Positions 1 through 64,000 of a DNA stretch of 64,000 nucleotides are shown here, in pieces; position 1 is the first letter of the stretch; each line of letters starts with the position of its first letter. Position numbers and translations under genes: made by a program. The stretch lies in contig CCKK01000020.1 in assembly GCA_001048675.1 (NCBI GenBank), positions 930,001 to 994,000 of the forward strand, read 5' to 3'. The notes under the pieces were generated by a model. The model was given only the letters and a program-made list of their open reading frames with translations. It did no database searches and was not told the DNA's origin. The DNA is from Vibrio diabolicus. GTDB taxonomy: Bacteria; Pseudomonadota; Gammaproteobacteria; Enterobacterales; Vibrionaceae.

Positions 1-2
1 CC

Positions 3-740
3 AATGCGTTTAGCTTAGAAGCGTTGAATAGTCTCAAACCTTATTTCGAAATGATTCAATTTGCGGTTGAATCAGAAGACCACGTCGTTAGCGCGATAGA
101 AACGTTGGCGAACCGAATGCAATGTATGATGCCAGGCTACTCCCCTGAGTTTTACGCGCATACCAAACGAATGAAGTACTACAGCCAAGTCATCGCAACG
201 CAGTTAGCGGATCGTTATCACCTGAATGATGAAATGGTCGAAGATATTGGTATTTTTGCTCAATTCCATGCGCTCAGTGATATTCAGCTGCCAGTTGAAA
301 TTGCTAGTCGCCGAACAAATTATACTCAAGAACAAGAGGCGATATTGATTCAACATATTGAGCGTTGCATCGACTCGGCCGATGACATAGTGGCTCGTAT
401 CGGAAATCCGGTTCACCCGAGTGTGACTTTGTTTTTGCAGATGGTTACTTATCAATACGAAAACTTAAATGGTACTGGTTATCCGTATGGTTTAACCAGT
501 GGCGATATACCAATAGCCGCGCAAATTACGGCTGTCGCGAATGCCTTTGATTTTATGACGACGCACCATCCGTACAGACAAGCGTGGTCCATCCCATACG
601 CATTGTTAGAACTTGAAAAATGGGTATATCAGGGATGGTTATCTCGAGAATGTGTTAATGCTCTGCGAGAGCATCAAGGTTATATAAAGCAAATCATCCA
701 CAAATATCCGGAGCACTATACAGGCTTGGGGTTAATGTGA
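3..740 (+). CDS. Degenerate HD-GYP-domain protein, 5' end outside window
   Basis: The reading frame is open back to the window edge, so the N-terminus is missing; the TTG at 24 need not be a start. The visible part resembles an HD-GYP cyclic-di-GMP phosphodiesterase domain. The GYP segment (NGTGYPYGL, then IPIAAQITAVANAFDFM and a final PYR) is well kept. The catalytic HD pair is not: where the family has HDIGK the sequence reads HALSD, and the HHE before the GYP loop reads YQYE. Metal binding is therefore probably lost, and the protein may act as a c-di-GMP sensor or a protein-protein adaptor rather than a hydrolase. It ends 88 bases before the LexA-controlled gene, which has its own promoter. 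Confidence 0.75.
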   Translation, partial: NAFSLEALNSLKPYFEMIQFAVESEDHVVSAIETLANRMQCMMPGYSPEFYAHTKRMKYYSQVIATQLADRYHLNDEMVEDIGIFAQFHALSDIQLPVEIASRRTNYTQEQEAILIQHIERCIDSADDIVARIGNPVHPSVTLFLQMVTYQYENLNGTGYPYGLTSGDIPIAAQITAVANAFDFMTTHHPYRQAWSIPYALLELEKWVYQGWLSRECVNALREHQGYIKQIIHKYPEHYTGLGLM

Positions 741-763
741 AGAGCAGTAACGAAGTTGAAATG

Positions 764-792
764 TTGACGAGGAGGAATATTTAAATAATACT
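764..792 (+). promoter_or_regulatory. Candidate sigma-70 promoter of the 72-codon gene
   Basis: TTGACG (764-769) is separated by 17 bases from AATACT (787-792). The -35 is good and the -10 is four of six to consensus. The -10 overlaps the LexA box that begins at 789, as expected for a repressible SOS promoter. Confidence 0.45.
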
Positions 793-808
793 GTTTTTAT
801 ATACAGTA
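789..808 (+). promoter_or_regulatory. LexA (SOS) box
   Basis: TACTGTTTTTATATACAGTA matches the gammaproteobacterial LexA consensus (TACTGTATATATATACAGTA) at 18 of 20 positions, including the invariant CTGT-N8-ACAG half-sites. It lies 20 bases before the ATG at 828 and overlaps the likely -10, so LexA binding would block transcription. Confidence 0.85.
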
Positions 809-827
809 ATAAGTTTGGAGGTGAAGT

Positions 828-1046
828 ATGTTGTGGGAAACCCTTGAAAGAGTAAACCGCTTACGCCAACAAGCACTTGCAAATCCTGAGTTTGTTGAGT
901 CAGCAAAAGAGCACGAACAAGCACTTCAGGAGCAAGAATACCATTATCAAACGAAGAAAAAGCGTTCAGCCAAAGACAAACAAGGTAAAAAGTCGCTGGC
1001 CGATATCTATAAAGAAGTAGAGTTTGGCGCTGACGCTCGTCATTAA
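828..1046 (+). CDS. Small putative SOS-induced protein, unknown function
   Basis: The 72-residue product belongs to no family I recognise. It is charged and probably alpha-helical throughout, with a Gln/Glu-rich middle (about residues 25-42) and a Lys-rich stretch (about 43-56). There is no signal peptide or membrane segment, so it should be cytosolic. The start is well supported: GGAGG at 817-821 lies seven bases before the ATG. The LexA box directly upstream makes DNA-damage induction likely. Small SOS proteins elsewhere (DinI, YebG, SulA, TisB) give a range of possible roles, but no similarity to them is visible. Confidence 0.75.
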   Translation: MLWETLERVNRLRQQALANPEFVESAKEHEQALQEQEYHYQTKKKRSAKDKQGKKSLADIYKEVEFGADARH

Positions 1047-1053
1047 TTTATTC

Positions 1054-1088
1054 ACTGCGGCATTTCTCATTTCTTCATGCGCCGCAGT
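1054..1088 (+). terminator. Inverted repeat after the SOS gene
   Basis: An 8-bp perfect stem (ACTGCGGC at 1054-1061 with GCCGCAGT at 1081-1088) surrounds a 19-base loop. There is no run of T, so a transcript-end stem-loop is more likely than a classical intrinsic terminator. Confidence 0.35.
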
Positions 1089-1212
1089 ATTCATTCAAAT
1101 TTATGCGAGGGCAGTGGTAGACCGCTGCTCTCGTTGACCTGCCGACAATCCACTAATGAAGTCATCCGCAACAAATAATCATTAACGCTTAGTAATTCTC
1201 TCAATGATCTTG

Positions 1213-1233
1213 TTGATGTAATGATAATGACAA
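1213..1233 (+). promoter_or_regulatory. Candidate Fur box upstream of fhuC
   Basis: The stretch TGATGTAATGATAATGACAA contains a good Fur half-site (TGATAAT at 1222-1228) with a degenerate partner. It sits just upstream of the -35 at 1238. Iron repression is expected for a siderophore-uptake operon; this site alone is moderate evidence. Confidence 0.45.
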
Positions 1234-1237
1234 CGGT

Positions 1238-1266
1238 TTGCATTTGTATCTTTGTTGTTATATAAA
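1238..1266 (+). promoter_or_regulatory. Sigma-70 promoter of the fhu operon, with structured leader
   Basis: TTGCAT (1238-1243), a 17-base spacer and TATAAA (1261-1266) predict a start near 1273 and a leader of about 100 bases before fhuC. The leader holds two perfect stem-loops: CGTTCT/AGAACG at 1282-1301 and AATGAAAGC/GCTTTCATT at 1318-1344. The rest of the gap from 1089 to 1237 shows nothing I can name. Confidence 0.6.
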
Positions 1267-1371
1267 ACCTCCCTTATTAATCGTTCTGTTGAATAAGAAC
1301 GGCAAACGTGATGAACGAATGAAAGCGATTGATTAGCTTTCATTTGTGAATGGCTATTAGGTGAAGTAGGG

Positions 1372-2136
1372 ATGTTGGAAGCTAAAGCACTCCAGTTTGA
1401 GATTGAAGGCAAGTCATTGCTAAAAGCGTTTGATGTGACATTTGAACCTGGGAAGACATACGCTCTTGTTGGGCACAATGGTTCAGGAAAATCCACATTG
1501 TTAAAGTTGCTGGCACAGCAACAGCCATACACCGCTGGTGACGTGGTTCTGCATGGAACGAGCATTAACGATCTCTCAGCGAAAAAATTCGCCCAACACA
1601 TTGCCTACTTGCCTCAGCATCTTCCGGTGACCGACAGTATTTTAGGTCGAGATTTAGTCGGTTTTGGTCGTTACCCATGGCATGGTTTACTTGGTCGTTT
1701 GAGCAAGAAAGATCATGACATTGTTGAAGAATCAATGGCGATGACAGGAACACTAAAATACGCAGATCGCTTAGTTGATACGCTATCTGGAGGGGAGCGC
1801 CAACGAGTGTGGCTAGCCATGCTATTAGCGCAAAAAACCGAGTATTTGCTTCTTGATGAGCCTTTGTCTGCGTTAGATATTAGCCATCAAGTCGATATGT
1901 TGAAGCTCATCTCTAAACTCAGTAAAGAGTTGGGCTTGGGCGTTATTATCGTACTGCACGATATCAACTTAGCGGCGCGCTTTTGCGATCATATCGTTGC
2001 ATTGCATCAAGGTGATTTGATTGCACAAGGCAATGTTGAACAGGTGTTTACTGAACCTAAGCTAAGGGACATATACGGGATAGAGATGAAGATCTCTGAC
2101 CACCCTGCGGGTTATCCGGTGGCGATGCCAAGCTAG
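1372..2136 (+). CDS. fhuC: Ferric-siderophore ABC transporter, ATP-binding protein FhuC-like
   Basis: This is the cytosolic ATPase that powers import of ferric (hydroxamate-type) siderophores through FhuB. All ABC signatures are intact: Walker A GHNGSGKST (residues 34-42), Q-loop Gln82, signature LSGGERQR (138-145), Walker B with Asp162-Glu163, and the switch His196. The length of 254 residues is typical for FhuC/FepC. The start follows an AGGTGAAG ribosome site. It is the first gene of fhuC-fhuD-fhuB, with 10 bases to fhuD. The substrate is inferred from the neighbours; FepC- or FecE-type specificity cannot be excluded from the ATPase alone. Confidence 0.88.
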   Translation: MLEAKALQFEIEGKSLLKAFDVTFEPGKTYALVGHNGSGKSTLLKLLAQQQPYTAGDVVLHGTSINDLSAKKFAQHIAYLPQHLPVTDSILGRDLVGFGRYPWHGLLGRLSKKDHDIVEESMAMTGTLKYADRLVDTLSGGERQRVWLAMLLAQKTEYLLLDEPLSALDISHQVDMLKLISKLSKELGLGVIIVLHDINLAARFCDHIVALHQGDLIAQGNVEQVFTEPKLRDIYGIEMKISDHPAGYPVAMPS

Positions 2137-2146
2137 AGGTTGAATA

Positions 2147-3031
2147 ATGAGCAGTACAAACACTCGACTTAAGCATTTCTCTTTCGCTTTCTCACTTAGT
2201 GCGCTTTTGGTCAGTTCCTTTCAAGCAGTAGCTGAGGCGTCACCTCGGGTGATGTCGGTTGATTGGACACAAACTGAAACGATGTTGGCGTTAGGGGTCG
2301 TGCCCGTAGGCGTCGCTCAAGGGCAAGATTACGATGCTTGGGTAAAATCGCCACCGTTACCACCTCAAACTAAGGATGTAGGGTTAAGAACTCAACCCAA
2401 TATAGAGCGTATTTACGAGCTCAGACCTGACCGTATTTTTATTGCCCCGTATTTCTCCTCAATGAAGCATCGCTTAGTCGATATTGCCCCCGTTACCACG
2501 ATTGACTTATATGAAAGCGGGATTACAGATTGGTCGGTACTTACTCGTTTCACTCGGAGGTTTGGTGAAGAGCTAGGAAGAGAAGCGGAGGCTGAGGCAC
2601 TTATCCAACAATATGAAGAACGTTTCTCTTTACTAAAACAGCGCATAAACAAAGGCCAGCCGCCGCTTTTAATGATTCAGTTTATGGATACGAAGCACGT
2701 TCGTGTTTTTGGTCAGAATAGTCTTTACTCTCAGGCTATCAAAAAGATTGGGCTGAGTAATGCGTGGAACGAAGAGACAAATAGCTGGGGCTTCAGCTTA
2801 GTCGGCATCGATAAGTTAGCAGGTATAAGAGCCCAAATTGTTATCGTTGAGCCATTGCCTCACGGTGGCGAAAAGCAGCTCTCTCAAGATCCGTTTTGGC
2901 AATACGTTGTTCAACAGTCTGGTGAGAAAGTCATGCAAGTCGCACCTGTTTGGAGTTTTGGTTCTATGCCTTCAGCGCTTCGGTTCGCGGAGTTAGTTAC
3001 GGCGAGTAAGATCGAGGAGTTAGAACAATGA
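2147..3031 (+). CDS. fhuD: Periplasmic ferric-siderophore binding protein FhuD-like
   Basis: The 294-residue protein belongs to the FhuD/BtuF class of metal-chelate binding proteins. A Sec signal peptide is evident: basic start, hydrophobic stretch at about 11-27, cleavage after AVA near residue 29. No lipobox cysteine is seen, so it should be soluble in the periplasm, where it carries the ferric siderophore from the receptor to FhuB. Family features include the early [13 protein letters not shown] segment and [15 protein letters not shown]. Its stop overlaps the fhuB start by four bases (ATGA), implying translational coupling. Confidence 0.85.
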
Positions 3032-5004
3032 AAGCCATGCCTTTAAGCCTTGTGGTGTTACTTTCGGCATTTACCTTTTCTATTGGTGCTTTCCAATTGT
3101 ATCAAGCAAGTTCATTCTCACTGGCTCTTAGCAGTTTATGGAAACCTAACTTTCAATCTATCGATTCCGTCTTACTTCACTTTAGCTGGTGGCCTCGAGT
3201 CTTCACCACGATTATTTCTGGTGCCGGATTAGCGGTTGCTGGGGTATTAATGCAACAAGTTCTGCGCAATCCTCTTGCTTCGCCAACAACATTAGGTGTG
3301 GCGAGCGGTTCAAGTTTTGCTTTGATGTTAGCTACGCTATTTGCCCCTTGGATGTTGGATATAGCACCTAATTTGGTTGCTCTCATCGGCGGTGTGACAT
3401 CAATGGGGTTGGTGATGCTGTTGTCATGGCGACGAGCGTTATCTCCAACGGTCGTCGTCGTTTCTGGGTTAGTGATAAACCTGTACTTTGCATCATTAAG
3501 TACGGTTATTCTGATGATGAATACCGAAAAGCTGAATGGATTAATGATATGGGGAGCGGGCTCGCTTGTTCAAAGCGGATGGGGAGATTTCTCGTATCTT
3601 GCACCTCGAATCGCACTTGCCACGGTTATCGCATTTGTGTTTGCAAAGCCGTTAAGCTTATTGGAGCTCTCTGAGCAAGGTGCTAAAAGTTTAGGTGTCT
3701 CGCTAGCCAAACTGCGCTTTGTCTGTCTTGGGCTTGCGGTGTTAATCACTTCTTGGGTCGTTTCTGCCGTAGGAATCATCGGTTTTATCGGGTTAGCGGC
3801 GCCAGCGATTACTCGATTGATAGGTATCAATAAGATCCAGCATAAGCTTTGGGTATCGATGCTGATTGGTGCCATGTTATTGACTTTAACCGATTTGGTT
3901 ATTCAACAACTGCCAGGGCTGATGGCGAGTTTTATACCAACGGGAGCAGCCACGGCTGCATTGGGCGCTCCGCTACTGTTATGGCTGCTACCTCGCTTAT
4001 CACAAAAAACGCAGGGCTATACTCAAACGGTGTTAACTCGGCATCGTCAACATGTTTACAAGCGAAACCCTAAAGCGATCTTATTGGCGTTGATCGGCAC
4101 GTTAATTTCCGTTGTTCTTTTTGCCACGGTTTCTGTGCAGAATGAAGGGTGGACAAACTTGTTTGGCAGCCAAAATTGGATTTTTTTGGAATGGCGCGCG
4201 CCTCGATTATTTGCAGCAGCAATTGCGGGGGCAATGTTAGCGATTGCTGGGACCATGATTCAACGCCTAAGTGGAAACCCAATGGCCAGTCCAGAAGTGA
4301 TCGGCATCAGTTCAGGGACAGCGATGGGATTGATCATCGCGATGTTCACTGGGTTTGGTTCGTCAATTTTTACTCTTTCTCTAGGCGGGCTCGTTGGCGC
4401 ATTAGCGACGGTATTAGTCATTGTGCTGCTAAACCGTAAGTCAGGCTTTCAGCCGGAGCGTATTTTGTTGACTGGTATTGCTATTACCGCACTGATGAAT
4501 GCAATACAGAGCTTTATTCTAGCCACTGGTGACCCAAGAAGTTATCAAGCATTGGCTTGGTTGTCTGGGTCTACCTACTATGTTTCGGTTGAAACGTTAC
4601 TCCCATTGTCTTTATCTGCGCTTGTTTTTATAGGGTTGAGTTTTCTCTGCGTAAGATGGCTAGATATTCTTCCTGTTGGCGCCGCTTCCTCTAAAGCACT
4701 TGGGATTTGCGTTGATCGTTCGCGCGCGATACTGCTGCTTTTAGTTGCTTGTCTCACGGTCAGTGCGACATTGGTTGTTGGTCCTATTAGCTTTGTTGGG
4801 TTACTGGCTCCGCATTTAGCTCGCTTATTTGGCTTTAACAAAGCGTCACAACACATGTTATGCGCCGCGATATTGGGTTCCGGCGTGATGTTGTTGGCCG
4901 ATTGGTTGGGACGACAAGTTCTTTACCCACAAGAAATACCAACAGGGCTAATGGCGTCTCTCATTGGCGGTTTGTATCTGATGTGGGGATTACGCCGTTT
5001 ATAG
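3028..5004 (+). CDS. fhuB: Double-length siderophore permease FhuB-like
   Basis: The 658 residues hold two fused FecCD-type permease halves, each with about ten membrane segments. The repeat shows in the paired motifs [22 protein letters not shown] (about residue 70) and [23 protein letters not shown] (about 400). Each half also has the cytoplasmic loop that docks the ATPase ([12 protein letters not shown] and [12 protein letters not shown]). A fused permease is characteristic of FhuB, whereas FepD/FepG and BtuC are single-length. It forms the inner-membrane channel worked by FhuC and fed by FhuD. Confidence 0.9.
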
Positions 5005-5049
5005 ATACGAGCTAAGCATCAACGAAGAAAGTACTTATACAACAAACAA

Positions 5050-5090
5050 GCACTCGCAGTGGCATTGGTAACCTATGCCACTGCGAGTGC
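5050..5090 (+). terminator. Perfect 16-bp hairpin between fhuB and the receptor gene
   Basis: GCACTCGCAGTGGCAT (5050-5065) and its exact complement (5075-5090) flank a 9-base loop. There is no T-run on either side. It could end most fhuCDB transcripts, protect their 3' end, or set different expression for the receptor. A separate palindrome, TTCAGCG-TT-CGCTGAA, lies at 5155-5170. Confidence 0.5.
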
Positions 5091-5215
5091 CTTATGCAAA
5101 AACCTCTGGTTTGTCTTTATGGAAACAACTGGCGATGCCGTAACTCGCTTTTCTTTCAGCGTTCGCTGAAGTCATGAAGGGTTAGTTTGGCTGCCGAACA
5201 AAAAAGGAGAATAAT

Positions 5216-7438
5216 ATGACTCGGCAGTTTATGCTGACACCAACGTCAATGGCGGTTGTATTAGCTTTATCAACGCCAAATGTCTTGGCTCAGGAAGATC
5301 AAAATATAGTCGTGATTGGACAGCAGCAAGACAGTGCAGTTGGTCCTGATTTTAGTTATCTTGGAGCGAAGAGTCGGGCAGCGACGAAAACTGATATTGC
5401 CATCAATAAAACCCCAAGAGCGGTGTCTGTTGTTACGCGAGAACAAATGGATGATCGGGCCTCTATTAGCATTTCTGACGCGCTACAGTATACACCAAGT
5501 ATTCAAACTAATTATTTCGGCGAAGATAACAAGCAAGATTGGTTTATTATTCGTGGTTTTAAACAGGCGAACAGCGGGCTGTATCAAGATGGTACCCGTT
5601 TATATTCTTCTGGTTTCTATAGTTGGCAAATAGATCCGTTTGCGTTAGAAAGGGTTGAAGTTTTACGTGGTGCAGCGTCTGTTCTTTATGGGCAAAACCC
5701 TCCTGGTGGGGTTATCAATGTCGTCAGTAAGCGACCTCAATTTGATGGAGGCTCTGGGCTTGTATCTTTGGAGTACGGTTCTGAAGACCGTAAACAACTT
5801 TCTCTTGACGTAAACTCTGAGGTGAGTGAGCAGTTAGCTTTCCGCTTTCAGGGGTTAGCGAGAAAAAATGGGACGAGAATTAGTGGGGTAGAAGCAGAGC
5901 GCATTCTTCTCTCTCCATCAATGACGTACAAATTTAATGAGACGTCTGAAATTACCTTTCTAACGAGCTATCAAAAAGACGACTCAGATCCTTATCTGCA
6001 ATTTTTGCCAGTTGAAGGAACGTTAACGCCAAACAAAAATGGAAAGATCAGTGATAGTTTAGCGATAGGCAATCCTAACTGGGAGACCTTTGAGCGTGAG
6101 CAGGTGTCTTTAGGCTATGAGTTTTCTCATGTGTTTAATGATACCACTTCATTTGTTCAAGCTGCTCGTTATAGCGAAATGGATATTGAGTTGAGACAAA
6201 TGTATTCGTACGTTTACTCGGCTGATGTGCCTGCGTTGGGGCCGGCTTTGGACCCATCAAATGAACGCAAAACCATACTTCGGGGCGCTTCAACAGAAGA
6301 TGGGTCATCTGATGCTTTTAATATCGATAATCGTTTGATGCACCGAGTAAATTGGGGAAGCGTTGAGCATAACTTGATGTTGGGTTTAGATTTTCAAATG
6401 ATCAGTATCGATGGTAAGGACTTTGCTAATGATCCTATCGTTGCTGATGGTAATGCACTCTTAAACACACCAATGGGAGCTTTGCCTGACCCTAGGTTTA
6501 ATGTATTTAATCCCACTTATTCGGATAATATAACGTTACTCGATCCGAATACGCTACAGCCATTGAGCGAAACCGATAAGCAAAGAACGAAAATCGAGAA
6601 CCGACAGCTCGGTGTCTATTTTCAAGATCATATGCTGATTAACGATAAATGGACAATGTTATTGGGTGCACGTTACGACGATACAAGTAACGAAGTACAT
6701 AATGTTACCACGGGTGCTCGCACGAAAGTCGACAACGGAGAGTGGACGTTTAGCGTGGGAACGGCTTATATTTCTGATTCTGGTTTCACACCATACTTTA
6801 GTTACTCTCAGTACTTTGATCCAATTATTCAAGAAGATAGCAATGGTAAGCCAGCGAAGCCGGAAAGCGGTGATCAAATTGAAATCGGTGTAAAATACCA
6901 ACCGGATTCATTCGATGGCTATTTCAATATTGCAACGTATAGGGCAACAAAAGAAAACTTGGCTCGTATCTACTTGAGTGAATTGACGCAAATAGGAAAA
7001 ATAGAAAATAACGGCGTTGAGTTTGAAGCTGTAGCCAATGTGACACCTTCTTTAACATTAATCGGAAACATAGCCTATGTTGATGCAGAGATAAAAGAAG
7101 ACGTCAATAAGACATGGGTTGGCAAAACACCTTCTCAAGTCGCGAATACCGTATCATCAGCTTGGGCACATTATCGTTTCTTTGATGGACCTCTTGATGG
7201 CTTTGCTGTTGGCTTAGGTGCGCGCTATACAGGTGAGTCATACGGAGATAATGAAGAGAGACTAAAAGTACCAAGTTACTTTTTAATGGATGCGACGGTC
7301 AGCTATCGCATTGGAGATTACAAGATACAAGTCGCAGCCAAAAATATCACTGATAAAGAGTACATAGCGACATGTGATGGTTTTTGTTGGTATGGCGATC
7401 GACAAAATATTATTGCCAGTTTAACTTACGATTGGTGA
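5216..7438 (+). CDS. TonB-dependent ferric-siderophore receptor (FhuA/FoxA class)
   Basis: The 740-residue outer-membrane receptor has a signal peptide ending near residue 25 (VLA-QE), a TonB box (NIVVIG) just after it, a plug domain (about 55-165, with the typical VEVLRGAASVLYGQNPPGGVINVVSKRP motif region) and a 22-strand barrel ending in the aromatic YDW. It uses TonB energy to bring a ferric siderophore into the periplasm for FhuD. Hydroxamate specificity is inferred from the neighbouring fhuCDB. A strong AAGGAG ribosome site precedes the ATG. Ferrichrome, ferrioxamine or another xenosiderophore could be the ligand. Confidence 0.88.
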   Translation: MTRQFMLTPTSMAVVLALSTPNVLAQEDQNIVVIGQQQDSAVGPDFSYLGAKSRAATKTDIAINKTPRAVSVVTREQMDDRASISISDALQYTPSIQTNYFGEDNKQDWFIIRGFKQANSGLYQDGTRLYSSGFYSWQIDPFALERVEVLRGAASVLYGQNPPGGVINVVSKRPQFDGGSGLVSLEYGSEDRKQLSLDVNSEVSEQLAFRFQGLARKNGTRISGVEAERILLSPSMTYKFNETSEITFLTSYQKDDSDPYLQFLPVEGTLTPNKNGKISDSLAIGNPNWETFEREQVSLGYEFSHVFNDTTSFVQAARYSEMDIELRQMYSYVYSADVPALGPALDPSNERKTILRGASTEDGSSDAFNIDNRLMHRVNWGSVEHNLMLGLDFQMISIDGKDFANDPIVADGNALLNTPMGALPDPRFNVFNPTYSDNITLLDPNTLQPLSETDKQRTKIENRQLGVYFQDHMLINDKWTMLLGARYDDTSNEVHNVTTGARTKVDNGEWTFSVGTAYISDSGFTPYFSYSQYFDPIIQEDSNGKPAKPESGDQIEIGVKYQPDSFDGYFNIATYRATKENLARIYLSELTQIGKIENNGVEFEAVANVTPSLTLIGNIAYVDAEIKEDVNKTWVGKTPSQVANTVSSAWAHYRFFDGPLDGFAVGLGARYTGESYGDNEERLKVPSYFLMDATVSYRIGDYKIQVAAKNITDKEYIATCDGFCWYGDRQNIIASLTYDW

Positions 7439-7448
7439 TTTAACGGAT

Positions 7449-7481
7449 AAATAAACACCCCTAGTGTAGGGGTGTTTATTT
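7449..7481. terminator. Bidirectional intrinsic terminator
   Basis: A perfect 15-bp stem (7449-7463 with 7467-7481) with a GTG loop. The arms are AAATAAACACCCCTA and its complement, giving an A/T tract on both flanks. It serves the receptor gene and the convergent gene ending at 7480. Confidence 0.9.
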
Positions 7482-8028
7482 AGAAATCGGCTTTGCGGAC
7501 AAAGTGTGGGTTTTTGTACTTTTTCTGCGGACCAAACGATGATACGACGAGCTTGTTCCATAACGTTTTGTCAAACTCACCCTTTGGAATCGAAGGGTAG
7601 AGGGTTTCCTCTTCTTCTCTTGCAAAGTTCATGTACTGTTTCTTCTTAATTTGATTGTACTTTTTGGCGATCTGGTTATGTTTCCTTACCCACTCCAGTT
7701 TGTAATTGTGGAGCACTTTTTCACCTTCTTCCGCACTCATTCGAGATAGGAATAATCGCTTGTACGAGACCTTTCTGTCCAACATTGTGCGCATGACGGT
7801 TTGGATATATTTACCGTGGTGCGTGACAGTAATATCTTTTTCGTCAATAGGAGTGATGCACCAGCCTTTAGGTAAAAAGTCTGGCTTCTTAAATTGCTTA
7901 TTACGCTCCATTAGCGCCTGATGTAAAACTAAATCAGAGGTGCCGCGGAACGTTTTTTGCCATTTACCGATACGAATTTGAATCGAACCAGGCAAGCGAT
8001 AGATGTTAGTAAACTTATCTTTGTCCAT
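7480..8028 (-). CDS. Hypothetical basic protein
   Basis: The 182-residue product is unfamiliar. It is strongly basic, with a Lys-rich central helix (about 110-135, IAKKYNQIKKKQYMNFAREEEE), and has no signal peptide or membrane segment. An early segment (IQIRIGKWQKTFRG, about 16-29) looks like beta strands, so a nucleic-acid-binding role is conceivable but unproven. It stands alone, convergent with the receptor gene and sharing its terminator. Upstream, 8074-8100 holds a stem-loop (CAGTCTaGTGC/GCACcAGACTG) of unknown role. Confidence 0.6.
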   Translation of the reverse strand: MDKDKFTNIYRLPGSIQIRIGKWQKTFRGTSDLVLHQALMERNKQFKKPDFLPKGWCITPIDEKDITVTHHGKYIQTVMRTMLDRKVSYKRLFLSRMSAEEGEKVLHNYKLEWVRKHNQIAKKYNQIKKKQYMNFAREEEETLYPSIPKGEFDKTLWNKLVVSSFGPQKKYKNPHFVRKADF

Positions 8029-8240
8029 GGACTTGTGTCATGAGATTAATATGCATTATTAGAAAGTGAAAAACAGTCTAGTGCAAAGGGCACCAGACTG
8101 AAGTACCGTACGATTTTACAACGACCTTGCGTGATATAGCGAGGGGTTATGTCAATAATAGGTAAGAAATAGAAAATTAGTTCACATTATGAAGAAATTG
8201 GAAGCTAATCAGGCTAACTTTTGAAGTTGGGCCGATTATG

Positions 8241-8272
8241 CCCATGCCTACCAAATAAAAAGAAGGCATGGG
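8241..8272 (-). terminator. Inverted repeat downstream of mdlB
   Basis: CCCATGCCT (8241-8249) pairs perfectly with AGGCATGGG (8264-8272) across a 14-base loop, nine bases past the mdlB stop. No clear U-run follows, so it is a probable transcript end only. Confidence 0.4.
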
Positions 8273-8280
8273 TATAAAAA

Positions 8281-10056
8281 TCACACCGCTTCTTCGAGTT
8301 GCTTGGTTTCTTCTTCAATCTGCTGTAAATGTCGGTTTGCTTGCTGTAACTGATACATTTGGGCATAACGACCATTTTGTTTTAACAGTGCTTTGTGTGT
8401 GCCTTTCTCTACTAATTCCCCATGATGAAGAACAATGATTTGGTCCGCATCCAAAATAGTTGAAAGTCGATGAGCGATAACGACTAGTGTCATGTCTTGT
8501 CTGAGTACCGCCAAACTCTTTTGTATTAAAGCTTCTGTTCCTGAGTCAATATTGGCCGTTGCTTCATCTAGTATCAATATTTTAGGTTTTACCACAAGCA
8601 CACGCGCTAACGCTAAGAGCTGTTTTTGTCCAGCAGATAGATTGGTTTCACCTTGACCTAACTGCGTGTCTAGCCCATTGGGATAACGGTGAATTTGCTC
8701 TGCCAAACCTACCTTGTCTAACGCATCCCATATTTGAGGATCGTCAACCGCTCGACCAAGAGAGATGTTTTCTCTGACTGAAGCAGGGAGAATGTGCGGA
8801 TCTTGCTGAACCATTGCCACATCTTTACGAAGGACGTCTTTCCCTAGTGTTTTAAGTGGACGACCATCGATGAGCAGTTCACCACATTGCGTTGGATAAA
8901 AGCCCATCAATAGTGACGCTAATGTGCTTTTACCGCTTCCTGTATGCCCGACAAGTGCGATAAAGTCTTGGTGGTTGGCCTTCAACGACATGTCTTTTAG
9001 GACGTCCTGTTTACCATCGTAGCTAAATGTGAGGTCTTTAAGTTCGATAGCACCTGACCTTAATGGCTGATGGTCGTCCCCATAAGTTTGTTCTTTCGCA
9101 TCAATCAATTCAAACACACGTTCGCTTGATACTAACGCTTGCTGAAGTAGAGCAAGCTGCTGAGTCATTTCAATTAATGGCTCAGTAACGCGCGCAAGAT
9201 AACTGATAAACGCATACAGTACCCCCACACCAATCAACTCAATACCGTTAAAGCCAAAGATCGCAACCAAGCAAAGTAACGCGAGGCCAGCGAGCAAGTC
9301 CATCAATGGTCTTAGCAGATAGCCGTTTAGCCGAATCACTCGTTTAGATGCCACCAAATGCTCTGCGGTTAGCTCGTTGAACTGTTTATTAAAACGCTCT
9401 TCTTGTTGCATTAATTGAATGACACTCATCCCTTGAATGGATTCACTCAGATTCGCATTTATGTCAGTCAATAGGTCGCGCATCCTTCGGTAGCTTTCTG
9501 TACTTAGCTGCTTAAACAAGTACATAAAGCCGATGACGATCGGTAGTAATATGAGTACAACAAGTGTGAGCTTCCAACTCATGAAAAACATAACGCCAAG
9601 CATCACCACAATCATGACCACGTTTTTCACCACGGTCGCGATCAAGAGCTCATAAAATTGCTGTAGAGATTCCGTATCGTTGGTGATTCGCGATACCAAT
9701 TTTCCCGCAGGAGTGTAATCAAACGCAGATAACGGCTGCTTAATCACGCCAGAAAATACTTGCTTACGAATCGTTTTGATCGTGTTAGCCGCGACAATGC
9801 TAAATTGCAATGACTGAAAATACTGGAATGTTGCCGATACAATCTGAAGAGCGATATAACCTACTGCTAGCGAAATCAGAACATTCTGTGAATAGTCACC
9901 TTTAGCGATGTGCTCATCAATGAAATATTGAATCAACCAAGGGCCGCCAGCGCTAGCTAACGCTGCGATAAACAGTAAAGCAAGTCCTTTAATCATTGGC
10001 TTTGGTTGAGATAATGGGTAAGACATCAACCGTTTAAACGTACTGGTCTGGTTCAT
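8281..10056 (-). CDS. mdlB: ABC exporter half-transporter MdlB-like
   Basis: The 591 residues comprise a six-helix exporter domain (about 1-320) fused to an ATPase domain (about 340-580). Walker A is GHTGSGKST, the signature reads LSAGQKQ, Walker B is ILILDEA, and the switch is AHRLST. It closely resembles E. coli MdlB along its length, for example in GVLYAFISYL and ASLLMG. With MdlA it should form a heterodimeric inner-membrane exporter of unknown substrate. It follows mdlA by three bases in one operon. If the mdlA frameshift is real, this protein would lack its normal partner. Confidence 0.88.
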   Translation of the reverse strand: MNQTSTFKRLMSYPLSQPKPMIKGLALLFIAALASAGGPWLIQYFIDEHIAKGDYSQNVLISLAVGYIALQIVSATFQYFQSLQFSIVAANTIKTIRKQVFSGVIKQPLSAFDYTPAGKLVSRITNDTESLQQFYELLIATVVKNVVMIVVMLGVMFFMSWKLTLVVLILLPIVIGFMYLFKQLSTESYRRMRDLLTDINANLSESIQGMSVIQLMQQEERFNKQFNELTAEHLVASKRVIRLNGYLLRPLMDLLAGLALLCLVAIFGFNGIELIGVGVLYAFISYLARVTEPLIEMTQQLALLQQALVSSERVFELIDAKEQTYGDDHQPLRSGAIELKDLTFSYDGKQDVLKDMSLKANHQDFIALVGHTGSGKSTLASLLMGFYPTQCGELLIDGRPLKTLGKDVLRKDVAMVQQDPHILPASVRENISLGRAVDDPQIWDALDKVGLAEQIHRYPNGLDTQLGQGETNLSAGQKQLLALARVLVVKPKILILDEATANIDSGTEALIQKSLAVLRQDMTLVVIAHRLSTILDADQIIVLHHGELVEKGTHKALLKQNGRYAQMYQLQQANRHLQQIEEETKQLEEAV

Positions 10057-10059
10057 TCA

Positions 10060-11803
10060 TTATTCCTCCATCGCCTGCTCTAGTTTCTGATACTCGAACA
10101 TTTCGGCGTACCATCCCTGATGCGCTAATAAAGCGCTATGTTGCCCACGTTCAGTAATGTGGCCGTGATTCAAGACAATGATCTCGTCTGCTGCTTCCAA
10201 TGCGGTGAGGCGGTGTGCAATAACGATTAGGGCTTGATCACGGTAGTGTGTTTCCAAATTCTTAAGGATTTGATGTTCGGTCCGGCCATCAACAGCCGAA
10301 AGCGCATCATCCAATACCAAGACTTGTGCATTTAGTAACATAGCGCGTGCTATCGCAATTCGTTTTTTTTGCCCGCCGGAGAGTGTAATGCCTTTTTCAC
10401 CGACTTCTGTTTGGTAGCCTTCAGGAAACTTCTCAATATCGTCATGTATACAGGCTAACTTTGCAGCTCTATAGACTTCTTCTTTCTCTGCATTAGGGTT
10501 ACCTAAGGCAATATTATCGAAGATAGATTTGGAGAATAGAAACGGGCTTTGATTAACCACGGCAAAGCGGTTGCGCCACTGAGGAAGTAGGGCATCTTTA
10601 ATCTCAACATCCCCGAATGTAATTGAACCGTTTGTTAGGTCGTGCTGACGCAAAAGCAGCGTTAGCAGGGTTGATTTTCCGCTTCCGACAGGGCCAGCTA
10701 CTCCCAACATTTTACCGGGTTCAAGTTCGATTTTTATTTCGGCCAGAGCTGGTGGTAAATCACTGGACCAGTGGAAAGCATCGATATCAATTTTTAATGG
10801 CAGTGGTTTATCTTCTAATGGTTTATTACCACTGACAATCTCTGGTGTTTCATCAAAGATCTCTTGTAGGCGATTCCATGCTGCGGAGCCTCGCTCTAAA
10901 ATATTAAATAAGAAAGCGAAGGCCAGCATAGGCCATATCATCAACCCTAAATACATCGTAAAGGCTGTTAGATCACCAAGCGTGATCTCTCCCTTATCGA
11001 CAAGGTAAGCACCAGCAGCGACACTGAGAAGGAAAGAGAGGCCGATGGTGAGTTGGATAGCTGGATCAAATCTCGCGTCGACTCTAGCGACGGCGATATT
11101 TTTCTGACCGGTATCATCGACTACATCTTCAAAGCGCTGTTGTTCTTGATTCTCTAACCCAAAAGCTCGCAACATTCGCACGCCGTTAAGTGACTCTTGC
11201 GTCATGTCTGACATGGTAGAAAAGGCTTCCTGAGCAATGCGGAAACGTTGATGCAGTATACGGACAAATAAAAAAGATGATGATTGCAAGAAACGGCATT
11301 GGAAGAAGTGCCATAACGGTGAGCTTCCAGCTAACTTGCGTTACCATGATGATTAAAACTGCAATACCCGTGATCAAGGAATCGGCTGCCGTTAAAACCC
11401 CTTCGCCGGCTGTCATTACGATGTTACGTACATCATTAGTACCACGCGCCATCAGATCACCGGTCTTATAACGTTCGAAAAATCGGGGTGGTTGTGTCGA
11501 TAAGTGCCTATAGAGACGATTACGTAGAATGGTTCCGAGTTCCCAGCTTGCGCCGAAAAGCCAAATTCGCCATAAGATACGGCATCCATAAATGGCAAAG
11601 ATCAGTGCAGTGAGTCCCAAGAGCCACAGAATCAGCGTATTTGTATCTAACGTGTTATCTACGACCCCATCAACGATGATACCGACCGCTTTAGGAGGAA
11701 CAAGTTGTAGAGTTGATATCACAGCGAAAAGCAAAATCGATCCGACATAATGCTTCCACTTTTGTTGGAAATACCAACGTAACTGCCAGAATATTCTCAT
11801 CAC
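10060..11803 (-). pseudogene. mdlA: mdlA ABC exporter gene broken by a +1 frameshift (or sequencing error)
   Basis: Two overlapping frames make up one MdlA. The first (11803 down to 11186) carries the start, four to five membrane helices and ends its sense at PMPFLAIIIFF. The second (in sense from about 11265 down to 10060) resumes at RILHQRFRIAQEAFSTM and carries the remaining helices and a complete ATPase (GPVGSGKST, LSGGQKKR, VLVLDDALSAVDGR). The frames join at a run of six T on the coding strand (near 11267-11272). Removing one T restores one reading frame that aligns with E. coli MdlA. The high conservation of both halves argues for a very recent mutation or a base-calling error. Confidence 0.85.
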
Positions 11804-12066
11804 GCCTCCCGCTTTAAATTATTGAATTTGTTATAGAACTATTATTGAGCGAAATGATGAGTTTACAAGCACAAATTATTGGCGGTCGGAAAAACGATAG
11901 ATTGTTTCGATTACGGGCGCGTGCGGTCGCGAATTACTTGTTTTCTCGCTGCAAGCTAACTATGAAACAACATTATGTGAAATAGTTGTTAATAATGGGT
12001 TTTGGGGCCAGTATTCTGCTAAAAGCGATGAAAGCACCAAAAGTGCAACTGTTACTTTCACTCACT

Positions 12067-12103
12067 AGGGGAACTAGCAGTCGTTAGGGGAACTAGCAGT
12101 CGT
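12067..12103. repeat. Short tandem duplication at the pilin 3' end
   Basis: The 18-base unit AGGGGAACTAGCAGTCGT occurs at 12067-12084 and again at 12086-12103, one base apart. It covers the last codons (Asp-Asp-Cys-stop) of the pilin gene, so a spare copy of the C-terminal codons lies just past the stop. Confidence 0.9.
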
Positions 12104-12605
12104 CAGTTTGTATTTTGTAGCTGACTTGGCCACCTGGAGTTTCTGGGTAGTAAACTTCGACATAACACATATGGTCTGGACCAACAGGTTTGTTTGCAAA
12201 GCCGATAAGGAAATAGGGTTCGTCCGGGCTGTCTACCCCGTACCAAGTATTGATAGTGAGTTGAGGGTCGAAACCTGCCAGCTCTTTTGCGGGAATGACG
12301 TTCTTAATAAATCCAAAGTAACCAATTAGGTCGTTATTGCCGTCATTATCTAGATCAATGTTATATTGTTTGCCGCCATCTACCGTCTCTTGAGATTGAA
12401 TAACGGCTTTAGTGTACACAAAGTTGTTTGCAGTCATGAGCGCTTCCCTCGCGCCATATAGTACTGCCACTCGAGCATCTTTTTGCAGACCAAGAAATTT
12501 AGGAAGGGCAATAACACTAACGACACCAAGGATAATGATGCACACAATGAGTTCAATGAGGGTAAATCCTTGAGAGCGATGCACTGCCTTTTCTCCATGA
12601 GTCAT
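12093..12605 (-). CDS. Orphan type IV pilin-like protein (MSHA type)
   Basis: The 170-residue protein has a short basic leader (12 residues) cut by prepilin peptidase before Gly-Phe-Thr-Leu-Ile-Glu; the conserved Glu+5 is present. The hydrophobic N-terminal helix ends in LPKFLGLQKDARVA, typical of MSHA pilins. A C-terminal pair of cysteines (CYVEV and the final Cys) probably forms the D-region disulfide. No pilus assembly genes lie nearby, so it must use machinery encoded elsewhere or act as a minor pseudopilin. The gap to mdlA (11804-12092) shows no gene. The 3' end is tandemly duplicated. Confidence 0.85.
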   Translation of the reverse strand: MTHGEKAVHRSQGFTLIELIVCIIILGVVSVIALPKFLGLQKDARVAVLYGAREALMTANNFVYTKAVIQSQETVDGGKQYNIDLDNDGNNDLIGYFGFIKNVIPAKELAGFDPQLTINTWYGVDSPDEPYFLIGFANKPVGPDHMCYVEVYYPETPGGQVSYKIQTDDC

Positions 12606-12764
12606 GAATAGTTTGGCGGCTATTTTGATATAAAAATGCGCAGGTCAAGTATTAAAAAAGGATGGGAAGGAGTGACCAAGCTTGCAGATCTTAAATATAA
12701 AACAAGTTGCTTATTTGTTACATGCTGGTGGGAGGCGGCTATCGAATAAGGGGAGAGAGTTAAA

Positions 12765-12790
12765 TTCGGGAGGATAAAATACCTCCCGAA
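12765..12790 (-). terminator. Terminator-like hairpin after gltS
   Basis: TTCGGGAGG (12765-12773) pairs with CCTCCCGAA (12782-12790) across an 8-base A/T loop, eight bases beyond the gltS stop; on the minus strand it is followed by TTTAAC, a weak U-run. Confidence 0.5.
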
Positions 12791-12798
12791 ATGATCAA

Positions 12799-14142
12799 TT
12801 AAGACTCGTTTGCGACGGCTTGACCGCTGCGCTTAAATACAAATCGCCAAATGAATAAGACAACGGCAATATAGGTTAGACCAACACCTAACGCTTGCCA
12901 GTGCATGCCGTTATACATTGCGATTGGCATAAGCGAGATGATGAAAATGTCCGTAATTGAGCCTGGAACATAAGCGATAGCATAGTCGTCTAACACTTTA
13001 CTGCGCATTTTGGGGTCGACAATGCGTAATAACGCGATACCCATAGCGACTGTACCTGTTAACCATCCCCAAGAGAAAATGCCTTTCTCAAACCAGTCAT
13101 CTCCCATGATGCGAGGTGCAACCCAAAAGATAAGCCATAGCGTGAACGCGATACCACCAATTGCGAGCACTACCATTGGCATTAAATACTGCGCTAGAAC
13201 CGTGATCTTAATAGCTGAAATACCAAAGATGATCAGGTAATCCGTACTAATACCCGCTGCGTGTTTGAATGCGCCGTCACATAGGTAATGAGATGCCTTG
13301 GTTTGCTTAGCTATGATTCGAACTAACATACCGCCCAGAAAGCCAGTAACGAAAGTCGGAATTTGTACCTTATCGTGGAAAGAAGATAAGTAGTTGGCTG
13401 CTACATAAGAGAAAGCGGTTACCACTACAACCAGCGCCGCGTGAATCGCGAAAGAATCGACTGACAATGATGACATCGTATCTTTCATCACAGGTTCTTG
13501 ATCGTCAGGTTTCACTAAGCCTTTGCGTTCGTGTTCGTCCATGCTGTCGAATGTCGTAAAGCTACGAATCCAGCCCATTTTCAACGCAAACTGAAGCATT
13601 AACATGCCCACAGAGATTGAAATAAAGATCCCAACCGTGGCGAACGTTAAACCAAGTGTAAAACCATCTTCCCAGCCAAGGTCTGTGAAGATTTCACCGA
13701 CTACAGATGCTGAACCATGTCCGCCCATGAATCCAGCGGACATGGTTACGCCAAACCCAGGATTAATGTCAGGCCAAAAGAAGGTGGTAAGTACTAAACC
13801 AAACATTGCTGCAAACAGCCATTGCGACACGGATGCAATTTGGTTAAACGCCCACAATGAGCCTGCTCGTTGAGCAACCACTTTTGGTGACGGGACATCT
13901 GTTGCTAAACCCAACGCAGAAAAAAGTGCAGCAGTTAAGAGGCTTGCGTTTGCGGTAAAGGTATCTGTCCAAGGTAATACGTTAAGCAGAGCTGGGCCAA
14001 AAATAAGACCAAATAACCCAGCCAATACAGCTGATGGAATGTACATGCGTTGTAGTAAAGGCATATGTACACGAATTACTTTTGCTGCAATTAATAGTAA
14101 GCCAGCGATGGCTAAGTCAGTCAGCATTAGACCTTTTGGCAT
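12799..14142 (-). CDS. gltS: GltS-family sodium/glutamate symporter
   Basis: This 447-residue inner-membrane protein has about a dozen hydrophobic segments and the duplicated family signature: GFMGGHGSASVVGEIF in the first half and the GWLTGTVAMGIALLRIVDP re-entrant segment in the second. It should import glutamate with Na+. The start at 14142 (MPKGLMLTD) is chosen because GGAGG lies eight bases upstream; a longer frame back to 14238 lacks such a site. It is somewhat longer and more divergent than E. coli GltS, so another dicarboxylic amino acid may be the substrate. Confidence 0.8.
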   Translation of the reverse strand: MPKGLMLTDLAIAGLLLIAAKVIRVHMPLLQRMYIPSAVLAGLFGLIFGPALLNVLPWTDTFTANASLLTAALFSALGLATDVPSPKVVAQRAGSLWAFNQIASVSQWLFAAMFGLVLTTFFWPDINPGFGVTMSAGFMGGHGSASVVGEIFTDLGWEDGFTLGLTFATVGIFISISVGMLMLQFALKMGWIRSFTTFDSMDEHERKGLVKPDDQEPVMKDTMSSLSVDSFAIHAALVVVVTAFSYVAANYLSSFHDKVQIPTFVTGFLGGMLVRIIAKQTKASHYLCDGAFKHAAGISTDYLIIFGISAIKITVLAQYLMPMVVLAIGGIAFTLWLIFWVAPRIMGDDWFEKGIFSWGWLTGTVAMGIALLRIVDPKMRSKVLDDYAIAYVPGSITDIFIISLMPIAMYNGMHWQALGVGLTYIAVVLFIWRFVFKRSGQAVANES

Positions 14143-14717
14143 TTCTTGTCCTCCAGTAAATGCGTTCAAGGGGCTCATCCTTTTAACCAGCCTTGATGTA
14201 ATAAATAACTTCCAGCACAAAACCACGAAAATAGTCACTCATGTGACATCGCGTCATGGTTGTTCTAGTCAGCACTCTATTGCGCTGTCGAATTTGTATT
14301 AACGGATCTGTTGATCCTTAAATCTATAAAGTGAGTGCAATTGTTGTGAGTGCTCACGAAGTGTTGAGAAATTTGAATAAATTCCTCGATCAAGTTTCTG
14401 ATAGTTCACTCAGGAAGGGCGTGTATCCTAGTCAGTTTGTCAGCGCAATGCAATTGAGCGTCATCAATATTTAGTGCCTAAAAACTGGGCACTTGTAATT
14501 AAATATTTGATAAATAAAAATATTGAACAAGAAAAATAATTTGTCGATATGATAACTTTTTGTGATTTGAAGGGGGATTTTGCCACTTTAAGGAGGAATT
14601 TTTTGGAGGAATCGAGAAAGTAGTAATATCAGTAAGAGCTAAAGTAGAGTGATTCGCGCAAATATCATGCGTTATAAGGGGGCCGGAATTTCGCCCCCAT
14701 AGCTACAAAGTGCTTGT
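14143..14717. other. 575-base intergenic region
   Basis: No plausible gene is visible. Near gltS there is a short operator-like palindrome (GTGAG-TG-CTCAC, about 14347-14358) with a second GTGAGTGC about 17 bases to its left, and a GGATC-TGTT-GATCC stem. The centre is A/T-rich. A 6-bp stem, GGGGGC/GCCCCC at 14678-14698, lies just past the glycosylase gene and may end its transcript. The gltS promoter must lie in the first 250 bases but I cannot place it securely. Confidence 0.4.
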
Positions 14718-15404
14718 TTAAATTCGGTTGTCACCAGTACTAAACGCGATAATTTGACTGATTTCGGTCAAGCTTCTTCCACTTTCTTGCTGCCACTGAA
14801 TAAAGGCTTTATTAGCAGAGTCCAAGGACTTTTTCGTGTCTTTGCCGCCTTCAATGATCTTGCAGTTGCGTAAATAAGCTTCGACATCGTTAGACAGAAT
14901 AAAAGTGTCCACGCCCATTTGGCGTAAAGTGTAAGGGCCTGTATTTCCACCCAAACGACTACCATGCTTCTTCAAGTAGCCCCATAGATCCGTGATCTTT
15001 TCCCGAGGACATTCAGCAATCATGTTACTGAACGAGCCATATTCGATTCTTGCTTCATGGATCATGCGAGCGTTGGCCGGAATCGACATGACTTTAGTGA
15101 GGTGGCGAATGATGCGTTTGTCGGTCGCTTTGGTTTCCCATTGTTCGTCTGACAGCATCAACAACGGCTCAATCTTAAATCCGAAGAACACTTCTTCGAA
15201 GTTCGGCCACTTGTTGCGAACCACGCTCCACGAAATCCCACTTTGGAATACCTTCATCGAAAAAGCGGCCAGCCAACGGTCATCGGGAATCGCTGCTAAT
15301 TCCTCTTTACTTAATGGGTGAGACAATAGCGCTTCAAGCTGATCTTCTCCGCCTTTTCGCTTAGCAGCACGTTGATAAATCGCGTCAAATTTTTCGATAC
15401 TCAT
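14718..15404 (-). CDS. DNA-3-methyladenine glycosylase I (Tag)-like protein
   Basis: The protein resembles the Tag family of base-excision glycosylases: WLAAFSMKVFQSGISWSVVRNKWPNFEEVFFGF matches the helix-hairpin region that follows the substrate pocket. The length is about 228 residues from MSIEKFD at 15404; the frame stays open to 15488, but that would run into the divergent gene. Canonical Tag has zinc-binding Cys/His near both termini, which I do not see here, so this may be a divergent paralogue with different base preference. It is divergent from the small gene at 15491. Confidence 0.7.
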   Translation of the reverse strand: MSIEKFDAIYQRAAKRKGGEDQLEALLSHPLSKEELAAIPDDRWLAAFSMKVFQSGISWSVVRNKWPNFEEVFFGFKIEPLLMLSDEQWETKATDKRIIRHLTKVMSIPANARMIHEARIEYGSFSNMIAECPREKITDLWGYLKKHGSRLGGNTGPYTLRQMGVDTFILSNDVEAYLRNCKIIEGGKDTKKSLDSANKAFIQWQQESGRSLTEISQIIAFSTGDNRI

Positions 15405-15490
15405 AAAAGAAGTTAGTCCTAGTTTATGTCGATATTTGCGAAACATACTACGCTTAAGTGGCTGAATCGTAAATTGATGGAGTGTCACAA

Positions 15491-15685
15491 ATGAAGAAGG
15501 TCACATTAACGTTTGTCGGGGAAGGTTCGGAGCGTATCGCGGATAAATTTTATACTTGGCTGGCTGATGGCGGATTAGAAGACAGCTTAATTGAAACTCT
15601 ATCGGACAGAGAAGTGTCGGTGGTCGGTATTAGCGATATGGATAACGAAACGCGTGATGTAGTAATTACGACAGAAATGAATTAG
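15491..15685 (+). CDS. Small acidic protein, unknown function
   Basis: The 64-residue acidic product starts MKKVTLTFVGEG. The ATG at 15491 is chosen over a GTG at 15482 because GGAG (15479-15482) is correctly spaced before it. It has an alternating strand/helix pattern (VTLTFVG, IADKFYTWL, VSVVGISDM, RDVVITTEM) suggesting a small alpha/beta fold. No family is recognised. It is followed by a strong terminator and is transcribed alone, divergent from the glycosylase gene. Confidence 0.6.
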   Translation: MKKVTLTFVGEGSERIADKFYTWLADGGLEDSLIETLSDREVSVVGISDMDNETRDVVITTEMN

Positions 15686-15723
15686 CGCGTTGTACACGAC
15701 CAAAACCAAAAGAATGCGATACA

Positions 15724-15751
15724 ACAAAGCCCTTCGTCGGAAGGGCTTTGT
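15724..15751. terminator. Strong hairpin terminator
   Basis: A perfect 12-bp stem (ACAAAGCCCTTC, 15724-15735, with 15740-15751) closed by a GTCG loop. It lies between two converging genes and can serve both. Confidence 0.8.
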
Positions 15752-15783
15752 ACGTCTAACTCGTGTTCTTGTGTAGAGTGGAT

Positions 15784-18594
15784 TTAATGATGAACCAGCG
15801 TTAAACCGCTTGGTAAAGCATCACCGAAGACACGTTTTGACTCACTTTCTGAGAGCTCTTTCACTTCTTCAACCAGTGATACCCAAGATTCAGGCACCTT
15901 GCTTTGCTTCAACTTAACCAAGACCTGCTCACGGTAGTCATCAGAGATATCGAATAGTCGGTCACCCGTCTTACGACAAATCATTACGGCTGCGAACGCG
16001 ATCATTGGCTCTTTCTGCCAGTTCTGCTCTAACAGCTTAGGCAACCACTGTTCTGCTTGTTCACGAGGAATGACGTTGTGCTGGCTGCCATAAAGTGGTG
16101 TGCGAGAAGCCAAACGTCCCATCGCCCACCAGTGCGCTTGTTCAAACTGGTTTTGGTTGATGGCTTTGCTCAAGAACCACGTTGCCAATAGAACTTTGTC
16201 TTCGACTTCTAGGTGTTCAAGCGACGCCGCCAATCGAACCATGGATTCATAACCCATGTCTTGTGCCGCTTTGGCGGATTGTGGGTTTTTCATCGCGCCG
16301 GGATGCAGATATTTTGCGATGTCTGCCAAAATGGTTTCTTGTTGTTCTTGGCTTAGACCGCCCGCGATACGTCGCCAGAATACCCACCAGTCTGTCCAGC
16401 CTTGATGGTTTTTGAACTGAATATTTTGTTGATACAGTCCCCAAACTTGCTCAATACGCCAAGAGTCTGTTGGATCGCCAAAGCCCGGACGCAGTGCAAA
16501 ACCTGCCAAACGAAGCCAGTTTTTCTCGTGCTGTTCAGAGCGGCGACGACGCTTACGACCTTGCGCAAAAGTATCGAAAAGTTGACGGAGTGTGGTGAAG
16601 TCCCATTCGTCACGTTTGCCGAGCTTCTTCTCAAGATCTTTGGCTAAGGTTTTGATCTCTTTGCCTTCTGCGCTTTTTTTGTTACCGCTGTATAGGCGAG
16701 CGATTAGCTCCTTACATTCGTTCAGTTTAGGGTGAAGCTTAACTTGCTCGCTGTCATCGGTTTGCTTGTTACGGACTTCAAATTCGAGTTCCCAACGTTT
16801 GTTGTCGTCCTCAGCGCTGACACACTCCATCTTAAGAGTGCCGACTTCAGTCAACTGACACGCCAGTTGTACTTCTACGCGCTCTTTCTGGTTGGCTTGC
16901 AGTTCGGCACCTTCACCTTCAAGGGTGGTGATATAAGGCGGTAGCGGAGCAAACAAGTCTGGGTCAACATCAACCATCACGCCATTTTGAATGGCGGTGT
17001 TATTGGTTAAGGTATCGTGGGTAGAAGTCAGCAGGTTAAAGCGAACGGGCTCTCCAAGAGTGAGCGAGAAACGACGACCGCTTAAACGGATCTCATGGCC
17101 TTCTTCTGTGCCTTTTGCAAGTAAACAGAGAGCTTTACCCATTTTGTTCTTTTCTTGAAGATGCAAGAAGTAAGAACGCGCTGCACCACCACCAATTTTC
17201 AGTTGTGCGCCACGACGTGCTTTACCAAATGCTACAGCACCTAATGCAACAGACCAATCTGGATGTGGGTTATCTAATACCGTAACTGGTGCGCCGCGCC
17301 AGTCAGAAAGTAGGGCGGTGACACGTTCAGTCACCAGATCACTGTTAAACACGCCTCCGTTCAACAACACGCCAACTGGAATCGCGTTTTGTTTATCGTC
17401 TTCAATGCCAAGAGCGGCACGAGCGACTTGCTGGTGCTGAGTTAAGAACTCGGCAACGTGCTTGCTCACCGCTGGGTCAGCAACGTATGGAAGGCCAAAC
17501 TCGACAACCGCGCTACGACGTTTGTCTGGTACGTCACTGAAATCAGAAAGCGGGAAGAAGCCATCTAATGCGATTTGGTGCACTTCTTGTTTGCTTAGAG
17601 CAATACTCTTTGTGCCCCCAAGTAGCTTAGAGCCGCTACCTAACATGGTGATCTTCACTTCGTCAGGTGCGCTCGCTGAAAGCAGGTTCTCTTTCGCTTT
17701 ACGCGTTTGCTGAATCAGCTTAGTCAGGCTTGCTGCAGTGAGTTTCTTACTTTGATTGAAGCGGCTCTCTGCAAGGTGTGCTAATGCTAAGTCGAGGTTA
17801 TCACCACCCAGCATCAAGTGTTCGCCAACGCCAATACGATCAAGGGCTAGCTCATCTTGAGAAGAGAAACTTGCTTCAATCAAGCTCAAGTCGGTGGTAC
17901 CACCGCCCACATCGCACACAAGAATCAGCGGTAACTCTTTGAGCTCATCAGCTGCGGTTTTCTGATGGCGTGCGTACCAGTCGTAACATACGGCTTGTGG
18001 CTCTTCGAGCAGGACGATTTTCTTTAAACCTGCCAACTCAGCGGCTTCAAGCGTGAGCTTACGAGCGGTTTCATCGAACGATGCTGGAACGGTCACAACC
18101 ACATCTTGGTCTTCTAGCTTGTTGCTAGGATGACGGTAGTTCCATGCTTGACGAATGTGGTTGAGGTAGCTTGCGCTGGCAATGACGGGTGATACTTTAT
18201 CCACGTCTTGCGCGCCAGCCCAAGGGAGAATGTCTGAGCTACGATCTACCGCTTGGTGCGATAGCCAGCTTTTTGCACTGGATACCTGACGTCCTTCCAC
18301 CTTCGCGCCTAATTCACGAGCCCATTCACCAACGATGACATTGTTAATGTCGCCAGCAACAGGTTCGTTGTCCCAAGGAAGAGTGAGGTCAGAAGAGTAG
18401 ATTTGACCTACAGCTGGATGATAGCGGAAAGAGGGCAGAAGTGGTTTACGAACGACTTCGCCCGGACCAATCAGTTGGTCGATGTTAAATAGGGATACTT
18501 CGGATTGTTCAAGGTTGTCGGTGATTTCACAGTAGGCCACCACAGTGTTTGTGGTGCCGAGGTCAATACCAACAAGGAAACGAGGAGATGCCAT
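15784..18594 (-). CDS. Large Hsp70-family protein (936 residues)
   Basis: The N-terminal half is an Hsp70/actin-fold ATPase: phosphate-1 motif VGIDLGTTNTVVAY (about 8-21), phosphate-2 LVCDVGGGTTDLSLIEA (about 225), adenosine motif LLNGGVFNSDL (about 410). The C-terminal half (from about 600) does not look like the DnaK substrate-binding domain; it is alpha-helical and rich in Trp and Gln. It is the last gene of a three-gene operon with another Hsp70 and a DUF2760 protein. The function is unknown; a client-specific chaperone of the HscC kind is plausible. It is clearly not DnaK or HscA. Confidence 0.85.
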   Translation of the reverse strand: MASPRFLVGIDLGTTNTVVAYCEITDNLEQSEVSLFNIDQLIGPGEVVRKPLLPSFRYHPAVGQIYSSDLTLPWDNEPVAGDINNVIVGEWARELGAKVEGRQVSSAKSWLSHQAVDRSSDILPWAGAQDVDKVSPVIASASYLNHIRQAWNYRHPSNKLEDQDVVVTVPASFDETARKLTLEAAELAGLKKIVLLEEPQAVCYDWYARHQKTAADELKELPLILVCDVGGGTTDLSLIEASFSSQDELALDRIGVGEHLMLGGDNLDLALAHLAESRFNQSKKLTAASLTKLIQQTRKAKENLLSASAPDEVKITMLGSGSKLLGGTKSIALSKQEVHQIALDGFFPLSDFSDVPDKRRSAVVEFGLPYVADPAVSKHVAEFLTQHQQVARAALGIEDDKQNAIPVGVLLNGGVFNSDLVTERVTALLSDWRGAPVTVLDNPHPDWSVALGAVAFGKARRGAQLKIGGGAARSYFLHLQEKNKMGKALCLLAKGTEEGHEIRLSGRRFSLTLGEPVRFNLLTSTHDTLTNNTAIQNGVMVDVDPDLFAPLPPYITTLEGEGAELQANQKERVEVQLACQLTEVGTLKMECVSAEDDNKRWELEFEVRNKQTDDSEQVKLHPKLNECKELIARLYSGNKKSAEGKEIKTLAKDLEKKLGKRDEWDFTTLRQLFDTFAQGRKRRRRSEQHEKNWLRLAGFALRPGFGDPTDSWRIEQVWGLYQQNIQFKNHQGWTDWWVFWRRIAGGLSQEQQETILADIAKYLHPGAMKNPQSAKAAQDMGYESMVRLAASLEHLEVEDKVLLATWFLSKAINQNQFEQAHWWAMGRLASRTPLYGSQHNVIPREQAEQWLPKLLEQNWQKEPMIAFAAVMICRKTGDRLFDISDDYREQVLVKLKQSKVPESWVSLVEEVKELSESESKRVFGDALPSGLTLVHH

Positions 18595-18620
18595 ACAAAA
18601 CCAAACCTTCGTGTATTTAA

Positions 18621-18646
18621 AAACGGCACCCGATTGGATGCCGTTT
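18621..18646 (-). terminator. Attenuator-like hairpin between the two Hsp70 genes
   Basis: AAACGGCA (18621-18628) pairs with TGCCGTTT (18639-18646). On the coding (minus) strand the stem is followed by TTTTTAAAT, so part of the transcription may stop before the larger Hsp70 gene. Confidence 0.55.
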
Positions 18647-18655
18647 GATTTCTAA

Positions 18656-20611
18656 TTATTGTTCTTCGTTTGAGTCACTTTTCGCGTCTTCGCGCACATC
18701 GAACTCAACATGCCATTTTTGCCCGTTATCAGCGGCAATGGCTTCTAAGTAAAGCGTACCAAGCTCTGTTACGCGAGAAGCTAGGGTAACTGGAACCACT
18801 TCACCTTCACGACGACCTTCTGATACAGGCAGCGTTACTTGGATTTCTGGTAGCTCTTCAAGCTCTTCTGGTGCCCAATAGTCAAGGTGAGTACCTGCTA
18901 GGTCGTCACGACGAACGGTTGAGCCGAAGAATTGGAAGTTAACTGGCTGGCCGATGATCAAACCAAACTCTTGGCTTGGTACGTCAACGCTTGAGCCTTC
19001 TTCCATACCAAATGGTGCTACACACAGTGCTTCCATTGGAGGCGCCATGCCCGGAATCGCAGGCATCGCACTTTCGATACCCACGTAGTACGCCGAAGCA
19101 ATACCGCCGCGGATACGAACGCCTTGACCACGACGCACAGAGCCGTAGTAAGCCGCACCGCTAGCAACTGCAAGGTCTAGATCCACACCTGTTAGGCGTT
19201 TCGCCATTTCTGCGTCTGCTTCAATTAGCCATTCGTTGATCGTGTCTTCTAGACGAGTGGCTAGAAGTTTTGATTTCAGCACACCACCGTTGAATAGGAT
19301 TGCCGTTGGTTTGATGAAGTCAGCCGATTGCGCTGCATCCGCGCCTGGCATACCTGGCATGTTTGCAAATGGGTTGAAATCTTGAGCTTGCGCTGATTCA
19401 CCACCGCTTTGCGCGTGTGCTTGCTTAGACAAGAACGCTGCAATGTGACGAGTAATACCCGCATCTTGTGCGTAAGGAAGACCCATTTGCGTTAGTGCGC
19501 CACGGTTACGTTGAACAGGGTGGTCAGTAATCGCAACTTGAGGGAAGAAGCCGTCAACCAATGTTTGTTGTACTTCTTCTTGAGTCAGTTCTGTCTTCAA
19601 CGTTGCGCCAAGCAGTTTAGAACCGCGGCTTGGTACTACGATTGGCACTGACTGAAGTTCGCTGTCGTTCAATAGCGCTTCTTTCGCGTCACGACATGCG
19701 TGCGTCATTGCCTGAACTTGCCATGGTTGTAGCTCTTTGCCTTCTTGCGCTAGCTTCATCTTCAAGCGGTACGCAAGTGCAAGGTCCATGTTGTCACCGC
19801 CAAGTAGGATGTGTTCACCTACCGCGATGCGGTTCAGAGTTAGGTTGCCGTCGTCTTCAGTGACTTCAACCAAAGAAAGGTCGGTTGTACCACCACCGAT
19901 ATCGACCACAAGCACGATGTCGCCAACTTCAACTTCATCGCGCCATTTGTCGTCGCTGTTATCAATCCAGTTGTAAAGCGCAGCTTGTGGCTCTTCTAGA
20001 AGTGTTAGGTGCACGAAACCAACGTTGCGTGCTGCTTCTGCAGTTAGGTCACGAGCCGCAGGATCGAAAGAAGCCGGAACCGTAATGGTAACGTCTTGAT
20101 CGGCAAGGTTGTAATTTGGATTTGCGTGATTCCAAGCATCTTTTAAGTGCTCAAGGTATAGCTCGGTTGCGCGAAGAGGGGATACTTTTTCCACTTCTTC
20201 TGGGCTACCCGCTGGTAGGAATGCGTCACGACGGTTTACACCACCGTGGCAAAGCCAAGATTTCGCACTTGCAACAAGACGAATTGGTGTTTTTGAACCT
20301 AGGTTACGTGCAATTGCACCAACTAGAGCTTTTGGCTCACTCGACCACGGAAGAACGCGTGATTGCGGGTTCATTTCGTGTTCGTGTGGTTGGTATAGGA
20401 AAGAGCCTAATTGGCTACGAGTCTCTACCGTACCCGGCGCAGTCAGCTGCGGGATAGGCATTACTTCTACGCGAGCGTCTTCGTCGTGCGTATCAACAAA
20501 AGACATGACACAGTGTGTTGTACCTAAGTCGATACCAACACTGAATTTAGGCGTCTGTTGAGTTTCAACAGACGCTTCTTGAGAATGGTTTTCTTGGTTC
20601 ATGTGTTCCAT
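18656..20611 (-). CDS. Hsp70-family protein (651 residues)
   Basis: Hsp70 ATPase motifs are intact: VGIDLGTTHCVMSF (about 25-38), VVDIGGGTTDLSLVEV (about 225) and LFNGGVLKSKLL (about 440). An insertion rich in Gln, Pro, Gly and Met (about 390-430, AHAQSGGESAQAQ then FANMPGMPGAD) splits the ATPase domain. The C-terminal part (about 530-651) is a short beta-rich region rather than a standard peptide-binding lid. The TGA/ATG junction with the DUF2760 gene at 20611 shows tight coupling. It should work with its two neighbours as one chaperone module. Confidence 0.85.
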   Translation of the reverse strand: MEHMNQENHSQEASVETQQTPKFSVGIDLGTTHCVMSFVDTHDEDARVEVMPIPQLTAPGTVETRSQLGSFLYQPHEHEMNPQSRVLPWSSEPKALVGAIARNLGSKTPIRLVASAKSWLCHGGVNRRDAFLPAGSPEEVEKVSPLRATELYLEHLKDAWNHANPNYNLADQDVTITVPASFDPAARDLTAEAARNVGFVHLTLLEEPQAALYNWIDNSDDKWRDEVEVGDIVLVVDIGGGTTDLSLVEVTEDDGNLTLNRIAVGEHILLGGDNMDLALAYRLKMKLAQEGKELQPWQVQAMTHACRDAKEALLNDSELQSVPIVVPSRGSKLLGATLKTELTQEEVQQTLVDGFFPQVAITDHPVQRNRGALTQMGLPYAQDAGITRHIAAFLSKQAHAQSGGESAQAQDFNPFANMPGMPGADAAQSADFIKPTAILFNGGVLKSKLLATRLEDTINEWLIEADAEMAKRLTGVDLDLAVASGAAYYGSVRRGQGVRIRGGIASAYYVGIESAMPAIPGMAPPMEALCVAPFGMEEGSSVDVPSQEFGLIIGQPVNFQFFGSTVRRDDLAGTHLDYWAPEELEELPEIQVTLPVSEGRREGEVVPVTLASRVTELGTLYLEAIAADNGQKWHVEFDVREDAKSDSNEEQ

Positions 20612-21243
20612 TACAGCTCAACCTCGGCTGGAGCAATCACAGATGCATCGTAGTTTTCAGCCAGTTTAGGCAGGTTCATAGACGTTGCCTTCCAACCTTT
20701 GTGAACTAGAGTGCCGTGGAACGGCGCGCTGCCTGTCACGTTACCAGTTAGGCGGATTTCTTGTGGGTTGAAGCCTTCTTCAACCGTAATACGAGTTTCT
20801 TCTTCTTCGTTACGAACGTGCGCAAGTGTCACGTAATCGTTCAATACTTTTTGACCGCCAGTGTGAATAACACGAGCCGCAGCGCCTACTTCTTCATCAG
20901 AGAACGAAGTTAGGTCTTCTTGTAGGAAGTCGATCAGACGAGCTTCTTGCTGCATGATAGAAAGTAGCTGCATTGCAGAATCAGTAGAAGCTGTTGCGAG
21001 TTTCGATTCAACTTCAACGACTTTTTCTACGACCTTCTCAACTTCAACGACTTTTTCTACTTCGACGATCTTCTCAACTGGCTTCTCAACTTCGACGATT
21101 TTCTCGACCGGTTTTTCTACGACTTTCTCAACCACTTTTGATTTGCGAGAGACCGCGACTAAAAGAAGCAAAACGCTCGATGCGGTTAGGCCAGCGTGAA
21201 GCATATCGAACGTTTGAGGAATTAGGTTCAAATCAATGTTCAT
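20611..21243 (-). CDS. DUF2760 protein with membrane anchor and Val-Glu-Lys repeat stalk
   Basis: The 210-residue protein has one hydrophobic segment (about 17-30), then about 45 residues of V-E-K/V-E-V/P-V-E-K repeats, then a C-terminal domain (about 90-210) resembling DUF2760. The layout suggests an inner-membrane anchor, an extended charged stalk and a globular head. It is the first gene of the operon with two Hsp70s, a combination known in vibrios, so the head may recruit the Hsp70s to the membrane. The topology is inferred; no signal-peptidase site is evident. Confidence 0.75.
   Translation of the reverse strand: MNIDLNLIPQTFDMLHAGLTASSVLLLLVAVSRKSKVVEKVVEKPVEKIVEVEKPVEKIVEVEKVVEVEKVVEKVVEVESKLATASTDSAMQLLSIMQQEARLIDFLQEDLTSFSDEEVGAAARVIHTGGQKVLNDYVTLAHVRNEEEETRITVEEGFNPQEIRLTGNVTGSAPFHGTLVHKGWKATSMNLPKLAENYDASVIAPAEVEL
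21000..21135 (-). repeat. In-frame Val-Glu-Lys repeats
   Basis: Imperfect 12- to 30-base direct repeats encode V-E-K-V-V-E-V and V-E-K-P-V-E-K-I units. Such tracts can expand or contract by slippage in multiples of three, changing stalk length without breaking the frame. Confidence 0.85.
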
Positions 21244-21532
21244 GACGTTTTTTCTCTTTCTATTGATTATTGGTGCTCAGTATTGGCTCATATGTGTTCA
21301 CTAAAACGATCGTCTTTGCGATCTTGCACCAAGTTTAGACATTAAAATGATGACGGATGGTAGCATATTCAAGGCTTAAGGCTGTAATAATTCGTGACTA
21401 TACCGTACGAACAGCGTGAAAAATCGACGATCGGACTGCCCAGCATAGGTTGTTGCTTGATGTTTGTGCGTTGCTAACGCAGTATTTCAATAGATCCCGA
21501 AGTTTAACTTACGGAAGTATCAAAATTACGAT

Positions 21533-23113
21533 ATGACACAAAGCACCGCTCACAAGAGCGTTATCAAACGACATTCAGACTCTATTCTAGCTTTTGCAGC
21601 GACGTTGTGTGTCACTGCTGGTGTGGTCGGTGCTGCTTATACGATGCAGCAACGGTATACGCAGACGACGTTTGATACTTTAGCTGACCGACAAGCAGAA
21701 TCACTGAAAGCGAACGTCGAAAATGATTTAAAGTTCATTGGTGCAGGTGCAAACTTTTTTCATTCGATTGAACGCACCTATTGGTCTTCGTTCCCAATGT
21801 ATGCGGAACAAGTAATCAATAGCTCGCGAAGTCTAATTGGACTTCAATGGATGCAAAAGGTCGAATTCGAAGACCTTGATGAGCATATTTTAAAGACCCG
21901 TCAAACATTTCCTGATTTCCAACCGTTTACCGTTCCTAAAGATGGCCCCAAAACCTACGGGTACATTTTTGAACACAAAGAGCCAATTTTTATCGCATCG
22001 GATATTTATCCAAGAACACCAGAAAACCTTTCTCTACTAGGTTTCTATTTTTCACGTAAACGCTTCGATCTCATCTTGGATGATATATCCACAAATGGTC
22101 GAGCGAATGTCTCGGATAAAGTTCGCTTACTGCAAGATGGGTATGACAAGTCCATTCCTAAAACTGGGCTGCTAGTGTTCCATCCAGTGTTTGACTTCGA
22201 GAACCAACATTTATTAGGTGTAGTGACAGGGGTGATTCGAAGTACAGTTTACTTTGAGGATTTGATCACGAAAACCGCGACCGAGCTAGATATGTCGGTG
22301 CGCGTAGAAGATTTAGGCTTTGACGCAGCAGATGACCCCGTTCTCTTCCAAAGTTCAAACTGGGATAACATTCGAGGAACGGTTATAAGCCGTACCATTC
22401 AGCTGCCCAATCGTGAGTGGCGGATTGATTTTAAACTTTCTGATGCCGTCTCTGCTTGGGAGCGTTCTATTTTAGCGGGCACGACATTAGCCGGGTTGGT
22501 AATCGCCTTTTTGATTAGTTGGATTGTGAATTTACAGTCACGAGAAAAAGAGCGCTTGGCGGTCATGTTAGAGCTTAAAACCGTCGAATTAAAAAGGATG
22601 GCTGAGCGTGACCCTCTAACTCAGTTACTCAATCGCCGAGCGTTTAACGATCATTTGCTTAGCCAGATAAACAAAGGTGTTAGCTTCGCATTGGTTGGTT
22701 TTGATATCGACCACTTCAAAGTTATCAATGACAAGCACGGTCATTTAGGGGGAGATGAAGCATTGCAGCATGTGACTAAGCTAGTCAGTGCGAATCTAAA
22801 GCCTGGAGACCGATTTTATCGTGCTGGTGGTGATGAGTTCTGTATTATTTCTAAAGTCATTGATAAAGAAGCACTGGAAGCTTATCTGGAAAAGTTGCGG
22901 AGCATCGTGGCAAGTACGGCTTTTGACTATGGCGATGCTTCAATCATTTGCACGTTAAGTATTGGCGCGGCTGTCCATAAAGATGAAGATCCTGAAAGCT
23001 TGTATCACAAAATGGATAATCAACTTTATTTGAGTAAAAAAACGGTCGTAATAATGTGTCGATTGGCGATTAAATGGGCGCGCAAATTCGAGTTTTACAC
23101 CGTGTTACGGTAG
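21533..23113 (+). CDS. CHASE-GGDEF diguanylate cyclase with frameshifted C-terminus
   Basis: A membrane sensor: transmembrane helix (about 18-36), periplasmic CHASE domain (about 45-300), second helix (about 308-330) and a GGDEF cyclase domain. The active site AGGDEF (residues 431-436) is intact; the inhibitory site five residues before it reads KPGD rather than RxxD, so product inhibition is probably weak. It makes c-di-GMP in response to an external ligand. After YLSKK the frame is off: a run of seven A (23036-23042) should hold eight, which would give the usual KNGRNNVSIGD ending with stop at 23071. As read, about 17 foreign residues follow instead. Confidence 0.85.
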   Translation: MTQSTAHKSVIKRHSDSILAFAATLCVTAGVVGAAYTMQQRYTQTTFDTLADRQAESLKANVENDLKFIGAGANFFHSIERTYWSSFPMYAEQVINSSRSLIGLQWMQKVEFEDLDEHILKTRQTFPDFQPFTVPKDGPKTYGYIFEHKEPIFIASDIYPRTPENLSLLGFYFSRKRFDLILDDISTNGRANVSDKVRLLQDGYDKSIPKTGLLVFHPVFDFENQHLLGVVTGVIRSTVYFEDLITKTATELDMSVRVEDLGFDAADDPVLFQSSNWDNIRGTVISRTIQLPNREWRIDFKLSDAVSAWERSILAGTTLAGLVIAFLISWIVNLQSREKERLAVMLELKTVELKRMAERDPLTQLLNRRAFNDHLLSQINKGVSFALVGFDIDHFKVINDKHGHLGGDEALQHVTKLVSANLKPGDRFYRAGGDEFCIISKVIDKEALEAYLEKLRSIVASTAFDYGDASIICTLSIGAAVHKDEDPESLYHKMDNQLYLSKKTVVIMCRLAIKWARKFEFYTVLR

Positions 23114-23156
23114 AATCGCACGCTTTAAAATTTTATGTTAGGAATCAAGACAAACT

Positions 23157-23687
23157 ATGAACCATAACCGTATTGTATGCTTCGATTTAGAAATGTGTTG
23201 CTGGAACGAAAATGGTGTCGGCAGCACGGGTGAAATTATCGAAGTTGGGTTGGCTGAAATAGATTTGTCTAGAGGCGAGATAGTCAAGCGAGCTCAATAC
23301 TACGTAAAACCTGAACATGATGAAGTTTCGCTGTTTTGTGCCGAGCTAACAGGTATTACGCCACGTAAAATTGAAAAACAAGGACGCCCATTAGAAGAAG
23401 TGCTTAAATCCATGGTTAAGAACTTCGGTGGTCGTAACAAGATTTATGCATCATGGGGCCGAGATGACCTCATCCTGCTTGAAGAGTGTAAGCAAAAAGG
23501 TATTGAAGCGCCATTTACGGAGTTCATCAACTTAGCGACGCTTTATCGCATTCAAAATCGTCTTAAGGATAAGCGTATTGGTCACCGAGCAGCTCAAGAA
23601 GCAAAAGGCATTGATTGGGAAGGGCGCCAACATTCTGGTTATGTGGATGCGTACAATTTAGCGAAGCTTGCTCTGACTATGCTTTAA
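23157..23687 (+). CDS. DEDDh-family 3'-5' exonuclease
   Basis: The 176-residue protein has the exonuclease-fold acidic residues in order: CFDLEMC (Asp9/Glu11), the Trp-Gly-Arg-Asp-Asp motif near residue 100, and the final HSGYVDAYN (His then Asp). This makes it DEDDh, like RNase T, KapD and ERI-1-type nucleases that trim RNA or DNA 3' ends. It appears to be the whole protein, with no added domain. It starts 84 bases after the canonical stop of the cyclase and ends before a strong terminator. The substrate is unknown. Confidence 0.8.
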   Translation: MNHNRIVCFDLEMCCWNENGVGSTGEIIEVGLAEIDLSRGEIVKRAQYYVKPEHDEVSLFCAELTGITPRKIEKQGRPLEEVLKSMVKNFGGRNKIYASWGRDDLILLEECKQKGIEAPFTEFINLATLYRIQNRLKDKRIGHRAAQEAKGIDWEGRQHSGYVDAYNLAKLALTML

Positions 23688-23829
23688 TGGTCCGATATAG
23701 ATCGGCAAACTTGTAATCAAATCGTCATTCAACCATTGTTGTTTTGTCATGGAATCTGTTTAGTGTAGAGCTCGTCAAACATATTCATATCTTGACCAGT
23801 ATTTTAATAACAATGTCGTTGGCTTATCG

Positions 23830-23856
23830 AAAAAACGCGCGTAATGCGCGTTTTTT
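23830..23856 (+). terminator. Intrinsic terminator
   Basis: AAAAAACGCGC (23830-23840), loop GTAAT, complement through 23856, ending in a run of seven T. A classical terminator for the exonuclease transcript, usable from both sides. Confidence 0.85.
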
Positions 23857-23939
23857 TATGGCTATAGAATTCAATCTTCGCCATCATTTCACGGTAGACT
23901 TGAAATAGCTTGCGCGACTTACATGTTTACCTTGTTTCC

Positions 23940-24380
23940 TTACTGAGATTGCAACTTTGCTCGAATGAACTCACTGTGATCAACGTAGAGTAGTTCTGCT
24001 GTTTTGCGGATCACTGCATCTTCTAGTGGATCAATTTCGCCATCGGCATACGCCACTTCCCACATGCTTTTGATTAAGTTGTAGCGTGTTTCTTGAGTCA
24101 ATTCTCTCAGTTGAGAAGTAAAATCGTACAGAGACGCGGAGTCTTTTATTTTCTGTTGCGCTTGCTCTAACAAAGCATTTGATTCTTCTTCATTTAATGA
24201 CAGAAGCTTCATCAATAATGAACGCTTTGTTTCTTGCTCTTTATCATCGACGTTATGGTCTGCGCCAGATACTTCACACAGCAAGCACGCGATAGCCATA
24301 TTCGGAGAGAGTGTGTTGGTTTGGCTTAAATCAGAGCCTTCAATGAGCTGTTTAAATAATGAGGTAAGAGAGTTAAACAT
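23940..24380 (-). CDS. TerB-like tellurite-resistance-family protein
   Basis: The 146-residue protein is all-helical and fits the TerB/DjlA-N fold: an early acidic loop (VSGADHNVDDKE) and the later repeat of the same pattern (YADGEIDPLEDAVIRKTAELLYVDHSEF), both likely to bind metal. The start at 24380 (MFNSLTSLFKQL) is chosen because the upstream extension is unlike the family and hydrophobic. The role of stand-alone TerB proteins is unclear; membrane stress and metal sensing have been suggested for the family. Confidence 0.75.
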   Translation of the reverse strand: MFNSLTSLFKQLIEGSDLSQTNTLSPNMAIACLLCEVSGADHNVDDKEQETKRSLLMKLLSLNEEESNALLEQAQQKIKDSASLYDFTSQLRELTQETRYNLIKSMWEVAYADGEIDPLEDAVIRKTAELLYVDHSEFIRAKLQSQ

Positions 24381-24569
24381 ATTGAACACCGAGCTATTGT
24401 TTATTTGGTTAACATGGTCATAAATACGGTAGATCTCAAGGTGTGGTATCAAAATTAGCACGCCGTTGACAGTCAAGAGCTTTGCTCATCTACCCAAATC
24501 CCTCGTACTTTTAAGTTCAGTCAAAATGACTTGCCTTCAAGAAAGGGCAAGTCATTTTGGGAGCGAGAT

Positions 24570-26511
24570 TTAGCCTTCTGCACGAGTTGGTGGAAAATGT
24601 ACCTCTTCACCATCGCTCGTTAGAATGCTAATTTGGCTCGGCTTTCCTTCGTCATCAAGACGCAGCTCACCAATGGCGCTGTGGTTAACTAAGCGATAAA
24701 AATTGTGCGAACTTGGTGCGCGTTTGTAGATCTTTAGCCGCTTACGTTTTGTGAACCAGTTTAAAGGCGAACGAGGGCTATATAGAAGCCTATCTAGACC
24801 ATCACAAATATTGAGCAATTGGGTTGGGAACTGATTTTTAATCCCGCTACAGGTGATTTGATAGATATTCGGACTATTTTTTCGGTAGCGAAGTTTAATG
24901 TCGTATGCAAAAGAGTAGTGCACGTCGCCAGAGAGAATAACGAAATTGGTCGGCGTCTTAGTATGTGTAAAAATACTAATAAGCGTATTCGCACTTCCGG
25001 GGTGCGCCATCCAGTTTTCAGCATCGACCATCAATGGTTTACCAAGCATCGTCACTACTCGCTGCAGTGCTTCGATAAACTTCACTCCGAACATTGGCGC
25101 GGCAGAAACAATGATAACTTTGTCTTGATGAATAAGTTCTTGGTGGAACTCAATCATTGCTTCCCAGTCCATTAACCCAGAGGGCTTGTTCATTTTAGAC
25201 TCAGAACGCCAGCGTCTGGTTCGCGTATCTAGCACGACAACTTTTGGCGTCGTCGGAATGGTGTAATGCCAATTCTCAAAGCGATACAAATATTGAATAA
25301 ATGCATCTTGAGTTTGTGAGGAACCCTCGTTGAAAAAGCGTTGAGCGATACTCATAAACTCATCATTGAATTTTTCTGGCGCGTTTCCCCACCCTTGGCA
25401 GAGCCAGTAGGCAATCAGGCTGTTCCCGATAATACGTTTCGCAAAGGCGTTGCTGTACGCGGCTTGTTCCCAGCCTATGGTAAGGTTCCAATCGTCGGTG
25501 ACATCGTGATCATCAAAGATCATGTAGGTTGGAATGTGAGCAAGTAGGCGTTGAACCTTATCCAGACCTGAGACGAATTTATCTATTTGAGCTTTTTCTT
25601 TCGCGCCATTGCTGCTGCCATTTGGGATCGAGAGTTGCTCCGCCGACAGTAAACTCATTTTCTAATAAGCGATCTGTCCGAATGAGCTTCCATAAGGTTG
25701 GAGACCAAACCAATAAGTACATTGCAAAGCATTCGGCAAAGCTTATTAGATGGTTTTCACACTCTTTGGCGCTGAATATTGGCGTCCCTCTGTGCGGGAA
25801 AAACGTACTCAGTAAACTGCCATCATTCACATAATGAGGCAACAATTTGTCCCGACCATAATAACAAGCTGAGTGCTGGTAGAGGGCATTGGTATTTTTT
25901 ATCGGCGCTTGCTCGAATTCTTCGCCCGGTAAACCGAGTAGGGCAATGACTTGTTCGATGGCGTCCAGAGTAGGGCCTGCAACATGGTCTGCGTAGATTT
26001 GGTCACCACTCATGATGAGCATATCTGGTCTTTCTTCGATGGTTTGAGATGCGATTTTATGATCCGCAGCGACCAATGTATCTTTACTGAAGTGGTGGGG
26101 ATTCCGGCACGAGCCATGCAGAACATAATCTGCTTTTTCGCTGATTAGGAACTCAACGCCCAAATTTGGACAGTTATCTCGTTCATAAGTCAGATGAGGA
26201 AGCATTTCCGTTACTGAGCCGTGTTGCGTTTGTATTTGATAGCGTAACGTTTGATGGGTCGGAAACTCGCCCTTTAATTGCAACAAACAGCACCACGCAT
26301 TGAGACCGATTTGAAGCTGTTCTTTTTGCTCACTTAAGGGGGCTTGATGAATGACGGAGGCGTTTTCATCCGTAATTTGCACCATACCCTCCAAGCGTTG
26401 GGTGGTGACTAGCCAAATATTGATTTCAGTTGCGGTCACTTTGCGCAAAATCGGACCTGCAACGATAAGAGGAAGTGAAGATGTTTCAGTCGTGTTCATC
26501 AATGCTGGCAA
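24570..26511 (-). pseudogene. PhoD-like alkaline phosphatase-family gene split by a frameshift
   Basis: Two frames together make one PhoD-like metallophosphatase. The first (26511 to about 25640) holds GSCRNPHH and MSGDQIYAD; the second (to 24570) holds FDDHDVTDDW and LSGDVHYSFA. The metal-binding residues are therefore split and neither half could work alone. The shift lies in the overlap 25579-25658; dropping one A from the AAAA in the coding-strand text GAAAATGAG (near 25655) joins ...DRLLEM to SLLSAEQL. The start is a TTG at 26511 behind AAGGAG. No signal peptide is seen, unusual for secreted PhoD but common in this cytosolic subgroup. Confidence 0.75.
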
Positions 26512-26520
26512 AACGGCTCC

Positions 26521-26871
26521 TTATGTGTCAGCTTCTTCTTCTAATATTTCGATAACTTGTGAACTGCTAAGTTCATGTCCCATAAGGAATAAACCTAGCA
26601 TGGCATCGGCTTTTGACGCGTTATCACTGTCTTCATCCAAAATCTGCTGAAGTCGCGTTCTGATTAGATCTATTTCGTGCTCGACGAAGCCGCGTCCCTC
26701 TTCGTCTCCCTGACCATCTTCTGGAGCATTATCAAAGTGCAAAAATAACATGTCACCATCAAGTTGAGTCCCTATCAACCTTTCAGGCAGCCATGCTTCT
26801 CCCATCACAATGTCTGGGTCCGTGTCTGCGGGTAAATGATTCAAGGTAGAGATAAGTTCAGATGCTTTCAC
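26521..26871 (-). CDS. Hypothetical acidic protein upstream of the PhoD-like gene
   Basis: The 116-residue acidic protein (many Asp/Glu, including an EEEADT end) is not recognised. It begins MKASELISTLNHLPADTDPDIVMGEAWLPE, which looks like a small alpha/beta domain, followed by two helices. It ends nine bases before the TTG start of the PhoD-like gene and is very likely cotranscribed. Confidence 0.65.
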   Translation of the reverse strand: MKASELISTLNHLPADTDPDIVMGEAWLPERLIGTQLDGDMLFLHFDNAPEDGQGDEEGRGFVEHEIDLIRTRLQQILDEDSDNASKADAMLGLFLMGHELSSSQVIEILEEEADT

Positions 26872-27005
26872 TTTTTACTTCATTATGTTTGATTTAGAAC
26901 TAAGCTAGAGTTTTAAGAGCTTGTTACGATAGTAAAAATATTCACAAATAAGCTCATCTAGTCGTGCAATATTAATATAATCTTGGGACTCAAACTGTCA
27001 CGAGG

Positions 27006-27022
27006 ATGACAACATTTGTCAT
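27006..27022. promoter_or_regulatory. Operator-like palindrome upstream of the MipA/OmpV gene
   Basis: ATGACAA-CAT-TTGTCAT is a perfect 7-bp inverted repeat. It overlaps a second one (TGTCA-N6-TGACA, about 26998-27010). It lies about 90 bases before the start at 27109, in the expected promoter zone. The binding protein is unknown. Confidence 0.4.
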
Positions 27023-27108
27023 TGTAACGGCTATCATCAGAAGAACATAAGCTTTAAATGGCAAATCATTGATGTTTGCCTGCTTCTCAACCAACATTTT
27101 TCGAACTC

Positions 27109-28413
27109 ATGAAGAGATTAATTCTAACAACCCTCACTTTGCCTTTAGCTGCGATGGCTTCTTCTGCGTATGGTGTAGAAGAGCAAACATGGGGAATTGC
27201 AGCGATGTATCGCACCGCATCGATCCCGTTTTATACCCCCGATAATGACTCGACGGTGAGTACATTTGTACCAATGATGTTCTTTGAAAACGAGCATTTG
27301 TATATCAATGGCATTGAAGGCGGCGTTTTTCTGTATGACGAGAGTGATTCTGACTGGCGCGCGAGTGCGATCATGCGATTGAGATTTGTTGATATTCCCA
27401 TGTCGCTACAAAATGCCAATGAAGGGGACAGAGTCGACTTTGGTGGTCAAGTTCGTTATAGCATTAACGACAACTGGCGCGCGGAAATAGAACTAATGAC
27501 GGACGATGAACTCCAGTTTCACTCTAATTATCGCCTTGCCGCTAATTATGCGTTTGGTGATTGGGAGTTAGAGCCATCTATCACGATTCGATACAAAGAC
27601 GCTGACTTCAACAGTGAATATTATGCGTTTAAAGATGTTACTGGGGAAAGAATTGGAGCAGGACTTGACGCCAACCTCGGCATCAAAGCGCGTTATCATG
27701 TGACTTCCAACTTGTATTTATTGGGGGAGACGAGTGTCACTCGCTTAGATGATAATGCTTACAACAGCCAGCTTGTAGAAGACCGATATCAAGGTGAAGT
27801 GTTTGTCGGTTTTGGTTTTTTCAACGATAAAGGCAAAGCTCCGAAATCAACACTGAGGAATAAACCATACCTACGTATCGCGCATGGTTGGGCGACGCCT
27901 TCAAATATTGGTGAAATATTTAGCTTTGAGAGAGAAAAAGACCCATACGACAATCAACTTACTTCATTGTTTTATGGGCACCCGCTAACGGACGAGTTGT
28001 TTGGCTTTCCTCTTGATATTTATTTAACGCCAGGTTTGGTTCATCACTGGTCGTCCAGTGTTCAGTCCGCGAGCACAGAATACGTGATGGCGATTAAGGC
28101 TTATTATACCGTTAATTGGCCAACGACTTGGCGATTTGGTGTTGCGGAAGGTATGTCATACGTCGACAACATTACCTACATCGAAGGAACCGAAATGGAA
28201 GACAAGGGTTATACACCAAGTAAGCTACTGAACTACTTAGACTTCTCGTTTGATGTAAATATAGGTGACTTATTCAACCAAAAAAACTGGGAAAATATGT
28301 GGGTGGGTTATTCATTGCATCACCGCTCAGCAATTTTCGAAAGTGCGTCCCAGTTTGGGCGCATTAAAGGCGGGAGCAACTACAATACCATTTACTTCCA
28401 GTTCGAGTTTTAG
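27109..28413 (+). CDS. MipA/OmpV-family outer-membrane protein
   Basis: The 434-residue protein has a signal peptide (KRLILTTLTLPLAAMASSAYG, cut near residue 22) and a beta-barrel pattern of alternating strands ending in the aromatic FQFEF. It fits the MipA/OmpV family, whose members sit in the outer membrane; E. coli MipA scaffolds murein hydrolases. It is longer than typical OmpV (about 250 residues). The ATG at 27109 is preferred over the TTG at 27076 because the signal peptide begins there. Confidence 0.75.
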   Translation: MKRLILTTLTLPLAAMASSAYGVEEQTWGIAAMYRTASIPFYTPDNDSTVSTFVPMMFFENEHLYINGIEGGVFLYDESDSDWRASAIMRLRFVDIPMSLQNANEGDRVDFGGQVRYSINDNWRAEIELMTDDELQFHSNYRLAANYAFGDWELEPSITIRYKDADFNSEYYAFKDVTGERIGAGLDANLGIKARYHVTSNLYLLGETSVTRLDDNAYNSQLVEDRYQGEVFVGFGFFNDKGKAPKSTLRNKPYLRIAHGWATPSNIGEIFSFEREKDPYDNQLTSLFYGHPLTDELFGFPLDIYLTPGLVHHWSSSVQSASTEYVMAIKAYYTVNWPTTWRFGVAEGMSYVDNITYIEGTEMEDKGYTPSKLLNYLDFSFDVNIGDLFNQKNWENMWVGYSLHHRSAIFESASQFGRIKGGSNYNTIYFQFEF

Positions 28414-28475
28414 AGCATCGTAAGATGCATATAGGTCGGATTTGCAACTGACTTCTTTATCACCCATTATGAGTA

Positions 28476-28895
28476 ATGATGAATAATACAATGCTGCTTT
28501 CAACGCGAACCTTCGTGTATCGTGCCAAAGTTAAGGCTGTTTGTGATGCATCTGATGAATCGGATGGCATGAGCACCATGAGTATCGACTCCTCATTCAA
28601 TATTCAAATTGAGGCGATAAACTGTACCAACGATGAATTTGCCAAGCGCTTTTTTGTCGTCCACGGGGAAGGGCATTTAGAGGGGGATGAATGGTTAGTG
28701 TTGTACGTCAATTCTCTTGAGGTTGACGTTGGAGACGATCTCGAAATTCCGAGTGATGTTGCGTTTGATGCGATGATTGAGAATATGATAAACGAAGCCG
28801 AGCAGTCTTTGGAAAAGCTCTATCACGAAGCGCTACACAACTTAGAGAAAGTGAATCGCTCTGGGAGAAATAAGATAACTTCTAAACACGATTAG
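28476..28895 (+). CDS. Hypothetical acidic protein
   Basis: The 139-residue product is unrecognised. It has an N-terminal beta-rich part (MLLSTRTFVYRAKVKAVCDAS, WLVLYVNSLEVDVG) and a C-terminal helix (about 100-135, Glu/Lys-rich). There is no signal peptide. The second ATG at 28479 is an equally possible start. It lies 62 bases past the MipA/OmpV gene, possibly cotranscribed, and ends at a hairpin. Confidence 0.6.
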   Translation: MMNNTMLLSTRTFVYRAKVKAVCDASDESDGMSTMSIDSSFNIQIEAINCTNDEFAKRFFVVHGEGHLEGDEWLVLYVNSLEVDVGDDLEIPSDVAFDAMIENMINEAEQSLEKLYHEALHNLEKVNRSGRNKITSKHD

Positions 28896-28910
28896 GGTAT
28901 TTTGATCGAC

Positions 28911-28938
28911 AAGGGATTGGCGCGAACCAATCCCTTGT
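28911..28938. terminator. Convergent-gene terminator hairpin
   Basis: CAAGGGATTGG (28911-28921) and its exact complement (28928-28938) around CGCGAA, followed by TTATTTGTATT. It separates the gene ending at 28895 from azoR. Confidence 0.75.
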
Positions 28939-28974
28939 TATTTGTATTCTACTTGTTCTTGAACTTAGGCCAAT

Positions 28975-29559
28975 TTACGCTATCGCTGCAAGTTGGCTCT
29001 GCGCTTCAGAAATGCCTTTCGCAGCGAAATCTTCACCCATGTTTAGCGCTTCCGCATAAACAAATTCCACATCAGTTATACCAACGAAACCTAGCACGGT
29101 ACGCAGGTATGGTGTGACGTTGTCAGTTGGTGAATCTTTATGGATACCACCGCGAGTCGTGATGACAATCGCTTTCTTACCTTCGATCAGGCCTTGAACG
29201 CCGTTTTCTGTGTATTTGAATGTCACGCCAGCACGAGCAATCAAATCAATCCAGTTTTTAAGCTGAGTTGGAATTGTAAAGTTATACATTGGTGCGGCAA
29301 TAACCAAAGTGTCTGCGGCTTTTACTTCTTCAATAAGGGTATCCGACAGTTCGACAACCGCTTGTTGTTCTTGTGAAAGATCTTCCGTTGCGCGAAGTGC
29401 AGTGGCAACGGCGAAGTCCAAAACTGGTAATGGGTTTGCAGCCAAATCACGAACAGTTAGCTTGTCTTGGTCTACATTTTTGATGAAGTCTTCAACCAGT
29501 TTGTTTGATTGAGAGTAATCGCCAAGGATGCTTGATTTTAGAGCTAGTACACGAGACAT
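28975..29559 (-). CDS. azoR: FMN-dependent NADH:quinone/azo reductase AzoR
   Basis: The 194-residue flavodoxin-fold protein matches AzoR: N-terminal phosphate loop region [17 protein letters not shown], the FMN-binding [18 protein letters not shown] motif (about 93-110), and TTRGGIH (about 138). It reduces quinones and azo dyes with NADH, and mainly protects against electrophilic quinones. The length is the family norm. It is transcribed alone, divergent from hrpA. Confidence 0.9.
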
Positions 29560-29744
29560 AATGGTTATTCCTTAAATAAGTGCTTTTGACTATGGGAGCC
29601 ATTATAAGCGAGGCACGTTGGTTAAAAAGTATAGGGATTCGCTGAACATGTTCGAAAAATTTGAATGTGGTTTCGGTTATCTTGTTGCAGATCTTGTGTG
29701 ATACAATCCGCGCAGTTTTTGTAATGAAAAGAATAGGAAACGCT

Positions 29745-32700
29745 TTGACTTCGTCACAGCCCCCAAAAAAGAATCCCGCTGAAGAGCAAGCGACACCGTC
29801 AAATGGTGTGCAAAAGGCGACAGCGAAACAAGATAAAGCACCTCAGGCTCAAGTGAATAGCGCGGCGTCTCTACGTAAAGCGTTAAGCCAGTGCATGATG
29901 CGTGACCGCTTCCGTTTAAGTAAACGCATTTCTGGTGCGAGCAAAATTAAGAAAGATGCAGCACGTAATGCTGTGTTTGATGAAATTGCACTCGACATTG
30001 CCAAATCGATGATGGTTGCGGAACAACGCAGCAACGACAAACCAACGATTGAATACCCAGAAATTCTGCCCGTCAGCCAAAAGCGTGACGACATCGCTAA
30101 AGCTATTGAAGAAAACCAAGTGGTTATCGTCGCGGGTGAAACCGGTTCTGGTAAAACCACTCAGCTGCCAAAAATCTGCACTGAGCTTGGTCGCGGTAAG
30201 TTCGGTCTGATTGGTCATACTCAGCCTCGTCGTCTTGCAGCGCGTTCGGTTGCTAACCGTATTGCCGAAGAGATGGAAACCAAGCTTGGTGAGTTTGTTG
30301 GTTACAAGGTTCGATTCAACGATCAGATCTCTGAAAATACCCAAATCAAATTGATGACGGACGGTATCTTGTTGGCTGAAATTCAGCATGACCGTTTCTT
30401 GAATCAATACGACACCATTATTATCGATGAAGCGCACGAGCGCAGCCTTAACATCGATTTCATCTTAGGTTACTTGAAAGAGTTGCTACCACGTCGTCCT
30501 GATTTGAAAGTGATCATCACGTCGGCAACCATTGACCCAGAGCGCTTCTCAAAACACTTCAATAATGCACCAATTATTGAAGTGTCAGGTCGTACTTACC
30601 CAGTAGAAACTCGTTACCGCCCATTAAGCGGTGATGACGACAATGATCGTGACCAACTTGAAGGCATCTTCGAAGCGGTCGACGAATTGTGCGATGAAGG
30701 TTTAGGTGACATCCTGATCTTCATGAACGGTGAGCGTGAAATTCGTGATACCGCAGATGCACTGTCTAAACGCAATCTGAAGAGCACCGAAATTGTGCCG
30801 CTTTACGCGCGTTTGTCGGCGGGCGAGCAGAACAAGATTTTCCAACCTCATGCTGGTCGCCGAATTGTACTGGCAACCAACGTGGCAGAAACCTCGCTAA
30901 CCGTTCCGGGCATCAAGTATGTTATCGACCCGGGCACGGCGCGCATTAGCCGCTACAGTTACCGAACTAAGGTTCAGCGTCTTCCAATTGAGCCGGTTTC
31001 TCAGGCGAGTGCGAACCAACGTAAAGGTCGTTGTGGTCGTGTGGAAGAGGGTATCTGTATCCGTCTGTACTCAGAGGAAGATTTTGAGTCGCGCCCAGAG
31101 TTTACCGATCCCGAGATCCTGCGTACCAACCTAGCATCGGTTATCTTACAGATGACCGCACTTGGCTTGGGTGACATTCAAGCCTTCCCATTTGTGGAAG
31201 CGCCGGACAAACGTAACATCCAAGATGGTGTTCGTTTGCTGGAAGAGCTTGGCGCGATTAATTCTGAGGTAAAAGACCCGAAAAAACGCCTGACTTCCAT
31301 CGGTCGCCAATTAGCTCGTTTGCCAATCGACCCACGCTTGGCGCGTATGGTTTTGGAAGCGCCAAAATATGGTGCGCTTAAAGAAGTGATGATCATTGCA
31401 GCGGCCTTGTCGATTCAAGATCCACGCGAGCGTCCTTCAGACAAACAACAATCATCAGATGATAAGCACCGTCGTTTCTTCCATGAAGAGTCGGACTTCC
31501 TGACGTTTGTGAATTTGTGGGAATATATCCAAAAGCAGCAAAAAGCGTTGTCTAGCAACCAGTTCCGCAAGCAGTGTAAGCAAGATTATTTGAACTACTT
31601 GCGCGTTCGCGAGTGGCAAGACGTTTACTTCCAAATTCATCAGTCGATGCGTGAAATGGAATTCAAACTTAACGATGAGCCTGCTTCTTACCATGGTGTA
31701 CACAGTGCGATCTTGGTTGGTTTGCTGTCGCACATCGGTATGAAAGACCAAGAAAAGAATGAATATCAAGGCGCGCGCAACGCTCGTTTCCATATCTTCC
31801 CTGCATCGGGTCTATTTAAGAAACAACCTAAGTGGATAATGTCAGCTGAGTTGGTGGAAACCTCGAAACTTTGGGGTCGCATCATTGCCAAGATTCAGCC
31901 GGAATGGATTGAGCCATTAGCCAAACATCTTATCAAGCGCAGTTACAGTGAACCGCATTGGTCGAAGAAACGCGCGGCGGTGATGGCGCACGAAAAAGTC
32001 ATGCTTTACGGCGTACCAATCGTACCGAAGCGTTTGGTCAACTACGGCAGTATCGATCCGACCGTTAGCCGCGAAATCTTTATTCGTAGTGCATTGGTTG
32101 AAGGTGAGTGGGAAACCAAACACGCGTTCTTTAAGCAAAACCGTAAGCTTCTGCAAGAAGTGGAAGAGCTTGAACACAAATCTCGTCGTCGTGACATCTT
32201 GGTGGATGATGATGAGCTGTTTGATTTCTATGACCAACGTGTTGGTACCGAAGTGGTGTCTGGTAAACATTTCGATACTTGGTGGAAAAAAGCATCGAAA
32301 GAAGATCCTGAACTGCTGAACTTTGAAAAAGAGATGCTGTTCAAGGGCGATGCTAGTCATGTCACCGATTTGGATTACCCGAACTTCTGGCATCAAAATG
32401 GTTTGAAGCTCAAGTTGAGTTACCAATTTGAACCGGGCGATGATAGTGACGGTGTCACAGTGCATTTGCCGTTGCCGATTTTAAACCAAGTTGAACCAGC
32501 GGGCTTTGACTGGCAGATCCCGGGTTTGCGTCATGAGCTTATTGTTAGTTTGATTAAATCGCTGCCGAAGACGATTCGTAAGAACTTTGTGCCTGCGCCA
32601 AACTATGCCGATGCATTCTTAGCACGCGTAACACCAATGGAAGCACCGCTGCTAGACTCGCTAGAAAAAGAACTGCGCCGCATGACGGGTGTAGAAGTAT

Positions 32701-33731
32701 TGCGTGAAGACTGGAACTTGGAACAGGTGCCTGAGCACTTGAAAGTCACGTTCCGAGCGGTTGATCATCGAAATCGCAAACTGAAGGAACATAAAGACCT
32801 TCACGAATTGAAAGAGAGCTTGAAAGACAAAGTTCAAGAAACGCTTTCTAAAGTGGCAGATGACGATATAGAACAGCAAGGTCTGCATACGTGGAGCTTT
32901 GGCGAATTGCCGAAAGTGTATCAACAAAAACGTGGCGGCTACGATGTAAAAGCGTATCCGGCGCTTGTTGATACCAAAGACAGCGTTGAAATCAAACTCT
33001 ACGAAACCGAATTTGAGCAGATCACCGCAATGCGCGCTGGCCAGCGTCGCCTAATTTTATTGAACGTACCGTCGCCAATTAAATATTTGCACGCTAACTT
33101 ACCGAACAAATCGAAGTTGGGTTTGTATTTTAACCCTTACGGCAAAGTGCTTGATCTGATTGATGACTGTATCGCCTGTGGTGTCGATAAGCTTATTGAA
33201 GAGCAGGGTGGCTTAGTTTGGGAGCCAGAGAAGTTCGAAGCGTTGAAAGAACACGTTCGTGCTGAACTGGGTGATACCGTCGTAGAGATCGCGAAACAGG
33301 TTGAGACTATTCTGACAACGGCGTTCAGCATCAATAAGAAGCTCAAAGGCAAAATCGACTTCACTATGGCGTTTGCTCTGTCCGATATCAAAGCACAAAT
33401 TGAAGGCTTGATCTTCAAAGGCTTTGCGACGGAATGTGGCTGGAAACGCTTGCCGGATATTCTTCGCTACATGCGTGCGATAGAGCGTCGTATGGAGAAG
33501 TTGCCAATCGATCCAAACAAAGATCGTTTACATATGCTGAAGATTGAATCTGTGACTCAAGACTATAAAGAGTTGCTGAATAAGATCCCGAAAGGCGTGG
33601 CCATTCCTGAAAACGTAAAAGAAGTGCGTTGGATGATTGAAGAGCTTCGCGTGAGTTACTTTGCTCAACAATTAGGCACTCCTTATCCTGTTTCTGATAA
33701 ACGAGTCAAAAACGCGATTGATGCTTGCTAA
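29745..33731 (+). CDS. hrpA: ATP-dependent RNA helicase HrpA
   Basis: This roughly 1,328-residue DEAH-box helicase contains GETGSGKTT (motif I), DEAH (motif II), SAT (motif III) and QRKGRCGR (motif VI), followed by the winged-helix, OB and HrpA-specific C-terminal regions that match E. coli HrpA throughout. It remodels mRNA and rescues stalled ribosomes. I prefer the TTG at 29745 (AGGA seven bases upstream); the promoter TACAAT at 29702-29707 leaves too short a leader for the ATG at 29724, which also lacks a ribosome site. The upstream open frame to 29661 is then non-coding. Confidence 0.9.
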   Translation: MTSSQPPKKNPAEEQATPSNGVQKATAKQDKAPQAQVNSAASLRKALSQCMMRDRFRLSKRISGASKIKKDAARNAVFDEIALDIAKSMMVAEQRSNDKPTIEYPEILPVSQKRDDIAKAIEENQVVIVAGETGSGKTTQLPKICTELGRGKFGLIGHTQPRRLAARSVANRIAEEMETKLGEFVGYKVRFNDQISENTQIKLMTDGILLAEIQHDRFLNQYDTIIIDEAHERSLNIDFILGYLKELLPRRPDLKVIITSATIDPERFSKHFNNAPIIEVSGRTYPVETRYRPLSGDDDNDRDQLEGIFEAVDELCDEGLGDILIFMNGEREIRDTADALSKRNLKSTEIVPLYARLSAGEQNKIFQPHAGRRIVLATNVAETSLTVPGIKYVIDPGTARISRYSYRTKVQRLPIEPVSQASANQRKGRCGRVEEGICIRLYSEEDFESRPEFTDPEILRTNLASVILQMTALGLGDIQAFPFVEAPDKRNIQDGVRLLEELGAINSEVKDPKKRLTSIGRQLARLPIDPRLARMVLEAPKYGALKEVMIIAAALSIQDPRERPSDKQQSSDDKHRRFFHEESDFLTFVNLWEYIQKQQKALSSNQFRKQCKQDYLNYLRVREWQDVYFQIHQSMREMEFKLNDEPASYHGVHSAILVGLLSHIGMKDQEKNEYQGARNARFHIFPASGLFKKQPKWIMSAELVETSKLWGRIIAKIQPEWIEPLAKHLIKRSYSEPHWSKKRAAVMAHEKVMLYGVPIVPKRLVNYGSIDPTVSREIFIRSALVEGEWETKHAFFKQNRKLLQEVEELEHKSRRRDILVDDDELFDFYDQRVGTEVVSGKHFDTWWKKASKEDPELLNFEKEMLFKGDASHVTDLDYPNFWHQNGLKLKLSYQFEPGDDSDGVTVHLPLPILNQVEPAGFDWQIPGLRHELIVSLIKSLPKTIRKNFVPAPNYADAFLARVTPMEAPLLDSLEKELRRMTGVEVLREDWNLEQVPEHLKVTFRAVDHRNRKLKEHKDLHELKESLKDKVQETLSKVADDDIEQQGLHTWSFGELPKVYQQKRGGYDVKAYPALVDTKDSVEIKLYETEFEQITAMRAGQRRLILLNVPSPIKYLHANLPNKSKLGLYFNPYGKVLDLIDDCIACGVDKLIEEQGGLVWEPEKFEALKEHVRAELGDTVVEIAKQVETILTTAFSINKKLKGKIDFTMAFALSDIKAQIEGLIFKGFATECGWKRLPDILRYMRAIERRMEKLPIDPNKDRLHMLKIESVTQDYKELLNKIPKGVAIPENVKEVRWMIEELRVSYFAQQLGTPYPVSDKRVKNAIDAC

Positions 33732-33827
33732 TCAACCAGTAAAATAGCGTCAGATTTGTAATTCTCGCGTATGAGATTACTGGTACACTAATTGCTAGTA
33801 ACTCAATAAGCGTTATTTTTTAGTTCT

Positions 33828-33849
33828 GGGAGGCAATGGTTCGCCTCCC
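33828..33849 (+). terminator. Terminator after hrpA
   Basis: GGGAGGC (33828-33834) pairs with GCCTCCC (33843-33849), followed by TTTATAT, 97 bases past the hrpA stop. Confidence 0.6.
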
Positions 33850-33910
33850 TTTATATGTAGTACCAACGACTGAGTTATGCAGACGTGGGAATAATAAAGA
33901 GTAAAGGTAG

Positions 33911-34394
33911 ATGATAGAAAAAAACTCTATTAGCAGTGGCGCTACTTGGCGCATCTTCTGCGGCAATGGCAGATTCTTGGATTTACGGTGGTGCAACAGT
34001 AGGTCAGTCTGACTACAAAGGTGAGACGGATACATCATACTCTGTTCACGTTGGTACAGGCATCCTACCTATCATTGGTATTGAAGCAGGTGTGACGCAA
34101 CACGGTGAATTTAACGTAAATGGTCAAGACACTAAGCTAACGTCTTACTACGCAGCACTTAAGCCAAGCATCGACTTTGGTCCACTGCATGTGTATGCAA
34201 AAGGTGGCTTCCACCAGTGGGACAAAGAAGTGAAAGGCGGCAAAGACGATGACGATTTGGATCTAATGTACGGTGTAGGTGCTGAGTACTTCATTTTTGG
34301 TCCGATGTCTGTTGGTGCTAGCTACATGAACTACACGGCGGGTAAAGACGATATCGGCACGTTCTCTGTTAACGCAACACTGCATTTCCTATAA
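33911..34394 (+). CDS. Small outer-membrane beta-barrel protein, start region disrupted
   Basis: From about 33918 the frame encodes KKTLLAVALLGASSAAMA, a clear signal-peptide core, then DSWIYGGATVGQSD and an eight-strand barrel ending in LHFL. It is a paralogue of the next gene. No normal start exists: the in-frame codon before KKT is TAG (33915-33917). Removing the A at 33916 would give ATGAAAAAAACT behind AAAGG, as in the paralogue; removing one of the seven A at 33918-33924 would give a start at 33911. The GTG at 33936 would lose the basic part of the signal peptide. Either a recent indel or a base-calling error. Confidence 0.7.
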
Positions 34395-34420
34395 GCGTCT
34401 AGCTTTCTAACACCCATATG

Positions 34421-34449
34421 AAAAACACCGACTTTATGTCGGTGTTTTT
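34421..34449 (+). terminator. Intrinsic terminator
   Basis: AAAAACACCGAC (34421-34432), loop TTTAT, exact complement to 34449 with a run of T. Ends the first barrel gene. Confidence 0.9.
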
Positions 34450-34594
34450 TTGTTCTGGAAGTCACAAAACAAAAGTTGAACATAAATTATTCACTTTTGG
34501 ATCTTAAAATGCTCATACTTTCCAATATATAGTGGCGATTAAATGCGCATATTTGCGTAATGTTTCGCTTAGGAATCGCTCAGGAAGGGATAGT

Positions 34595-35110
34595 ATGAAA
34601 AAAACACTCTCGTTATTAGCTCTAACGTTGTGCTCAACATCAGCAATGGCTGACTCATGGATTTACGCTGGCGGTCAAATTGGTCAATCTGATATCGATA
34701 GCGAAAACGATACAACCTACGGTATTCATGTAGGTACTGGTATTTTGCCATTCATTGGCATTGAGGCAGGTTACTTTAACCACGGCAAAGTGGATTTATC
34801 ACTGAGTGGCAGCAGGGGTAGTGCTGATTTTGATTCATTCTATTTAGCAGCGAAACCAAGCATCGACTTTGGGCCGCTTCATGTCTATGCCAAAGGTGGC
34901 ATCAATGCATTCAATGTTGATTATGACGGCGGACTGAGAAATCTAGATAAAGATGATGGTGTCTCTTACATGTATGGTGTCGGTGCCGAATACTTCTTGC
35001 TCGATAATGTTTCTATTGGGGCAAGCTATCAAGCGTTTGGCGTGGATATTGACAGCGATAGTGACACCGTGAGCAGTGTGACAGGGAATATTACCTTCCA
35101 TTTCCTATAA
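34595..35110 (+). CDS. Small outer-membrane beta-barrel protein (paralogue)
   Basis: The 171-residue protein starts MKKTLSLLALTLCSTSAMA-DSWIYAGGQIGQSD, with signal cleavage after AMA, and ends FHFL as expected for a barrel recognised by BAM. The start at 34595 follows GGAAGGG. It shares SWIYxGG, GIHVGTGILPFIGIEAG and KPSIDFGPLHVYAKGG with the preceding gene, so the pair is a tandem duplication. It resembles OmpX/OmpA-like 'porin family' barrels; its role is unknown. Confidence 0.8.
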   Translation: MKKTLSLLALTLCSTSAMADSWIYAGGQIGQSDIDSENDTTYGIHVGTGILPFIGIEAGYFNHGKVDLSLSGSRGSADFDSFYLAAKPSIDFGPLHVYAKGGINAFNVDYDGGLRNLDKDDGVSYMYGVGAEYFLLDNVSIGASYQAFGVDIDSDSDTVSSVTGNITFHFL

Positions 35111-35133
35111 TACTCAGCCTCTATGAAAACGTT

Positions 35134-35173
35134 ACTGACTTGGTTTCATCGCTAGCTTTGAAACCAAGTCAGT
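35134..35173. terminator. Perfect 15-bp hairpin after the second barrel gene
   Basis: ACTGACTTGGTTTCA (35134-35148) pairs with 35159-35173 across a 10-base loop. There is no T-run, but its place 24 bases past the stop fits a transcript end. The following 300 bases up to 35429 hold only the transporter's promoter region, with no gene. Confidence 0.6.
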
Positions 35174-35429
35174 GTTACTTATCTCAATTTACGCGTCCAT
35201 CAATGATAAAGCCACAGAGCGCAAGTATTTCCAGTGCTTTTCCAACGATCAAATTACGATAAAATCAATCGTTAGACCTCATAATTTTTGTGTTGATATT
35301 ACTTTGTTCTTATCTGCCTTTAACTGAGCCAAAAATGCAATAAATGGCGATTTTTTGCAAAAATATGTGATTGCTGCTAAACTTCGCCCCGCTTTAAAAC
35401 TTTAGAGTTCAAATTAATGGAGGGCGGTA

Positions 35430-35618
35430 TTGGAGTTCTTCTCACCTGAGGGGCGTTTCAAATTCACGTTAAATTTGTATTTATGGATAATGCATTTAAA
35501 AAATATAGTATCGACACAACAGACTATCAGGTTGGACAGGACAACGTTCAAAAGTGGGGATTCGACATACATAACCCCGTTTTTGGCATCAGTGCGGGTC
35601 TCGTTGTTTTCTGTCTAA
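35430..35618 (+). CDS. Possible short upstream ORF overlapping the BCCT gene
   Basis: A TTG at 35430 lies five bases after a near-perfect ribosome site (GGAGGG, 35419-35424), while the BCCT ATG at 35483 has none. The frame runs 62 codons and stops 135 bases inside the transporter gene. The peptide looks like no known protein. It could couple translation to the transporter start, or be accidental. Confidence 0.25.
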   Translation: MEFFSPEGRFKFTLNLYLWIMHLKNIVSTQQTIRLDRTTFKSGDSTYITPFLASVRVSLFSV

Positions 35619-37063
35619 TTTCACTTCTTCTTGTTGAGCCAACCACTGCTCGTGATGTATTAAACGGTCTGAAAAACGGAATTATCGAACAGTTTGATGC
35701 GTTCTTTATGTGGTCGACAAACTTCTTCTTATTATTCGCTGTTGCTCTTCTTTTTTCTCCGCTGGGTAAAATCCGCTTAGGTGGCAAAGAAGCAACGCCG
35801 GATCACTCAACCGTTTCTTGGTTGTCGATGCTCTTTGCTGCTGGTATGGGTATTGGCCTTCTGTTCTGGAGTGTGGCGGAGCCGACCGCGTACTTCACTG
35901 ATTGGTGGGGAATGCCACTGAACGCAGTGCCATACACAGAAGAAGCGAAATCTCTCGCGATGGGTGCCACCATGTTCCACTGGGGTGTGCATGGTTGGAG
36001 TATTTACGCACTCGTTGCACTAGCACTTGCGTTTTTTGCTTTTAACAAGGGTTTACCGCTTTCATTGCGCGCGGCGTTTTATCCAATTTTTGGTGACCGA
36101 GCATGGGGTTGGTTAGGGCATGTTATCGACATTCTTGCCGTTTTATCCACGCTGTTTGGTCTTGCAACGTCGCTGGGTCTCGGTGCTCAGCAGGCGACCA
36201 GTGGTATTAACCATGTCTTTGGTCTAGAAGGCGGCATTGGTACACAAATGATTGTGATCACCTTTGTTACCTTTATCGCGGTGCTATCAGTAATTCGTGG
36301 TATTGATGGTGGTGTTAAGCTACTGAGTAACGTCAATATGGTGGTTGCGTTTGCCCTGCTTATTTTCATTACCTTTATCACGTTTGATACGGCGTGGGGT
36401 TCGCTACGCGACACAACAATGGCTTACATTGAAAATATTATTCCGTTGAGCAACCCCCACGGTCGTGAAGATGAAACTTGGATGCACGGCTGGACGGTAT
36501 TCTACTGGGCTTGGTGGGTATCTTGGTCACCGTTTGTTGGTATGTTTATCGCGCGTGTGTCTAAAGGTCGTACGGTTCGAGAATTCCTGTTCGCAGTGAT
36601 CGTTATTCCTACTGTCGTTACCTTGATTTGGATGTCTGTATTCGGTGGTATCGCGCTTGACCAAGTGGTGAATAAAGTCGGTGAGCTAGGTGCAAATGGT
36701 CTAACTGATATTTCACTGACTCTGTTCCATGTTTACGATGCGCTACCGTATAGCTCAGTGATTTCAATGCTTTCTATCGTGCTGATTCTGGTGTTCTTTA
36801 TTACATCATCAGACTCTGGCTCACTGGTTATCGATAGTATCACTGCGGGCGGTAAGATTGATGCACCAATTCCACAGCGTATTTTCTGGGCTTGTATTGA
36901 AGGTGCAATTGCAGCCGTTATGCTTTGGGTTGGTGGCAAAGAAGCCTTGCAAGCATTGCAGTCAGGCGTGGTTGCAACGGGATTACCGTTTACCTTTGTT
37001 CTGTTGTTGATGTGTGTAAGCTTGGTTAAAGGGTTAAGAACCGAACTGTCAGCTTACAAATAA
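35483..37063 (+). CDS. BCCT-family osmolyte transporter (betaine/choline/carnitine type)
   Basis: The 526 residues form twelve membrane segments with BCCT hallmarks: FAAGMGIGLLFWSVAEP (about 111-127) and the tryptophan-rich FYWAWWVSWSPFVGMFIARVSKGRT (about 335-360). It imports compatible solutes, probably with Na+. Vibrios carry several BCCT paralogues; in V. parahaemolyticus one lies next to the syp/scv locus, which fits this position (from memory). No ectoine or choline-oxidation genes lie beside it, so the exact substrate is open. Confidence 0.88.
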   Translation: MDNAFKKYSIDTTDYQVGQDNVQKWGFDIHNPVFGISAGLVVFCLISLLLVEPTTARDVLNGLKNGIIEQFDAFFMWSTNFFLLFAVALLFSPLGKIRLGGKEATPDHSTVSWLSMLFAAGMGIGLLFWSVAEPTAYFTDWWGMPLNAVPYTEEAKSLAMGATMFHWGVHGWSIYALVALALAFFAFNKGLPLSLRAAFYPIFGDRAWGWLGHVIDILAVLSTLFGLATSLGLGAQQATSGINHVFGLEGGIGTQMIVITFVTFIAVLSVIRGIDGGVKLLSNVNMVVAFALLIFITFITFDTAWGSLRDTTMAYIENIIPLSNPHGREDETWMHGWTVFYWAWWVSWSPFVGMFIARVSKGRTVREFLFAVIVIPTVVTLIWMSVFGGIALDQVVNKVGELGANGLTDISLTLFHVYDALPYSSVISMLSIVLILVFFITSSDSGSLVIDSITAGGKIDAPIPQRIFWACIEGAIAAVMLWVGGKEALQALQSGVVATGLPFTFVLLLMCVSLVKGLRTELSAYK

Positions 37064-37088
37064 ACACTATCCACTATTGAATTTAATT

Positions 37089-37109
37089 GCCGAGCCTAAT
37101 GCGCTCGGC
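37089..37109 (+). terminator. Intrinsic terminator of the BCCT gene
   Basis: GCCGAGC (37089-37095) pairs with GCTCGGC (37103-37109), followed by ATTTTTTATTTT. It also shows that the long upstream extension of the next frame is not coding. Confidence 0.9.
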
Positions 37110-37185
37110 ATTTTTTATTTTCTACTTTTCTTTTTCAATAATTCCGTTACAGTTTGGGCTTATTCCCACCTCATTTAACAGCATT

Positions 37186-37575
37186 ATGTCACTGGCTAAA
37201 CTCATTCTTATTCGTGGACTTCCAGGTTCAGGTAAAACAACCTTAGCAAAGCAATTGGCGGTAGAGCTTGGTGCTAAGCATTTTGAAGCTGACATGTATT
37301 TTGAAAATGATGAAGGTGATTATCACTTTAACCCAACTGAATTACCCCAAGCGCATGAATGGTGTTTTCAGCAAACTCGAAAGTGGTTGAACAAAGGGAA
37401 AGTCGTGATTGTGAGTAATACGTTTGTTCGGCACTGGGAGATGAAGCGTTACTTGGACTACTGCGTGAAGATGCGGATTGAGGTGGAAGTTAAGGTGTGT
37501 CGCGGAGCGTATCAAAGCATTCATGATGTGCCACCAGCAACCATCGAAAAGATGCGACGCCAGTGGCAAGAGTGA
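37186..37575 (+). CDS. P-loop AAA/kinase-like protein
   Basis: The 129-residue protein begins MSLAKLILIRGLPGSGKTTLAK, a Walker A of the AAA_33/zeta-toxin/polynucleotide-kinase type, followed by an acidic motif (EADMYFEND) and VIVSNTFVRHWEMKRY. Such small proteins resemble the kinase part of N4BP2-like proteins. The substrate is unknown. The start at 37186 is chosen because the frame upstream crosses a terminator. It converges on sypR with only 19 bases between stops. Confidence 0.7.
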   Translation: MSLAKLILIRGLPGSGKTTLAKQLAVELGAKHFEADMYFENDEGDYHFNPTELPQAHEWCFQQTRKWLNKGKVVIVSNTFVRHWEMKRYLDYCVKMRIEVEVKVCRGAYQSIHDVPPATIEKMRRQWQE

Positions 37576-37594
37576 CCGTTACCAGAACCAGGGG

Positions 37595-38233
37595 TTACTG
37601 ACCTCGTCCGTCAATCATCACAACGAATGTTTTGCTCATGATTGAAAGGTCCATTGAAATCCAAGAGTAGAACGAACCTAAGCTTAGTGCGTAACTGTGA
37701 TCAAAACCAACTTTACGTCGTACATCTTCAATGCAAGCATCATAGCCTTGGTTAACTTGCGCTAGGCCCGTAATTCCCGGTAATACGCCATATGTGCGTT
37801 CTACAAAATAAGGGATTTCATCTTCCAACTTTTGGTAGAAAGCAGGGCGCTCTGGACGTGGCCCGATCATCGACATTTCACCTCTCAACACATTAAACAG
37901 CTGTGGTAACTCATCTAAACGCGTCTTACGTAAAAAACGTCCTACTGGTGTGATTCGAGGATCATTTTCGGTTGCCCAAACTGCACCGGAGCGTTGCTCC
38001 GCATCAATATACATGGTGCGAAACTTCATGATTTGAAAAAGATCCATTTTTTCTGGTGTACAGCGCCCAACACGCAGTTGACGATAGATCACTGGGCCTT
38101 TTGATGTGATTTTTATAGCTAGCGCGATAAATGGGAATAGTGGTGCAGTGACGAGCAAAATAAACATTGCAACCAGTACATCAAACGTTCTTTTCGCGTG
38201 GCATACATTTGAATCGTAGCGTGAGTTTTTCAT
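37595..38233 (-). CDS. sypR: Undecaprenyl-phosphate sugar-phosphate transferase SypR
   Basis: The 212-residue bacterial sugar transferase (WbaP/PglC-like) starts polysaccharide repeat assembly by moving a sugar phosphate onto undecaprenyl phosphate. It has one N-terminal membrane/re-entrant helix (about 18-38), then the conserved FQIMKFRTM, RKTRLDELPQLFNVLRGEMSMIGPRPERP and GITGLAQVNQ motifs. ATG at 38233 follows AAGGAAAGC. It is the last gene of the sypP-Q-R unit, matching V. fischeri order. Confidence 0.9.
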   Translation of the reverse strand: MKNSRYDSNVCHAKRTFDVLVAMFILLVTAPLFPFIALAIKITSKGPVIYRQLRVGRCTPEKMDLFQIMKFRTMYIDAEQRSGAVWATENDPRITPVGRFLRKTRLDELPQLFNVLRGEMSMIGPRPERPAFYQKLEDEIPYFVERTYGVLPGITGLAQVNQGYDACIEDVRRKVGFDHSYALSLGSFYSWISMDLSIMSKTFVVMIDGRGQ

Positions 38234-38243
38234 GATGCTTTCC

Positions 38244-39431
38244 TTATTGGTTGACGCGTTTCCAACGTCCATTTTCCATTCCTAGCAAATACTTCATACC
38301 GCCGATGAAATTGGCGAGATGACCAATGACGATGTAGCTAATCAGTTTAAAAGGCTTGACTGTGTTAAGTGCAGGAACCAAGTAAGTGACAAGTGCGATA
38401 CCATAAACACAGGCTTGAGCGAGCAGCATTACTTGAAAAAGCGGGTTGTGTGCCAGTAGTAGTGAACAAACCAAGCAAACAATCATCAAATAGGGTGTTG
38501 CTAAGCGCAGAACCTTTCCCGATAGAAATGCAAAGGCAGTGCCACGATAGCGAGGTAGCAGTAATTTCTTTAATTGCATGAGCTGCTGCATGTTACCCGC
38601 TGAAATTCTTAGGCGTCGCTTGAAGTCTCCGTCGTCTGAGCTTTGTTCGAGTTCAAGAGCTAGCATGTTAGGTTCGTAGATAGCGTTATAGCCTCGCAAA
38701 ACGATTCTCATAGGGAGAATAAAATCGTCATTGATGGTGCTGACTTCAAGTGGTTCAAATAGGTGGGTTCTGAACGTATAAAACGCACCGTGAGAACCAA
38801 TCGTTGAACCCAGCAAGGATTCTTGGTGCTTCACTCGAGACTGGTATTGCCAGTACGCTGCTTCACCTTGGTTATCGGTACTCATTATTTGATATGTCGC
38901 GTTAACCACTCCAACCTTCTCATTTTGATAATGCTGACTAGCTAGCAACAGAGAATCGCAAGAAATCAATGCCGATGTATCACTCAGTGCGGTAATGTCC
39001 GAGCTAACATGACGCATTTCTTCGTTGAGTAGGGCAACTTTACCGCGATTGACTTGGTGGTCATTAATGATGAACAGTGTATCGGAGCAGATTGCTTCTT
39101 GAATCGTCGCTTGAGCAATCTCGGCTGTGTTATCTGTGCAGCCATCACATGCGATCACCACTTTCAATTTATCTCTTGGGTAATCTAAGCTCGCAAGGTT
39201 GCGGATCTTTTCTGCTATCCACTGTTCTTCATTGTAGGCGGGCACGATGACAGTAACAGATGGTAACTGACTGTCTGTTTGAGAGGCTTTGTAAGCCCGC
39301 TCTACAAATAGTGCTGTGGTTTTTTGCTGTTTTAAAGGAAGCCATTTAAGTAGCAATGGATAACCAACATGATGATAGACAATCAAAAATGCGGATAAAC
39401 CAAAACCTGTAATCCAAAGTAAATCATTCAT
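38244..39431 (-). CDS. sypQ: Membrane glycosyltransferase family 2, SypQ
   Basis: The 395 residues comprise an N-terminal helix, a GT2 domain (VTVIVPAYNEEQWIAEKI at about 58; DGCTDN nucleotide-sugar motif; later ALSDTSALI and NDDFILPMRI) and three or four C-terminal membrane segments (about 300-380), as in processive synthase-like enzymes. The start overlaps sypP by eight bases with a GGAGG site. It should add a sugar during assembly of the Syp polysaccharide at the inner membrane. Confidence 0.85.
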   Translation of the reverse strand: MNDLLWITGFGLSAFLIVYHHVGYPLLLKWLPLKQQKTTALFVERAYKASQTDSQLPSVTVIVPAYNEEQWIAEKIRNLASLDYPRDKLKVVIACDGCTDNTAEIAQATIQEAICSDTLFIINDHQVNRGKVALLNEEMRHVSSDITALSDTSALISCDSLLLASQHYQNEKVGVVNATYQIMSTDNQGEAAYWQYQSRVKHQESLLGSTIGSHGAFYTFRTHLFEPLEVSTINDDFILPMRIVLRGYNAIYEPNMLALELEQSSDDGDFKRRLRISAGNMQQLMQLKKLLLPRYRGTAFAFLSGKVLRLATPYLMIVCLVCSLLLAHNPLFQVMLLAQACVYGIALVTYLVPALNTVKPFKLISYIVIGHLANFIGGMKYLLGMENGRWKRVNQ

Positions 39432-40542
39432 AGCTAGCCTCCTTGGCCAAACGTGAGTAGCGACTCACCATGTCTCTGATATCAAAATGTTTGAGAATAA
39501 AAGTTCGAGGAGAACCATGGGTTGATTTCAATTGCTGCGACAAAGCTTCCGCCAAAGAGAACACTCGGTTGGCTTCAACCAATGTGCTGTTAATCGGGCA
39601 GAGCGTCTCTTTCACGCCACCAACATCGGTTGCGACACAAGGAATGTCACATGCTTGAGCTTCTAGTGTTGAGAGGGGGAAACCCTCTTGAAGCGACGGT
39701 AAACAAAATAAATCGAGGCTTTGGTAAAAACTGGGCATATCGTCGACCAAGCCTAAAAAGGTAACGCGATCCTCAAGTTTTAACGTTCTAACTTGTGCTT
39801 CCAATTGAGCTCGCTGAGAACCATCTCCAGCAATGGCTAGGTGTGTGTTTGGCGTAAGATGAGAGAAGGCTTCGATAAGCACTTTATGGCCTTTAACAGC
39901 TTCTAAACGTCCAGCTACTCCAATTACGGTTTTGTTGGCTGGAAGCCCAAACAAGTTTCTCTTGGTTGCTTGATTACCGCTTTGAAATTTCTGGCAATCG
40001 ATTCCATTATGTATGGTGCAGACTTTGCGGTAATTCAGTTTTGTCTGGATTTGTTCGGCGACAAAGTTCGCATCGGCAACCACATGTGGACGAATCATTT
40101 TTAGCAGTAGGGACTGCAGTCGAGCTGACTTTCTGTTATTCAGATGCCAGGCGTCGTGCTCAGTATGGATAATTACTGGCACCTGCGCTAAGCGTGCCGC
40201 AATCCCACCATATAATAGTGGACCGATATGGTGAGTGTGGACCACATCAGGCTTAAGTCCTTTGAGCATGGAAGTCAGCGTACTGATGGTTGTCCCGCTG
40301 AATCCAGGTTTCTTATTGAGAAAGTGCAGTTGGCCTTGGTAGGCCGAGAGTTTTGACCAGCATTGCAGTGCTTGCGCTTTGCTTCCCTCTAAACTTACGA
40401 CAAACACGGAATGATTCGGTTGCGCAAAACGAAGCATCTCTAATACGAGCGTTTCCAAACCGCCAGGAGCTAAGTGCTGCACGACGTGTAATATCACTTT
40501 TTTATTGCGTTGAGTGCTATTTTGCTTTTGTCTGAATTCCAT
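39424..40542 (-). CDS. sypP: Glycosyltransferase family 4, SypP
   Basis: The 372-residue GT-B enzyme shows HVVQHLAPGGLETLVLEML near the N-terminus, VVHTHHIGPLLYGG, and the donor-binding EGFPLSTLEAQACDIPCVATDVGG motif (about 300). It adds one sugar to the repeat unit. ATG at 40542 follows AGGG. It is the first gene of the sypP-Q-R unit and has its own sigma-54-type promoter with an upstream palindrome. Confidence 0.88.
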   Translation of the reverse strand: MEFRQKQNSTQRNKKVILHVVQHLAPGGLETLVLEMLRFAQPNHSVFVVSLEGSKAQALQCWSKLSAYQGQLHFLNKKPGFSGTTISTLTSMLKGLKPDVVHTHHIGPLLYGGIAARLAQVPVIIHTEHDAWHLNNRKSARLQSLLLKMIRPHVVADANFVAEQIQTKLNYRKVCTIHNGIDCQKFQSGNQATKRNLFGLPANKTVIGVAGRLEAVKGHKVLIEAFSHLTPNTHLAIAGDGSQRAQLEAQVRTLKLEDRVTFLGLVDDMPSFYQSLDLFCLPSLQEGFPLSTLEAQACDIPCVATDVGGVKETLCPINSTLVEANRVFSLAEALSQQLKSTHGSPRTFILKHFDIRDMVSRYSRLAKEASYE

Positions 40543-40580
40543 TCTCAAACCCTCGCTGAGTTCTTTGTTTATTCAGGAAT

Positions 40581-40596
40581 TGCAGACTGCGTGCCA
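40581..40596 (-). promoter_or_regulatory. Sigma-54 promoter of sypP
   Basis: On the minus strand TGGCACGCAGTCTGCA has the invariant GG-N10-GC and a perfect -24 element. It predicts a start near 40570, about 28 bases before the ATG. The palindrome at 40656 lies 59 bases upstream. Confidence 0.8.
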
Positions 40597-40655
40597 ATAA
40601 ATTAAGTGTTTAAAAACATTAAGTTAATGGTGACACATATGAATTTCGATGTTTA

Positions 40656-40670
40656 TTCTCAATTTGAGAT
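40656..40670. promoter_or_regulatory. SypG-type enhancer upstream of sypP
   Basis: TTCTCAATTTGAGAT, 14 of 15 identical to the copy before sypA. Its site 59 bases before a sigma-54 promoter is what an activator of the SypG class needs. V. fischeri syp enhancers also begin TTCTCA. Confidence 0.75.
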
Positions 40671-40718
40671 TCATATTAGTGGAAACCTTATGCGGAGTTA
40701 GAATAAGCACAAAAAGAA

Positions 40719-40741
40719 AAGCACTCGCTGAACGAGTGCTT
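40719..40741 (-). terminator. Intrinsic terminator of the sypN-sypO unit
   Basis: A perfect 9-bp stem (AAGCACTCG, 40719-40727, with 40733-40741). On the minus strand it is followed by TTCTTTTTG, a good U-run, 22 bases past the sypO stop. Confidence 0.9.
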
Positions 40742-40762
40742 GTCATGGAGTGTTAACGGCTG

Positions 40763-42196
40763 TTAGCTTCCGTATACCACTTTAGGTAGAGTGGTGATCA
40801 CAGGAACGCCAAGATGCTTTTCTAATGCTCTTTTAGAGCGGATAGAGTTATCTGCTAACTCAAGTATCGTCGCTAATCCAATGCCCAAACCCGCACCACC
40901 GATAAACCCTAAAATGACAAACACAAAACTAGGTAAGTTAGACGGAATGGTTGGTGTGAAAGGTTCATCAATGATTTTCACGCGTTTATTCTCTTCAAAT
41001 ACGCCAAGTGAACCAGTTAATTGAGCCATTTCATAACGCTCTACAAGGTCATCATACATCTCTCTTTTTACCGCGACATCACGAGCTAGGCGGTTAATTT
41101 CTGTTGCGGTGCTACCAAATCGATGTGCATTACTTTCTAACTCTTGAATCATTGTTCGTAAGCTATTGGTTTCTTCTGTGAGGGCTTCAAAGCGTCCGCG
41201 CATAATTTGCAGTTGGTGAAGCTGAGAGACCAGAAGAGGCTGAGCTTCTCCAAGACTGTTTACGGTGGTATTGCTTGCGATATCCCAAAGTTGGGCGCTG
41301 TTTAATTCCGGTTGTTTAGAGTTTAATAGTACTGAGCGCTCTTGCTCCAAGCGGTTTAACTCTCGTAGCTTGCCTTGAACCATGCTATGCGCCTCAGTGT
41401 ACTTGGCGCGAAGCAAGGTGAGCTCACTACGAATGTCGATGATTTGTTCTTCAAGCTTACCGATAACCGGGTTGGTTTTAGAAAGTTGTTGGTCCAAACT
41501 ACCTAGGCTTCGGGTAACACCAGCAAGCTCCGCTTCTTTTTCTGCCAAGGTTTGTTTAAGGCTTGCCAGACGAGTCAGGCTTTGTGCTTGCATTTCAGGC
41601 GTCGCGTGAGAGTAAGTATTCTTGTATTCCGCGAACGCTTGCTCTGCTTTATCCAGCTCTTCTCTGCGTTTATTAATATGGATGGTTAAAAAGTGACTTG
41701 AATCTTTAATTGAAGATCGTTCAGGAGCCAAAAGCTGTTCGACAAAATGTTCACTGACGGAGAGTAACATCGACTCCATGCCATTCGGTTTGCCACTTCG
41801 TAGTTGGATTTGAATGAAGTCCTTACCGAGCTGCTGAACAGACAAACGCGACGCGAGATCTTTAATGATGAACTCTTGCTCTTTAGCACTCATGTCGTCA
41901 CTAATCAGCGCTTGTTCTTTGGCAACTGAGTACAAAACATGTCGGCTTTTTAGCAAGGTACTGAGTGCGCTCAATCGGTCTTTCAGCATGGTTGAGACGG
42001 CAAGATCTTGAAGGAATGGGTTCATTTTCGCTGTCTCTTGGATAAGCATACTTGTATGAGCGACATAAGTCGTCGGAACCAGTTTACTTACGATGAAACC
42101 CAGCACAGGCAATACAAGCATAGGAATAACGATCATGTAGCGACGTCTCCAAGCACCATGTAACAGTACACTGAGGTTTTCTCTTAAATCGTTCAT
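40763..42196 (-). CDS. sypO: Wzz-type chain-length protein SypO
   Basis: The 477 residues have two membrane helices (about 21-42 and 428-450) around a long periplasmic coiled-coil region, the layout of polysaccharide co-polymerases. The PIPTIPSNLP-like proline motif (FTPTIPSNLPSF) precedes the second helix. No kinase domain follows; a separate CpsD-like protein (SypD) exists in the locus. It sets chain length and couples polymerisation to export. Its start overlaps the sypN stop (ATGA). Confidence 0.88.
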   Translation of the reverse strand: MNDLRENLSVLLHGAWRRRYMIVIPMLVLPVLGFIVSKLVPTTYVAHTSMLIQETAKMNPFLQDLAVSTMLKDRLSALSTLLKSRHVLYSVAKEQALISDDMSAKEQEFIIKDLASRLSVQQLGKDFIQIQLRSGKPNGMESMLLSVSEHFVEQLLAPERSSIKDSSHFLTIHINKRREELDKAEQAFAEYKNTYSHATPEMQAQSLTRLASLKQTLAEKEAELAGVTRSLGSLDQQLSKTNPVIGKLEEQIIDIRSELTLLRAKYTEAHSMVQGKLRELNRLEQERSVLLNSKQPELNSAQLWDIASNTTVNSLGEAQPLLVSQLHQLQIMRGRFEALTEETNSLRTMIQELESNAHRFGSTATEINRLARDVAVKREMYDDLVERYEMAQLTGSLGVFEENKRVKIIDEPFTPTIPSNLPSFVFVILGFIGGAGLGIGLATILELADNSIRSKRALEKHLGVPVITTLPKVVYGS

Positions 42197-43317
42197 AGCG
42201 CCCTCACTAATTTATCAACTTGGTTGGCTCTTGCTTCCCAGCTTTGCTGTTGAACAAATGACTTTGAATCTGTCGGTGGCGGTAGGAGGTGATCGAGACT
42301 GGCACGCACGTCTTCGACATCTTGAACCACATGGAGCATATGTTTGTAGGGCATTAATGCGGGAAAGGGTGTGCTGATAACAGGGGTTCCTGTTGCCAAG
42401 TACTCAAGAAGTTTAAGCGGATTACATGCCTTGATTTGAGCGTTATCAACAAAGGGCAACCAACTGGCATCCCAGTGTTGAGAGTAACGTGGCAGAGTGT
42501 GATGCGCTCTCGGGCCTAGGTAGTATATGTTGCTTCTTTGTGGAAGTGGATTGTCACTGAACTCGTTGGGGCCGATGAACACGAGATCCCAGTCAGGCGC
42601 TTGGTCTGCGACTTGGGCAATTAAGTCGTAGTCTAACCATTCAGACAAACTGCCATAAAAGCCCAGCACTTTGCGACCATTATTAGGAAAATCTTCAGCC
42701 TTAGGTGCTGGCTCAGAAAATAGACTAAAGTCGACACCGTGAGGCAAAGTGACGGTTTTACCAGATGGAAATTGAGTGGCGAGTTTGTCACTTGCTGTAA
42801 AAATTACATCAGCCGCGTTAACCAGTGTACGTTCGTGCTTGGCAACCGTGTCGTGGTCAACACCAGCTAAAGCGCTAAAGTCATCGCCACAATAGTAAAT
42901 CAGCCCACGTGAATTCATTTCCGCACAAACATCTGCGGCCGTCGGGAGAGATGTCCAAAATATAGGCTTATCAAAACCAAGAGCGTGTAACTGTTTATCG
43001 AGCTGGTATTTCATCATCTTAGCCGCTACTTTTCTTGCTAATGCAGAACTAGGGGCCGGAATGGTGAGCAAGTTAATGATGTGAATGTTTGGGTGTGTTT
43101 CAGAGTCCAATGTTGGCTTGTGTGATCCTACGTTATGAAATACACGAGTGAGTTTGTTTAACGCACGCTGTATGTCTTTAGAATCCAGCTTAGGTTGACG
43201 AAGACCAATGGAGTTCACCCAAAGGATTCGATGGTTCGCTGCTAGTCGCTTGATAATATGCTGAGTGGAAGAGGGTAACCCGCCAAAATCTTCTCCAAAT
43301 ACTACGATGTCCGTCAT
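42193..43317 (-). CDS. sypN: Glycosyltransferase SypN
   Basis: The 374-residue GT-B enzyme begins MTDIVVFGEDFGGLPSSTQHI and holds the KLLEYLATGTPVISTPFPALMPY donor motif (about 300). Family relatives include WsaF/TuaH-like transferases. A GGAG site precedes the ATG. In V. fischeri the acetyltransferase gene sypM precedes sypN and carries the promoter; here sypM is absent and sypN is first in its unit. Confidence 0.85.
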   Translation of the reverse strand: MTDIVVFGEDFGGLPSSTQHIIKRLAANHRILWVNSIGLRQPKLDSKDIQRALNKLTRVFHNVGSHKPTLDSETHPNIHIINLLTIPAPSSALARKVAAKMMKYQLDKQLHALGFDKPIFWTSLPTAADVCAEMNSRGLIYYCGDDFSALAGVDHDTVAKHERTLVNAADVIFTASDKLATQFPSGKTVTLPHGVDFSLFSEPAPKAEDFPNNGRKVLGFYGSLSEWLDYDLIAQVADQAPDWDLVFIGPNEFSDNPLPQRSNIYYLGPRAHHTLPRYSQHWDASWLPFVDNAQIKACNPLKLLEYLATGTPVISTPFPALMPYKHMLHVVQDVEDVRASLDHLLPPPTDSKSFVQQQSWEARANQVDKLVRAL

Positions 43318-43364
43318 GTGGCTCTCCTTGAGTCTTCGTTATTTGATTACTAATCAAGAGAGTA

Positions 43365-43380
43365 ATCACAATACGTGCCA
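43365..43380 (-). promoter_or_regulatory. Probable sigma-54 promoter of sypN
   Basis: The minus strand reads TGGCACGTATTGTGAT. The -24 element is perfect but the -12 has GA in place of GC, so it may be weaker. Its 59-base distance from the upstream palindrome equals that at sypP, which supports it. Confidence 0.55.
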
Positions 43381-43432
43381 AGGATTTATTTCTTATAAAA
43401 CAGGTAATTGGACTTTCTGTTGGTATTTGAAA

Positions 43433-44797
43433 TTAGGGTTTCTCATTTTGACAATCACTTTGAACGATTCGGCTAACGACAACCGTTAATGCTGCCAGAA
43501 TGTAAATTGGCCAAGTGAAACCTTGAGTGAGGAAAGTACCTGATACGATGGTCCCGATCAGCCCACTTAAGACTGCGTTTGCTCCAACAGAGAGGGTGTA
43601 ATCCGATGTTGGCGTCAGTAGTGAAATAGAATGCAAAGAGGTTCGAATCAATGACACTATCAATGTAATGAACACGGCGAGTCCAACAAACCCCGTTTCT
43701 GCTAATACGCCAAACCAAGTACTGTGTACGGCGTGATTGATACCATCCCAGTGAGGGCTATAGAAATAGTAATTGAAGTAGAAATTATCAAGCCCAACCC
43801 CAGTTAACGGATGGTGGAGAGCCATTTTAAATGCGGCTTCCCACGCGTAAAGTCGCCCCATCGCAGAGGCATCTATTCCATCCTCGGCTGCGCCACCAGA
43901 TTCTCGCCCTGAGATACCAGCAAATGCGTAGAGTACGATGGCTGCGACGGCGCCTAGTACTAAGACTAACGTTTTGCTTTTGATATGCTTAAAGGCAAAG
44001 TACGCAAATACCGATAGAGAGCCTAACAAGCCCCCGCGGCTTTGTGTCTCAATAATCGCAAAAAACAACACCAAACAGGTAACAAGTGCGAAGAGCCGGA
44101 GATGCTTAGGTGAACGTTTCTCCATTAACTGACTAACGGTAAAGGCGAGGGGAAACATTAATACCAGCGCCAAGTCGTTCGGATCGCCGAGTACTGAACC
44201 TATGGAGCGTCCAATCGATACGCGTGTCCCTTCCACTAAATCAATGCCATTCGCTGCGTTTTGTAATGCGACTAAACCAATCAACAATCCGGCGAAAATT
44301 ATCGCTTTCGACATTTGTGCCAACTGAGCAGGCTTGGTAATAAGCCAGGTGATCGCCAATGTCATAATGATGATTTTCCAGTAGGTATTTTTGAAAACCG
44401 TAATGGCAATGTCACGACTGGAAGCAAAGACGATGCCGATGATCACCAGCCCCCAAAATATGCACAGCCATTTTAATGAAGGGTGCCAAAAAGCGGTAAG
44501 CTGGCGACTTATTAAAAGGTGGAAAGCAAGTGCGGCCAGTGCCCCCAATGATAGTAGCAATGGGATCTTAAAGTTATAGATAACGGGAAACGCTTCATGA
44601 ATACGAAAGAATGAAAAAATAACGAACATCGTGACAAGCCAAAACGTTTGGTTGAGAACGAACAGTAAAGCCAGCGGGGCGAAACATAGTGCGACAATCA
44701 AAATAGGGTGAGGCATAACAATCCAAAGCAGGCCGATACAGACGGTAATCGTCAGCGCTGCGATGGACTGCTTTCTTCTCACCTTGGTTTCAGTCAT
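43433..44797 (-). CDS. sypL: Wzy-type O-antigen-ligase/polymerase family protein SypL
   Basis: The 454-residue protein has about twelve membrane segments and the large periplasmic loop of Wzy/WaaL proteins, with HPLTGVGLDNFYFNYYFYSPHWDGINHAVHSTW (about 320-355) as the family signature. It joins repeat units into polymer on the periplasmic face. The ATG at 44797 overlaps the sypK stop (ATGA), so the longer frame to 44827 is rejected. Confidence 0.85.
   Translation of the reverse strand: MTETKVRRKQSIAALTITVCIGLLWIVMPHPILIVALCFAPLALLFVLNQTFWLVTMFVIFSFFRIHEAFPVIYNFKIPLLLSLGALAALAFHLLISRQLTAFWHPSLKWLCIFWGLVIIGIVFASSRDIAITVFKNTYWKIIIMTLAITWLITKPAQLAQMSKAIIFAGLLIGLVALQNAANGIDLVEGTRVSIGRSIGSVLGDPNDLALVLMFPLAFTVSQLMEKRSPKHLRLFALVTCLVLFFAIIETQSRGGLLGSLSVFAYFAFKHIKSKTLVLVLGAVAAIVLYAFAGISGRESGGAAEDGIDASAMGRLYAWEAAFKMALHHPLTGVGLDNFYFNYYFYSPHWDGINHAVHSTWFGVLAETGFVGLAVFITLIVSLIRTSLHSISLLTPTSDYTLSVGANAVLSGLIGTIVSGTFLTQGFTWPIYILAALTVVVSRIVQSDCQNEKP
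43440..43454. promoter_or_regulatory. SypG-type enhancer upstream of sypN, inside the sypL end
   Basis: TTCTCATTTTGACAA matches the sypA copy at 13 of 15 positions. It lies within the last codons of sypL, 59 bases before the sypN promoter. Confidence 0.55.
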
Positions 44798-46224
44798 AAC
44801 GAGTATCTCTTCACCTGTCCACGCCACTTCACCATGTATCGAGTGAGTGCATTTAGCGTCTCTTTACTCATATAGCGAGTGGCTATCCCTGCCAGCAAAG
44901 TGCATGTCAAAATGCAAATTGCGATGGCGATGCCTATTGATTGTGAAGAGTGAAGCAGGAACAGTGCCACACCGGAGATAATCTGCAATAAAACCATCAG
45001 ACTTAGGTGAAAAGGCAACGGCATGCATTGTTGGCCTACCACATAAGTAAGGCCAAGCTTGCACAGTTGAGCGTAATAAAGCGCAATGAAAACTCCATAG
45101 ATACCCAGGGACGATAGGCCAAACAGCAAAGCAATTGCAACGCATGCTGAGACGACATTAATACCCAGTAACCAGCGAGTACGACGCTTGTACAAAATGG
45201 AAATATTAATGAGCTCGCTCCACTCTTTTAGCATAGCGATAGGCAGTAAGAACAAGCTGAACAGTACCGCCTCATGATAGGTTTCTGGTAACAGGTAAGT
45301 GATCATCACCATTGCTAATGTGCCGACTGCAACACTTAAACCGGTAATGTAAATCATGCCTAGATGAGTGATGCGCACAGCTTCTGTACTCTTACGACCT
45401 TCTAGGTAATTAAATCGACGTGGCATCCACCACATGCCAAATGGCTGAACTAAAATACACATGCCAACCGCAAATTTTACGGCTATCGCGTAAATCCCTA
45501 AGGTCGCAAGTGAGGCGTTCGCGCCGATGAACCAGCGTTCAGCGCCATTGAGACAAAACGCAACCAATCCAGCCATCATCATTGGAAGACAGTAATTTAG
45601 GTATTGTTTCGCCACTGTCAGATTTGGCAGAGTCATGCTGTAGCGGTTAATGATGTGCAGCCAGACAAACTGAGTAATAGCAGCCAACAAGCCACCCCAT
45701 AAAACAGAAATAACATGTGGGTGAACAGACAGCGCCGTGATGATGAAAATGACCTGAAAAACAGTGGTAGTCACCATGACGTTAAGTAGGGTTCTTGCTT
45801 TGTCGTCCTGTGTTCTCAACCAAGCTGTGCCGATTGCGATACTTCCTTCTAGAACGATAGCAAACATAACAATAGCAAACTCGACTCGCGTAAAAGGTGC
45901 AGGAATAGGCGCGAGCATAATGATAGCGAGTAGGCATAAAGCCACGATGCCAGCGATGAATAAAGCAAGTGAGTACAGCTGGTTTAGAAGGCTTGTGCGC
46001 GTATTTTGATCCTTTTCAACCCCGACGAATCGATACAGCGCTTCATGTAAAGCGAAACTGACGAATAAGGTTGTGACAACGCCAAAGGTGGTAAGCAGTT
46101 CAAGCTTGCCCATTTGTTCTGGTGAGAGAAAGTGGGGCAATACAGGCAGCATGATTAAGCTGATGCTTTTGTTTATCACTAACGCGATAGCGAACAGCGA
46201 CATGTTGGTCATTGCTTTAGACAT
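44794..46224 (-). CDS. sypK: Wzx-type lipid-linked oligosaccharide flippase SypK
   Basis: The 476-residue MATE/MOP-superfamily protein has twelve or more membrane segments and begins MSKAMTNMSLFAIALVINKSISLIMLPVLP, typical of polysaccharide flippases. It turns the lipid-linked repeat unit to the periplasmic face for SypL. ATG at 46224 is chosen because AAGGAT lies eight bases upstream; the longer frame to 46293 would lie wholly within sypJ. Confidence 0.85.
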   Translation of the reverse strand: MSKAMTNMSLFAIALVINKSISLIMLPVLPHFLSPEQMGKLELLTTFGVVTTLFVSFALHEALYRFVGVEKDQNTRTSLLNQLYSLALFIAGIVALCLLAIIMLAPIPAPFTRVEFAIVMFAIVLEGSIAIGTAWLRTQDDKARTLLNVMVTTTVFQVIFIITALSVHPHVISVLWGGLLAAITQFVWLHIINRYSMTLPNLTVAKQYLNYCLPMMMAGLVAFCLNGAERWFIGANASLATLGIYAIAVKFAVGMCILVQPFGMWWMPRRFNYLEGRKSTEAVRITHLGMIYITGLSVAVGTLAMVMITYLLPETYHEAVLFSLFLLPIAMLKEWSELINISILYKRRTRWLLGINVVSACVAIALLFGLSSLGIYGVFIALYYAQLCKLGLTYVVGQQCMPLPFHLSLMVLLQIISGVALFLLHSSQSIGIAIAICILTCTLLAGIATRYMSKETLNALTRYMVKWRGQVKRYSL

Positions 46225-47389
46225 GGTCATATCCTTTGATGTATCGCGGTGTTTTGAGTTTACAATCGCCATTCGGTGCGGATTCTGCTGCAAGGTGCTG
46301 AGCGATTGGCAGATAACAACGTTCGGCCGTATAAAGTTGAGAAACGTTGAGTGCTTCGATACCCATTGTCACTTTCATCCATGGAGACTCATTCAAGAGG
46401 CGAATTGCGTTATGTAACGACGCCACATTGTTTGGTGTGTACTTGATGCAATTGCGGCCATGCGTCAATACGCGATCCCAGTAGCTATCATCATGTGGGA
46501 TGACGATGCACATGCCTGCTGCGAGAGCTTCTAAAATGGATAATCCAAAAGGTTCGTTAACACTGGTGGAAACAAACACACCACACTGAGAGCGTAGGTC
46601 ATCTAGGTTATCTGGGCACTCATGCCATTCAACACCTTTTGTGGTGAAGTCTGGTGTTGAATATTCCACACCTGCCACATTTGGTTTGATGTAACACACG
46701 GTAGATTTGATCTCTTTTGTCTTATCAAGTGTTAAAGCATCAAGAAAAAGATCGATGTTCTTCCATTTTAGTAAGCTGGCCGCCCAGAAGACGCGGTTTG
46801 AAATCGGATTTGCTTGTTTTGGCCAGCGGTCTCTCGATAGTCCGTTAACAAACGTAGAAGCATTCAAACCACACCAATAGCGTTCAGTGGCTGGCTTCTC
46901 GGTTTTGAGGTAAACCTGTAAGGCCTCTAGCATCGATTCTCGGGTGTTTGCCAAGTAATAAATTGCGGATGCTTTTACCAAGCAGTAGCCGGAAGATCTT
47001 GAACGACCAATTGGACCATGAACCATTTGTACCACAGGCTTTTTGCTGATTAATCTTAGTAAGTACAAAGGCATATCATTACTTGGGCAAGATAGACCTA
47101 AAAAGCTATCTATCTTTGGTAGTTTCATGCACGCAAAAATCAGTTGGATAAAGTAATACGCGTTCATTAACCAGTAAGTGAGGCCATGAGTGGAGCTCAG
47201 TGGTGATGGTTTGATTTTGATAATCTGCACACGAGGCGTATCGCTAAGTAGTGACTCCCAATGCTCTGGATTCGTGGTCAGCAGATAACCAATTACGTTC
47301 AGTTTATCGCACTGTTTGAGGAGCTCTGCATTCGCAATTTTAGAACCACCTTGCATTGGGATTGCGTCGAACATTAATACACGTTTCAT
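46217..47389 (-). CDS. sypJ: Glycosyltransferase SypJ
   Basis: The 390-residue GT-B enzyme starts MKRVLMFDAIPMQGGSKIAN and holds a donor-site motif STSVNEPFGLSILEALAAGMCIVIPHDDS (about 275). GAGG precedes the ATG at 47389; the TTG at 47404 lies in the preceding gene's end. It is the second gene of the sypI-J-K-L unit and overlaps sypK by eight bases. Confidence 0.85.
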   Translation of the reverse strand: MKRVLMFDAIPMQGGSKIANAELLKQCDKLNVIGYLLTTNPEHWESLLSDTPRVQIIKIKPSPLSSTHGLTYWLMNAYYFIQLIFACMKLPKIDSFLGLSCPSNDMPLYLLRLISKKPVVQMVHGPIGRSRSSGYCLVKASAIYYLANTRESMLEALQVYLKTEKPATERYWCGLNASTFVNGLSRDRWPKQANPISNRVFWAASLLKWKNIDLFLDALTLDKTKEIKSTVCYIKPNVAGVEYSTPDFTTKGVEWHECPDNLDDLRSQCGVFVSTSVNEPFGLSILEALAAGMCIVIPHDDSYWDRVLTHGRNCIKYTPNNVASLHNAIRLLNESPWMKVTMGIEALNVSQLYTAERCYLPIAQHLAAESAPNGDCKLKTPRYIKGYDHV

Positions 47390-47400
47390 GACTGGCTTCC

Positions 47401-48585
47401 TCAATTGATGCTCAACCAGCGTGAAAGAGGCTTCATGCAGTGAGTCATTGGCATTGGTGTAATACTGTTGTTCTCAAGCTCACCTTCATAAATACGTTCA
47501 ATGGCGCTTATGGATGCTGCAGTCGTGAGGTTTTGGCTAGCATGAGGATAGGCGTTTTCAGCTAGCTTGTTTCTTAGAGCTACATCTTGCATGACTTGTT
47601 GGATAGCGTTTAATAAGCCTGCCATTCCGCGATTCTGGTACAGTAGCGCAGAGTGATTATGCTCGAACAACTCAGGAATACCTCCCGTTTTAGGAGCCAC
47701 GATAGGTAATTGGGCTAAAGCCGCTTCCCCTAATACGAGACCAAAGGCTTCCTCGTAGGCGCCGCTAATAAAAGCGTCTGCATTCCCAGACATCCATGCA
47801 CCAGCATTGCTTTTTTCCCCGACAAAGTGGACTCTGTCTTGGATACCGAGGTCCGAAGCAAGTTGTTGCAATGTTTCTCTTTCCTCGCCATCGCCAACGA
47901 TAACAAGATGAGGATTATCGTGATGGTAATTGTGCATGCGCATAGCGCGAATAAGGCGGTCGAATCCTTTTCTTTTAATCAATGAACCTACCGAGAGAAA
48001 GGTAAACGCTTGTGGAGGTATTCCGAGGTGAGCCTTGATATCAATGGGCGTATCAGAGTCCAGAAGCGATACACCGTTGTGCACAACATAAAGTTGGTCT
48101 TCTGGGTAACCGTCCTGAATAATTTCACGACCGACATCTTTACTAACGCAAATCAATTTTGGGGAGAGGTGTAGCCCAAGAGAGAAGCGATCTCGCAATG
48201 TATAGTGACAATGAAGTTGGGTGACAAGCGGGATGTGATTCATGCGTGCAGCCAAACACATCCATTGACAAGGACCACCGCTATTAACGTGTACCAAGTC
48301 GATATTGTGTTTTTCGATCAGTGCTGAGCCCTGTTTGATAAGGCTGTTCCATCCGCTAATATCCCAGCGAGGTGCACTCCAGCCACCAACGAGATTGAAA
48401 ACAGAATGTTCCGCTTCAATTCCGAGCGATTGACACTTATCGATTAGTGGCTGGCAATTTGACCACACGAATGGCTCAAACTTATCACGGTCAATCCCTG
48501 AGATGAGATCCAGAAGTACCACTTCACTGCCGCGAATCCAGTTATCACCATAATGAACATATAGAATGCGTTTTGGAGTAGTCAT
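47401..48585 (-). CDS. sypI: Glycosyltransferase family 4, SypI
   Basis: The 394-residue GT4 enzyme has IRGSEVVLLDL near the N-terminus, VHVNSGGPCQWM, GSLIKRKGFDRLI, and the donor motif SGAYEEAFGLVLGEAALAQLPIVAPKTGG. It is the first gene of the sypI-L unit. An AGAGGTGAC ribosome site precedes the ATG, and a sigma-54-type promoter plus palindrome lie upstream, as for V. fischeri sypI. Confidence 0.88.
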   Translation of the reverse strand: MTTPKRILYVHYGDNWIRGSEVVLLDLISGIDRDKFEPFVWSNCQPLIDKCQSLGIEAEHSVFNLVGGWSAPRWDISGWNSLIKQGSALIEKHNIDLVHVNSGGPCQWMCLAARMNHIPLVTQLHCHYTLRDRFSLGLHLSPKLICVSKDVGREIIQDGYPEDQLYVVHNGVSLLDSDTPIDIKAHLGIPPQAFTFLSVGSLIKRKGFDRLIRAMRMHNYHHDNPHLVIVGDGEERETLQQLASDLGIQDRVHFVGEKSNAGAWMSGNADAFISGAYEEAFGLVLGEAALAQLPIVAPKTGGIPELFEHNHSALLYQNRGMAGLLNAIQQVMQDVALRNKLAENAYPHASQNLTTAASISAIERIYEGELENNSITPMPMTHCMKPLSRWLSIN

Positions 48586-48628
48586 AAGTCACCTCTGTCT
48601 CATCATTAACTTGTGTTAACTGCTGAGT

Positions 48629-48644
48629 TGCAACAGAGATGCCA
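48629..48644 (-). promoter_or_regulatory. Sigma-54 promoter of sypI
   Basis: The minus strand reads TGGCATCTCTGTTGCA: GG-N10-GC intact and a perfect TTGCA at -12. The predicted start lies near 48618, about 33 bases before the ATG. The palindrome lies 71 bases upstream. Confidence 0.82.
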
Positions 48645-48715
48645 AAATATGCCATTAGTTTATGTATTTGAATATTATTAGATATTTGTGCTTGGACTTA
48701 AGGGGAGAGGCAATA

Positions 48716-48730
48716 TTCTCATATTGAGAA
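48716..48730. promoter_or_regulatory. SypG-type enhancer upstream of sypI
   Basis: TTCTCATATTGAGAA is a perfect palindrome with 14 of 15 identity to the sypA copy, between sypH and sypI. Confidence 0.78.
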
Positions 48731-48740
48731 CCAATATGGC

Positions 48741-49811
48741 TTATTGCTCCGTTTCAATTTGATATTTTCGTAGCAATACAGGAATAACGCTTTGCGCCGA
48801 GAAATCATCAATAATGGTCTGCCGAGCGTTTTGACGAATGAGAGATTGCTGCGCTTCATCAAGAGACATCCAATGTTTAAGGCATTGAGCGAGAGATGAG
48901 ATGTCATTGACAATAAAGCCATTTTCGCCAGTTTGGATAATATCGGGCAAGCGACCCACGCGTAGGCTCATCACGATTATTCCTCTAGCCATTGCTTCAA
49001 GCGCCGCCATAGGCAGGCCTTCATAGCGAGAAGAAATTACCAGCACGCCAATGTTTTTCCAAACGGTCTCCATTTCAGTTTGATGACCGAAAAATGTCAC
49101 ATTTGAAGGGGCAATTTGGGCGAGTGATTCTCTTTCTGGTCCATCACCGTAAACACTAAAATGCAGTGTTGGGCAGAGCTCAGCCACTTCGATAAATTGG
49201 TCGGCACCTTTTTCTTGGCTCAATCGGCCGACGAAAGCGATTTCTTGATAGTTGAGATTACGATCGGGAATCGAAACAAAGTTATTCAGCAGTTCCGAAG
49301 GGAAAATGACTTTACGCTGAATGCTTGGGCTGACGGAAAAGCAGTGGTTAGAGAGGTAGCCTGAACTTCTATCAAGCCAATCATAGAGCCACAGTTTTCC
49401 CGAGGATGATTCTCCTGCATGATAAGTTGAAATCAAGCGAGGAAATGTGCGCGTGAGTAGCTTGGCACAGCGCGCTAAGATTGACGCTTTGTAACCGTGG
49501 GAGTGAATGACCGATGGTTGGTGATTGGCGACCGCGCTTGTTAGGTGTTTGATCTTTAATGCCTTATGTGGCTCACCAGACAAATGGTTCAAGTAACTCA
49601 CAGGGATGGTGGATTCTTCTGCTTTCTCTACAATCTGTGCTGGTGGCGAGTACTCAGTCGTTAAGACAACACGTGCTTTGTGCCCAAATGTCATTAATCC
49701 ACGAGCAAGCTCTATGACGTGACTTTCGATACCGCCAAACAGGCGGCTATCAAGAAAAATCCAAATTTCACCAACGGCAGGTTTCTCAAGATTGTTCGAG
49801 ATTAATTTCAT
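48741..49811 (-). CDS. sypH: Glycosyltransferase family 4, SypH
   Basis: The 356-residue GT4 enzyme has FGGIESHVIELARGL near the N-terminus, VIHSHGYKASILAR, FVGRLSQEKGADQFI and the donor motif SSRYEGLPMAALEAMARGIIVMSLRVGG-like segment (about 265-290; the last part reads VGRLPD). It overlaps the 3' end of sypG by 26 bases, so the two genes are translated together. It ends just before the sypI promoter region. Confidence 0.85.
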   Translation of the reverse strand: MKLISNNLEKPAVGEIWIFLDSRLFGGIESHVIELARGLMTFGHKARVVLTTEYSPPAQIVEKAEESTIPVSYLNHLSGEPHKALKIKHLTSAVANHQPSVIHSHGYKASILARCAKLLTRTFPRLISTYHAGESSSGKLWLYDWLDRSSGYLSNHCFSVSPSIQRKVIFPSELLNNFVSIPDRNLNYQEIAFVGRLSQEKGADQFIEVAELCPTLHFSVYGDGPERESLAQIAPSNVTFFGHQTEMETVWKNIGVLVISSRYEGLPMAALEAMARGIIVMSLRVGRLPDIIQTGENGFIVNDISSLAQCLKHWMSLDEAQQSLIRQNARQTIIDDFSAQSVIPVLLRKYQIETEQ

Positions 49812-51309
49812 CCGCTTCCCACGCTTGTTTTTTTCGGTAAACCGTAGATGGGCTTAGCTCCAGCATTACGGCGGCATTGAGTACGTTGCCATCACAGTAT
49901 GCGATTGCGTTTTGAATCGCCTCACGCTCCACTTGCCACATAGGGCGAATGGTTCCATCAGAGTTAAAGTACGGCGAGGCAGCCGCTGAGGATTGTATGT
50001 TAGGTTCCGGTGTCGGTATTGACGGTTCTCTAGCGGGGGCCGATTGTTCCTCAATATACACAGGTTGGGATGTTATTGTTGGAGGGGGGGCTGGCTTTTG
50101 AGTTACATGTGCGGGAGTGGATGTTCTCACCGTTTTAGACTTTCTAGTCAGTTGAGCGGGTAGGTGATTCACCGTGACTTTTTCGTCATTATTAAGCACC
50201 ACAATGTTACGTATGATGTTTTGTAATTGCCTTACATTACCCGGCCATTCGTAGTGCTTGATGATATGTTGAGCTTCGCTGTCGATTGTTGAGAATTTCT
50301 TTTTGTCCTGTTTGGCATAAGTGGTCAAAAAGTGCTTGGCTAGCGTGACGATGTCACTTCCTCGCTCGCGCAGAGGGGGCATATCGATAGGTATTACGTG
50401 TACGCGGTAATACAAATCTTCACGAAAACGACCTTCTTCCACTTCTGTTAATGGATCTCGGTTGGTGGCGCAAATGATTCGGACATCCACCTTCATCTCT
50501 CGAGTGCCACCAAGCGGTGTGTAGGTTCCTGTTTGAAGAAAACGGAGCAACTTCTTTTGCATCTCAAGTTCCATTTCACACAGTTCATCGAGAAAAAGCG
50601 TTCCACCGTGAGCCAGCGTCGCAGCACCTTTTCGGTCTGTTGTGGCTCCGGTAAATGCGCCTTTAACGTGGCCAAAAATCTCACTTTCCATTAAATCTCG
50701 GGGGATGGCCCCGCAGTTAATAGCAATAAAAGGCTTGTCTTTACGATCGCTCTGACGGTGCACGGCTTCAGCACAGACTTCTTTACCTGTGCCGCTTTCA
50801 CCCACAATAAAGACACTGGCAGATGTTGGAGCAACGGCATCAATGGTTTTATATACCGCCTGCATTGGGAGACTTGAACCGATAAATCCGTGATAGTTAT
50901 GGCGATCAAACTTGGACTGAATGTTTTCTACTAAATCTTCCAGTTTGGCGCGTTTGAGGTGCAATGCAACAGAAGTTTTTAGGCGATCAGCGTTAATAGG
51001 TTTTTCTAAGAAATCTTCCGCGCCTTTTTGAATTAGGTTAACGGCTAAGTCTACGCTGCCATGCGCTGTAGCAATAATAACGGAGGTAGGAATGTCATTC
51101 TGGTTGATCCAATCCAACACGTCTTCACCAGACATATCGGGCAGTTTCAAATCGAGAATGATGAGCTGAGGTTTGCTTCTTTCAATAAATTGAATTGCTT
51201 CGCGACCTGTTTCGACATGAAAAATGTCATAAGGTTCGTCTTTGACATACTGCTTATAAAGTATGGCTAGTGAAGTAGAGTCTTCTACCAGTAACACCCT
51301 TGGTCTCAT
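49786..51309 (-). CDS. sypG: Sigma-54-dependent response regulator SypG (LuxO-like)
   Basis: The 507-residue NtrC-class activator has a receiver with phosphate-accepting Asp53 and Lys103, an AAA+ domain with Walker A GESGTGKE (170-177) and the sigma-54-contacting GAFTGAT (217-223), and a C-terminal Fis-type helix-turn-helix (about 465-500). A Pro-rich linker (about 395-450) joins the last two. It closely resembles LuxO. It should activate the sypA, sypI, sypN and sypP promoters, probably after phosphate transfer from the Hpt protein next door. Confidence 0.92.
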   Translation of the reverse strand: MRPRVLLVEDSTSLAILYKQYVKDEPYDIFHVETGREAIQFIERSKPQLIILDLKLPDMSGEDVLDWINQNDIPTSVIIATAHGSVDLAVNLIQKGAEDFLEKPINADRLKTSVALHLKRAKLEDLVENIQSKFDRHNYHGFIGSSLPMQAVYKTIDAVAPTSASVFIVGESGTGKEVCAEAVHRQSDRKDKPFIAINCGAIPRDLMESEIFGHVKGAFTGATTDRKGAATLAHGGTLFLDELCEMELEMQKKLLRFLQTGTYTPLGGTREMKVDVRIICATNRDPLTEVEEGRFREDLYYRVHVIPIDMPPLRERGSDIVTLAKHFLTTYAKQDKKKFSTIDSEAQHIIKHYEWPGNVRQLQNIIRNIVVLNNDEKVTVNHLPAQLTRKSKTVRTSTPAHVTQKPAPPPTITSQPVYIEEQSAPAREPSIPTPEPNIQSSAAASPYFNSDGTIRPMWQVEREAIQNAIAYCDGNVLNAAVMLELSPSTVYRKKQAWEADEINLEQS

Positions 51310-51420
51310 AGTCCTATCCCAACGTAGTTCGTTTCACTTTTATGATTTTTGTCAGCACTATTATTTGTATTTGGCGTGATGAGCGAGTTATATGGCTTAG
51401 TGCTCTCTAGTGCTGAATAT

Positions 51421-51435
51421 TCTCAATTTGAGAAA
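51421..51435. promoter_or_regulatory. SypG-type palindrome upstream of sypG
   Basis: TTCTCAATTTGAGAA, identical to the sypA copy, 111 bases before the sypG ATG. I find no GG-N10-GC promoter between it and the gene, so it may act in autorepression or with a distant promoter. Confidence 0.6.
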
Positions 51436-51532
51436 AGCGTTATCTAAGTATTAGCACAAGGTGGGAAATTTGCGAAAAATCCATACTTTTTAATTGATTA
51501 AGTTAAATTGTAAATGTCTTAGATGATATCGG

Positions 51533-51556
51533 CATCGCACTTTAATAAGTGCGATG
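51533..51556 (-). terminator. Hairpin between the Hpt gene and sypG
   Basis: CATCGCACTT (51533-51542), loop TAAT, exact complement to 51556, 30 bases past the Hpt stop. There is no U-run. It probably separates the sypA-D/Hpt transcript from sypG. Confidence 0.6.
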
Positions 51557-51585
51557 ATTCATAAGATAATTTATTATTGAAACGG

Positions 51586-51966
51586 TTACTCGAACCCCTG
51601 ATCTTTTCGCTTTTCTAGCGCGTCAAACGATTCAATTGCCAGCTGGGAAAGAGACTCACAGAGAGCCAATGCTTCTAGTGTTTTCCCTTCCACACAATAT
51701 TTCTCAATCATTCTTGCTTGTCTGGAAAGCGTTCGGTTACCTAAAGCAAGGGCAGAGCTGCCGAGTGTATGAACTTCGAACTCTAATGTTTGGAGGTCTT
51801 TCGCGCTTAATGCTTGCTCTATTTTCTCCATGCGCTCTCGTGACTCTTCAATATAGTGTTCAATCAGCGTAGGGATGATTTCGGCGCACGTATCTTTGAT
51901 CATTTGCTGGAGAATGTGTTCATCCACCAATTCCTGTTCGATAGTCGGTGTGTTATTTGCAGTCAT
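51586..51966 (-). CDS. Stand-alone histidine phosphotransfer (Hpt) protein in the sypF position
   Basis: The 126-residue all-helical protein carries the Hpt motif VHTLGSSALALG with the phosphorylatable His66. No kinase, PAS, HAMP or receiver domain is present and no membrane segment. It lies where V. fischeri has sypE and the hybrid kinase sypF, 11 bases after sypD. It most likely relays phosphate from kinases elsewhere to SypG. V. fischeri work showing that only the SypF Hpt domain is needed for RscS signalling supports this reading. Confidence 0.85.
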   Translation of the reverse strand: MTANNTPTIEQELVDEHILQQMIKDTCAEIIPTLIEHYIEESRERMEKIEQALSAKDLQTLEFEVHTLGSSALALGNRTLSRQARMIEKYCVEGKTLEALALCESLSQLAIESFDALEKRKDQGFE

Positions 51967-51977
51967 ATTGGCGCTCC

Positions 51978-52664
51978 CTATAACATAAACAGTTCACTTT
52001 TCTTAATTTGTTGAGATATCTTTTCTTTCCACTTTTTGGGTAAAAAGCGTAGCTTGGAAACTTGTCGGAGCAACTCATCTTTCAGGCTAGGTGTATGCTT
52101 CATATTCAGCACGGAACCAATCAAATTCGCATCGCTAGCATCAAGTAGTTTTTTGGCTTGTTCGAGTTGGGTTGCCGTCGTAGAGCCATAATGTGCGACT
52201 AATAAGGTGGCATCACATACGCCCGCAATCACTTGAGGGGCAATATTGCTTCGGTTGACACTCAGAAGTGGAGATGTGTCTATCACGACGCGCTCGTATT
52301 GCGTTAACCACTCTGCAATATTGCGCTTCAGCATTGTCGGGTCTCGGTACGCCAATTGAGTGCTGGCGAGAGATGGAGCAGGGAGACCGACTAAGGTTTG
52401 ATGCGTATTTTCTCTTGTGATCAGGTGGCCAACTTTTTCGGCATCATCAAACTCGTGAATGGTGCGATAAGCGGGCTTGAACAGGTTAAGATCCACATAC
52501 AAAGTATTGTGCCCAGCTAAAACCAGACGCTCTGCTAGAGATGAAGCCACGGAAGTGACGCCGTCTTCAGACTTACAACCCACAACACAAATCGTTTTGT
52601 GGCCTTTCTGTTCACTCTGAAGATAAATTTGCTCAATCTCAGCGTGAGTGGCAGGAATAGTCAT
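51978..52664 (-). CDS. sypD: CpsD/Wzc-like ATPase with altered Walker A, SypD
   Basis: The 228-residue protein has the fold of bacterial tyrosine-kinase ATPases (MinD/CpsD type), with a Walker B VVIDTSPLL (about 128-136). The P-loop reads GCKSEDGVTS (about 29-38), with Val where CpsD and Wzc have the essential Lys. The C-terminus (KKSELFML) has no tyrosine cluster. It may bind nucleotide weakly or act as a structural partner of SypO. It overlaps sypC by one base. Confidence 0.8.
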   Translation of the reverse strand: MTIPATHAEIEQIYLQSEQKGHKTICVVGCKSEDGVTSVASSLAERLVLAGHNTLYVDLNLFKPAYRTIHEFDDAEKVGHLITRENTHQTLVGLPAPSLASTQLAYRDPTMLKRNIAEWLTQYERVVIDTSPLLSVNRSNIAPQVIAGVCDATLLVAHYGSTTATQLEQAKKLLDASDANLIGSVLNMKHTPSLKDELLRQVSKLRFLPKKWKEKISQQIKKSELFML

Positions 52665-54766
52665 TACAACGCTCCTATTAACACGATGGTTGTGGTGATT
52701 TGTAGAATATCTCTTAACCCGGCTCTCGCTTTTTCAGCAAAGCTTTCGTCTTTATGTGGAATATAAATGGTGTCGCCTGCACGGATGACTGGTAAATCAT
52801 AAATGTTGGCGGTTTTGCTAAAGTTCACCAAATCAAATGTTCGAGCTTGGCCCTGACAGCAAGACATGTTGACCACACTGATTTTTTCAAGATACGCATT
52901 GTTTGTCGGGCCTCCTGCTTCGGCCAGCAAGTCAAGTACCGTCATGTTGTCATTAAATACATAGCGCCCAGGGTCTCTTACTTCACCTAATACACGCACG
53001 GTGGATTCTTTGGAGCGATCCAACCAGTTTTTGTTTTTTTCCGGAATGTAAATGGTATCGCCGGGACGAACGTGGGGCAGAATAGACTCATCGCCCGTTT
53101 CAAAGTACATCGACAAATTCAATTTACTCACTTTGGCATAGCCTAGGCCACGGTGCGTCACACGAATATTGTGAATATCGGCATCCATTGTTGGTCCATC
53201 GGCGGCAGATAAAATATCCAGAAAGTGCATCTCTTCAGTAAAGCGATAGCGGCCAGGGGCATTGATTTGACCGAAAACATATATCGAGGCATCAGAGCTC
53301 TGGCTTACCCATTGCGATTTGTTGTCTGATGGATCGTCAGGTAATGCATGGACTCTTACTACCGTGCCAGCAGAAACTCGGGGCAGATTCGATGTTGGTG
53401 AGCCATCTAAAATGTATTGATCTAAATCGAACTGTGTCATTTGACCATTATTGGCGACTTCAATTTTGGTGGTGTCAGCTCTACGTGTTGGGCCGCCAAC
53501 ATGCGCAAGCAGATCAATTAAATCCATTTCGTCTGACCATTCAATACGTCCCGGGCGCACGACTTCTCCCATCACAGCGACCGCTCGACTTGGCGCCACT
53601 TTTAGCCATGACTTCTCGTTGAAATCGGTTTTCTCAGGGACGAAAATCGCGTCGCCAGGTCCGACATTCGGTGGTCTAACCGAAGACAGCCCCTCGGTAT
53701 GCGCGGTTAGGTCGAATTTGATGACCTTACCATCGGCTTTTATGACACGAATTTGGCGAGATTCTGCATAGCGAGTAGGCCCGCCTGCATTGGCGAGAAT
53801 ATCCATGAAGCTAGCGTCTTGCTTTCCTTCATACGCGCCAGGGTGGGCAACTTCACCCATGACATAAACCACATTTGCACCCGCTTTGATTTCTTCTTCC
53901 TGTTTTGGAACAAAGATGGTGGCACCCGGTAGGATTTCTGGTAGTAAGCTTTGATCACCCGTATCCAGATACTTTTTTAGATTAAACATGGTTGGGTTGT
54001 TATTTGTGATCACGCGAATTTGCTCAACACTAGCATATCGTGTTACGCCGCCAGCTCTCATCACGACATCAACGAGCGTGGTGTTCGGTTTGTAAGAGAA
54101 TGAGCCGGGAGCATTAACTTCACCAAAGACTTTGATGGCACGAGCGGAGTCTGCGCTATCGCCTGAGTTCGCGAGTTTTGCTGCATCAAATTCTTGCTCA
54201 ATATTCCCAACGAGTGGAGATGCTGGAACAAACAGTACGTCCAGCGATTCCAATTTCGGGAGCTGGCTATTATCACCAGTATCAAGGAAACGTTTGTAGT
54301 CAAACTCGATGTTTTTGTCGCCGCGTTTAACGATCATTTTATCGAGCTGAGCACCAGCGCGAAGGCCGCCAGCTTCGTATACAAACATTTGAATGTTGGA
54401 ACCTGAAGGTAAGGTATATTCCCCGGGTTTGACCACGTAGCCTTGGACTGACACTAATAACTGTTGTTGTTTGATAAAGACTCGAGCGTTGTTTACGTCA
54501 CGATACACGGTTTTTAGCGTTTCGATAATCACGTCTTGGAGCTGTTGTTCATTATATCCAGCAACAAATACAGGGCCGACTTCCGGTAAGTTAATACGCC
54601 CACGGCGATCGACTTGAAACCCTTTATTTAAAGACGCTTCTCCAGGTAGGTTAATCTGAATTAAATCGCCAACCTTAACAGTATTGTTTCCATCTGCTGA
54701 CGAAGTAGGTACCCAAGCAACCAAGCACAAAAGAACTAAGGTGATAAATGGTTTCATCGTGTTCAT
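52664..54766 (-). CDS. sypC: Polysaccharide export protein with six SLBB repeats, SypC
   Basis: The 700-residue protein has a signal peptide (MKPFITLVLLCLVAWVPTSSA), a Poly_export domain (about 30-110) and six SLBB-type repeats, each with a VxGEVxxPGxY start and a GGPTR-like end; the first is the most divergent. This is much longer than E. coli Wza (379). It should form the outer-membrane/periplasmic exit channel. It lacks a clear lipobox. GGAGG precedes the ATG, which overlaps the sypB stop (ATGA). Confidence 0.88.
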   Translation of the reverse strand: MNTMKPFITLVLLCLVAWVPTSSADGNNTVKVGDLIQINLPGEASLNKGFQVDRRGRINLPEVGPVFVAGYNEQQLQDVIIETLKTVYRDVNNARVFIKQQQLLVSVQGYVVKPGEYTLPSGSNIQMFVYEAGGLRAGAQLDKMIVKRGDKNIEFDYKRFLDTGDNSQLPKLESLDVLFVPASPLVGNIEQEFDAAKLANSGDSADSARAIKVFGEVNAPGSFSYKPNTTLVDVVMRAGGVTRYASVEQIRVITNNNPTMFNLKKYLDTGDQSLLPEILPGATIFVPKQEEEIKAGANVVYVMGEVAHPGAYEGKQDASFMDILANAGGPTRYAESRQIRVIKADGKVIKFDLTAHTEGLSSVRPPNVGPGDAIFVPEKTDFNEKSWLKVAPSRAVAVMGEVVRPGRIEWSDEMDLIDLLAHVGGPTRRADTTKIEVANNGQMTQFDLDQYILDGSPTSNLPRVSAGTVVRVHALPDDPSDNKSQWVSQSSDASIYVFGQINAPGRYRFTEEMHFLDILSAADGPTMDADIHNIRVTHRGLGYAKVSKLNLSMYFETGDESILPHVRPGDTIYIPEKNKNWLDRSKESTVRVLGEVRDPGRYVFNDNMTVLDLLAEAGGPTNNAYLEKISVVNMSCCQGQARTFDLVNFSKTANIYDLPVIRAGDTIYIPHKDESFAEKARAGLRDILQITTTIVLIGAL

Positions 54767-55629
54767 AGCGCACCTCCTACAGATAGATTGCGATTTACTG
54801 AGGTATCGCTATCTGAATTAGGGCTAATAACCTCGATGCTTACGCGGCGATTGGTTAAACGCACGGCAGGTGTTTCACCCTCGTAAAGCGGCAGGCTATC
54901 TCCCACAGATTTGGTGGTTACGCGTTCTGAAGTGATGCCAAATACAGTCAGGTAACGCTTCACTTGTTCTGCACGCGCTTGAGCGAGTTTCTGGTTGTAA
55001 TCTGGTGAGCCAGTGACATCGGCATGCCCAGTCACCACAAGAGTTAGGTTAGGGTGGTCACGTAAAATGTAGGCAGCTTCTGCCAAATGTCCCATGTACT
55101 TTGGATTAATTTCTGCTGAATCGACAGCAAATTGATTATCAATATTGAGGAGTGCATAAATTTCAGCGACGACGTTCAAATCGCTACGCAATGCTTCAAT
55201 ATCATCGGGTGGCGTACAAGTGGTTTGGCTTAATACATAGTCGAGTTGCTGTTCAAGTTGGTTTAAACGTCGACGTTGAATCACCAGATCGTTAGCAGCA
55301 TCGAGTAGAAGTCCGCCTTCTAGCTCACGTGCGATTCTGTTTTGCTTCTCAAGCGCTTGCACTACTGCTGCAGGAAAGCACCAGCGTGCGCCTTCTTGAA
55401 TCAACGCGTCTAGGTGTAGCTTGGTGAGTTGCCAATCAAACCTCAACCCATGCTCTGGACCTAACGGCTCATCGGGCATGACTGGGGAAAACTGATAATT
55501 TTCAATTGAGATATCTTGATAGTTTTCCGCCAAGCCACCTTTTCCGTGGTCTGGGTAGTCAAACGACGAACAACCAAACATGCCGACAACAAGACCGCTT
55601 ACTACATATCGTCGTATAAGATTTACCAT
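54763..55629 (-). CDS. sypB: OmpA-domain lipoprotein SypB
   Basis: The 288-residue protein has a lipoprotein signal with lipobox GMFGC (Cys20) and a C-terminal OmpA peptidoglycan-binding domain (about 170-270: VVTGHADVTGSPDYNQKLAQARAEQVKRYL and LTNRRVSIEV). It probably anchors the export apparatus to peptidoglycan. GGAGG precedes the ATG. It follows sypA by 26 bases. Confidence 0.88.
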   Translation of the reverse strand: MVNLIRRYVVSGLVVGMFGCSSFDYPDHGKGGLAENYQDISIENYQFSPVMPDEPLGPEHGLRFDWQLTKLHLDALIQEGARWCFPAAVVQALEKQNRIARELEGGLLLDAANDLVIQRRRLNQLEQQLDYVLSQTTCTPPDDIEALRSDLNVVAEIYALLNIDNQFAVDSAEINPKYMGHLAEAAYILRDHPNLTLVVTGHADVTGSPDYNQKLAQARAEQVKRYLTVFGITSERVTTKSVGDSLPLYEGETPAVRLTNRRVSIEVISPNSDSDTSVNRNLSVGGAL

Positions 55630-55655
55630 GCCAACCTCCGTTTAAACCGGTATTT

Positions 55656-55976
55656 TTAGTGTCCTTTTGAGTTAACGGGAATAGCATGGTTAATACGAAG
55701 CAAGCTCATGATTTCTAAAGGTTGGCCTGATACGTTTTCAATACTCATGCTTCTTTCACGTTCAACTAGACGCTTATATAAGTAAACAATGGCACCAATC
55801 CCTGAAGAATCAAGAAATTGGACGTGCTGTAGGTTAATTTCGACTTCTTTGTGATGATTGTCGTGAATTACTTCATCAATGTGATGTTGTGCTTGTCGAC
55901 AGCCACTTGCGTCTAAGTCACCAAAAAACTCAATGGCTAATTTGTCTTGATTAATTTCTAGTTTGCGTAATTCCAT
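55656..55976 (-). CDS. sypA: STAS-domain anti-sigma-factor-antagonist-like protein SypA
   Basis: The 106-residue STAS protein has the SpoIIAA-type phosphorylation motif FLDSSGIG with Ser57/Ser58. In V. fischeri SypA promotes biofilm formation and is turned off by SypE-dependent serine phosphorylation. No sypE lies in this locus. ATG at 55976 follows CGGAG; the frame upstream to 56042 lies across the sigma-54 promoter and is rejected. First gene of the sypA-B-C-D-Hpt unit. Confidence 0.88.
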   Translation of the reverse strand: MELRKLEINQDKLAIEFFGDLDASGCRQAQHHIDEVIHDNHHKEVEINLQHVQFLDSSGIGAIVYLYKRLVERERSMSIENVSGQPLEIMSLLRINHAIPVNSKGH

Positions 55977-56013
55977 GACTCTATCTCCGTTTGTTTTCTC
56001 TACTTGGATATAG

Positions 56014-56029
56014 AGCAGGTAACGTGCCA
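56014..56029 (-). promoter_or_regulatory. Sigma-54 promoter of sypA
   Basis: The minus strand reads TGGCACGTTACCTGCT: perfect -24 element and GG-N10-GC. The predicted start lies near 56003, about 27 bases before the ATG. Confidence 0.82.
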
Positions 56030-56099
56030 AATTTAAATGCAAATAAAATCAAATGGTTATGATTTTTTGATAATGTCATTCAAATTGAGAAGGAATAGG

Positions 56100-56114
56100 T
56101 TCTCAATTTGAGAA
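56100..56114. promoter_or_regulatory. SypG-type enhancer upstream of sypA, with a weaker second site
   Basis: TTCTCAATTTGAGAA is a perfect palindrome 70 bases before the sypA promoter. A weaker copy, CATTCAAATTGAGAA (11 of 15), lies at 56077-56091, 23 bases (about two helical turns) nearer, suggesting paired binding. The rest of the gap to ligE at 56400 shows no gene. Confidence 0.78.
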
Positions 56115-56399
56115 TCAAAAACGCATAGATAGACGGCTTGTTCAGGAGAGATGTCGAATTAATATCGAGCGCTAAAGCAAGAGTCTCATCGAGATTAGAT
56201 TGCGACTTGATTTTAGACTCACCCATCTTATTGTGAACAATGTGTAAATATTAAATGCAAAATCTGTCTAAAGTTTATGATTGTCCTTGCAAATCATTAC
56301 TTAAGTTGATTGTTCTGAGTCGAAGAATGACTAGTAATAAATAGGTCATCGAGAGGAGTTACGGTTCAATAAAGGCGCTTTTTTGTACAAGGTCTTCTT

Positions 56400-57245
56400 A
56401 TGCCATTAAAAATGACATTAATCGCGCTGGCTGTTATGACAGCGTCTTCACAGCTTCAAGCTGATACTTCTCTCACGCCTCCAGTTTCTCTTGCGCAAAG
56501 TTATCAAGATGGTATCGATGTATCTGAATACTGGTATAGCGAAAAACTCGACGGCATTCGCGCCTATTGGACAGGACAACATCTCGTGACGAGAAATGGT
56601 AACCGAATCTACGCTCCAGATTGGTTTATAGATTCACTACCTGACTATCCGTTAGATGGTGAGCTATGGGCGGGACGAGGCAATTTTCATCTCGTACAAC
56701 AAACGGTTTTGGATAAAACGCCTGTGGAGTCAGCTTGGCGAAACATTGATTTTATGATCTTTGATATGCCGTATTCTGCTGGTGATTACCGGAAGCGTTA
56801 TTACAACATCAAAGATTTAGTGCTCGAAGTAGACCAACCTCATATCAAATATGTCGAACACCGAGCGATCCAAAATGAAGCCCACCTGTTTACGCAATTG
56901 GATAAGATTTCAATATCCGATGGTGAAGGGGTGATGCTACGTAAGGTATCAAGTCGTTATCAAGCTGGACGTGGAAGTGATTTACTTAAACTGAAACGAT
57001 ACGCGGATGATGAAGCGCTAGTCGTGGGCTATAAGCCAGGCACGGGGCGTTTATTGGGTATGATGGGGGCGATGTTAGTTCGCTTGCCAGATGGTACAGA
57101 GTTTTACATTGGTAGTGGGTTTACCGATGAAGTGCGTCGTCAGCCTCCGAAAATAGGTTCAACCGTCACGTTCAGGTACAACGGTTTTACTCATACCGGT
57201 AAGCCACGTTTTGCCCGATTCTTGCGTGAGAGGCTGAAGGAATAG
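56400..57245 (+). CDS. Periplasmic ATP-dependent DNA ligase LigE-like
   Basis: The 281-residue ligase has a signal peptide (cut after LQA, about residue 21), the adenylation motif SEKLDGIR with catalytic Lys49, then motifs III (NIDFMIFDMPY), IV (SDGEGVMLRK) and V (LLKLKRY), and a short OB domain. No additional domains are present. Such Lig E enzymes are predicted to act on DNA in the periplasm, for example during uptake or in extracellular matrix. An AAGG site precedes the ATG. Divergent from sypA. Confidence 0.85.
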   Translation: MPLKMTLIALAVMTASSQLQADTSLTPPVSLAQSYQDGIDVSEYWYSEKLDGIRAYWTGQHLVTRNGNRIYAPDWFIDSLPDYPLDGELWAGRGNFHLVQQTVLDKTPVESAWRNIDFMIFDMPYSAGDYRKRYYNIKDLVLEVDQPHIKYVEHRAIQNEAHLFTQLDKISISDGEGVMLRKVSSRYQAGRGSDLLKLKRYADDEALVVGYKPGTGRLLGMMGAMLVRLPDGTEFYIGSGFTDEVRRQPPKIGSTVTFRYNGFTHTGKPRFARFLRERLKE

Positions 57246-57257
57246 AACGCTCTGCAC

Positions 57258-58259
57258 TTACTCGTTGCCAACGGTTACGCCGCACCGCTTGAAGAGACCC
57301 TGCCAAAACTGAACGTGGTTTAGGGTTTCTTGTCTAAAGGTTTTGTGTGCTTCTTTTATGCCATATTGATGACCATGAAGTTGCATACGCTTTTCTATCA
57401 AGGTGGCACCATCATGAAGTTGCTTATAGGTACTGTCTAAATAGGCTAAGTAAGGTTGCACTTCTTCAACGTAAATAGATTGGAAGACATTTCTTAGGTA
57501 GCGGAACTGGGTCACGTCTCGGTTTGGTCCGCACAACACATTATTCTGATGTTGTTCAAGTAACTGAGTCGTAGCTTTTAGCCAGTGAGAAGCGTTTATC
57601 ATCGAATAGTAAAGTCGTCCGATTAAACGAGATTTCTCTAGCTCTTCTTGATATTGCACAATCTCAATATCGGGCAGACGTGAAATGGCGCGATGAGGCA
57701 AGCCGTACATTTCACTGAAAAGGCGATAGACGTCGTTAATACGTGCAACATCATTTGGTGTTTCTTGAGATAGCCAATCCGACGCCGTTAGCTGCTTTTG
57801 CATTGCATCACTCGCGAGTAGCAAGTTGTCAAGATGAGTACCTAAATGTTGCCACTTAGTCGAATAAAGCTCTGTCAATGTTGCGCGTTCTTCATCGCTA
57901 AGTGGAAATTCGGATAAACATCGATTCATGACTCTTAAAAGGGCAGTTTGATAATCAAAATCATGAAATGCATCCTGCACCTTACCAAGCTGTGAGTTTT
58001 TCTCGGCAAGTAGATTGAATAATCCACACTGGCGTAATTGGTAGCTTTCTAGTAAACCAATCGATAGCCTTGGAAGTGGGTCGAATAAGTCGCGCTTTGC
58101 AGGTATGGTCACCGTAGATTGCGACTCGATTGGAAGAGTAGGAGCGTCCAACACATTGGCGACACGTTGGTGATACTTGTCAAACATGGCGTTTTCTGGG
58201 TTGAACCAGCTATCGCAACTGTTAAGAAACAAGACTAAGAACAATAAAATAGACCGCAC
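57258..58259 (-). CDS. DUF3080-family lipoprotein
   Basis: The 333-residue protein has a lipoprotein signal (ILLFLVLFLNSC, Cys15) and an all-helical body that resembles the DUF3080 family. Its function is unknown. It converges on ligE with 12 bases between stops. It may be cotranscribed with norM upstream, but the terminator at 58360 argues against much read-through. Confidence 0.75.
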   Translation of the reverse strand: MRSILLFLVLFLNSCDSWFNPENAMFDKYHQRVANVLDAPTLPIESQSTVTIPAKRDLFDPLPRLSIGLLESYQLRQCGLFNLLAEKNSQLGKVQDAFHDFDYQTALLRVMNRCLSEFPLSDEERATLTELYSTKWQHLGTHLDNLLLASDAMQKQLTASDWLSQETPNDVARINDVYRLFSEMYGLPHRAISRLPDIEIVQYQEELEKSRLIGRLYYSMINASHWLKATTQLLEQHQNNVLCGPNRDVTQFRYLRNVFQSIYVEEVQPYLAYLDSTYKQLHDGATLIEKRMQLHGHQYGIKEAHKTFRQETLNHVQFWQGLFKRCGVTVGNE

Positions 58260-58359
58260 AAATATCCTTTTGATAACTTCGTATTCGTCACCCAGAGAGC
58301 AGACTCTACTGACTCACAAGCTTGCTATAAGTATACTCAACAGCGTTATTATTCGATCA

Positions 58360-58385
58360 AAAAAGCCAGCGTGTGCTGGCTTTTT
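58360..58385. terminator. Intrinsic terminator of norM
   Basis: AAAAAGCCAGC (58360-58370), loop GTGT, exact complement to 58385, with T/A runs on both sides, immediately past the norM stop. Confidence 0.9.
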
Positions 58386-58392
58386 CTTATTA

Positions 58393-59763
58393 TCACTGAA
58401 CTGAAAAGTTCAATTGCACCTCTGGTTCTTGGCGGTGCATCCAGCGCATTCTTACCCCTAGCATAAATGCGGCAGAAGAAAGGCCGATGATAAAGCCTAG
58501 CCAGAAACCTTGCGCTCCCATTGGCTCGACGATCCAGTCTGTGCGGCCAAGGACGTAACCCATTGGTAAACCAAGAATCCAGTAGGCGATAAACGTACGG
58601 TTGAAGATGGCTCGCATATCTTTATAGCCACGCAGTGCACCTGCCGCGATTACCTGAACTGCGTCCGTACATTGATAAACAGCAGCAAATACGAGCAGTT
58701 GCATCGCTAGAGTGATGACCTCTGGGTTGCTAGTGTAAAGTTCGGCGATCCATTCACGAGACAATACGGTTAATATCGCTGTAAGAACAGATAAACCTAG
58801 ACCAACCATGATGCCCACTCGTGAAGCAACGCGAGCGCCATCTACGTTTTCTTCGCCAAGTCGATGGCCGACACGAATGCTCACTGCGGCACCGATACTC
58901 ATTGGAAGCATAAATACCAACGAAGAGAAGTTAATCGCAACCTGATGCGCAGCAACGATGATTGGTCCTAGTGGTGATACCAATAATGCAACGACAGCAA
59001 ATAGTGTCACTTCAAAGAACAGCGCTGCTGCAACAGGAAAGCCGAGCCTGAACAGACGAACTTGCGCTTTCCATTGTGGTCGATGCCATTCACCAAATAA
59101 GTTGATGCTTTTAAGTCGATCTGATGTCATCACATAAAGCAATAGTAGGGCAAACATGACCCAGTAAACAATCGTGGTTGCGACACCACAGCCAACACCG
59201 CCTAATTCAGGTGCGCCAAACTTGCCATACACGAAAATCCAGTTTAGAGGAATGTTGAGCAGTAAACCGATAAAGCCAATGACCATTGCTGGTTTTGTCA
59301 ATGACATACCATCCGTAAAGCTTCTAAGCGTTTGAAAAAGCAAGAAAGCAGGCACTGCTAAGATAACAGCATGAATGTATCCCACTGTTTTTTCTGCCAT
59401 CAGCGTTTCAACATCCATAAATCCGAGAATAAATTGGGTTTGAAGCAGCACTGCAATAATCGGCACACTGATCAACAATGCCAAAACGACGCCTTGTTGA
59501 ATTTCAAACGGGATTTTTACTCGACGACCAGAGCCATTTAACTGTGCGACAACAGGGACTAACGCCATTAACAAACCCACACCAAATAAAATGGATGGAA
59601 GCCAAATACTTGAAGCGACAGAAACCGCAGCCATGTCGGTGGCACTAACGCCTCCGGCCATAACGGTATCAACAAACCCCATACCAGTTTGAGCAACAGA
59701 TGCGATCAATACCGGGGTCGCCAATTTGATGAGACTTGATGCTTCTTCTTTATAGCGATGCAC
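58393..59763 (-). CDS. norM: Na+-driven multidrug efflux pump NorM (MATE family)
   Basis: The 456-residue protein has twelve membrane segments in two bundles and matches V. parahaemolyticus NorM closely (for example TPVLIASVAQTGMGFVDTVMAGG and FRLGFPVAAALFFEVTLFAVVALLVSPLG). It exports cationic drugs and fluoroquinolones in exchange for Na+. The start is a GTG at 59763 (MHRYKEEAS) behind GGAG. Divergent from the riboflavin synthase gene. Confidence 0.92.
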   Translation of the reverse strand: MHRYKEEASSLIKLATPVLIASVAQTGMGFVDTVMAGGVSATDMAAVSVASSIWLPSILFGVGLLMALVPVVAQLNGSGRRVKIPFEIQQGVVLALLISVPIIAVLLQTQFILGFMDVETLMAEKTVGYIHAVILAVPAFLLFQTLRSFTDGMSLTKPAMVIGFIGLLLNIPLNWIFVYGKFGAPELGGVGCGVATTIVYWVMFALLLLYVMTSDRLKSINLFGEWHRPQWKAQVRLFRLGFPVAAALFFEVTLFAVVALLVSPLGPIIVAAHQVAINFSSLVFMLPMSIGAAVSIRVGHRLGEENVDGARVASRVGIMVGLGLSVLTAILTVLSREWIAELYTSNPEVITLAMQLLVFAAVYQCTDAVQVIAAGALRGYKDMRAIFNRTFIAYWILGLPMGYVLGRTDWIVEPMGAQGFWLGFIIGLSSAAFMLGVRMRWMHRQEPEVQLNFSVQ

Positions 59764-60157
59764 GAAAAATACTCCAGAGCGGAACAATAAGTTGAAAGAA
59801 TGAGAGCGCTCGAGGACAAAAGATGTGGTGAACTGATCTGATGGTTGATTTTAGTCACGATAAGGTGAAAAAATGCCTCGGAGAAACTCCGCGCAAATGA
59901 TAAACAATTGTATGTTTATATTCCATAGTTAGGTTGCGAATAGTGGATAACACTAACTTAATGCTAGCTAAGCTCAGGATACGCTAATACTGAGAGCTGT
60001 AATAAATCATGTTAATGTTAGAAGCATGTATGAGAACAAGGCTCCATTTTTCAATAGGTCGTTGCTCTATAATCTACAGGTTTTATCTCGATACACAGTG
60101 CTGTGCTTAAGGCTCTGTCATCGATTGCAGCTTGTATGAAATCAATAGGTAAAAAGA
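59764..60157. other. 394-base divergent intergenic region norM/ribE
   Basis: No gene is visible. It must hold both promoters. A short CGGAG-AAA-CTCCG stem lies near 59878-59890 and a bulged AGCT/CTCAG repeat near 59970-60000. I see no FMN riboswitch. Confidence 0.4.
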
Positions 60158-60769
60158 ATGTTTACAGGAATAGTTCAGGGTACGGCGAAGGTCGTTAAAA
60201 TTGATAAAAAAGAACGCTTTCAAACGCATGTTGTCGAGTTAAGCGAAGAGCTTTGTAAAGGATTAGAAATAGGTGCATCTGTCGCTCACAATGGCTGCTG
60301 CCTGACCGTGGCCAAAATTAATGGCAACCTTATCAGTTTTGATTTAATGCAAGCGACATTGGCTCTCACCAACTTAGGCGAGCTAGTTGAAGGTGACAGC
60401 GTAAATATTGAGCGAGCGGCTAAGTTTGGTGATGAAATTGGCGGACACAGCATGTCTGGCCATATTAGTTTGATGGCTGATATCGTCGAGATCATCGATA
60501 CGCCTAATAACCGCACGATTTGGTTCCAACTGCCGCAAGAATCAATGAAATATGTATTAGCGAAAGGTTATATCGGCTTGGATGGTTGTTCTTTGACGAT
60601 TGGTGAGGTTGAAGCGTGTCGTTTTTCAGTACACCTAATTCCAGAAACCTTGCAACGAACACTCTTTGGAGTAAGACAAGTAGGGGACCGCGTTAATATT
60701 GAGTTTGACCCTCAGACTCAAGCCATAGTTGATACTGTTGAGCGAGTTCTCACAGCAAAACAGCTTTAG
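60158..60769 (+). CDS. ribE: Riboflavin synthase, alpha subunit
   Basis: The 203 residues form two lumazine-binding repeats: [13 protein letters not shown] to about 95, and from [12 protein letters not shown] (about 100) on. The family start MFTGI and the GHxxSGH turn ([10 protein letters not shown]) are present, as is NGCCLTV with the conserved cysteine. It dismutates two molecules of 6,7-dimethyl-8-ribityllumazine into riboflavin. It stands alone here rather than in a rib operon. Confidence 0.92.
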
Positions 60770-60776
60770 AATGAAT

Positions 60777-60802
60777 AAAAAGGAGCCAAGCGCTTCCTTT
60801 TT
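60777..60802. terminator. Intrinsic terminator
   Basis: AAAAAGGA (60777-60784) pairs with TCCTTTTT (60795-60802), eight bases past the ribE stop. Usable from both sides. Confidence 0.75.
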
Positions 60803-60846
60803 AATTCAAGTGACTTTGTGTTTCCAACGCTTACATGCTCGAGTTG

Positions 60847-61041
60847 TTATTCGTAATTGTCATCGATAAACAGTTCGACTTTATCTTGCAGCTCATCTAC
60901 TCGCATATTTAAGTGAATGGCATGGCAACAAGCTGGGCAATCATCATAAAACTCTTGGTCACCATTACTTGCATCTAGTGTAATGCCGATTGAATGTCCA
61001 CAATGGGGGCATTTGACATGCCTTTCGGTATAATTTTTCAT
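60847..61041 (-). CDS. CPXCG-motif cysteine-rich protein
   Basis: The 64-residue protein has CPHCG and CPACC, the four-cysteine zinc ribbon of the CPXCG family, plus a short acidic tail. Function unknown. The length is the family norm. The gap to 61294 holds only a weak hairpin (TGACCC/GGGTCA, 61205-61236). Confidence 0.85.
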   Translation of the reverse strand: MKNYTERHVKCPHCGHSIGITLDASNGDQEFYDDCPACCHAIHLNMRVDELQDKVELFIDDNYE

Positions 61042-61294
61042 ACAACAACTCCTAATATCGCAGGGCTTTTAAACACTCTATTCTTTAAGGAAGTACAGCC
61101 CTTCACTTACTTTGCCTACAAGGAAAATAGGCACAATCCAAAGTTAAGTCTCCTTTGATATTAGGTGGAGTTGTTGCTAATTGAGTCGAAATAAGTATAA
61201 AACTTGACCCCAAACTCAACCTTGAACTTAGGGTCATTTTCTGTAGTGATGTGCCTCGAGGTTTTACATCTTGAAATATGCAGTGGCTTCCAAA

Positions 61295-62161
61295 TTAATA
61301 AGAAATAATTTTATTAATAACTTGTTGAGCCTGCTCCAAGTAATGGCCGCCAAATAAATTGCAATGGTTGAGAACATGGTAAAGGTTATAGATATCTTTA
61401 CGCTCTTGATAACCAGCAGAAAGTGGCATAACAGATTCATAACCTTGATAAAATTCCGGTTGAAATCCACCAAAAAGCTCAGTCATCGCAATATCACACT
61501 CCCTGTCACCCCAGTAGCAGGCGGGGTCGTAACAGATAGGGCCACATGCCGTGAGAGCCGCATTCCCATTCCATAAATCGCCATGCAGCAAGGAAGGCTC
61601 TGGAGCATGGTTTGCTAGCAGTTGTTTTACGACATCTATAAAGTCGTCGATATCAACTAAAGTGACGCCTTTTTCTTTAAGGAGTTGTAATTGCCATCCT
61701 ATGCGTTGCTCAGCAAAGAAGACACACCACTTCTTGTGCCACTTATTGGGTTGTAGAGTGGAACCGAGATAGTTATCCGTATCAAAACCAAATTCCTTTT
61801 GCTCGCCCCATTGATGAAGGTGAGCTAATTGCTGTCCTAATTTAAAGCTGTTTGGGCCATCTTCTAATGGCTTTGTTGGAAGGTAGTTAAGAATTAGGAA
61901 TGAGGCGTTTTTGGTTTTACCAACCAATACAACCTCTGGAACAAATAGGGTAGATGTCTCGCGCAAAAGATGCAGACTTTCTGCCTCAACTTCAAACTTA
62001 GACAAAAACTCGCGATCGTTAATTTTCACGAAATAGCGCTGTTCGCCGTCATTGATCATGTAGCTTTCACTGATATCCCCACCAGATAGTCTTACTTTTT
62101 CCGTGATCTGGTACTCGAATAATAAAGTATCAGAAAGCTGTTGCGATATTGCTTGCCACAT
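61295..62161 (-). CDS. Fructosamine kinase-family protein
   Basis: The 288-residue protein has the APH/FN3K kinase fold: RYFVKIN with the ATP-site lysine, LLHGDLWNGNAA with catalytic Asp (about residue 193), and YDPACYWGDRECDIAM as the metal-binding loop. It probably phosphorylates glycated amines for repair. ATG at 62161 follows GAGG; the longer frame to 62212 is unlikely. Confidence 0.85.
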   Translation of the reverse strand: MWQAISQQLSDTLLFEYQITEKVRLSGGDISESYMINDGEQRYFVKINDREFLSKFEVEAESLHLLRETSTLFVPEVVLVGKTKNASFLILNYLPTKPLEDGPNSFKLGQQLAHLHQWGEQKEFGFDTDNYLGSTLQPNKWHKKWCVFFAEQRIGWQLQLLKEKGVTLVDIDDFIDVVKQLLANHAPEPSLLHGDLWNGNAALTACGPICYDPACYWGDRECDIAMTELFGGFQPEFYQGYESVMPLSAGYQERKDIYNLYHVLNHCNLFGGHYLEQAQQVINKIISY

Positions 62162-62385
62162 ACAAAACCTCGCGAATCTATTTGACCACCAACAGTTTAG
62201 GATAAAAAGCAAGGTGTTGGCGCTACGTTGAGCATACTTCGTAAAGAAACCTTCCTCTCAGTGTAGTCAATTTGTATAAATGTGAATCAAATCGCTTATA
62301 AGCCTCTGATTTGTCGGCATAGCATATGGAGATGAACGTATACAACAGGTATTATTATTTTTTTGACGTTAGTTCCATTGGTGAC

Positions 62386-63360
62386 ATGAAAATACTGATA
62401 TGTGATGACTCAGCGGTTGCAAGAAAGCTCATTGCGCGCTCCATCGTACAAGATACATCATTGCACCTGATCGAAGCTCAAGATGGGTATGAGGCGCTAA
62501 ATATTCTTGCGGAGCAAAATATCGATATTTTGTTTCTCGATTTAACGATGCCGATCATGGACGGTTTTGAAGTCCTTGAGTCATTACCTGTTAGTCATTA
62601 CCAGACTAAAATCGTCATTATTTCTGGAGATGTTCAACAAGAGGCAAAACAGCGCTGCATAGAGCTAGGTGCTCAAGCTTTTATCGCTAAGCCTCTGACA
62701 GAAGAGCAGGTGATACCGCTCTATGAACAATTGGGGCTGCACTATGCGTTCAAGCCTAGCCATTCGATTGATCCTAAAAGCCAGATTTGCGAGGAGTTCT
62801 CCTCATTAGCCAAATTCCGCGAGATTGCAAACATTGCACTTGGTAAAGGGGCTGCGATTATGGCAGACCACTTACACGAGTTCATCCAACTTCCTGTTCC
62901 ACATGTTGGTCCGTTATCCTACGGCGAACTTCATATGACGCTTGTCGACGTTGTTGGGCGAGATGGCTCTGTCGCGGTTGCGCAGAGGTTTGTTGGTGGC
63001 GGTATTCATGGTGAAGCTCTGGTGTGTTTGCGTGGTAGAGACATCAATCAAATTGGCGAGAAGTTAGGCTATCTGCTTGAGTTTACACCTCATAATGAAA
63101 TCATTTTGAATATCTCGAACTTACTGGTTTCTTCATTTCTCACATCGTTAGGGGATCAGCTCGACAAGCAATTCTCACTTCGTCAGCCAGGCATTGTGGA
63201 TACGTTAACGCCTTACTGTGAAGAGCAGGGTGAATTAGGTGAGCTGTTTACTATCGAATACACCTACATGGCAGAAGCGCTCGATTTTGAGTGTGAGGTA
63301 CTGTTTTTAATTGATAAACCATCCGTAGAAATTATTTATGAAATCATGGAGCTAATCTAA
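62386..63360 (+). CDS. Receiver-CheC/CheX-like protein
   Basis: The 324-residue protein has an N-terminal receiver (ILICDDSAV; phosphate acceptor Asp in LFLDLTMP, about residue 53; Lys in IAKPL) and a C-terminal domain that resembles the CheC/CheX phosphatases (EIANIALGKGAAIMADHL at about 143 and NEIILNISNLLVSSFLTSL at about 243). It may set its own or a partner's phosphorylation level. ATG at 62386 follows GGTGA. It overlaps the PAS-GGDEF start by one base (TAATG), so the two probably form one signalling pair. Confidence 0.82.
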   Translation: MKILICDDSAVARKLIARSIVQDTSLHLIEAQDGYEALNILAEQNIDILFLDLTMPIMDGFEVLESLPVSHYQTKIVIISGDVQQEAKQRCIELGAQAFIAKPLTEEQVIPLYEQLGLHYAFKPSHSIDPKSQICEEFSSLAKFREIANIALGKGAAIMADHLHEFIQLPVPHVGPLSYGELHMTLVDVVGRDGSVAVAQRFVGGGIHGEALVCLRGRDINQIGEKLGYLLEFTPHNEIILNISNLLVSSFLTSLGDQLDKQFSLRQPGIVDTLTPYCEEQGELGELFTIEYTYMAEALDFECEVLFLIDKPSVEIIYEIMELI

Positions 63361-64000
63361 TGTCCGATATTACGCTGGACATAGCAGACTTTCATTGGGT
63401 CACACAAATTCTCGATACGATGGACTCAGGGCTTATCGTGTTGGATCAAGAGTATAAGGTCTGTGTGTGGAACAGTTTTATGCAGTCATACAGTGGCGTT
63501 CTGTCACAAGAAATCCTTGGCCAATGTTTATTTGATCATTTTGAAGAGCTGCCAAAAACTTGGCTAGAAACCAAGATAAAAACCGCCGCCGATCTGGAAA
63601 CTCGTTCCTTCTCTAGCTGGGAAAACCGACCGTACCTTTTTAAATTCAACAATTTTTCTCCGGTTTCAAACAGCAGTGATTTCATGTATCAAGACATCGT
63701 AATCACCCCGTTAATCGGGCTCTCAGGAGAGGTCAGCCACATTGCTATTCAAGTGAATGATGTCTCTGAAACGGCAAGAAATCGCATTCATTTGAAAGAA
63801 ACAAATCAACATTTGTCTGAAATCAGTCGCAAAGATGGTTTAACAGGTTTATTTAATCGTGCTTATTGGGAGCAATCGCTGAAAGAAGAGTTTGCTCACC
63901 TAAAAGTTATCGACGGACCATGCTCATTAGTAATATTTGATATCGACCACTTTAAAAAAGTGAATGATACCTATGGTCACCCGACGGGAGATGAAGTCAT
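63360..64000 (+). CDS. PAS-GGDEF diguanylate cyclase, 3' end outside window
   Basis: From ATG at 63360 the frame stays open to the window edge. A PAS-like domain (about 12-130, LDTMDSGLIVLDQEYKVCVWN) precedes the start of a GGDEF domain (SRKDGLTGLFNRAYWEQ and FDIDHFKKVNDTYGHPTGDEV). The GGDEF signature itself lies past the window, so activity cannot be judged. No membrane segment is seen. Translationally coupled to the receiver-CheC gene. Confidence 0.85.
   Translation, partial: MSDITLDIADFHWVTQILDTMDSGLIVLDQEYKVCVWNSFMQSYSGVLSQEILGQCLFDHFEELPKTWLETKIKTAADLETRSFSSWENRPYLFKFNNFSPVSNSSDFMYQDIVITPLIGLSGEVSHIAIQVNDVSETARNRIHLKETNQHLSEISRKDGLTGLFNRAYWEQSLKEEFAHLKVIDGPCSLVIFDIDHFKKVNDTYGHPTGDEV

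Follow-up and report, generated by a model that had tools for sequence, protein, structure and literature searches.

A free-standing SypF-type Hpt protein at the position of the hybrid kinase SypF in the syp-type locus of Vibrio diabolicus

Introduction

Work on Vibrio fischeri places the hybrid kinase SypF at the center of syp biofilm control, as the integrator of its signals. The kinases RscS, HahK and BinK act through its Hpt domain (PMC12369376, PMC11841056, PMC10162802), and this domain alone restores the syp biofilm of a delta-sypF strain (PMC12369376, PMC11841056). The domain is required for activation according to earlier work cited in PMC12369376, a paper which also reports that LuxU can feed the regulator SypG and that the biofilm of one engineered background persists without SypF, through LuxU. 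In V. fischeri, BinK regulates negatively (PMC5019070); its predicted action is the withdrawal of phosphate from the Hpt of SypF (PMC11841056).

That SypF has been lost or truncated in other vibrios has already been published (PMC5801674, PMC10820411, PMC8941931). A 2018 paper described the F gene of the syp-like eps cluster of V. diabolicus as "truncated" and noted extra genes between D and F, either single or in a group of three (PMC5801674). Among scv-positive Vibrio species, sypF orthologs were present in 24 and not observed in 38 (PMC8941931), and neither V. parahaemolyticus nor V. harveyi is credited with a SypF in published listings (PMC8941931, PMC10820411). In V. harveyi ORM4, from which SypE, SypF and SypM are reported absent, sypD and sypG are numbered 640014 and 640016 and the intervening number is missing from the table of changed genes (PMC10820411). 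In the open-licence literature that we found, the accessible text of no paper names a free Hpt protein or its partners. Since SypF is gone from the Harveyi group and many others, the question becomes how SypG is activated there. The present analysis concerns a stretch of 64,000 nucleotides of V. diabolicus (hereafter the window, in whose numbering positions are given), where a small Hpt gene occupies the SypF position.

Methods

The 126-residue Hpt protein of the window was searched in 296 Vibrionaceae genomes at E ≤ 1e-5 and relatives were found in 153, its own genome included. The loci of 121 of these genomes (the window and 120 stretches) were compared, those of the other 32 not being fetched. 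Loci were classified as free, hybrid or dual according to the frame bearing the Hpt; L137, in which the kinase part is present and the frame broken, was counted as hybrid, and L134 and L159 were counted as free. Hpt-bearing frames of the V. diabolicus genome were identified from the frames themselves and from Pfam and NCBIfam matches of the larger ones, the CheA-like assignment being a reading of the sequence, as are all protein names used below for Candidatus Photodesmus blepharus.

Results and Discussion

Organization of the locus

The minus strand of the window encodes, in this order, a SypA-like STAS protein with an LDSSGIGA motif (55656-55976; the start is an ATG within a longer TTG frame, and the Pfam scan covered 55656-55982), a SypB-like OmpA-family protein (54763-55629, Pfam), a SypC-like export protein with Poly_export and SLBB domains (52664-54766), a SypD-like ATPase (51978-52664; both from domain and model scans), the Hpt protein (51586-51966) and a SypG-like sigma-54 response regulator (49786-51309; Pfam and model scores). 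Glycosyltransferase-type genes, a Wzz-like protein and a sugar transferase follow beyond sypG. The top model of the window SypG is LuxO, with 614 bits under a cut-off of 800; the genome's own LuxO passes that cut-off. The conserved sypABCD-G order and the SypG enhancers detailed below mark the region as a syp/rbd/scv locus. SypE is absent from it. The gaps between sypD and the Hpt gene (11 bases) and between the latter and sypG (276 bases) have no space for a kinase, receiver or SypE gene, which bears out the claim of an earlier note on this DNA that the Hpt domain alone, here a 126-residue frame, stands at the SypF position. The core of a stable RNA hairpin (z -3.5) lies 3' of the Hpt stop codon (51533-51556, minus strand), where a terminator pattern scan made no call.

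The Hpt protein

The Pfam scan of the protein returned one match, to Hpt (E 4.1e-12, residues 34-105), and neither the domain scan nor the comparison of loci revealed sensor, HisKA, HATPase or receiver domains. The AlphaFold2 model, computed from an alignment of 35 sequences with the window included, displays six helices at a mean pLDDT of 88; its closest PDB structure, and the sole match at E ≤ 0.001, is Pseudomonas aeruginosa HptB (7c1i, E 3.6e-4, TM 0.81/0.88). The candidate phospho-acceptor is His66 (codon 51769-51771, minus strand) within the motif FEVHTLGSSALALGN; it is conserved without exception across the 35 aligned free Hpts, that of the window among them, and is one of 13 invariant columns in that alignment. 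The dN/dS of the window gene against its nearest relative is 0.077, and the gene is therefore regarded as maintained. Pairwise values range from 0.03 to 0.11 among free Hpts (eight pairs with a finite value; silent sites are saturated in a ninth, window versus L041) and from 0.08 to 0.16 among hybrid Hpt domains (five pairs). A chance open reading frame is ruled out by the Pfam match, the dN/dS and the predicted fold. Judged by its conservation, the gene is real and functional and corresponds to the SypF Hpt alone.

Among the matches listed, the relatives are either short frames of about 120-300 residues or the C-terminus of hybrid kinases of about 755-1073 residues. In 121 of the 121 loci compared, the Hpt shares its strand with sypG and precedes it by 16-712 bases. 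The window protein is 40-62% identical to hybrid SypF Hpts and 28% identical to LuxU, the nearest among the other Hpts of its genome that were compared. Free and hybrid Syp Hpts group together in a tree of the Hpt domain (support 83, unstarred, seven outgroup rows) and again in a second tree of 65 of the 125 Syp rows, 15 LuxU and 6 others (support 90, unstarred), where LuxU forms a separate group (support 91), both trees being quick searches on few columns. Placing the window Hpt and LuxU in one clade costs 15 log units, an alternative that the AU test does not reject (p 0.117). The identity of the protein as LuxU was dismissed on its separate branch and on its score of 25.6 bits against a LuxU model cut-off of 140; the genome has its own LuxU (C15:250942-251268, 162.7 bits). 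The trees thus place the protein with the SypF Hpts, not far from them, as the earlier note had supposed, and by sequence it is a member of the SypF-Hpt family. The "truncated F" of PMC5801674 is most likely this same gene, matched by description rather than by sequence; in its accessible text, that paper does not identify the product as an Hpt, discuss a partner or count the recurrence.

Nine Hpt hits were obtained in the V. diabolicus genome: a CheA-like protein, ArcB, TorS, a BarA-like hybrid, LuxU, the L275 hybrid, the window Hpt and two small or membrane-linked Hpts. None of these nine frames resembles SypF, and the SypF sensor part finds no match among the kinases of this genome that were examined, the queries aligning only from about residue 204 on, in the kinase core. 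On the strength of these nine frames and of the kinases examined, an intact SypF elsewhere in the genome, which would have spoken against the replacement proposed in the earlier note, was rejected. As a separate observation, another free Hpt of this genome (111 residues, L009, C2:987782-991021) stands next to frames for an apparent anti-sigma-type ATPase and an apparent SpoIIE-like phosphatase, which may together form a partner-switching cluster.

Recurrence and routes of reduction

The 121 loci comprise 64 free, 53 hybrid and 4 dual cases; among the 13 loci fetched from other genera of the family, 4 are free and 9 hybrid, the latter including the frame-broken one. A tree of sypD and sypG, from which the Hpt was excluded, needs 14 changes between free and hybrid; for the free label, well-supported branches force 13. 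The tree was obtained by a quick search in which L065, L069, L126 and L157 cover fewer than half the columns, and the branch of L157 is very long. The window falls in a clade of 11 free loci (support 100), which we take to be the Harveyi clade, sister to the hybrids L082, L095 and L106 (99). The earlier note had proposed that this locus reached a minimal state naturally. The reduction of SypF to its Hpt holds, but it is not the property of a single locus, being common to the Harveyi clade and recurring many times in the Vibrionaceae. Because the tree is unrooted and some deep branches are free, the direction of change is unproven by it.

Two routes are suggested by the sequences. Non-coding stretches upstream of the free Hpt frame resemble the end of the SypF receiver in L070 (59% over 34 positions, interrupted by a stop codon) and in L116 (45% over 38 positions), both with E of about 6e-7; these fossils would point to truncation in place. 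In the four dual loci, all of the Splendidus group, sypD is followed by a phosphonate-binding-type gene, a full SypF, a glycine-betaine-type ABC transporter, a free Hpt and sypG, as read and Pfam-scanned in L078 and extended to the three others by their same spacing. The SypF kinase part of these loci is sister to that of L073 (99, in a quick search with a simpler model), as the locus tree predicts, which contradicts a re-acquisition of SypF and would be the expected result had SypF been inherited here and lost subsequently in related loci. Since the kinase part follows the locus tree, the dual state looks like an intermediate, and duplication followed by loss may be the second route.

Several arrangements met during the comparison are recorded here. 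The glycine-betaine-type transporter (substrate-binding protein, permease and ATPase by Pfam; L078:6932-10240) is placed after sypD or sypF and ahead of the free Hpt, and a like arrangement is present in the Splendidus-group loci L075, L087, L088, L091 and L099; the group of three genes described in PMC5801674 is at this place. The Syp Hpt of L134 (245-codon frame) carries two apparent N-terminal membrane helices and reads as a membrane-anchored Hpt. In L159 (281 codons; reduced genome, other genus of the family) the frame combines a receiver and an Hpt without a kinase, and in L154, also from a reduced genome of another genus of the family, a free Hpt follows a sypE-type gene. In L137 (genome G057, other genus), the SypF frame is broken between the kinase part and the Hpt, and a short Hpt frame remains.

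SypG enhancers

The SypG enhancer, TTCTCANNNTGMDWN, is quoted in PMC10162802 from Ray 2013. Ten matches at seven places (palindromes being counted on both strands) are found in the window, all within the locus, against 0.8 expected. Three are palindromic: TTCTCAAATTGAGAA at 51420-51434, between the Hpt gene and sypG; 56100-56114, upstream of sypA, near which lie a further match (56078-56091) and a sigma-54-like -24/-12 element, TGGCACGTTACCTGCT, with one mismatch (56014-56029, minus strand); and 48716-48730, upstream of the glycosyltransferase gene at 47401-48585, with a -24/-12-like element at 48629-48644. The others are at 40656-40669 (plus strand, with a -24/-12-like element at 40581-40596), 38917-38930 (plus strand) and 38783-38796. 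The -24/-12 pattern is unenriched in the window (45 matches, 39 expected) and has no match before sypG itself, although the enhancer is present there. The absence of a LuxO enhancer from the window is uninformative because only 1.1 would be expected by chance.

Of the 11 Harveyi-clade loci, 10 have an enhancer in the gap between the Hpt gene and sypG, as do two other free loci and none of the 53 hybrids, 28 of which have a gap of 40 bases or less. Any enhancer in the stretch fetched was detected in 52/64 free, 31/53 hybrid and 3/4 dual loci. From the site in this gap, sypG of the Harveyi clade seems to have a SypG input of its own, which fits the report that the two scv operons of V. parahaemolyticus are both under ScvE (PMC8941931).

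Loci devoid of Hpt and state of SypG

No Hpt was found in nine of 80 named loci having sypD and sypG, namely those of V. gelatinilyticus, Vibrio sp. 10N.286.49.B1, V. barjaei, V. mediterranei, V. methylphosphonaticus, V. maritimus, V. hangzhouensis, P. kishitanii and P. phosphoreum. A search of these nine genomes returned no Syp-type Hpt (best E 1.4e-4, in a 996-codon frame), and LuxU is matched in all nine with 81-153 bits, above the curated cut-off in four. Asp53 of SypG is conserved in every readable row, whatever the Hpt state. Residue 141, the autoinhibitory position of the linker, is glycine in 49 of the 50 readable hybrid loci; among 62 readable free loci it is glycine in 41 and asparagine in 21, in the dual loci asparagine in three and aspartate in one, and in the Hpt-less loci glycine in five and aspartate in four. 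These substitutions are clustered in clades and thus amount to few events. Asparagine in V. splendidus and aspartate in V. mediterranei have been reported (PMC10162802); the distribution of the residue over the Hpt states is added here. The window SypG retains both Gly141, in its linker, and Asp53.

Candidate donor kinases

Seventeen of the 50 proteins of the V. diabolicus genome with an ATPase-domain hit were domain-scanned, yielding 11 hybrids with a receiver and no Hpt, four hybrids with an Hpt and two proteins devoid of receiver. The unpaired hybrid kinases anticipated by the earlier note therefore exist: at least 11 could feed the window Hpt, including LuxN, LuxQ, a CqsS-like kinase, a BinK-like kinase (L269) and seven more, so that candidate donors lacking an Hpt partner are not in short supply. 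Two of them stand out by different arguments, the BinK-like kinase by its retention in P. blepharus and L278 by receiver similarity. When two SypF receivers were ranked against the receivers of this genome that were compared, the closest was that of L278 (43% and 47%), a soluble kinase preceded by a FIST-like gene, from which we take it to be VpsS-like.

The reduced genome of P. blepharus (1.1 Mb, 99% complete) retains sypC, sypD, a free Hpt of 145 residues and sypG, along with two SypG enhancer matches. Its seven ATPase-domain hits are a 732-residue hybrid kinase, an FlrB-like kinase, CheA and GyrB/ParE/MutL/HtpG-type proteins; its seven receiver hits are SypG, the 732-residue kinase, a lone receiver, an FlrC-like regulator adjoining the FlrB-like kinase, and three taken as chemotaxis proteins. 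The 732-residue protein, BinK-like and without Hpt, is the sole hybrid kinase kept. Besides that of CheA, a second small Hpt is present, related to a membrane-linked Hpt of the V. diabolicus genome, and the sole hit of the LuxU model, a weak one, falls on the Syp Hpt. In Ca. P. katoptron (1.0 Mb, completeness unstated), sypC, sypD and genes of glycosyltransferase type are retained; its locus yielded neither Hpt nor sypG, and no hybrid kinase or SypG enhancer match was detected. Its two-component set is gone except for chemotaxis-type proteins, the FlrB/FlrC-like pair being absent as well. Because two-component proteins were lost generally, the joint loss is unspecific and the contrast between the two species is weaker.

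The relative of the P. blepharus kinase in the V. diabolicus genome is L269 (52% identity; G000 C20:560261-562696). Its best match in A. fischeri (43% over sensor and kinase core, 497 bits, the next reaching 311) is flanked by genes reading as a TetR-family gene and galR, which are the published surroundings of binK. The receivers differ, that of A. fischeri BinK being nearest to other kinases and that of the Vibrio BinK-like kinase to L275 and LuxQ. At E ≤ 1e-120, BinK-like kinases occur in 111 of 121 Hpt-positive genomes of the same genus and in 10 of 32 Hpt-positive genomes of other genera, as well as in 38 Hpt-less genomes (34 of the genus, 4 others); at this threshold, none was found in six free-Hpt genomes of the loci compared, G128, G176, G271 and G285 within the genus and G002 and G021 outside it. 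The BinK-like kinases exist with or without a C-terminal extension of about 80 residues (L269 residues 735-812 and relatives). Within the genus, a Syp Hpt accompanies 106 of 120 long forms and 5 of 25 short ones (Fisher 2e-11, kinship of the genomes being ignored).

Proposed mechanism and alternatives

The reading that we favor, and consider quite probable, is that the SypF-Hpt protein is a phosphotransfer module turned into a separate protein, which supplies SypG with phosphate taken from at least one hybrid kinase devoid of an Hpt. One or several of the 11 or more such kinases would autophosphorylate and pass the phosphate to their own receiver, from which it would move to His66 of the window Hpt and on to Asp53 of SypG. 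Phosphorylated SypG would in turn act at TTCTCA-N3-TGA enhancers to activate the syp promoters of the sigma-54 type. The lineage would have lost its own SypF sensor, a dedicated pathway becoming an open hub; with SypF reduced to its Hpt domain, the pathway therefore probably takes orders from kinases encoded elsewhere, the candidates being the BinK-like kinase, the soluble VpsS-like kinase and possibly the quorum-sensing kinases. Cross-talk with LuxU/LuxO, raised in the earlier note, may also occur: LuxU is the nearest other Hpt of this genome among those compared, SypG has LuxO as its top model, and nine genomes combine SypG and LuxU with no Syp-type Hpt that a search could detect. Some observations run against the relay: nine genomes manage without a Syp Hpt, six free-Hpt genomes lack a BinK-like kinase at the threshold applied, the biofilm of one engineered V. 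fischeri background persists through LuxU (PMC12369376), the AU test leaves a clade of the window Hpt with LuxU unrejected, and the P. blepharus kinase could serve the second small Hpt or the lone receiver instead. Against the BinK-like kinase as donor stand its receiver, unlike that of A. fischeri BinK, and the negative role of BinK in V. fischeri (PMC5019070).

A less likely but serious possibility is that the Hpt is mainly a drain: phosphate would flow from SypG through the Hpt to kinases acting as phosphatases, the BinK-like kinase being an off-switch, and SypG would be charged by LuxU. The predicted dephosphorylation of the SypF Hpt by BinK (PMC11841056) and the feeding of SypG by LuxU (PMC12369376) are in line with it, as is the retention of Asp53 and LuxU in the genomes devoid of Syp Hpt. 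P. blepharus nevertheless keeps Hpt and SypG while its only LuxU match is the weak one on the Syp Hpt, and the requirement of the SypF Hpt for activation (earlier work cited in PMC12369376) speaks against a drain. It is improbable that the direction was reversed, with the free Hpt ancestral and the hybrids arising by fusion. Deep free branches do exist within the genus (L142, L149, L150, L152, L153, L155, L156) and the trees lack rooting by an outgroup of the locus; hybrids nevertheless prevail among the 13 loci fetched from other genera, the kinase part of SypF agrees with the locus tree where tested, non-coding receiver-end-like stretches precede the free Hpt in L070 and L116, and the Harveyi clade is sister to three hybrids. 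Slightly more improbable still is a decaying remnant beside a SypG wholly driven by LuxU or acting without phosphorylation. The complete loss of Hpt from nine named loci and the replacement of Gly141 in about a third of the readable free loci and four of the nine Hpt-less loci would suit decay, but the free Hpts are constrained at least as strongly as the hybrid ones, His66 is invariant, and the window SypG keeps Gly141 and Asp53.

The relay may be tentatively extended into a wider scheme, which we offer as speculation that is rather unlikely to hold in full. SypF would have dissolved repeatedly in the Vibrionaceae, by truncation or by duplication and loss, into an open Hpt hub with a BinK-like kinase as main input; elsewhere the hub would have been lost, together with the autoinhibitory glycine of SypG. 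The BinK-like kinase, free Hpt and SypG of P. blepharus would then constitute nearly its whole two-component repertoire outside flagella and chemotaxis. The general loss of two-component proteins in P. katoptron, which goes beyond this chain, makes the scheme somewhat less likely.

As the free Hpt is widespread and has in part been published, we regard it as a variant of a known pathway. New are the count of recurrences, the two apparent routes, the further decay in which no Hpt is found, the clade-specific enhancer in front of sypG, the contrast between the two Photodesmus symbionts and the shortlist of donors. The overlooked Hpt provides an entry point consisting of one small gene and a short list of kinases, and the sets of species with hybrid, free or no Hpt are natural controls. 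An engineered result, the restoration of function by the Hpt alone, becomes a recurrent evolutionary outcome.

Comparison with known systems

The C-terminal Hpt of V. fischeri SypF belongs to the same family as the window protein, holds the same position before sypG and has the same histidine motif. The window Hpt differs from it in that nature has made it a gene of its own, free of any attached sensor, kinase or receiver, in a locus that lacks SypE. LuxU is alike in being a free-standing Vibrio Hpt that feeds a LuxO-type sigma-54 regulator, but it has its own branch in the Hpt tree, and the window protein scores far under the LuxU model cut-off. The closest solved fold, P. aeruginosa HptB, is also that of a free Hpt. 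We know of no descent of HptB from a syp hybrid kinase, and its output is HsbR, unlike that of the window Hpt; it gathers phosphate from several hybrid kinases.
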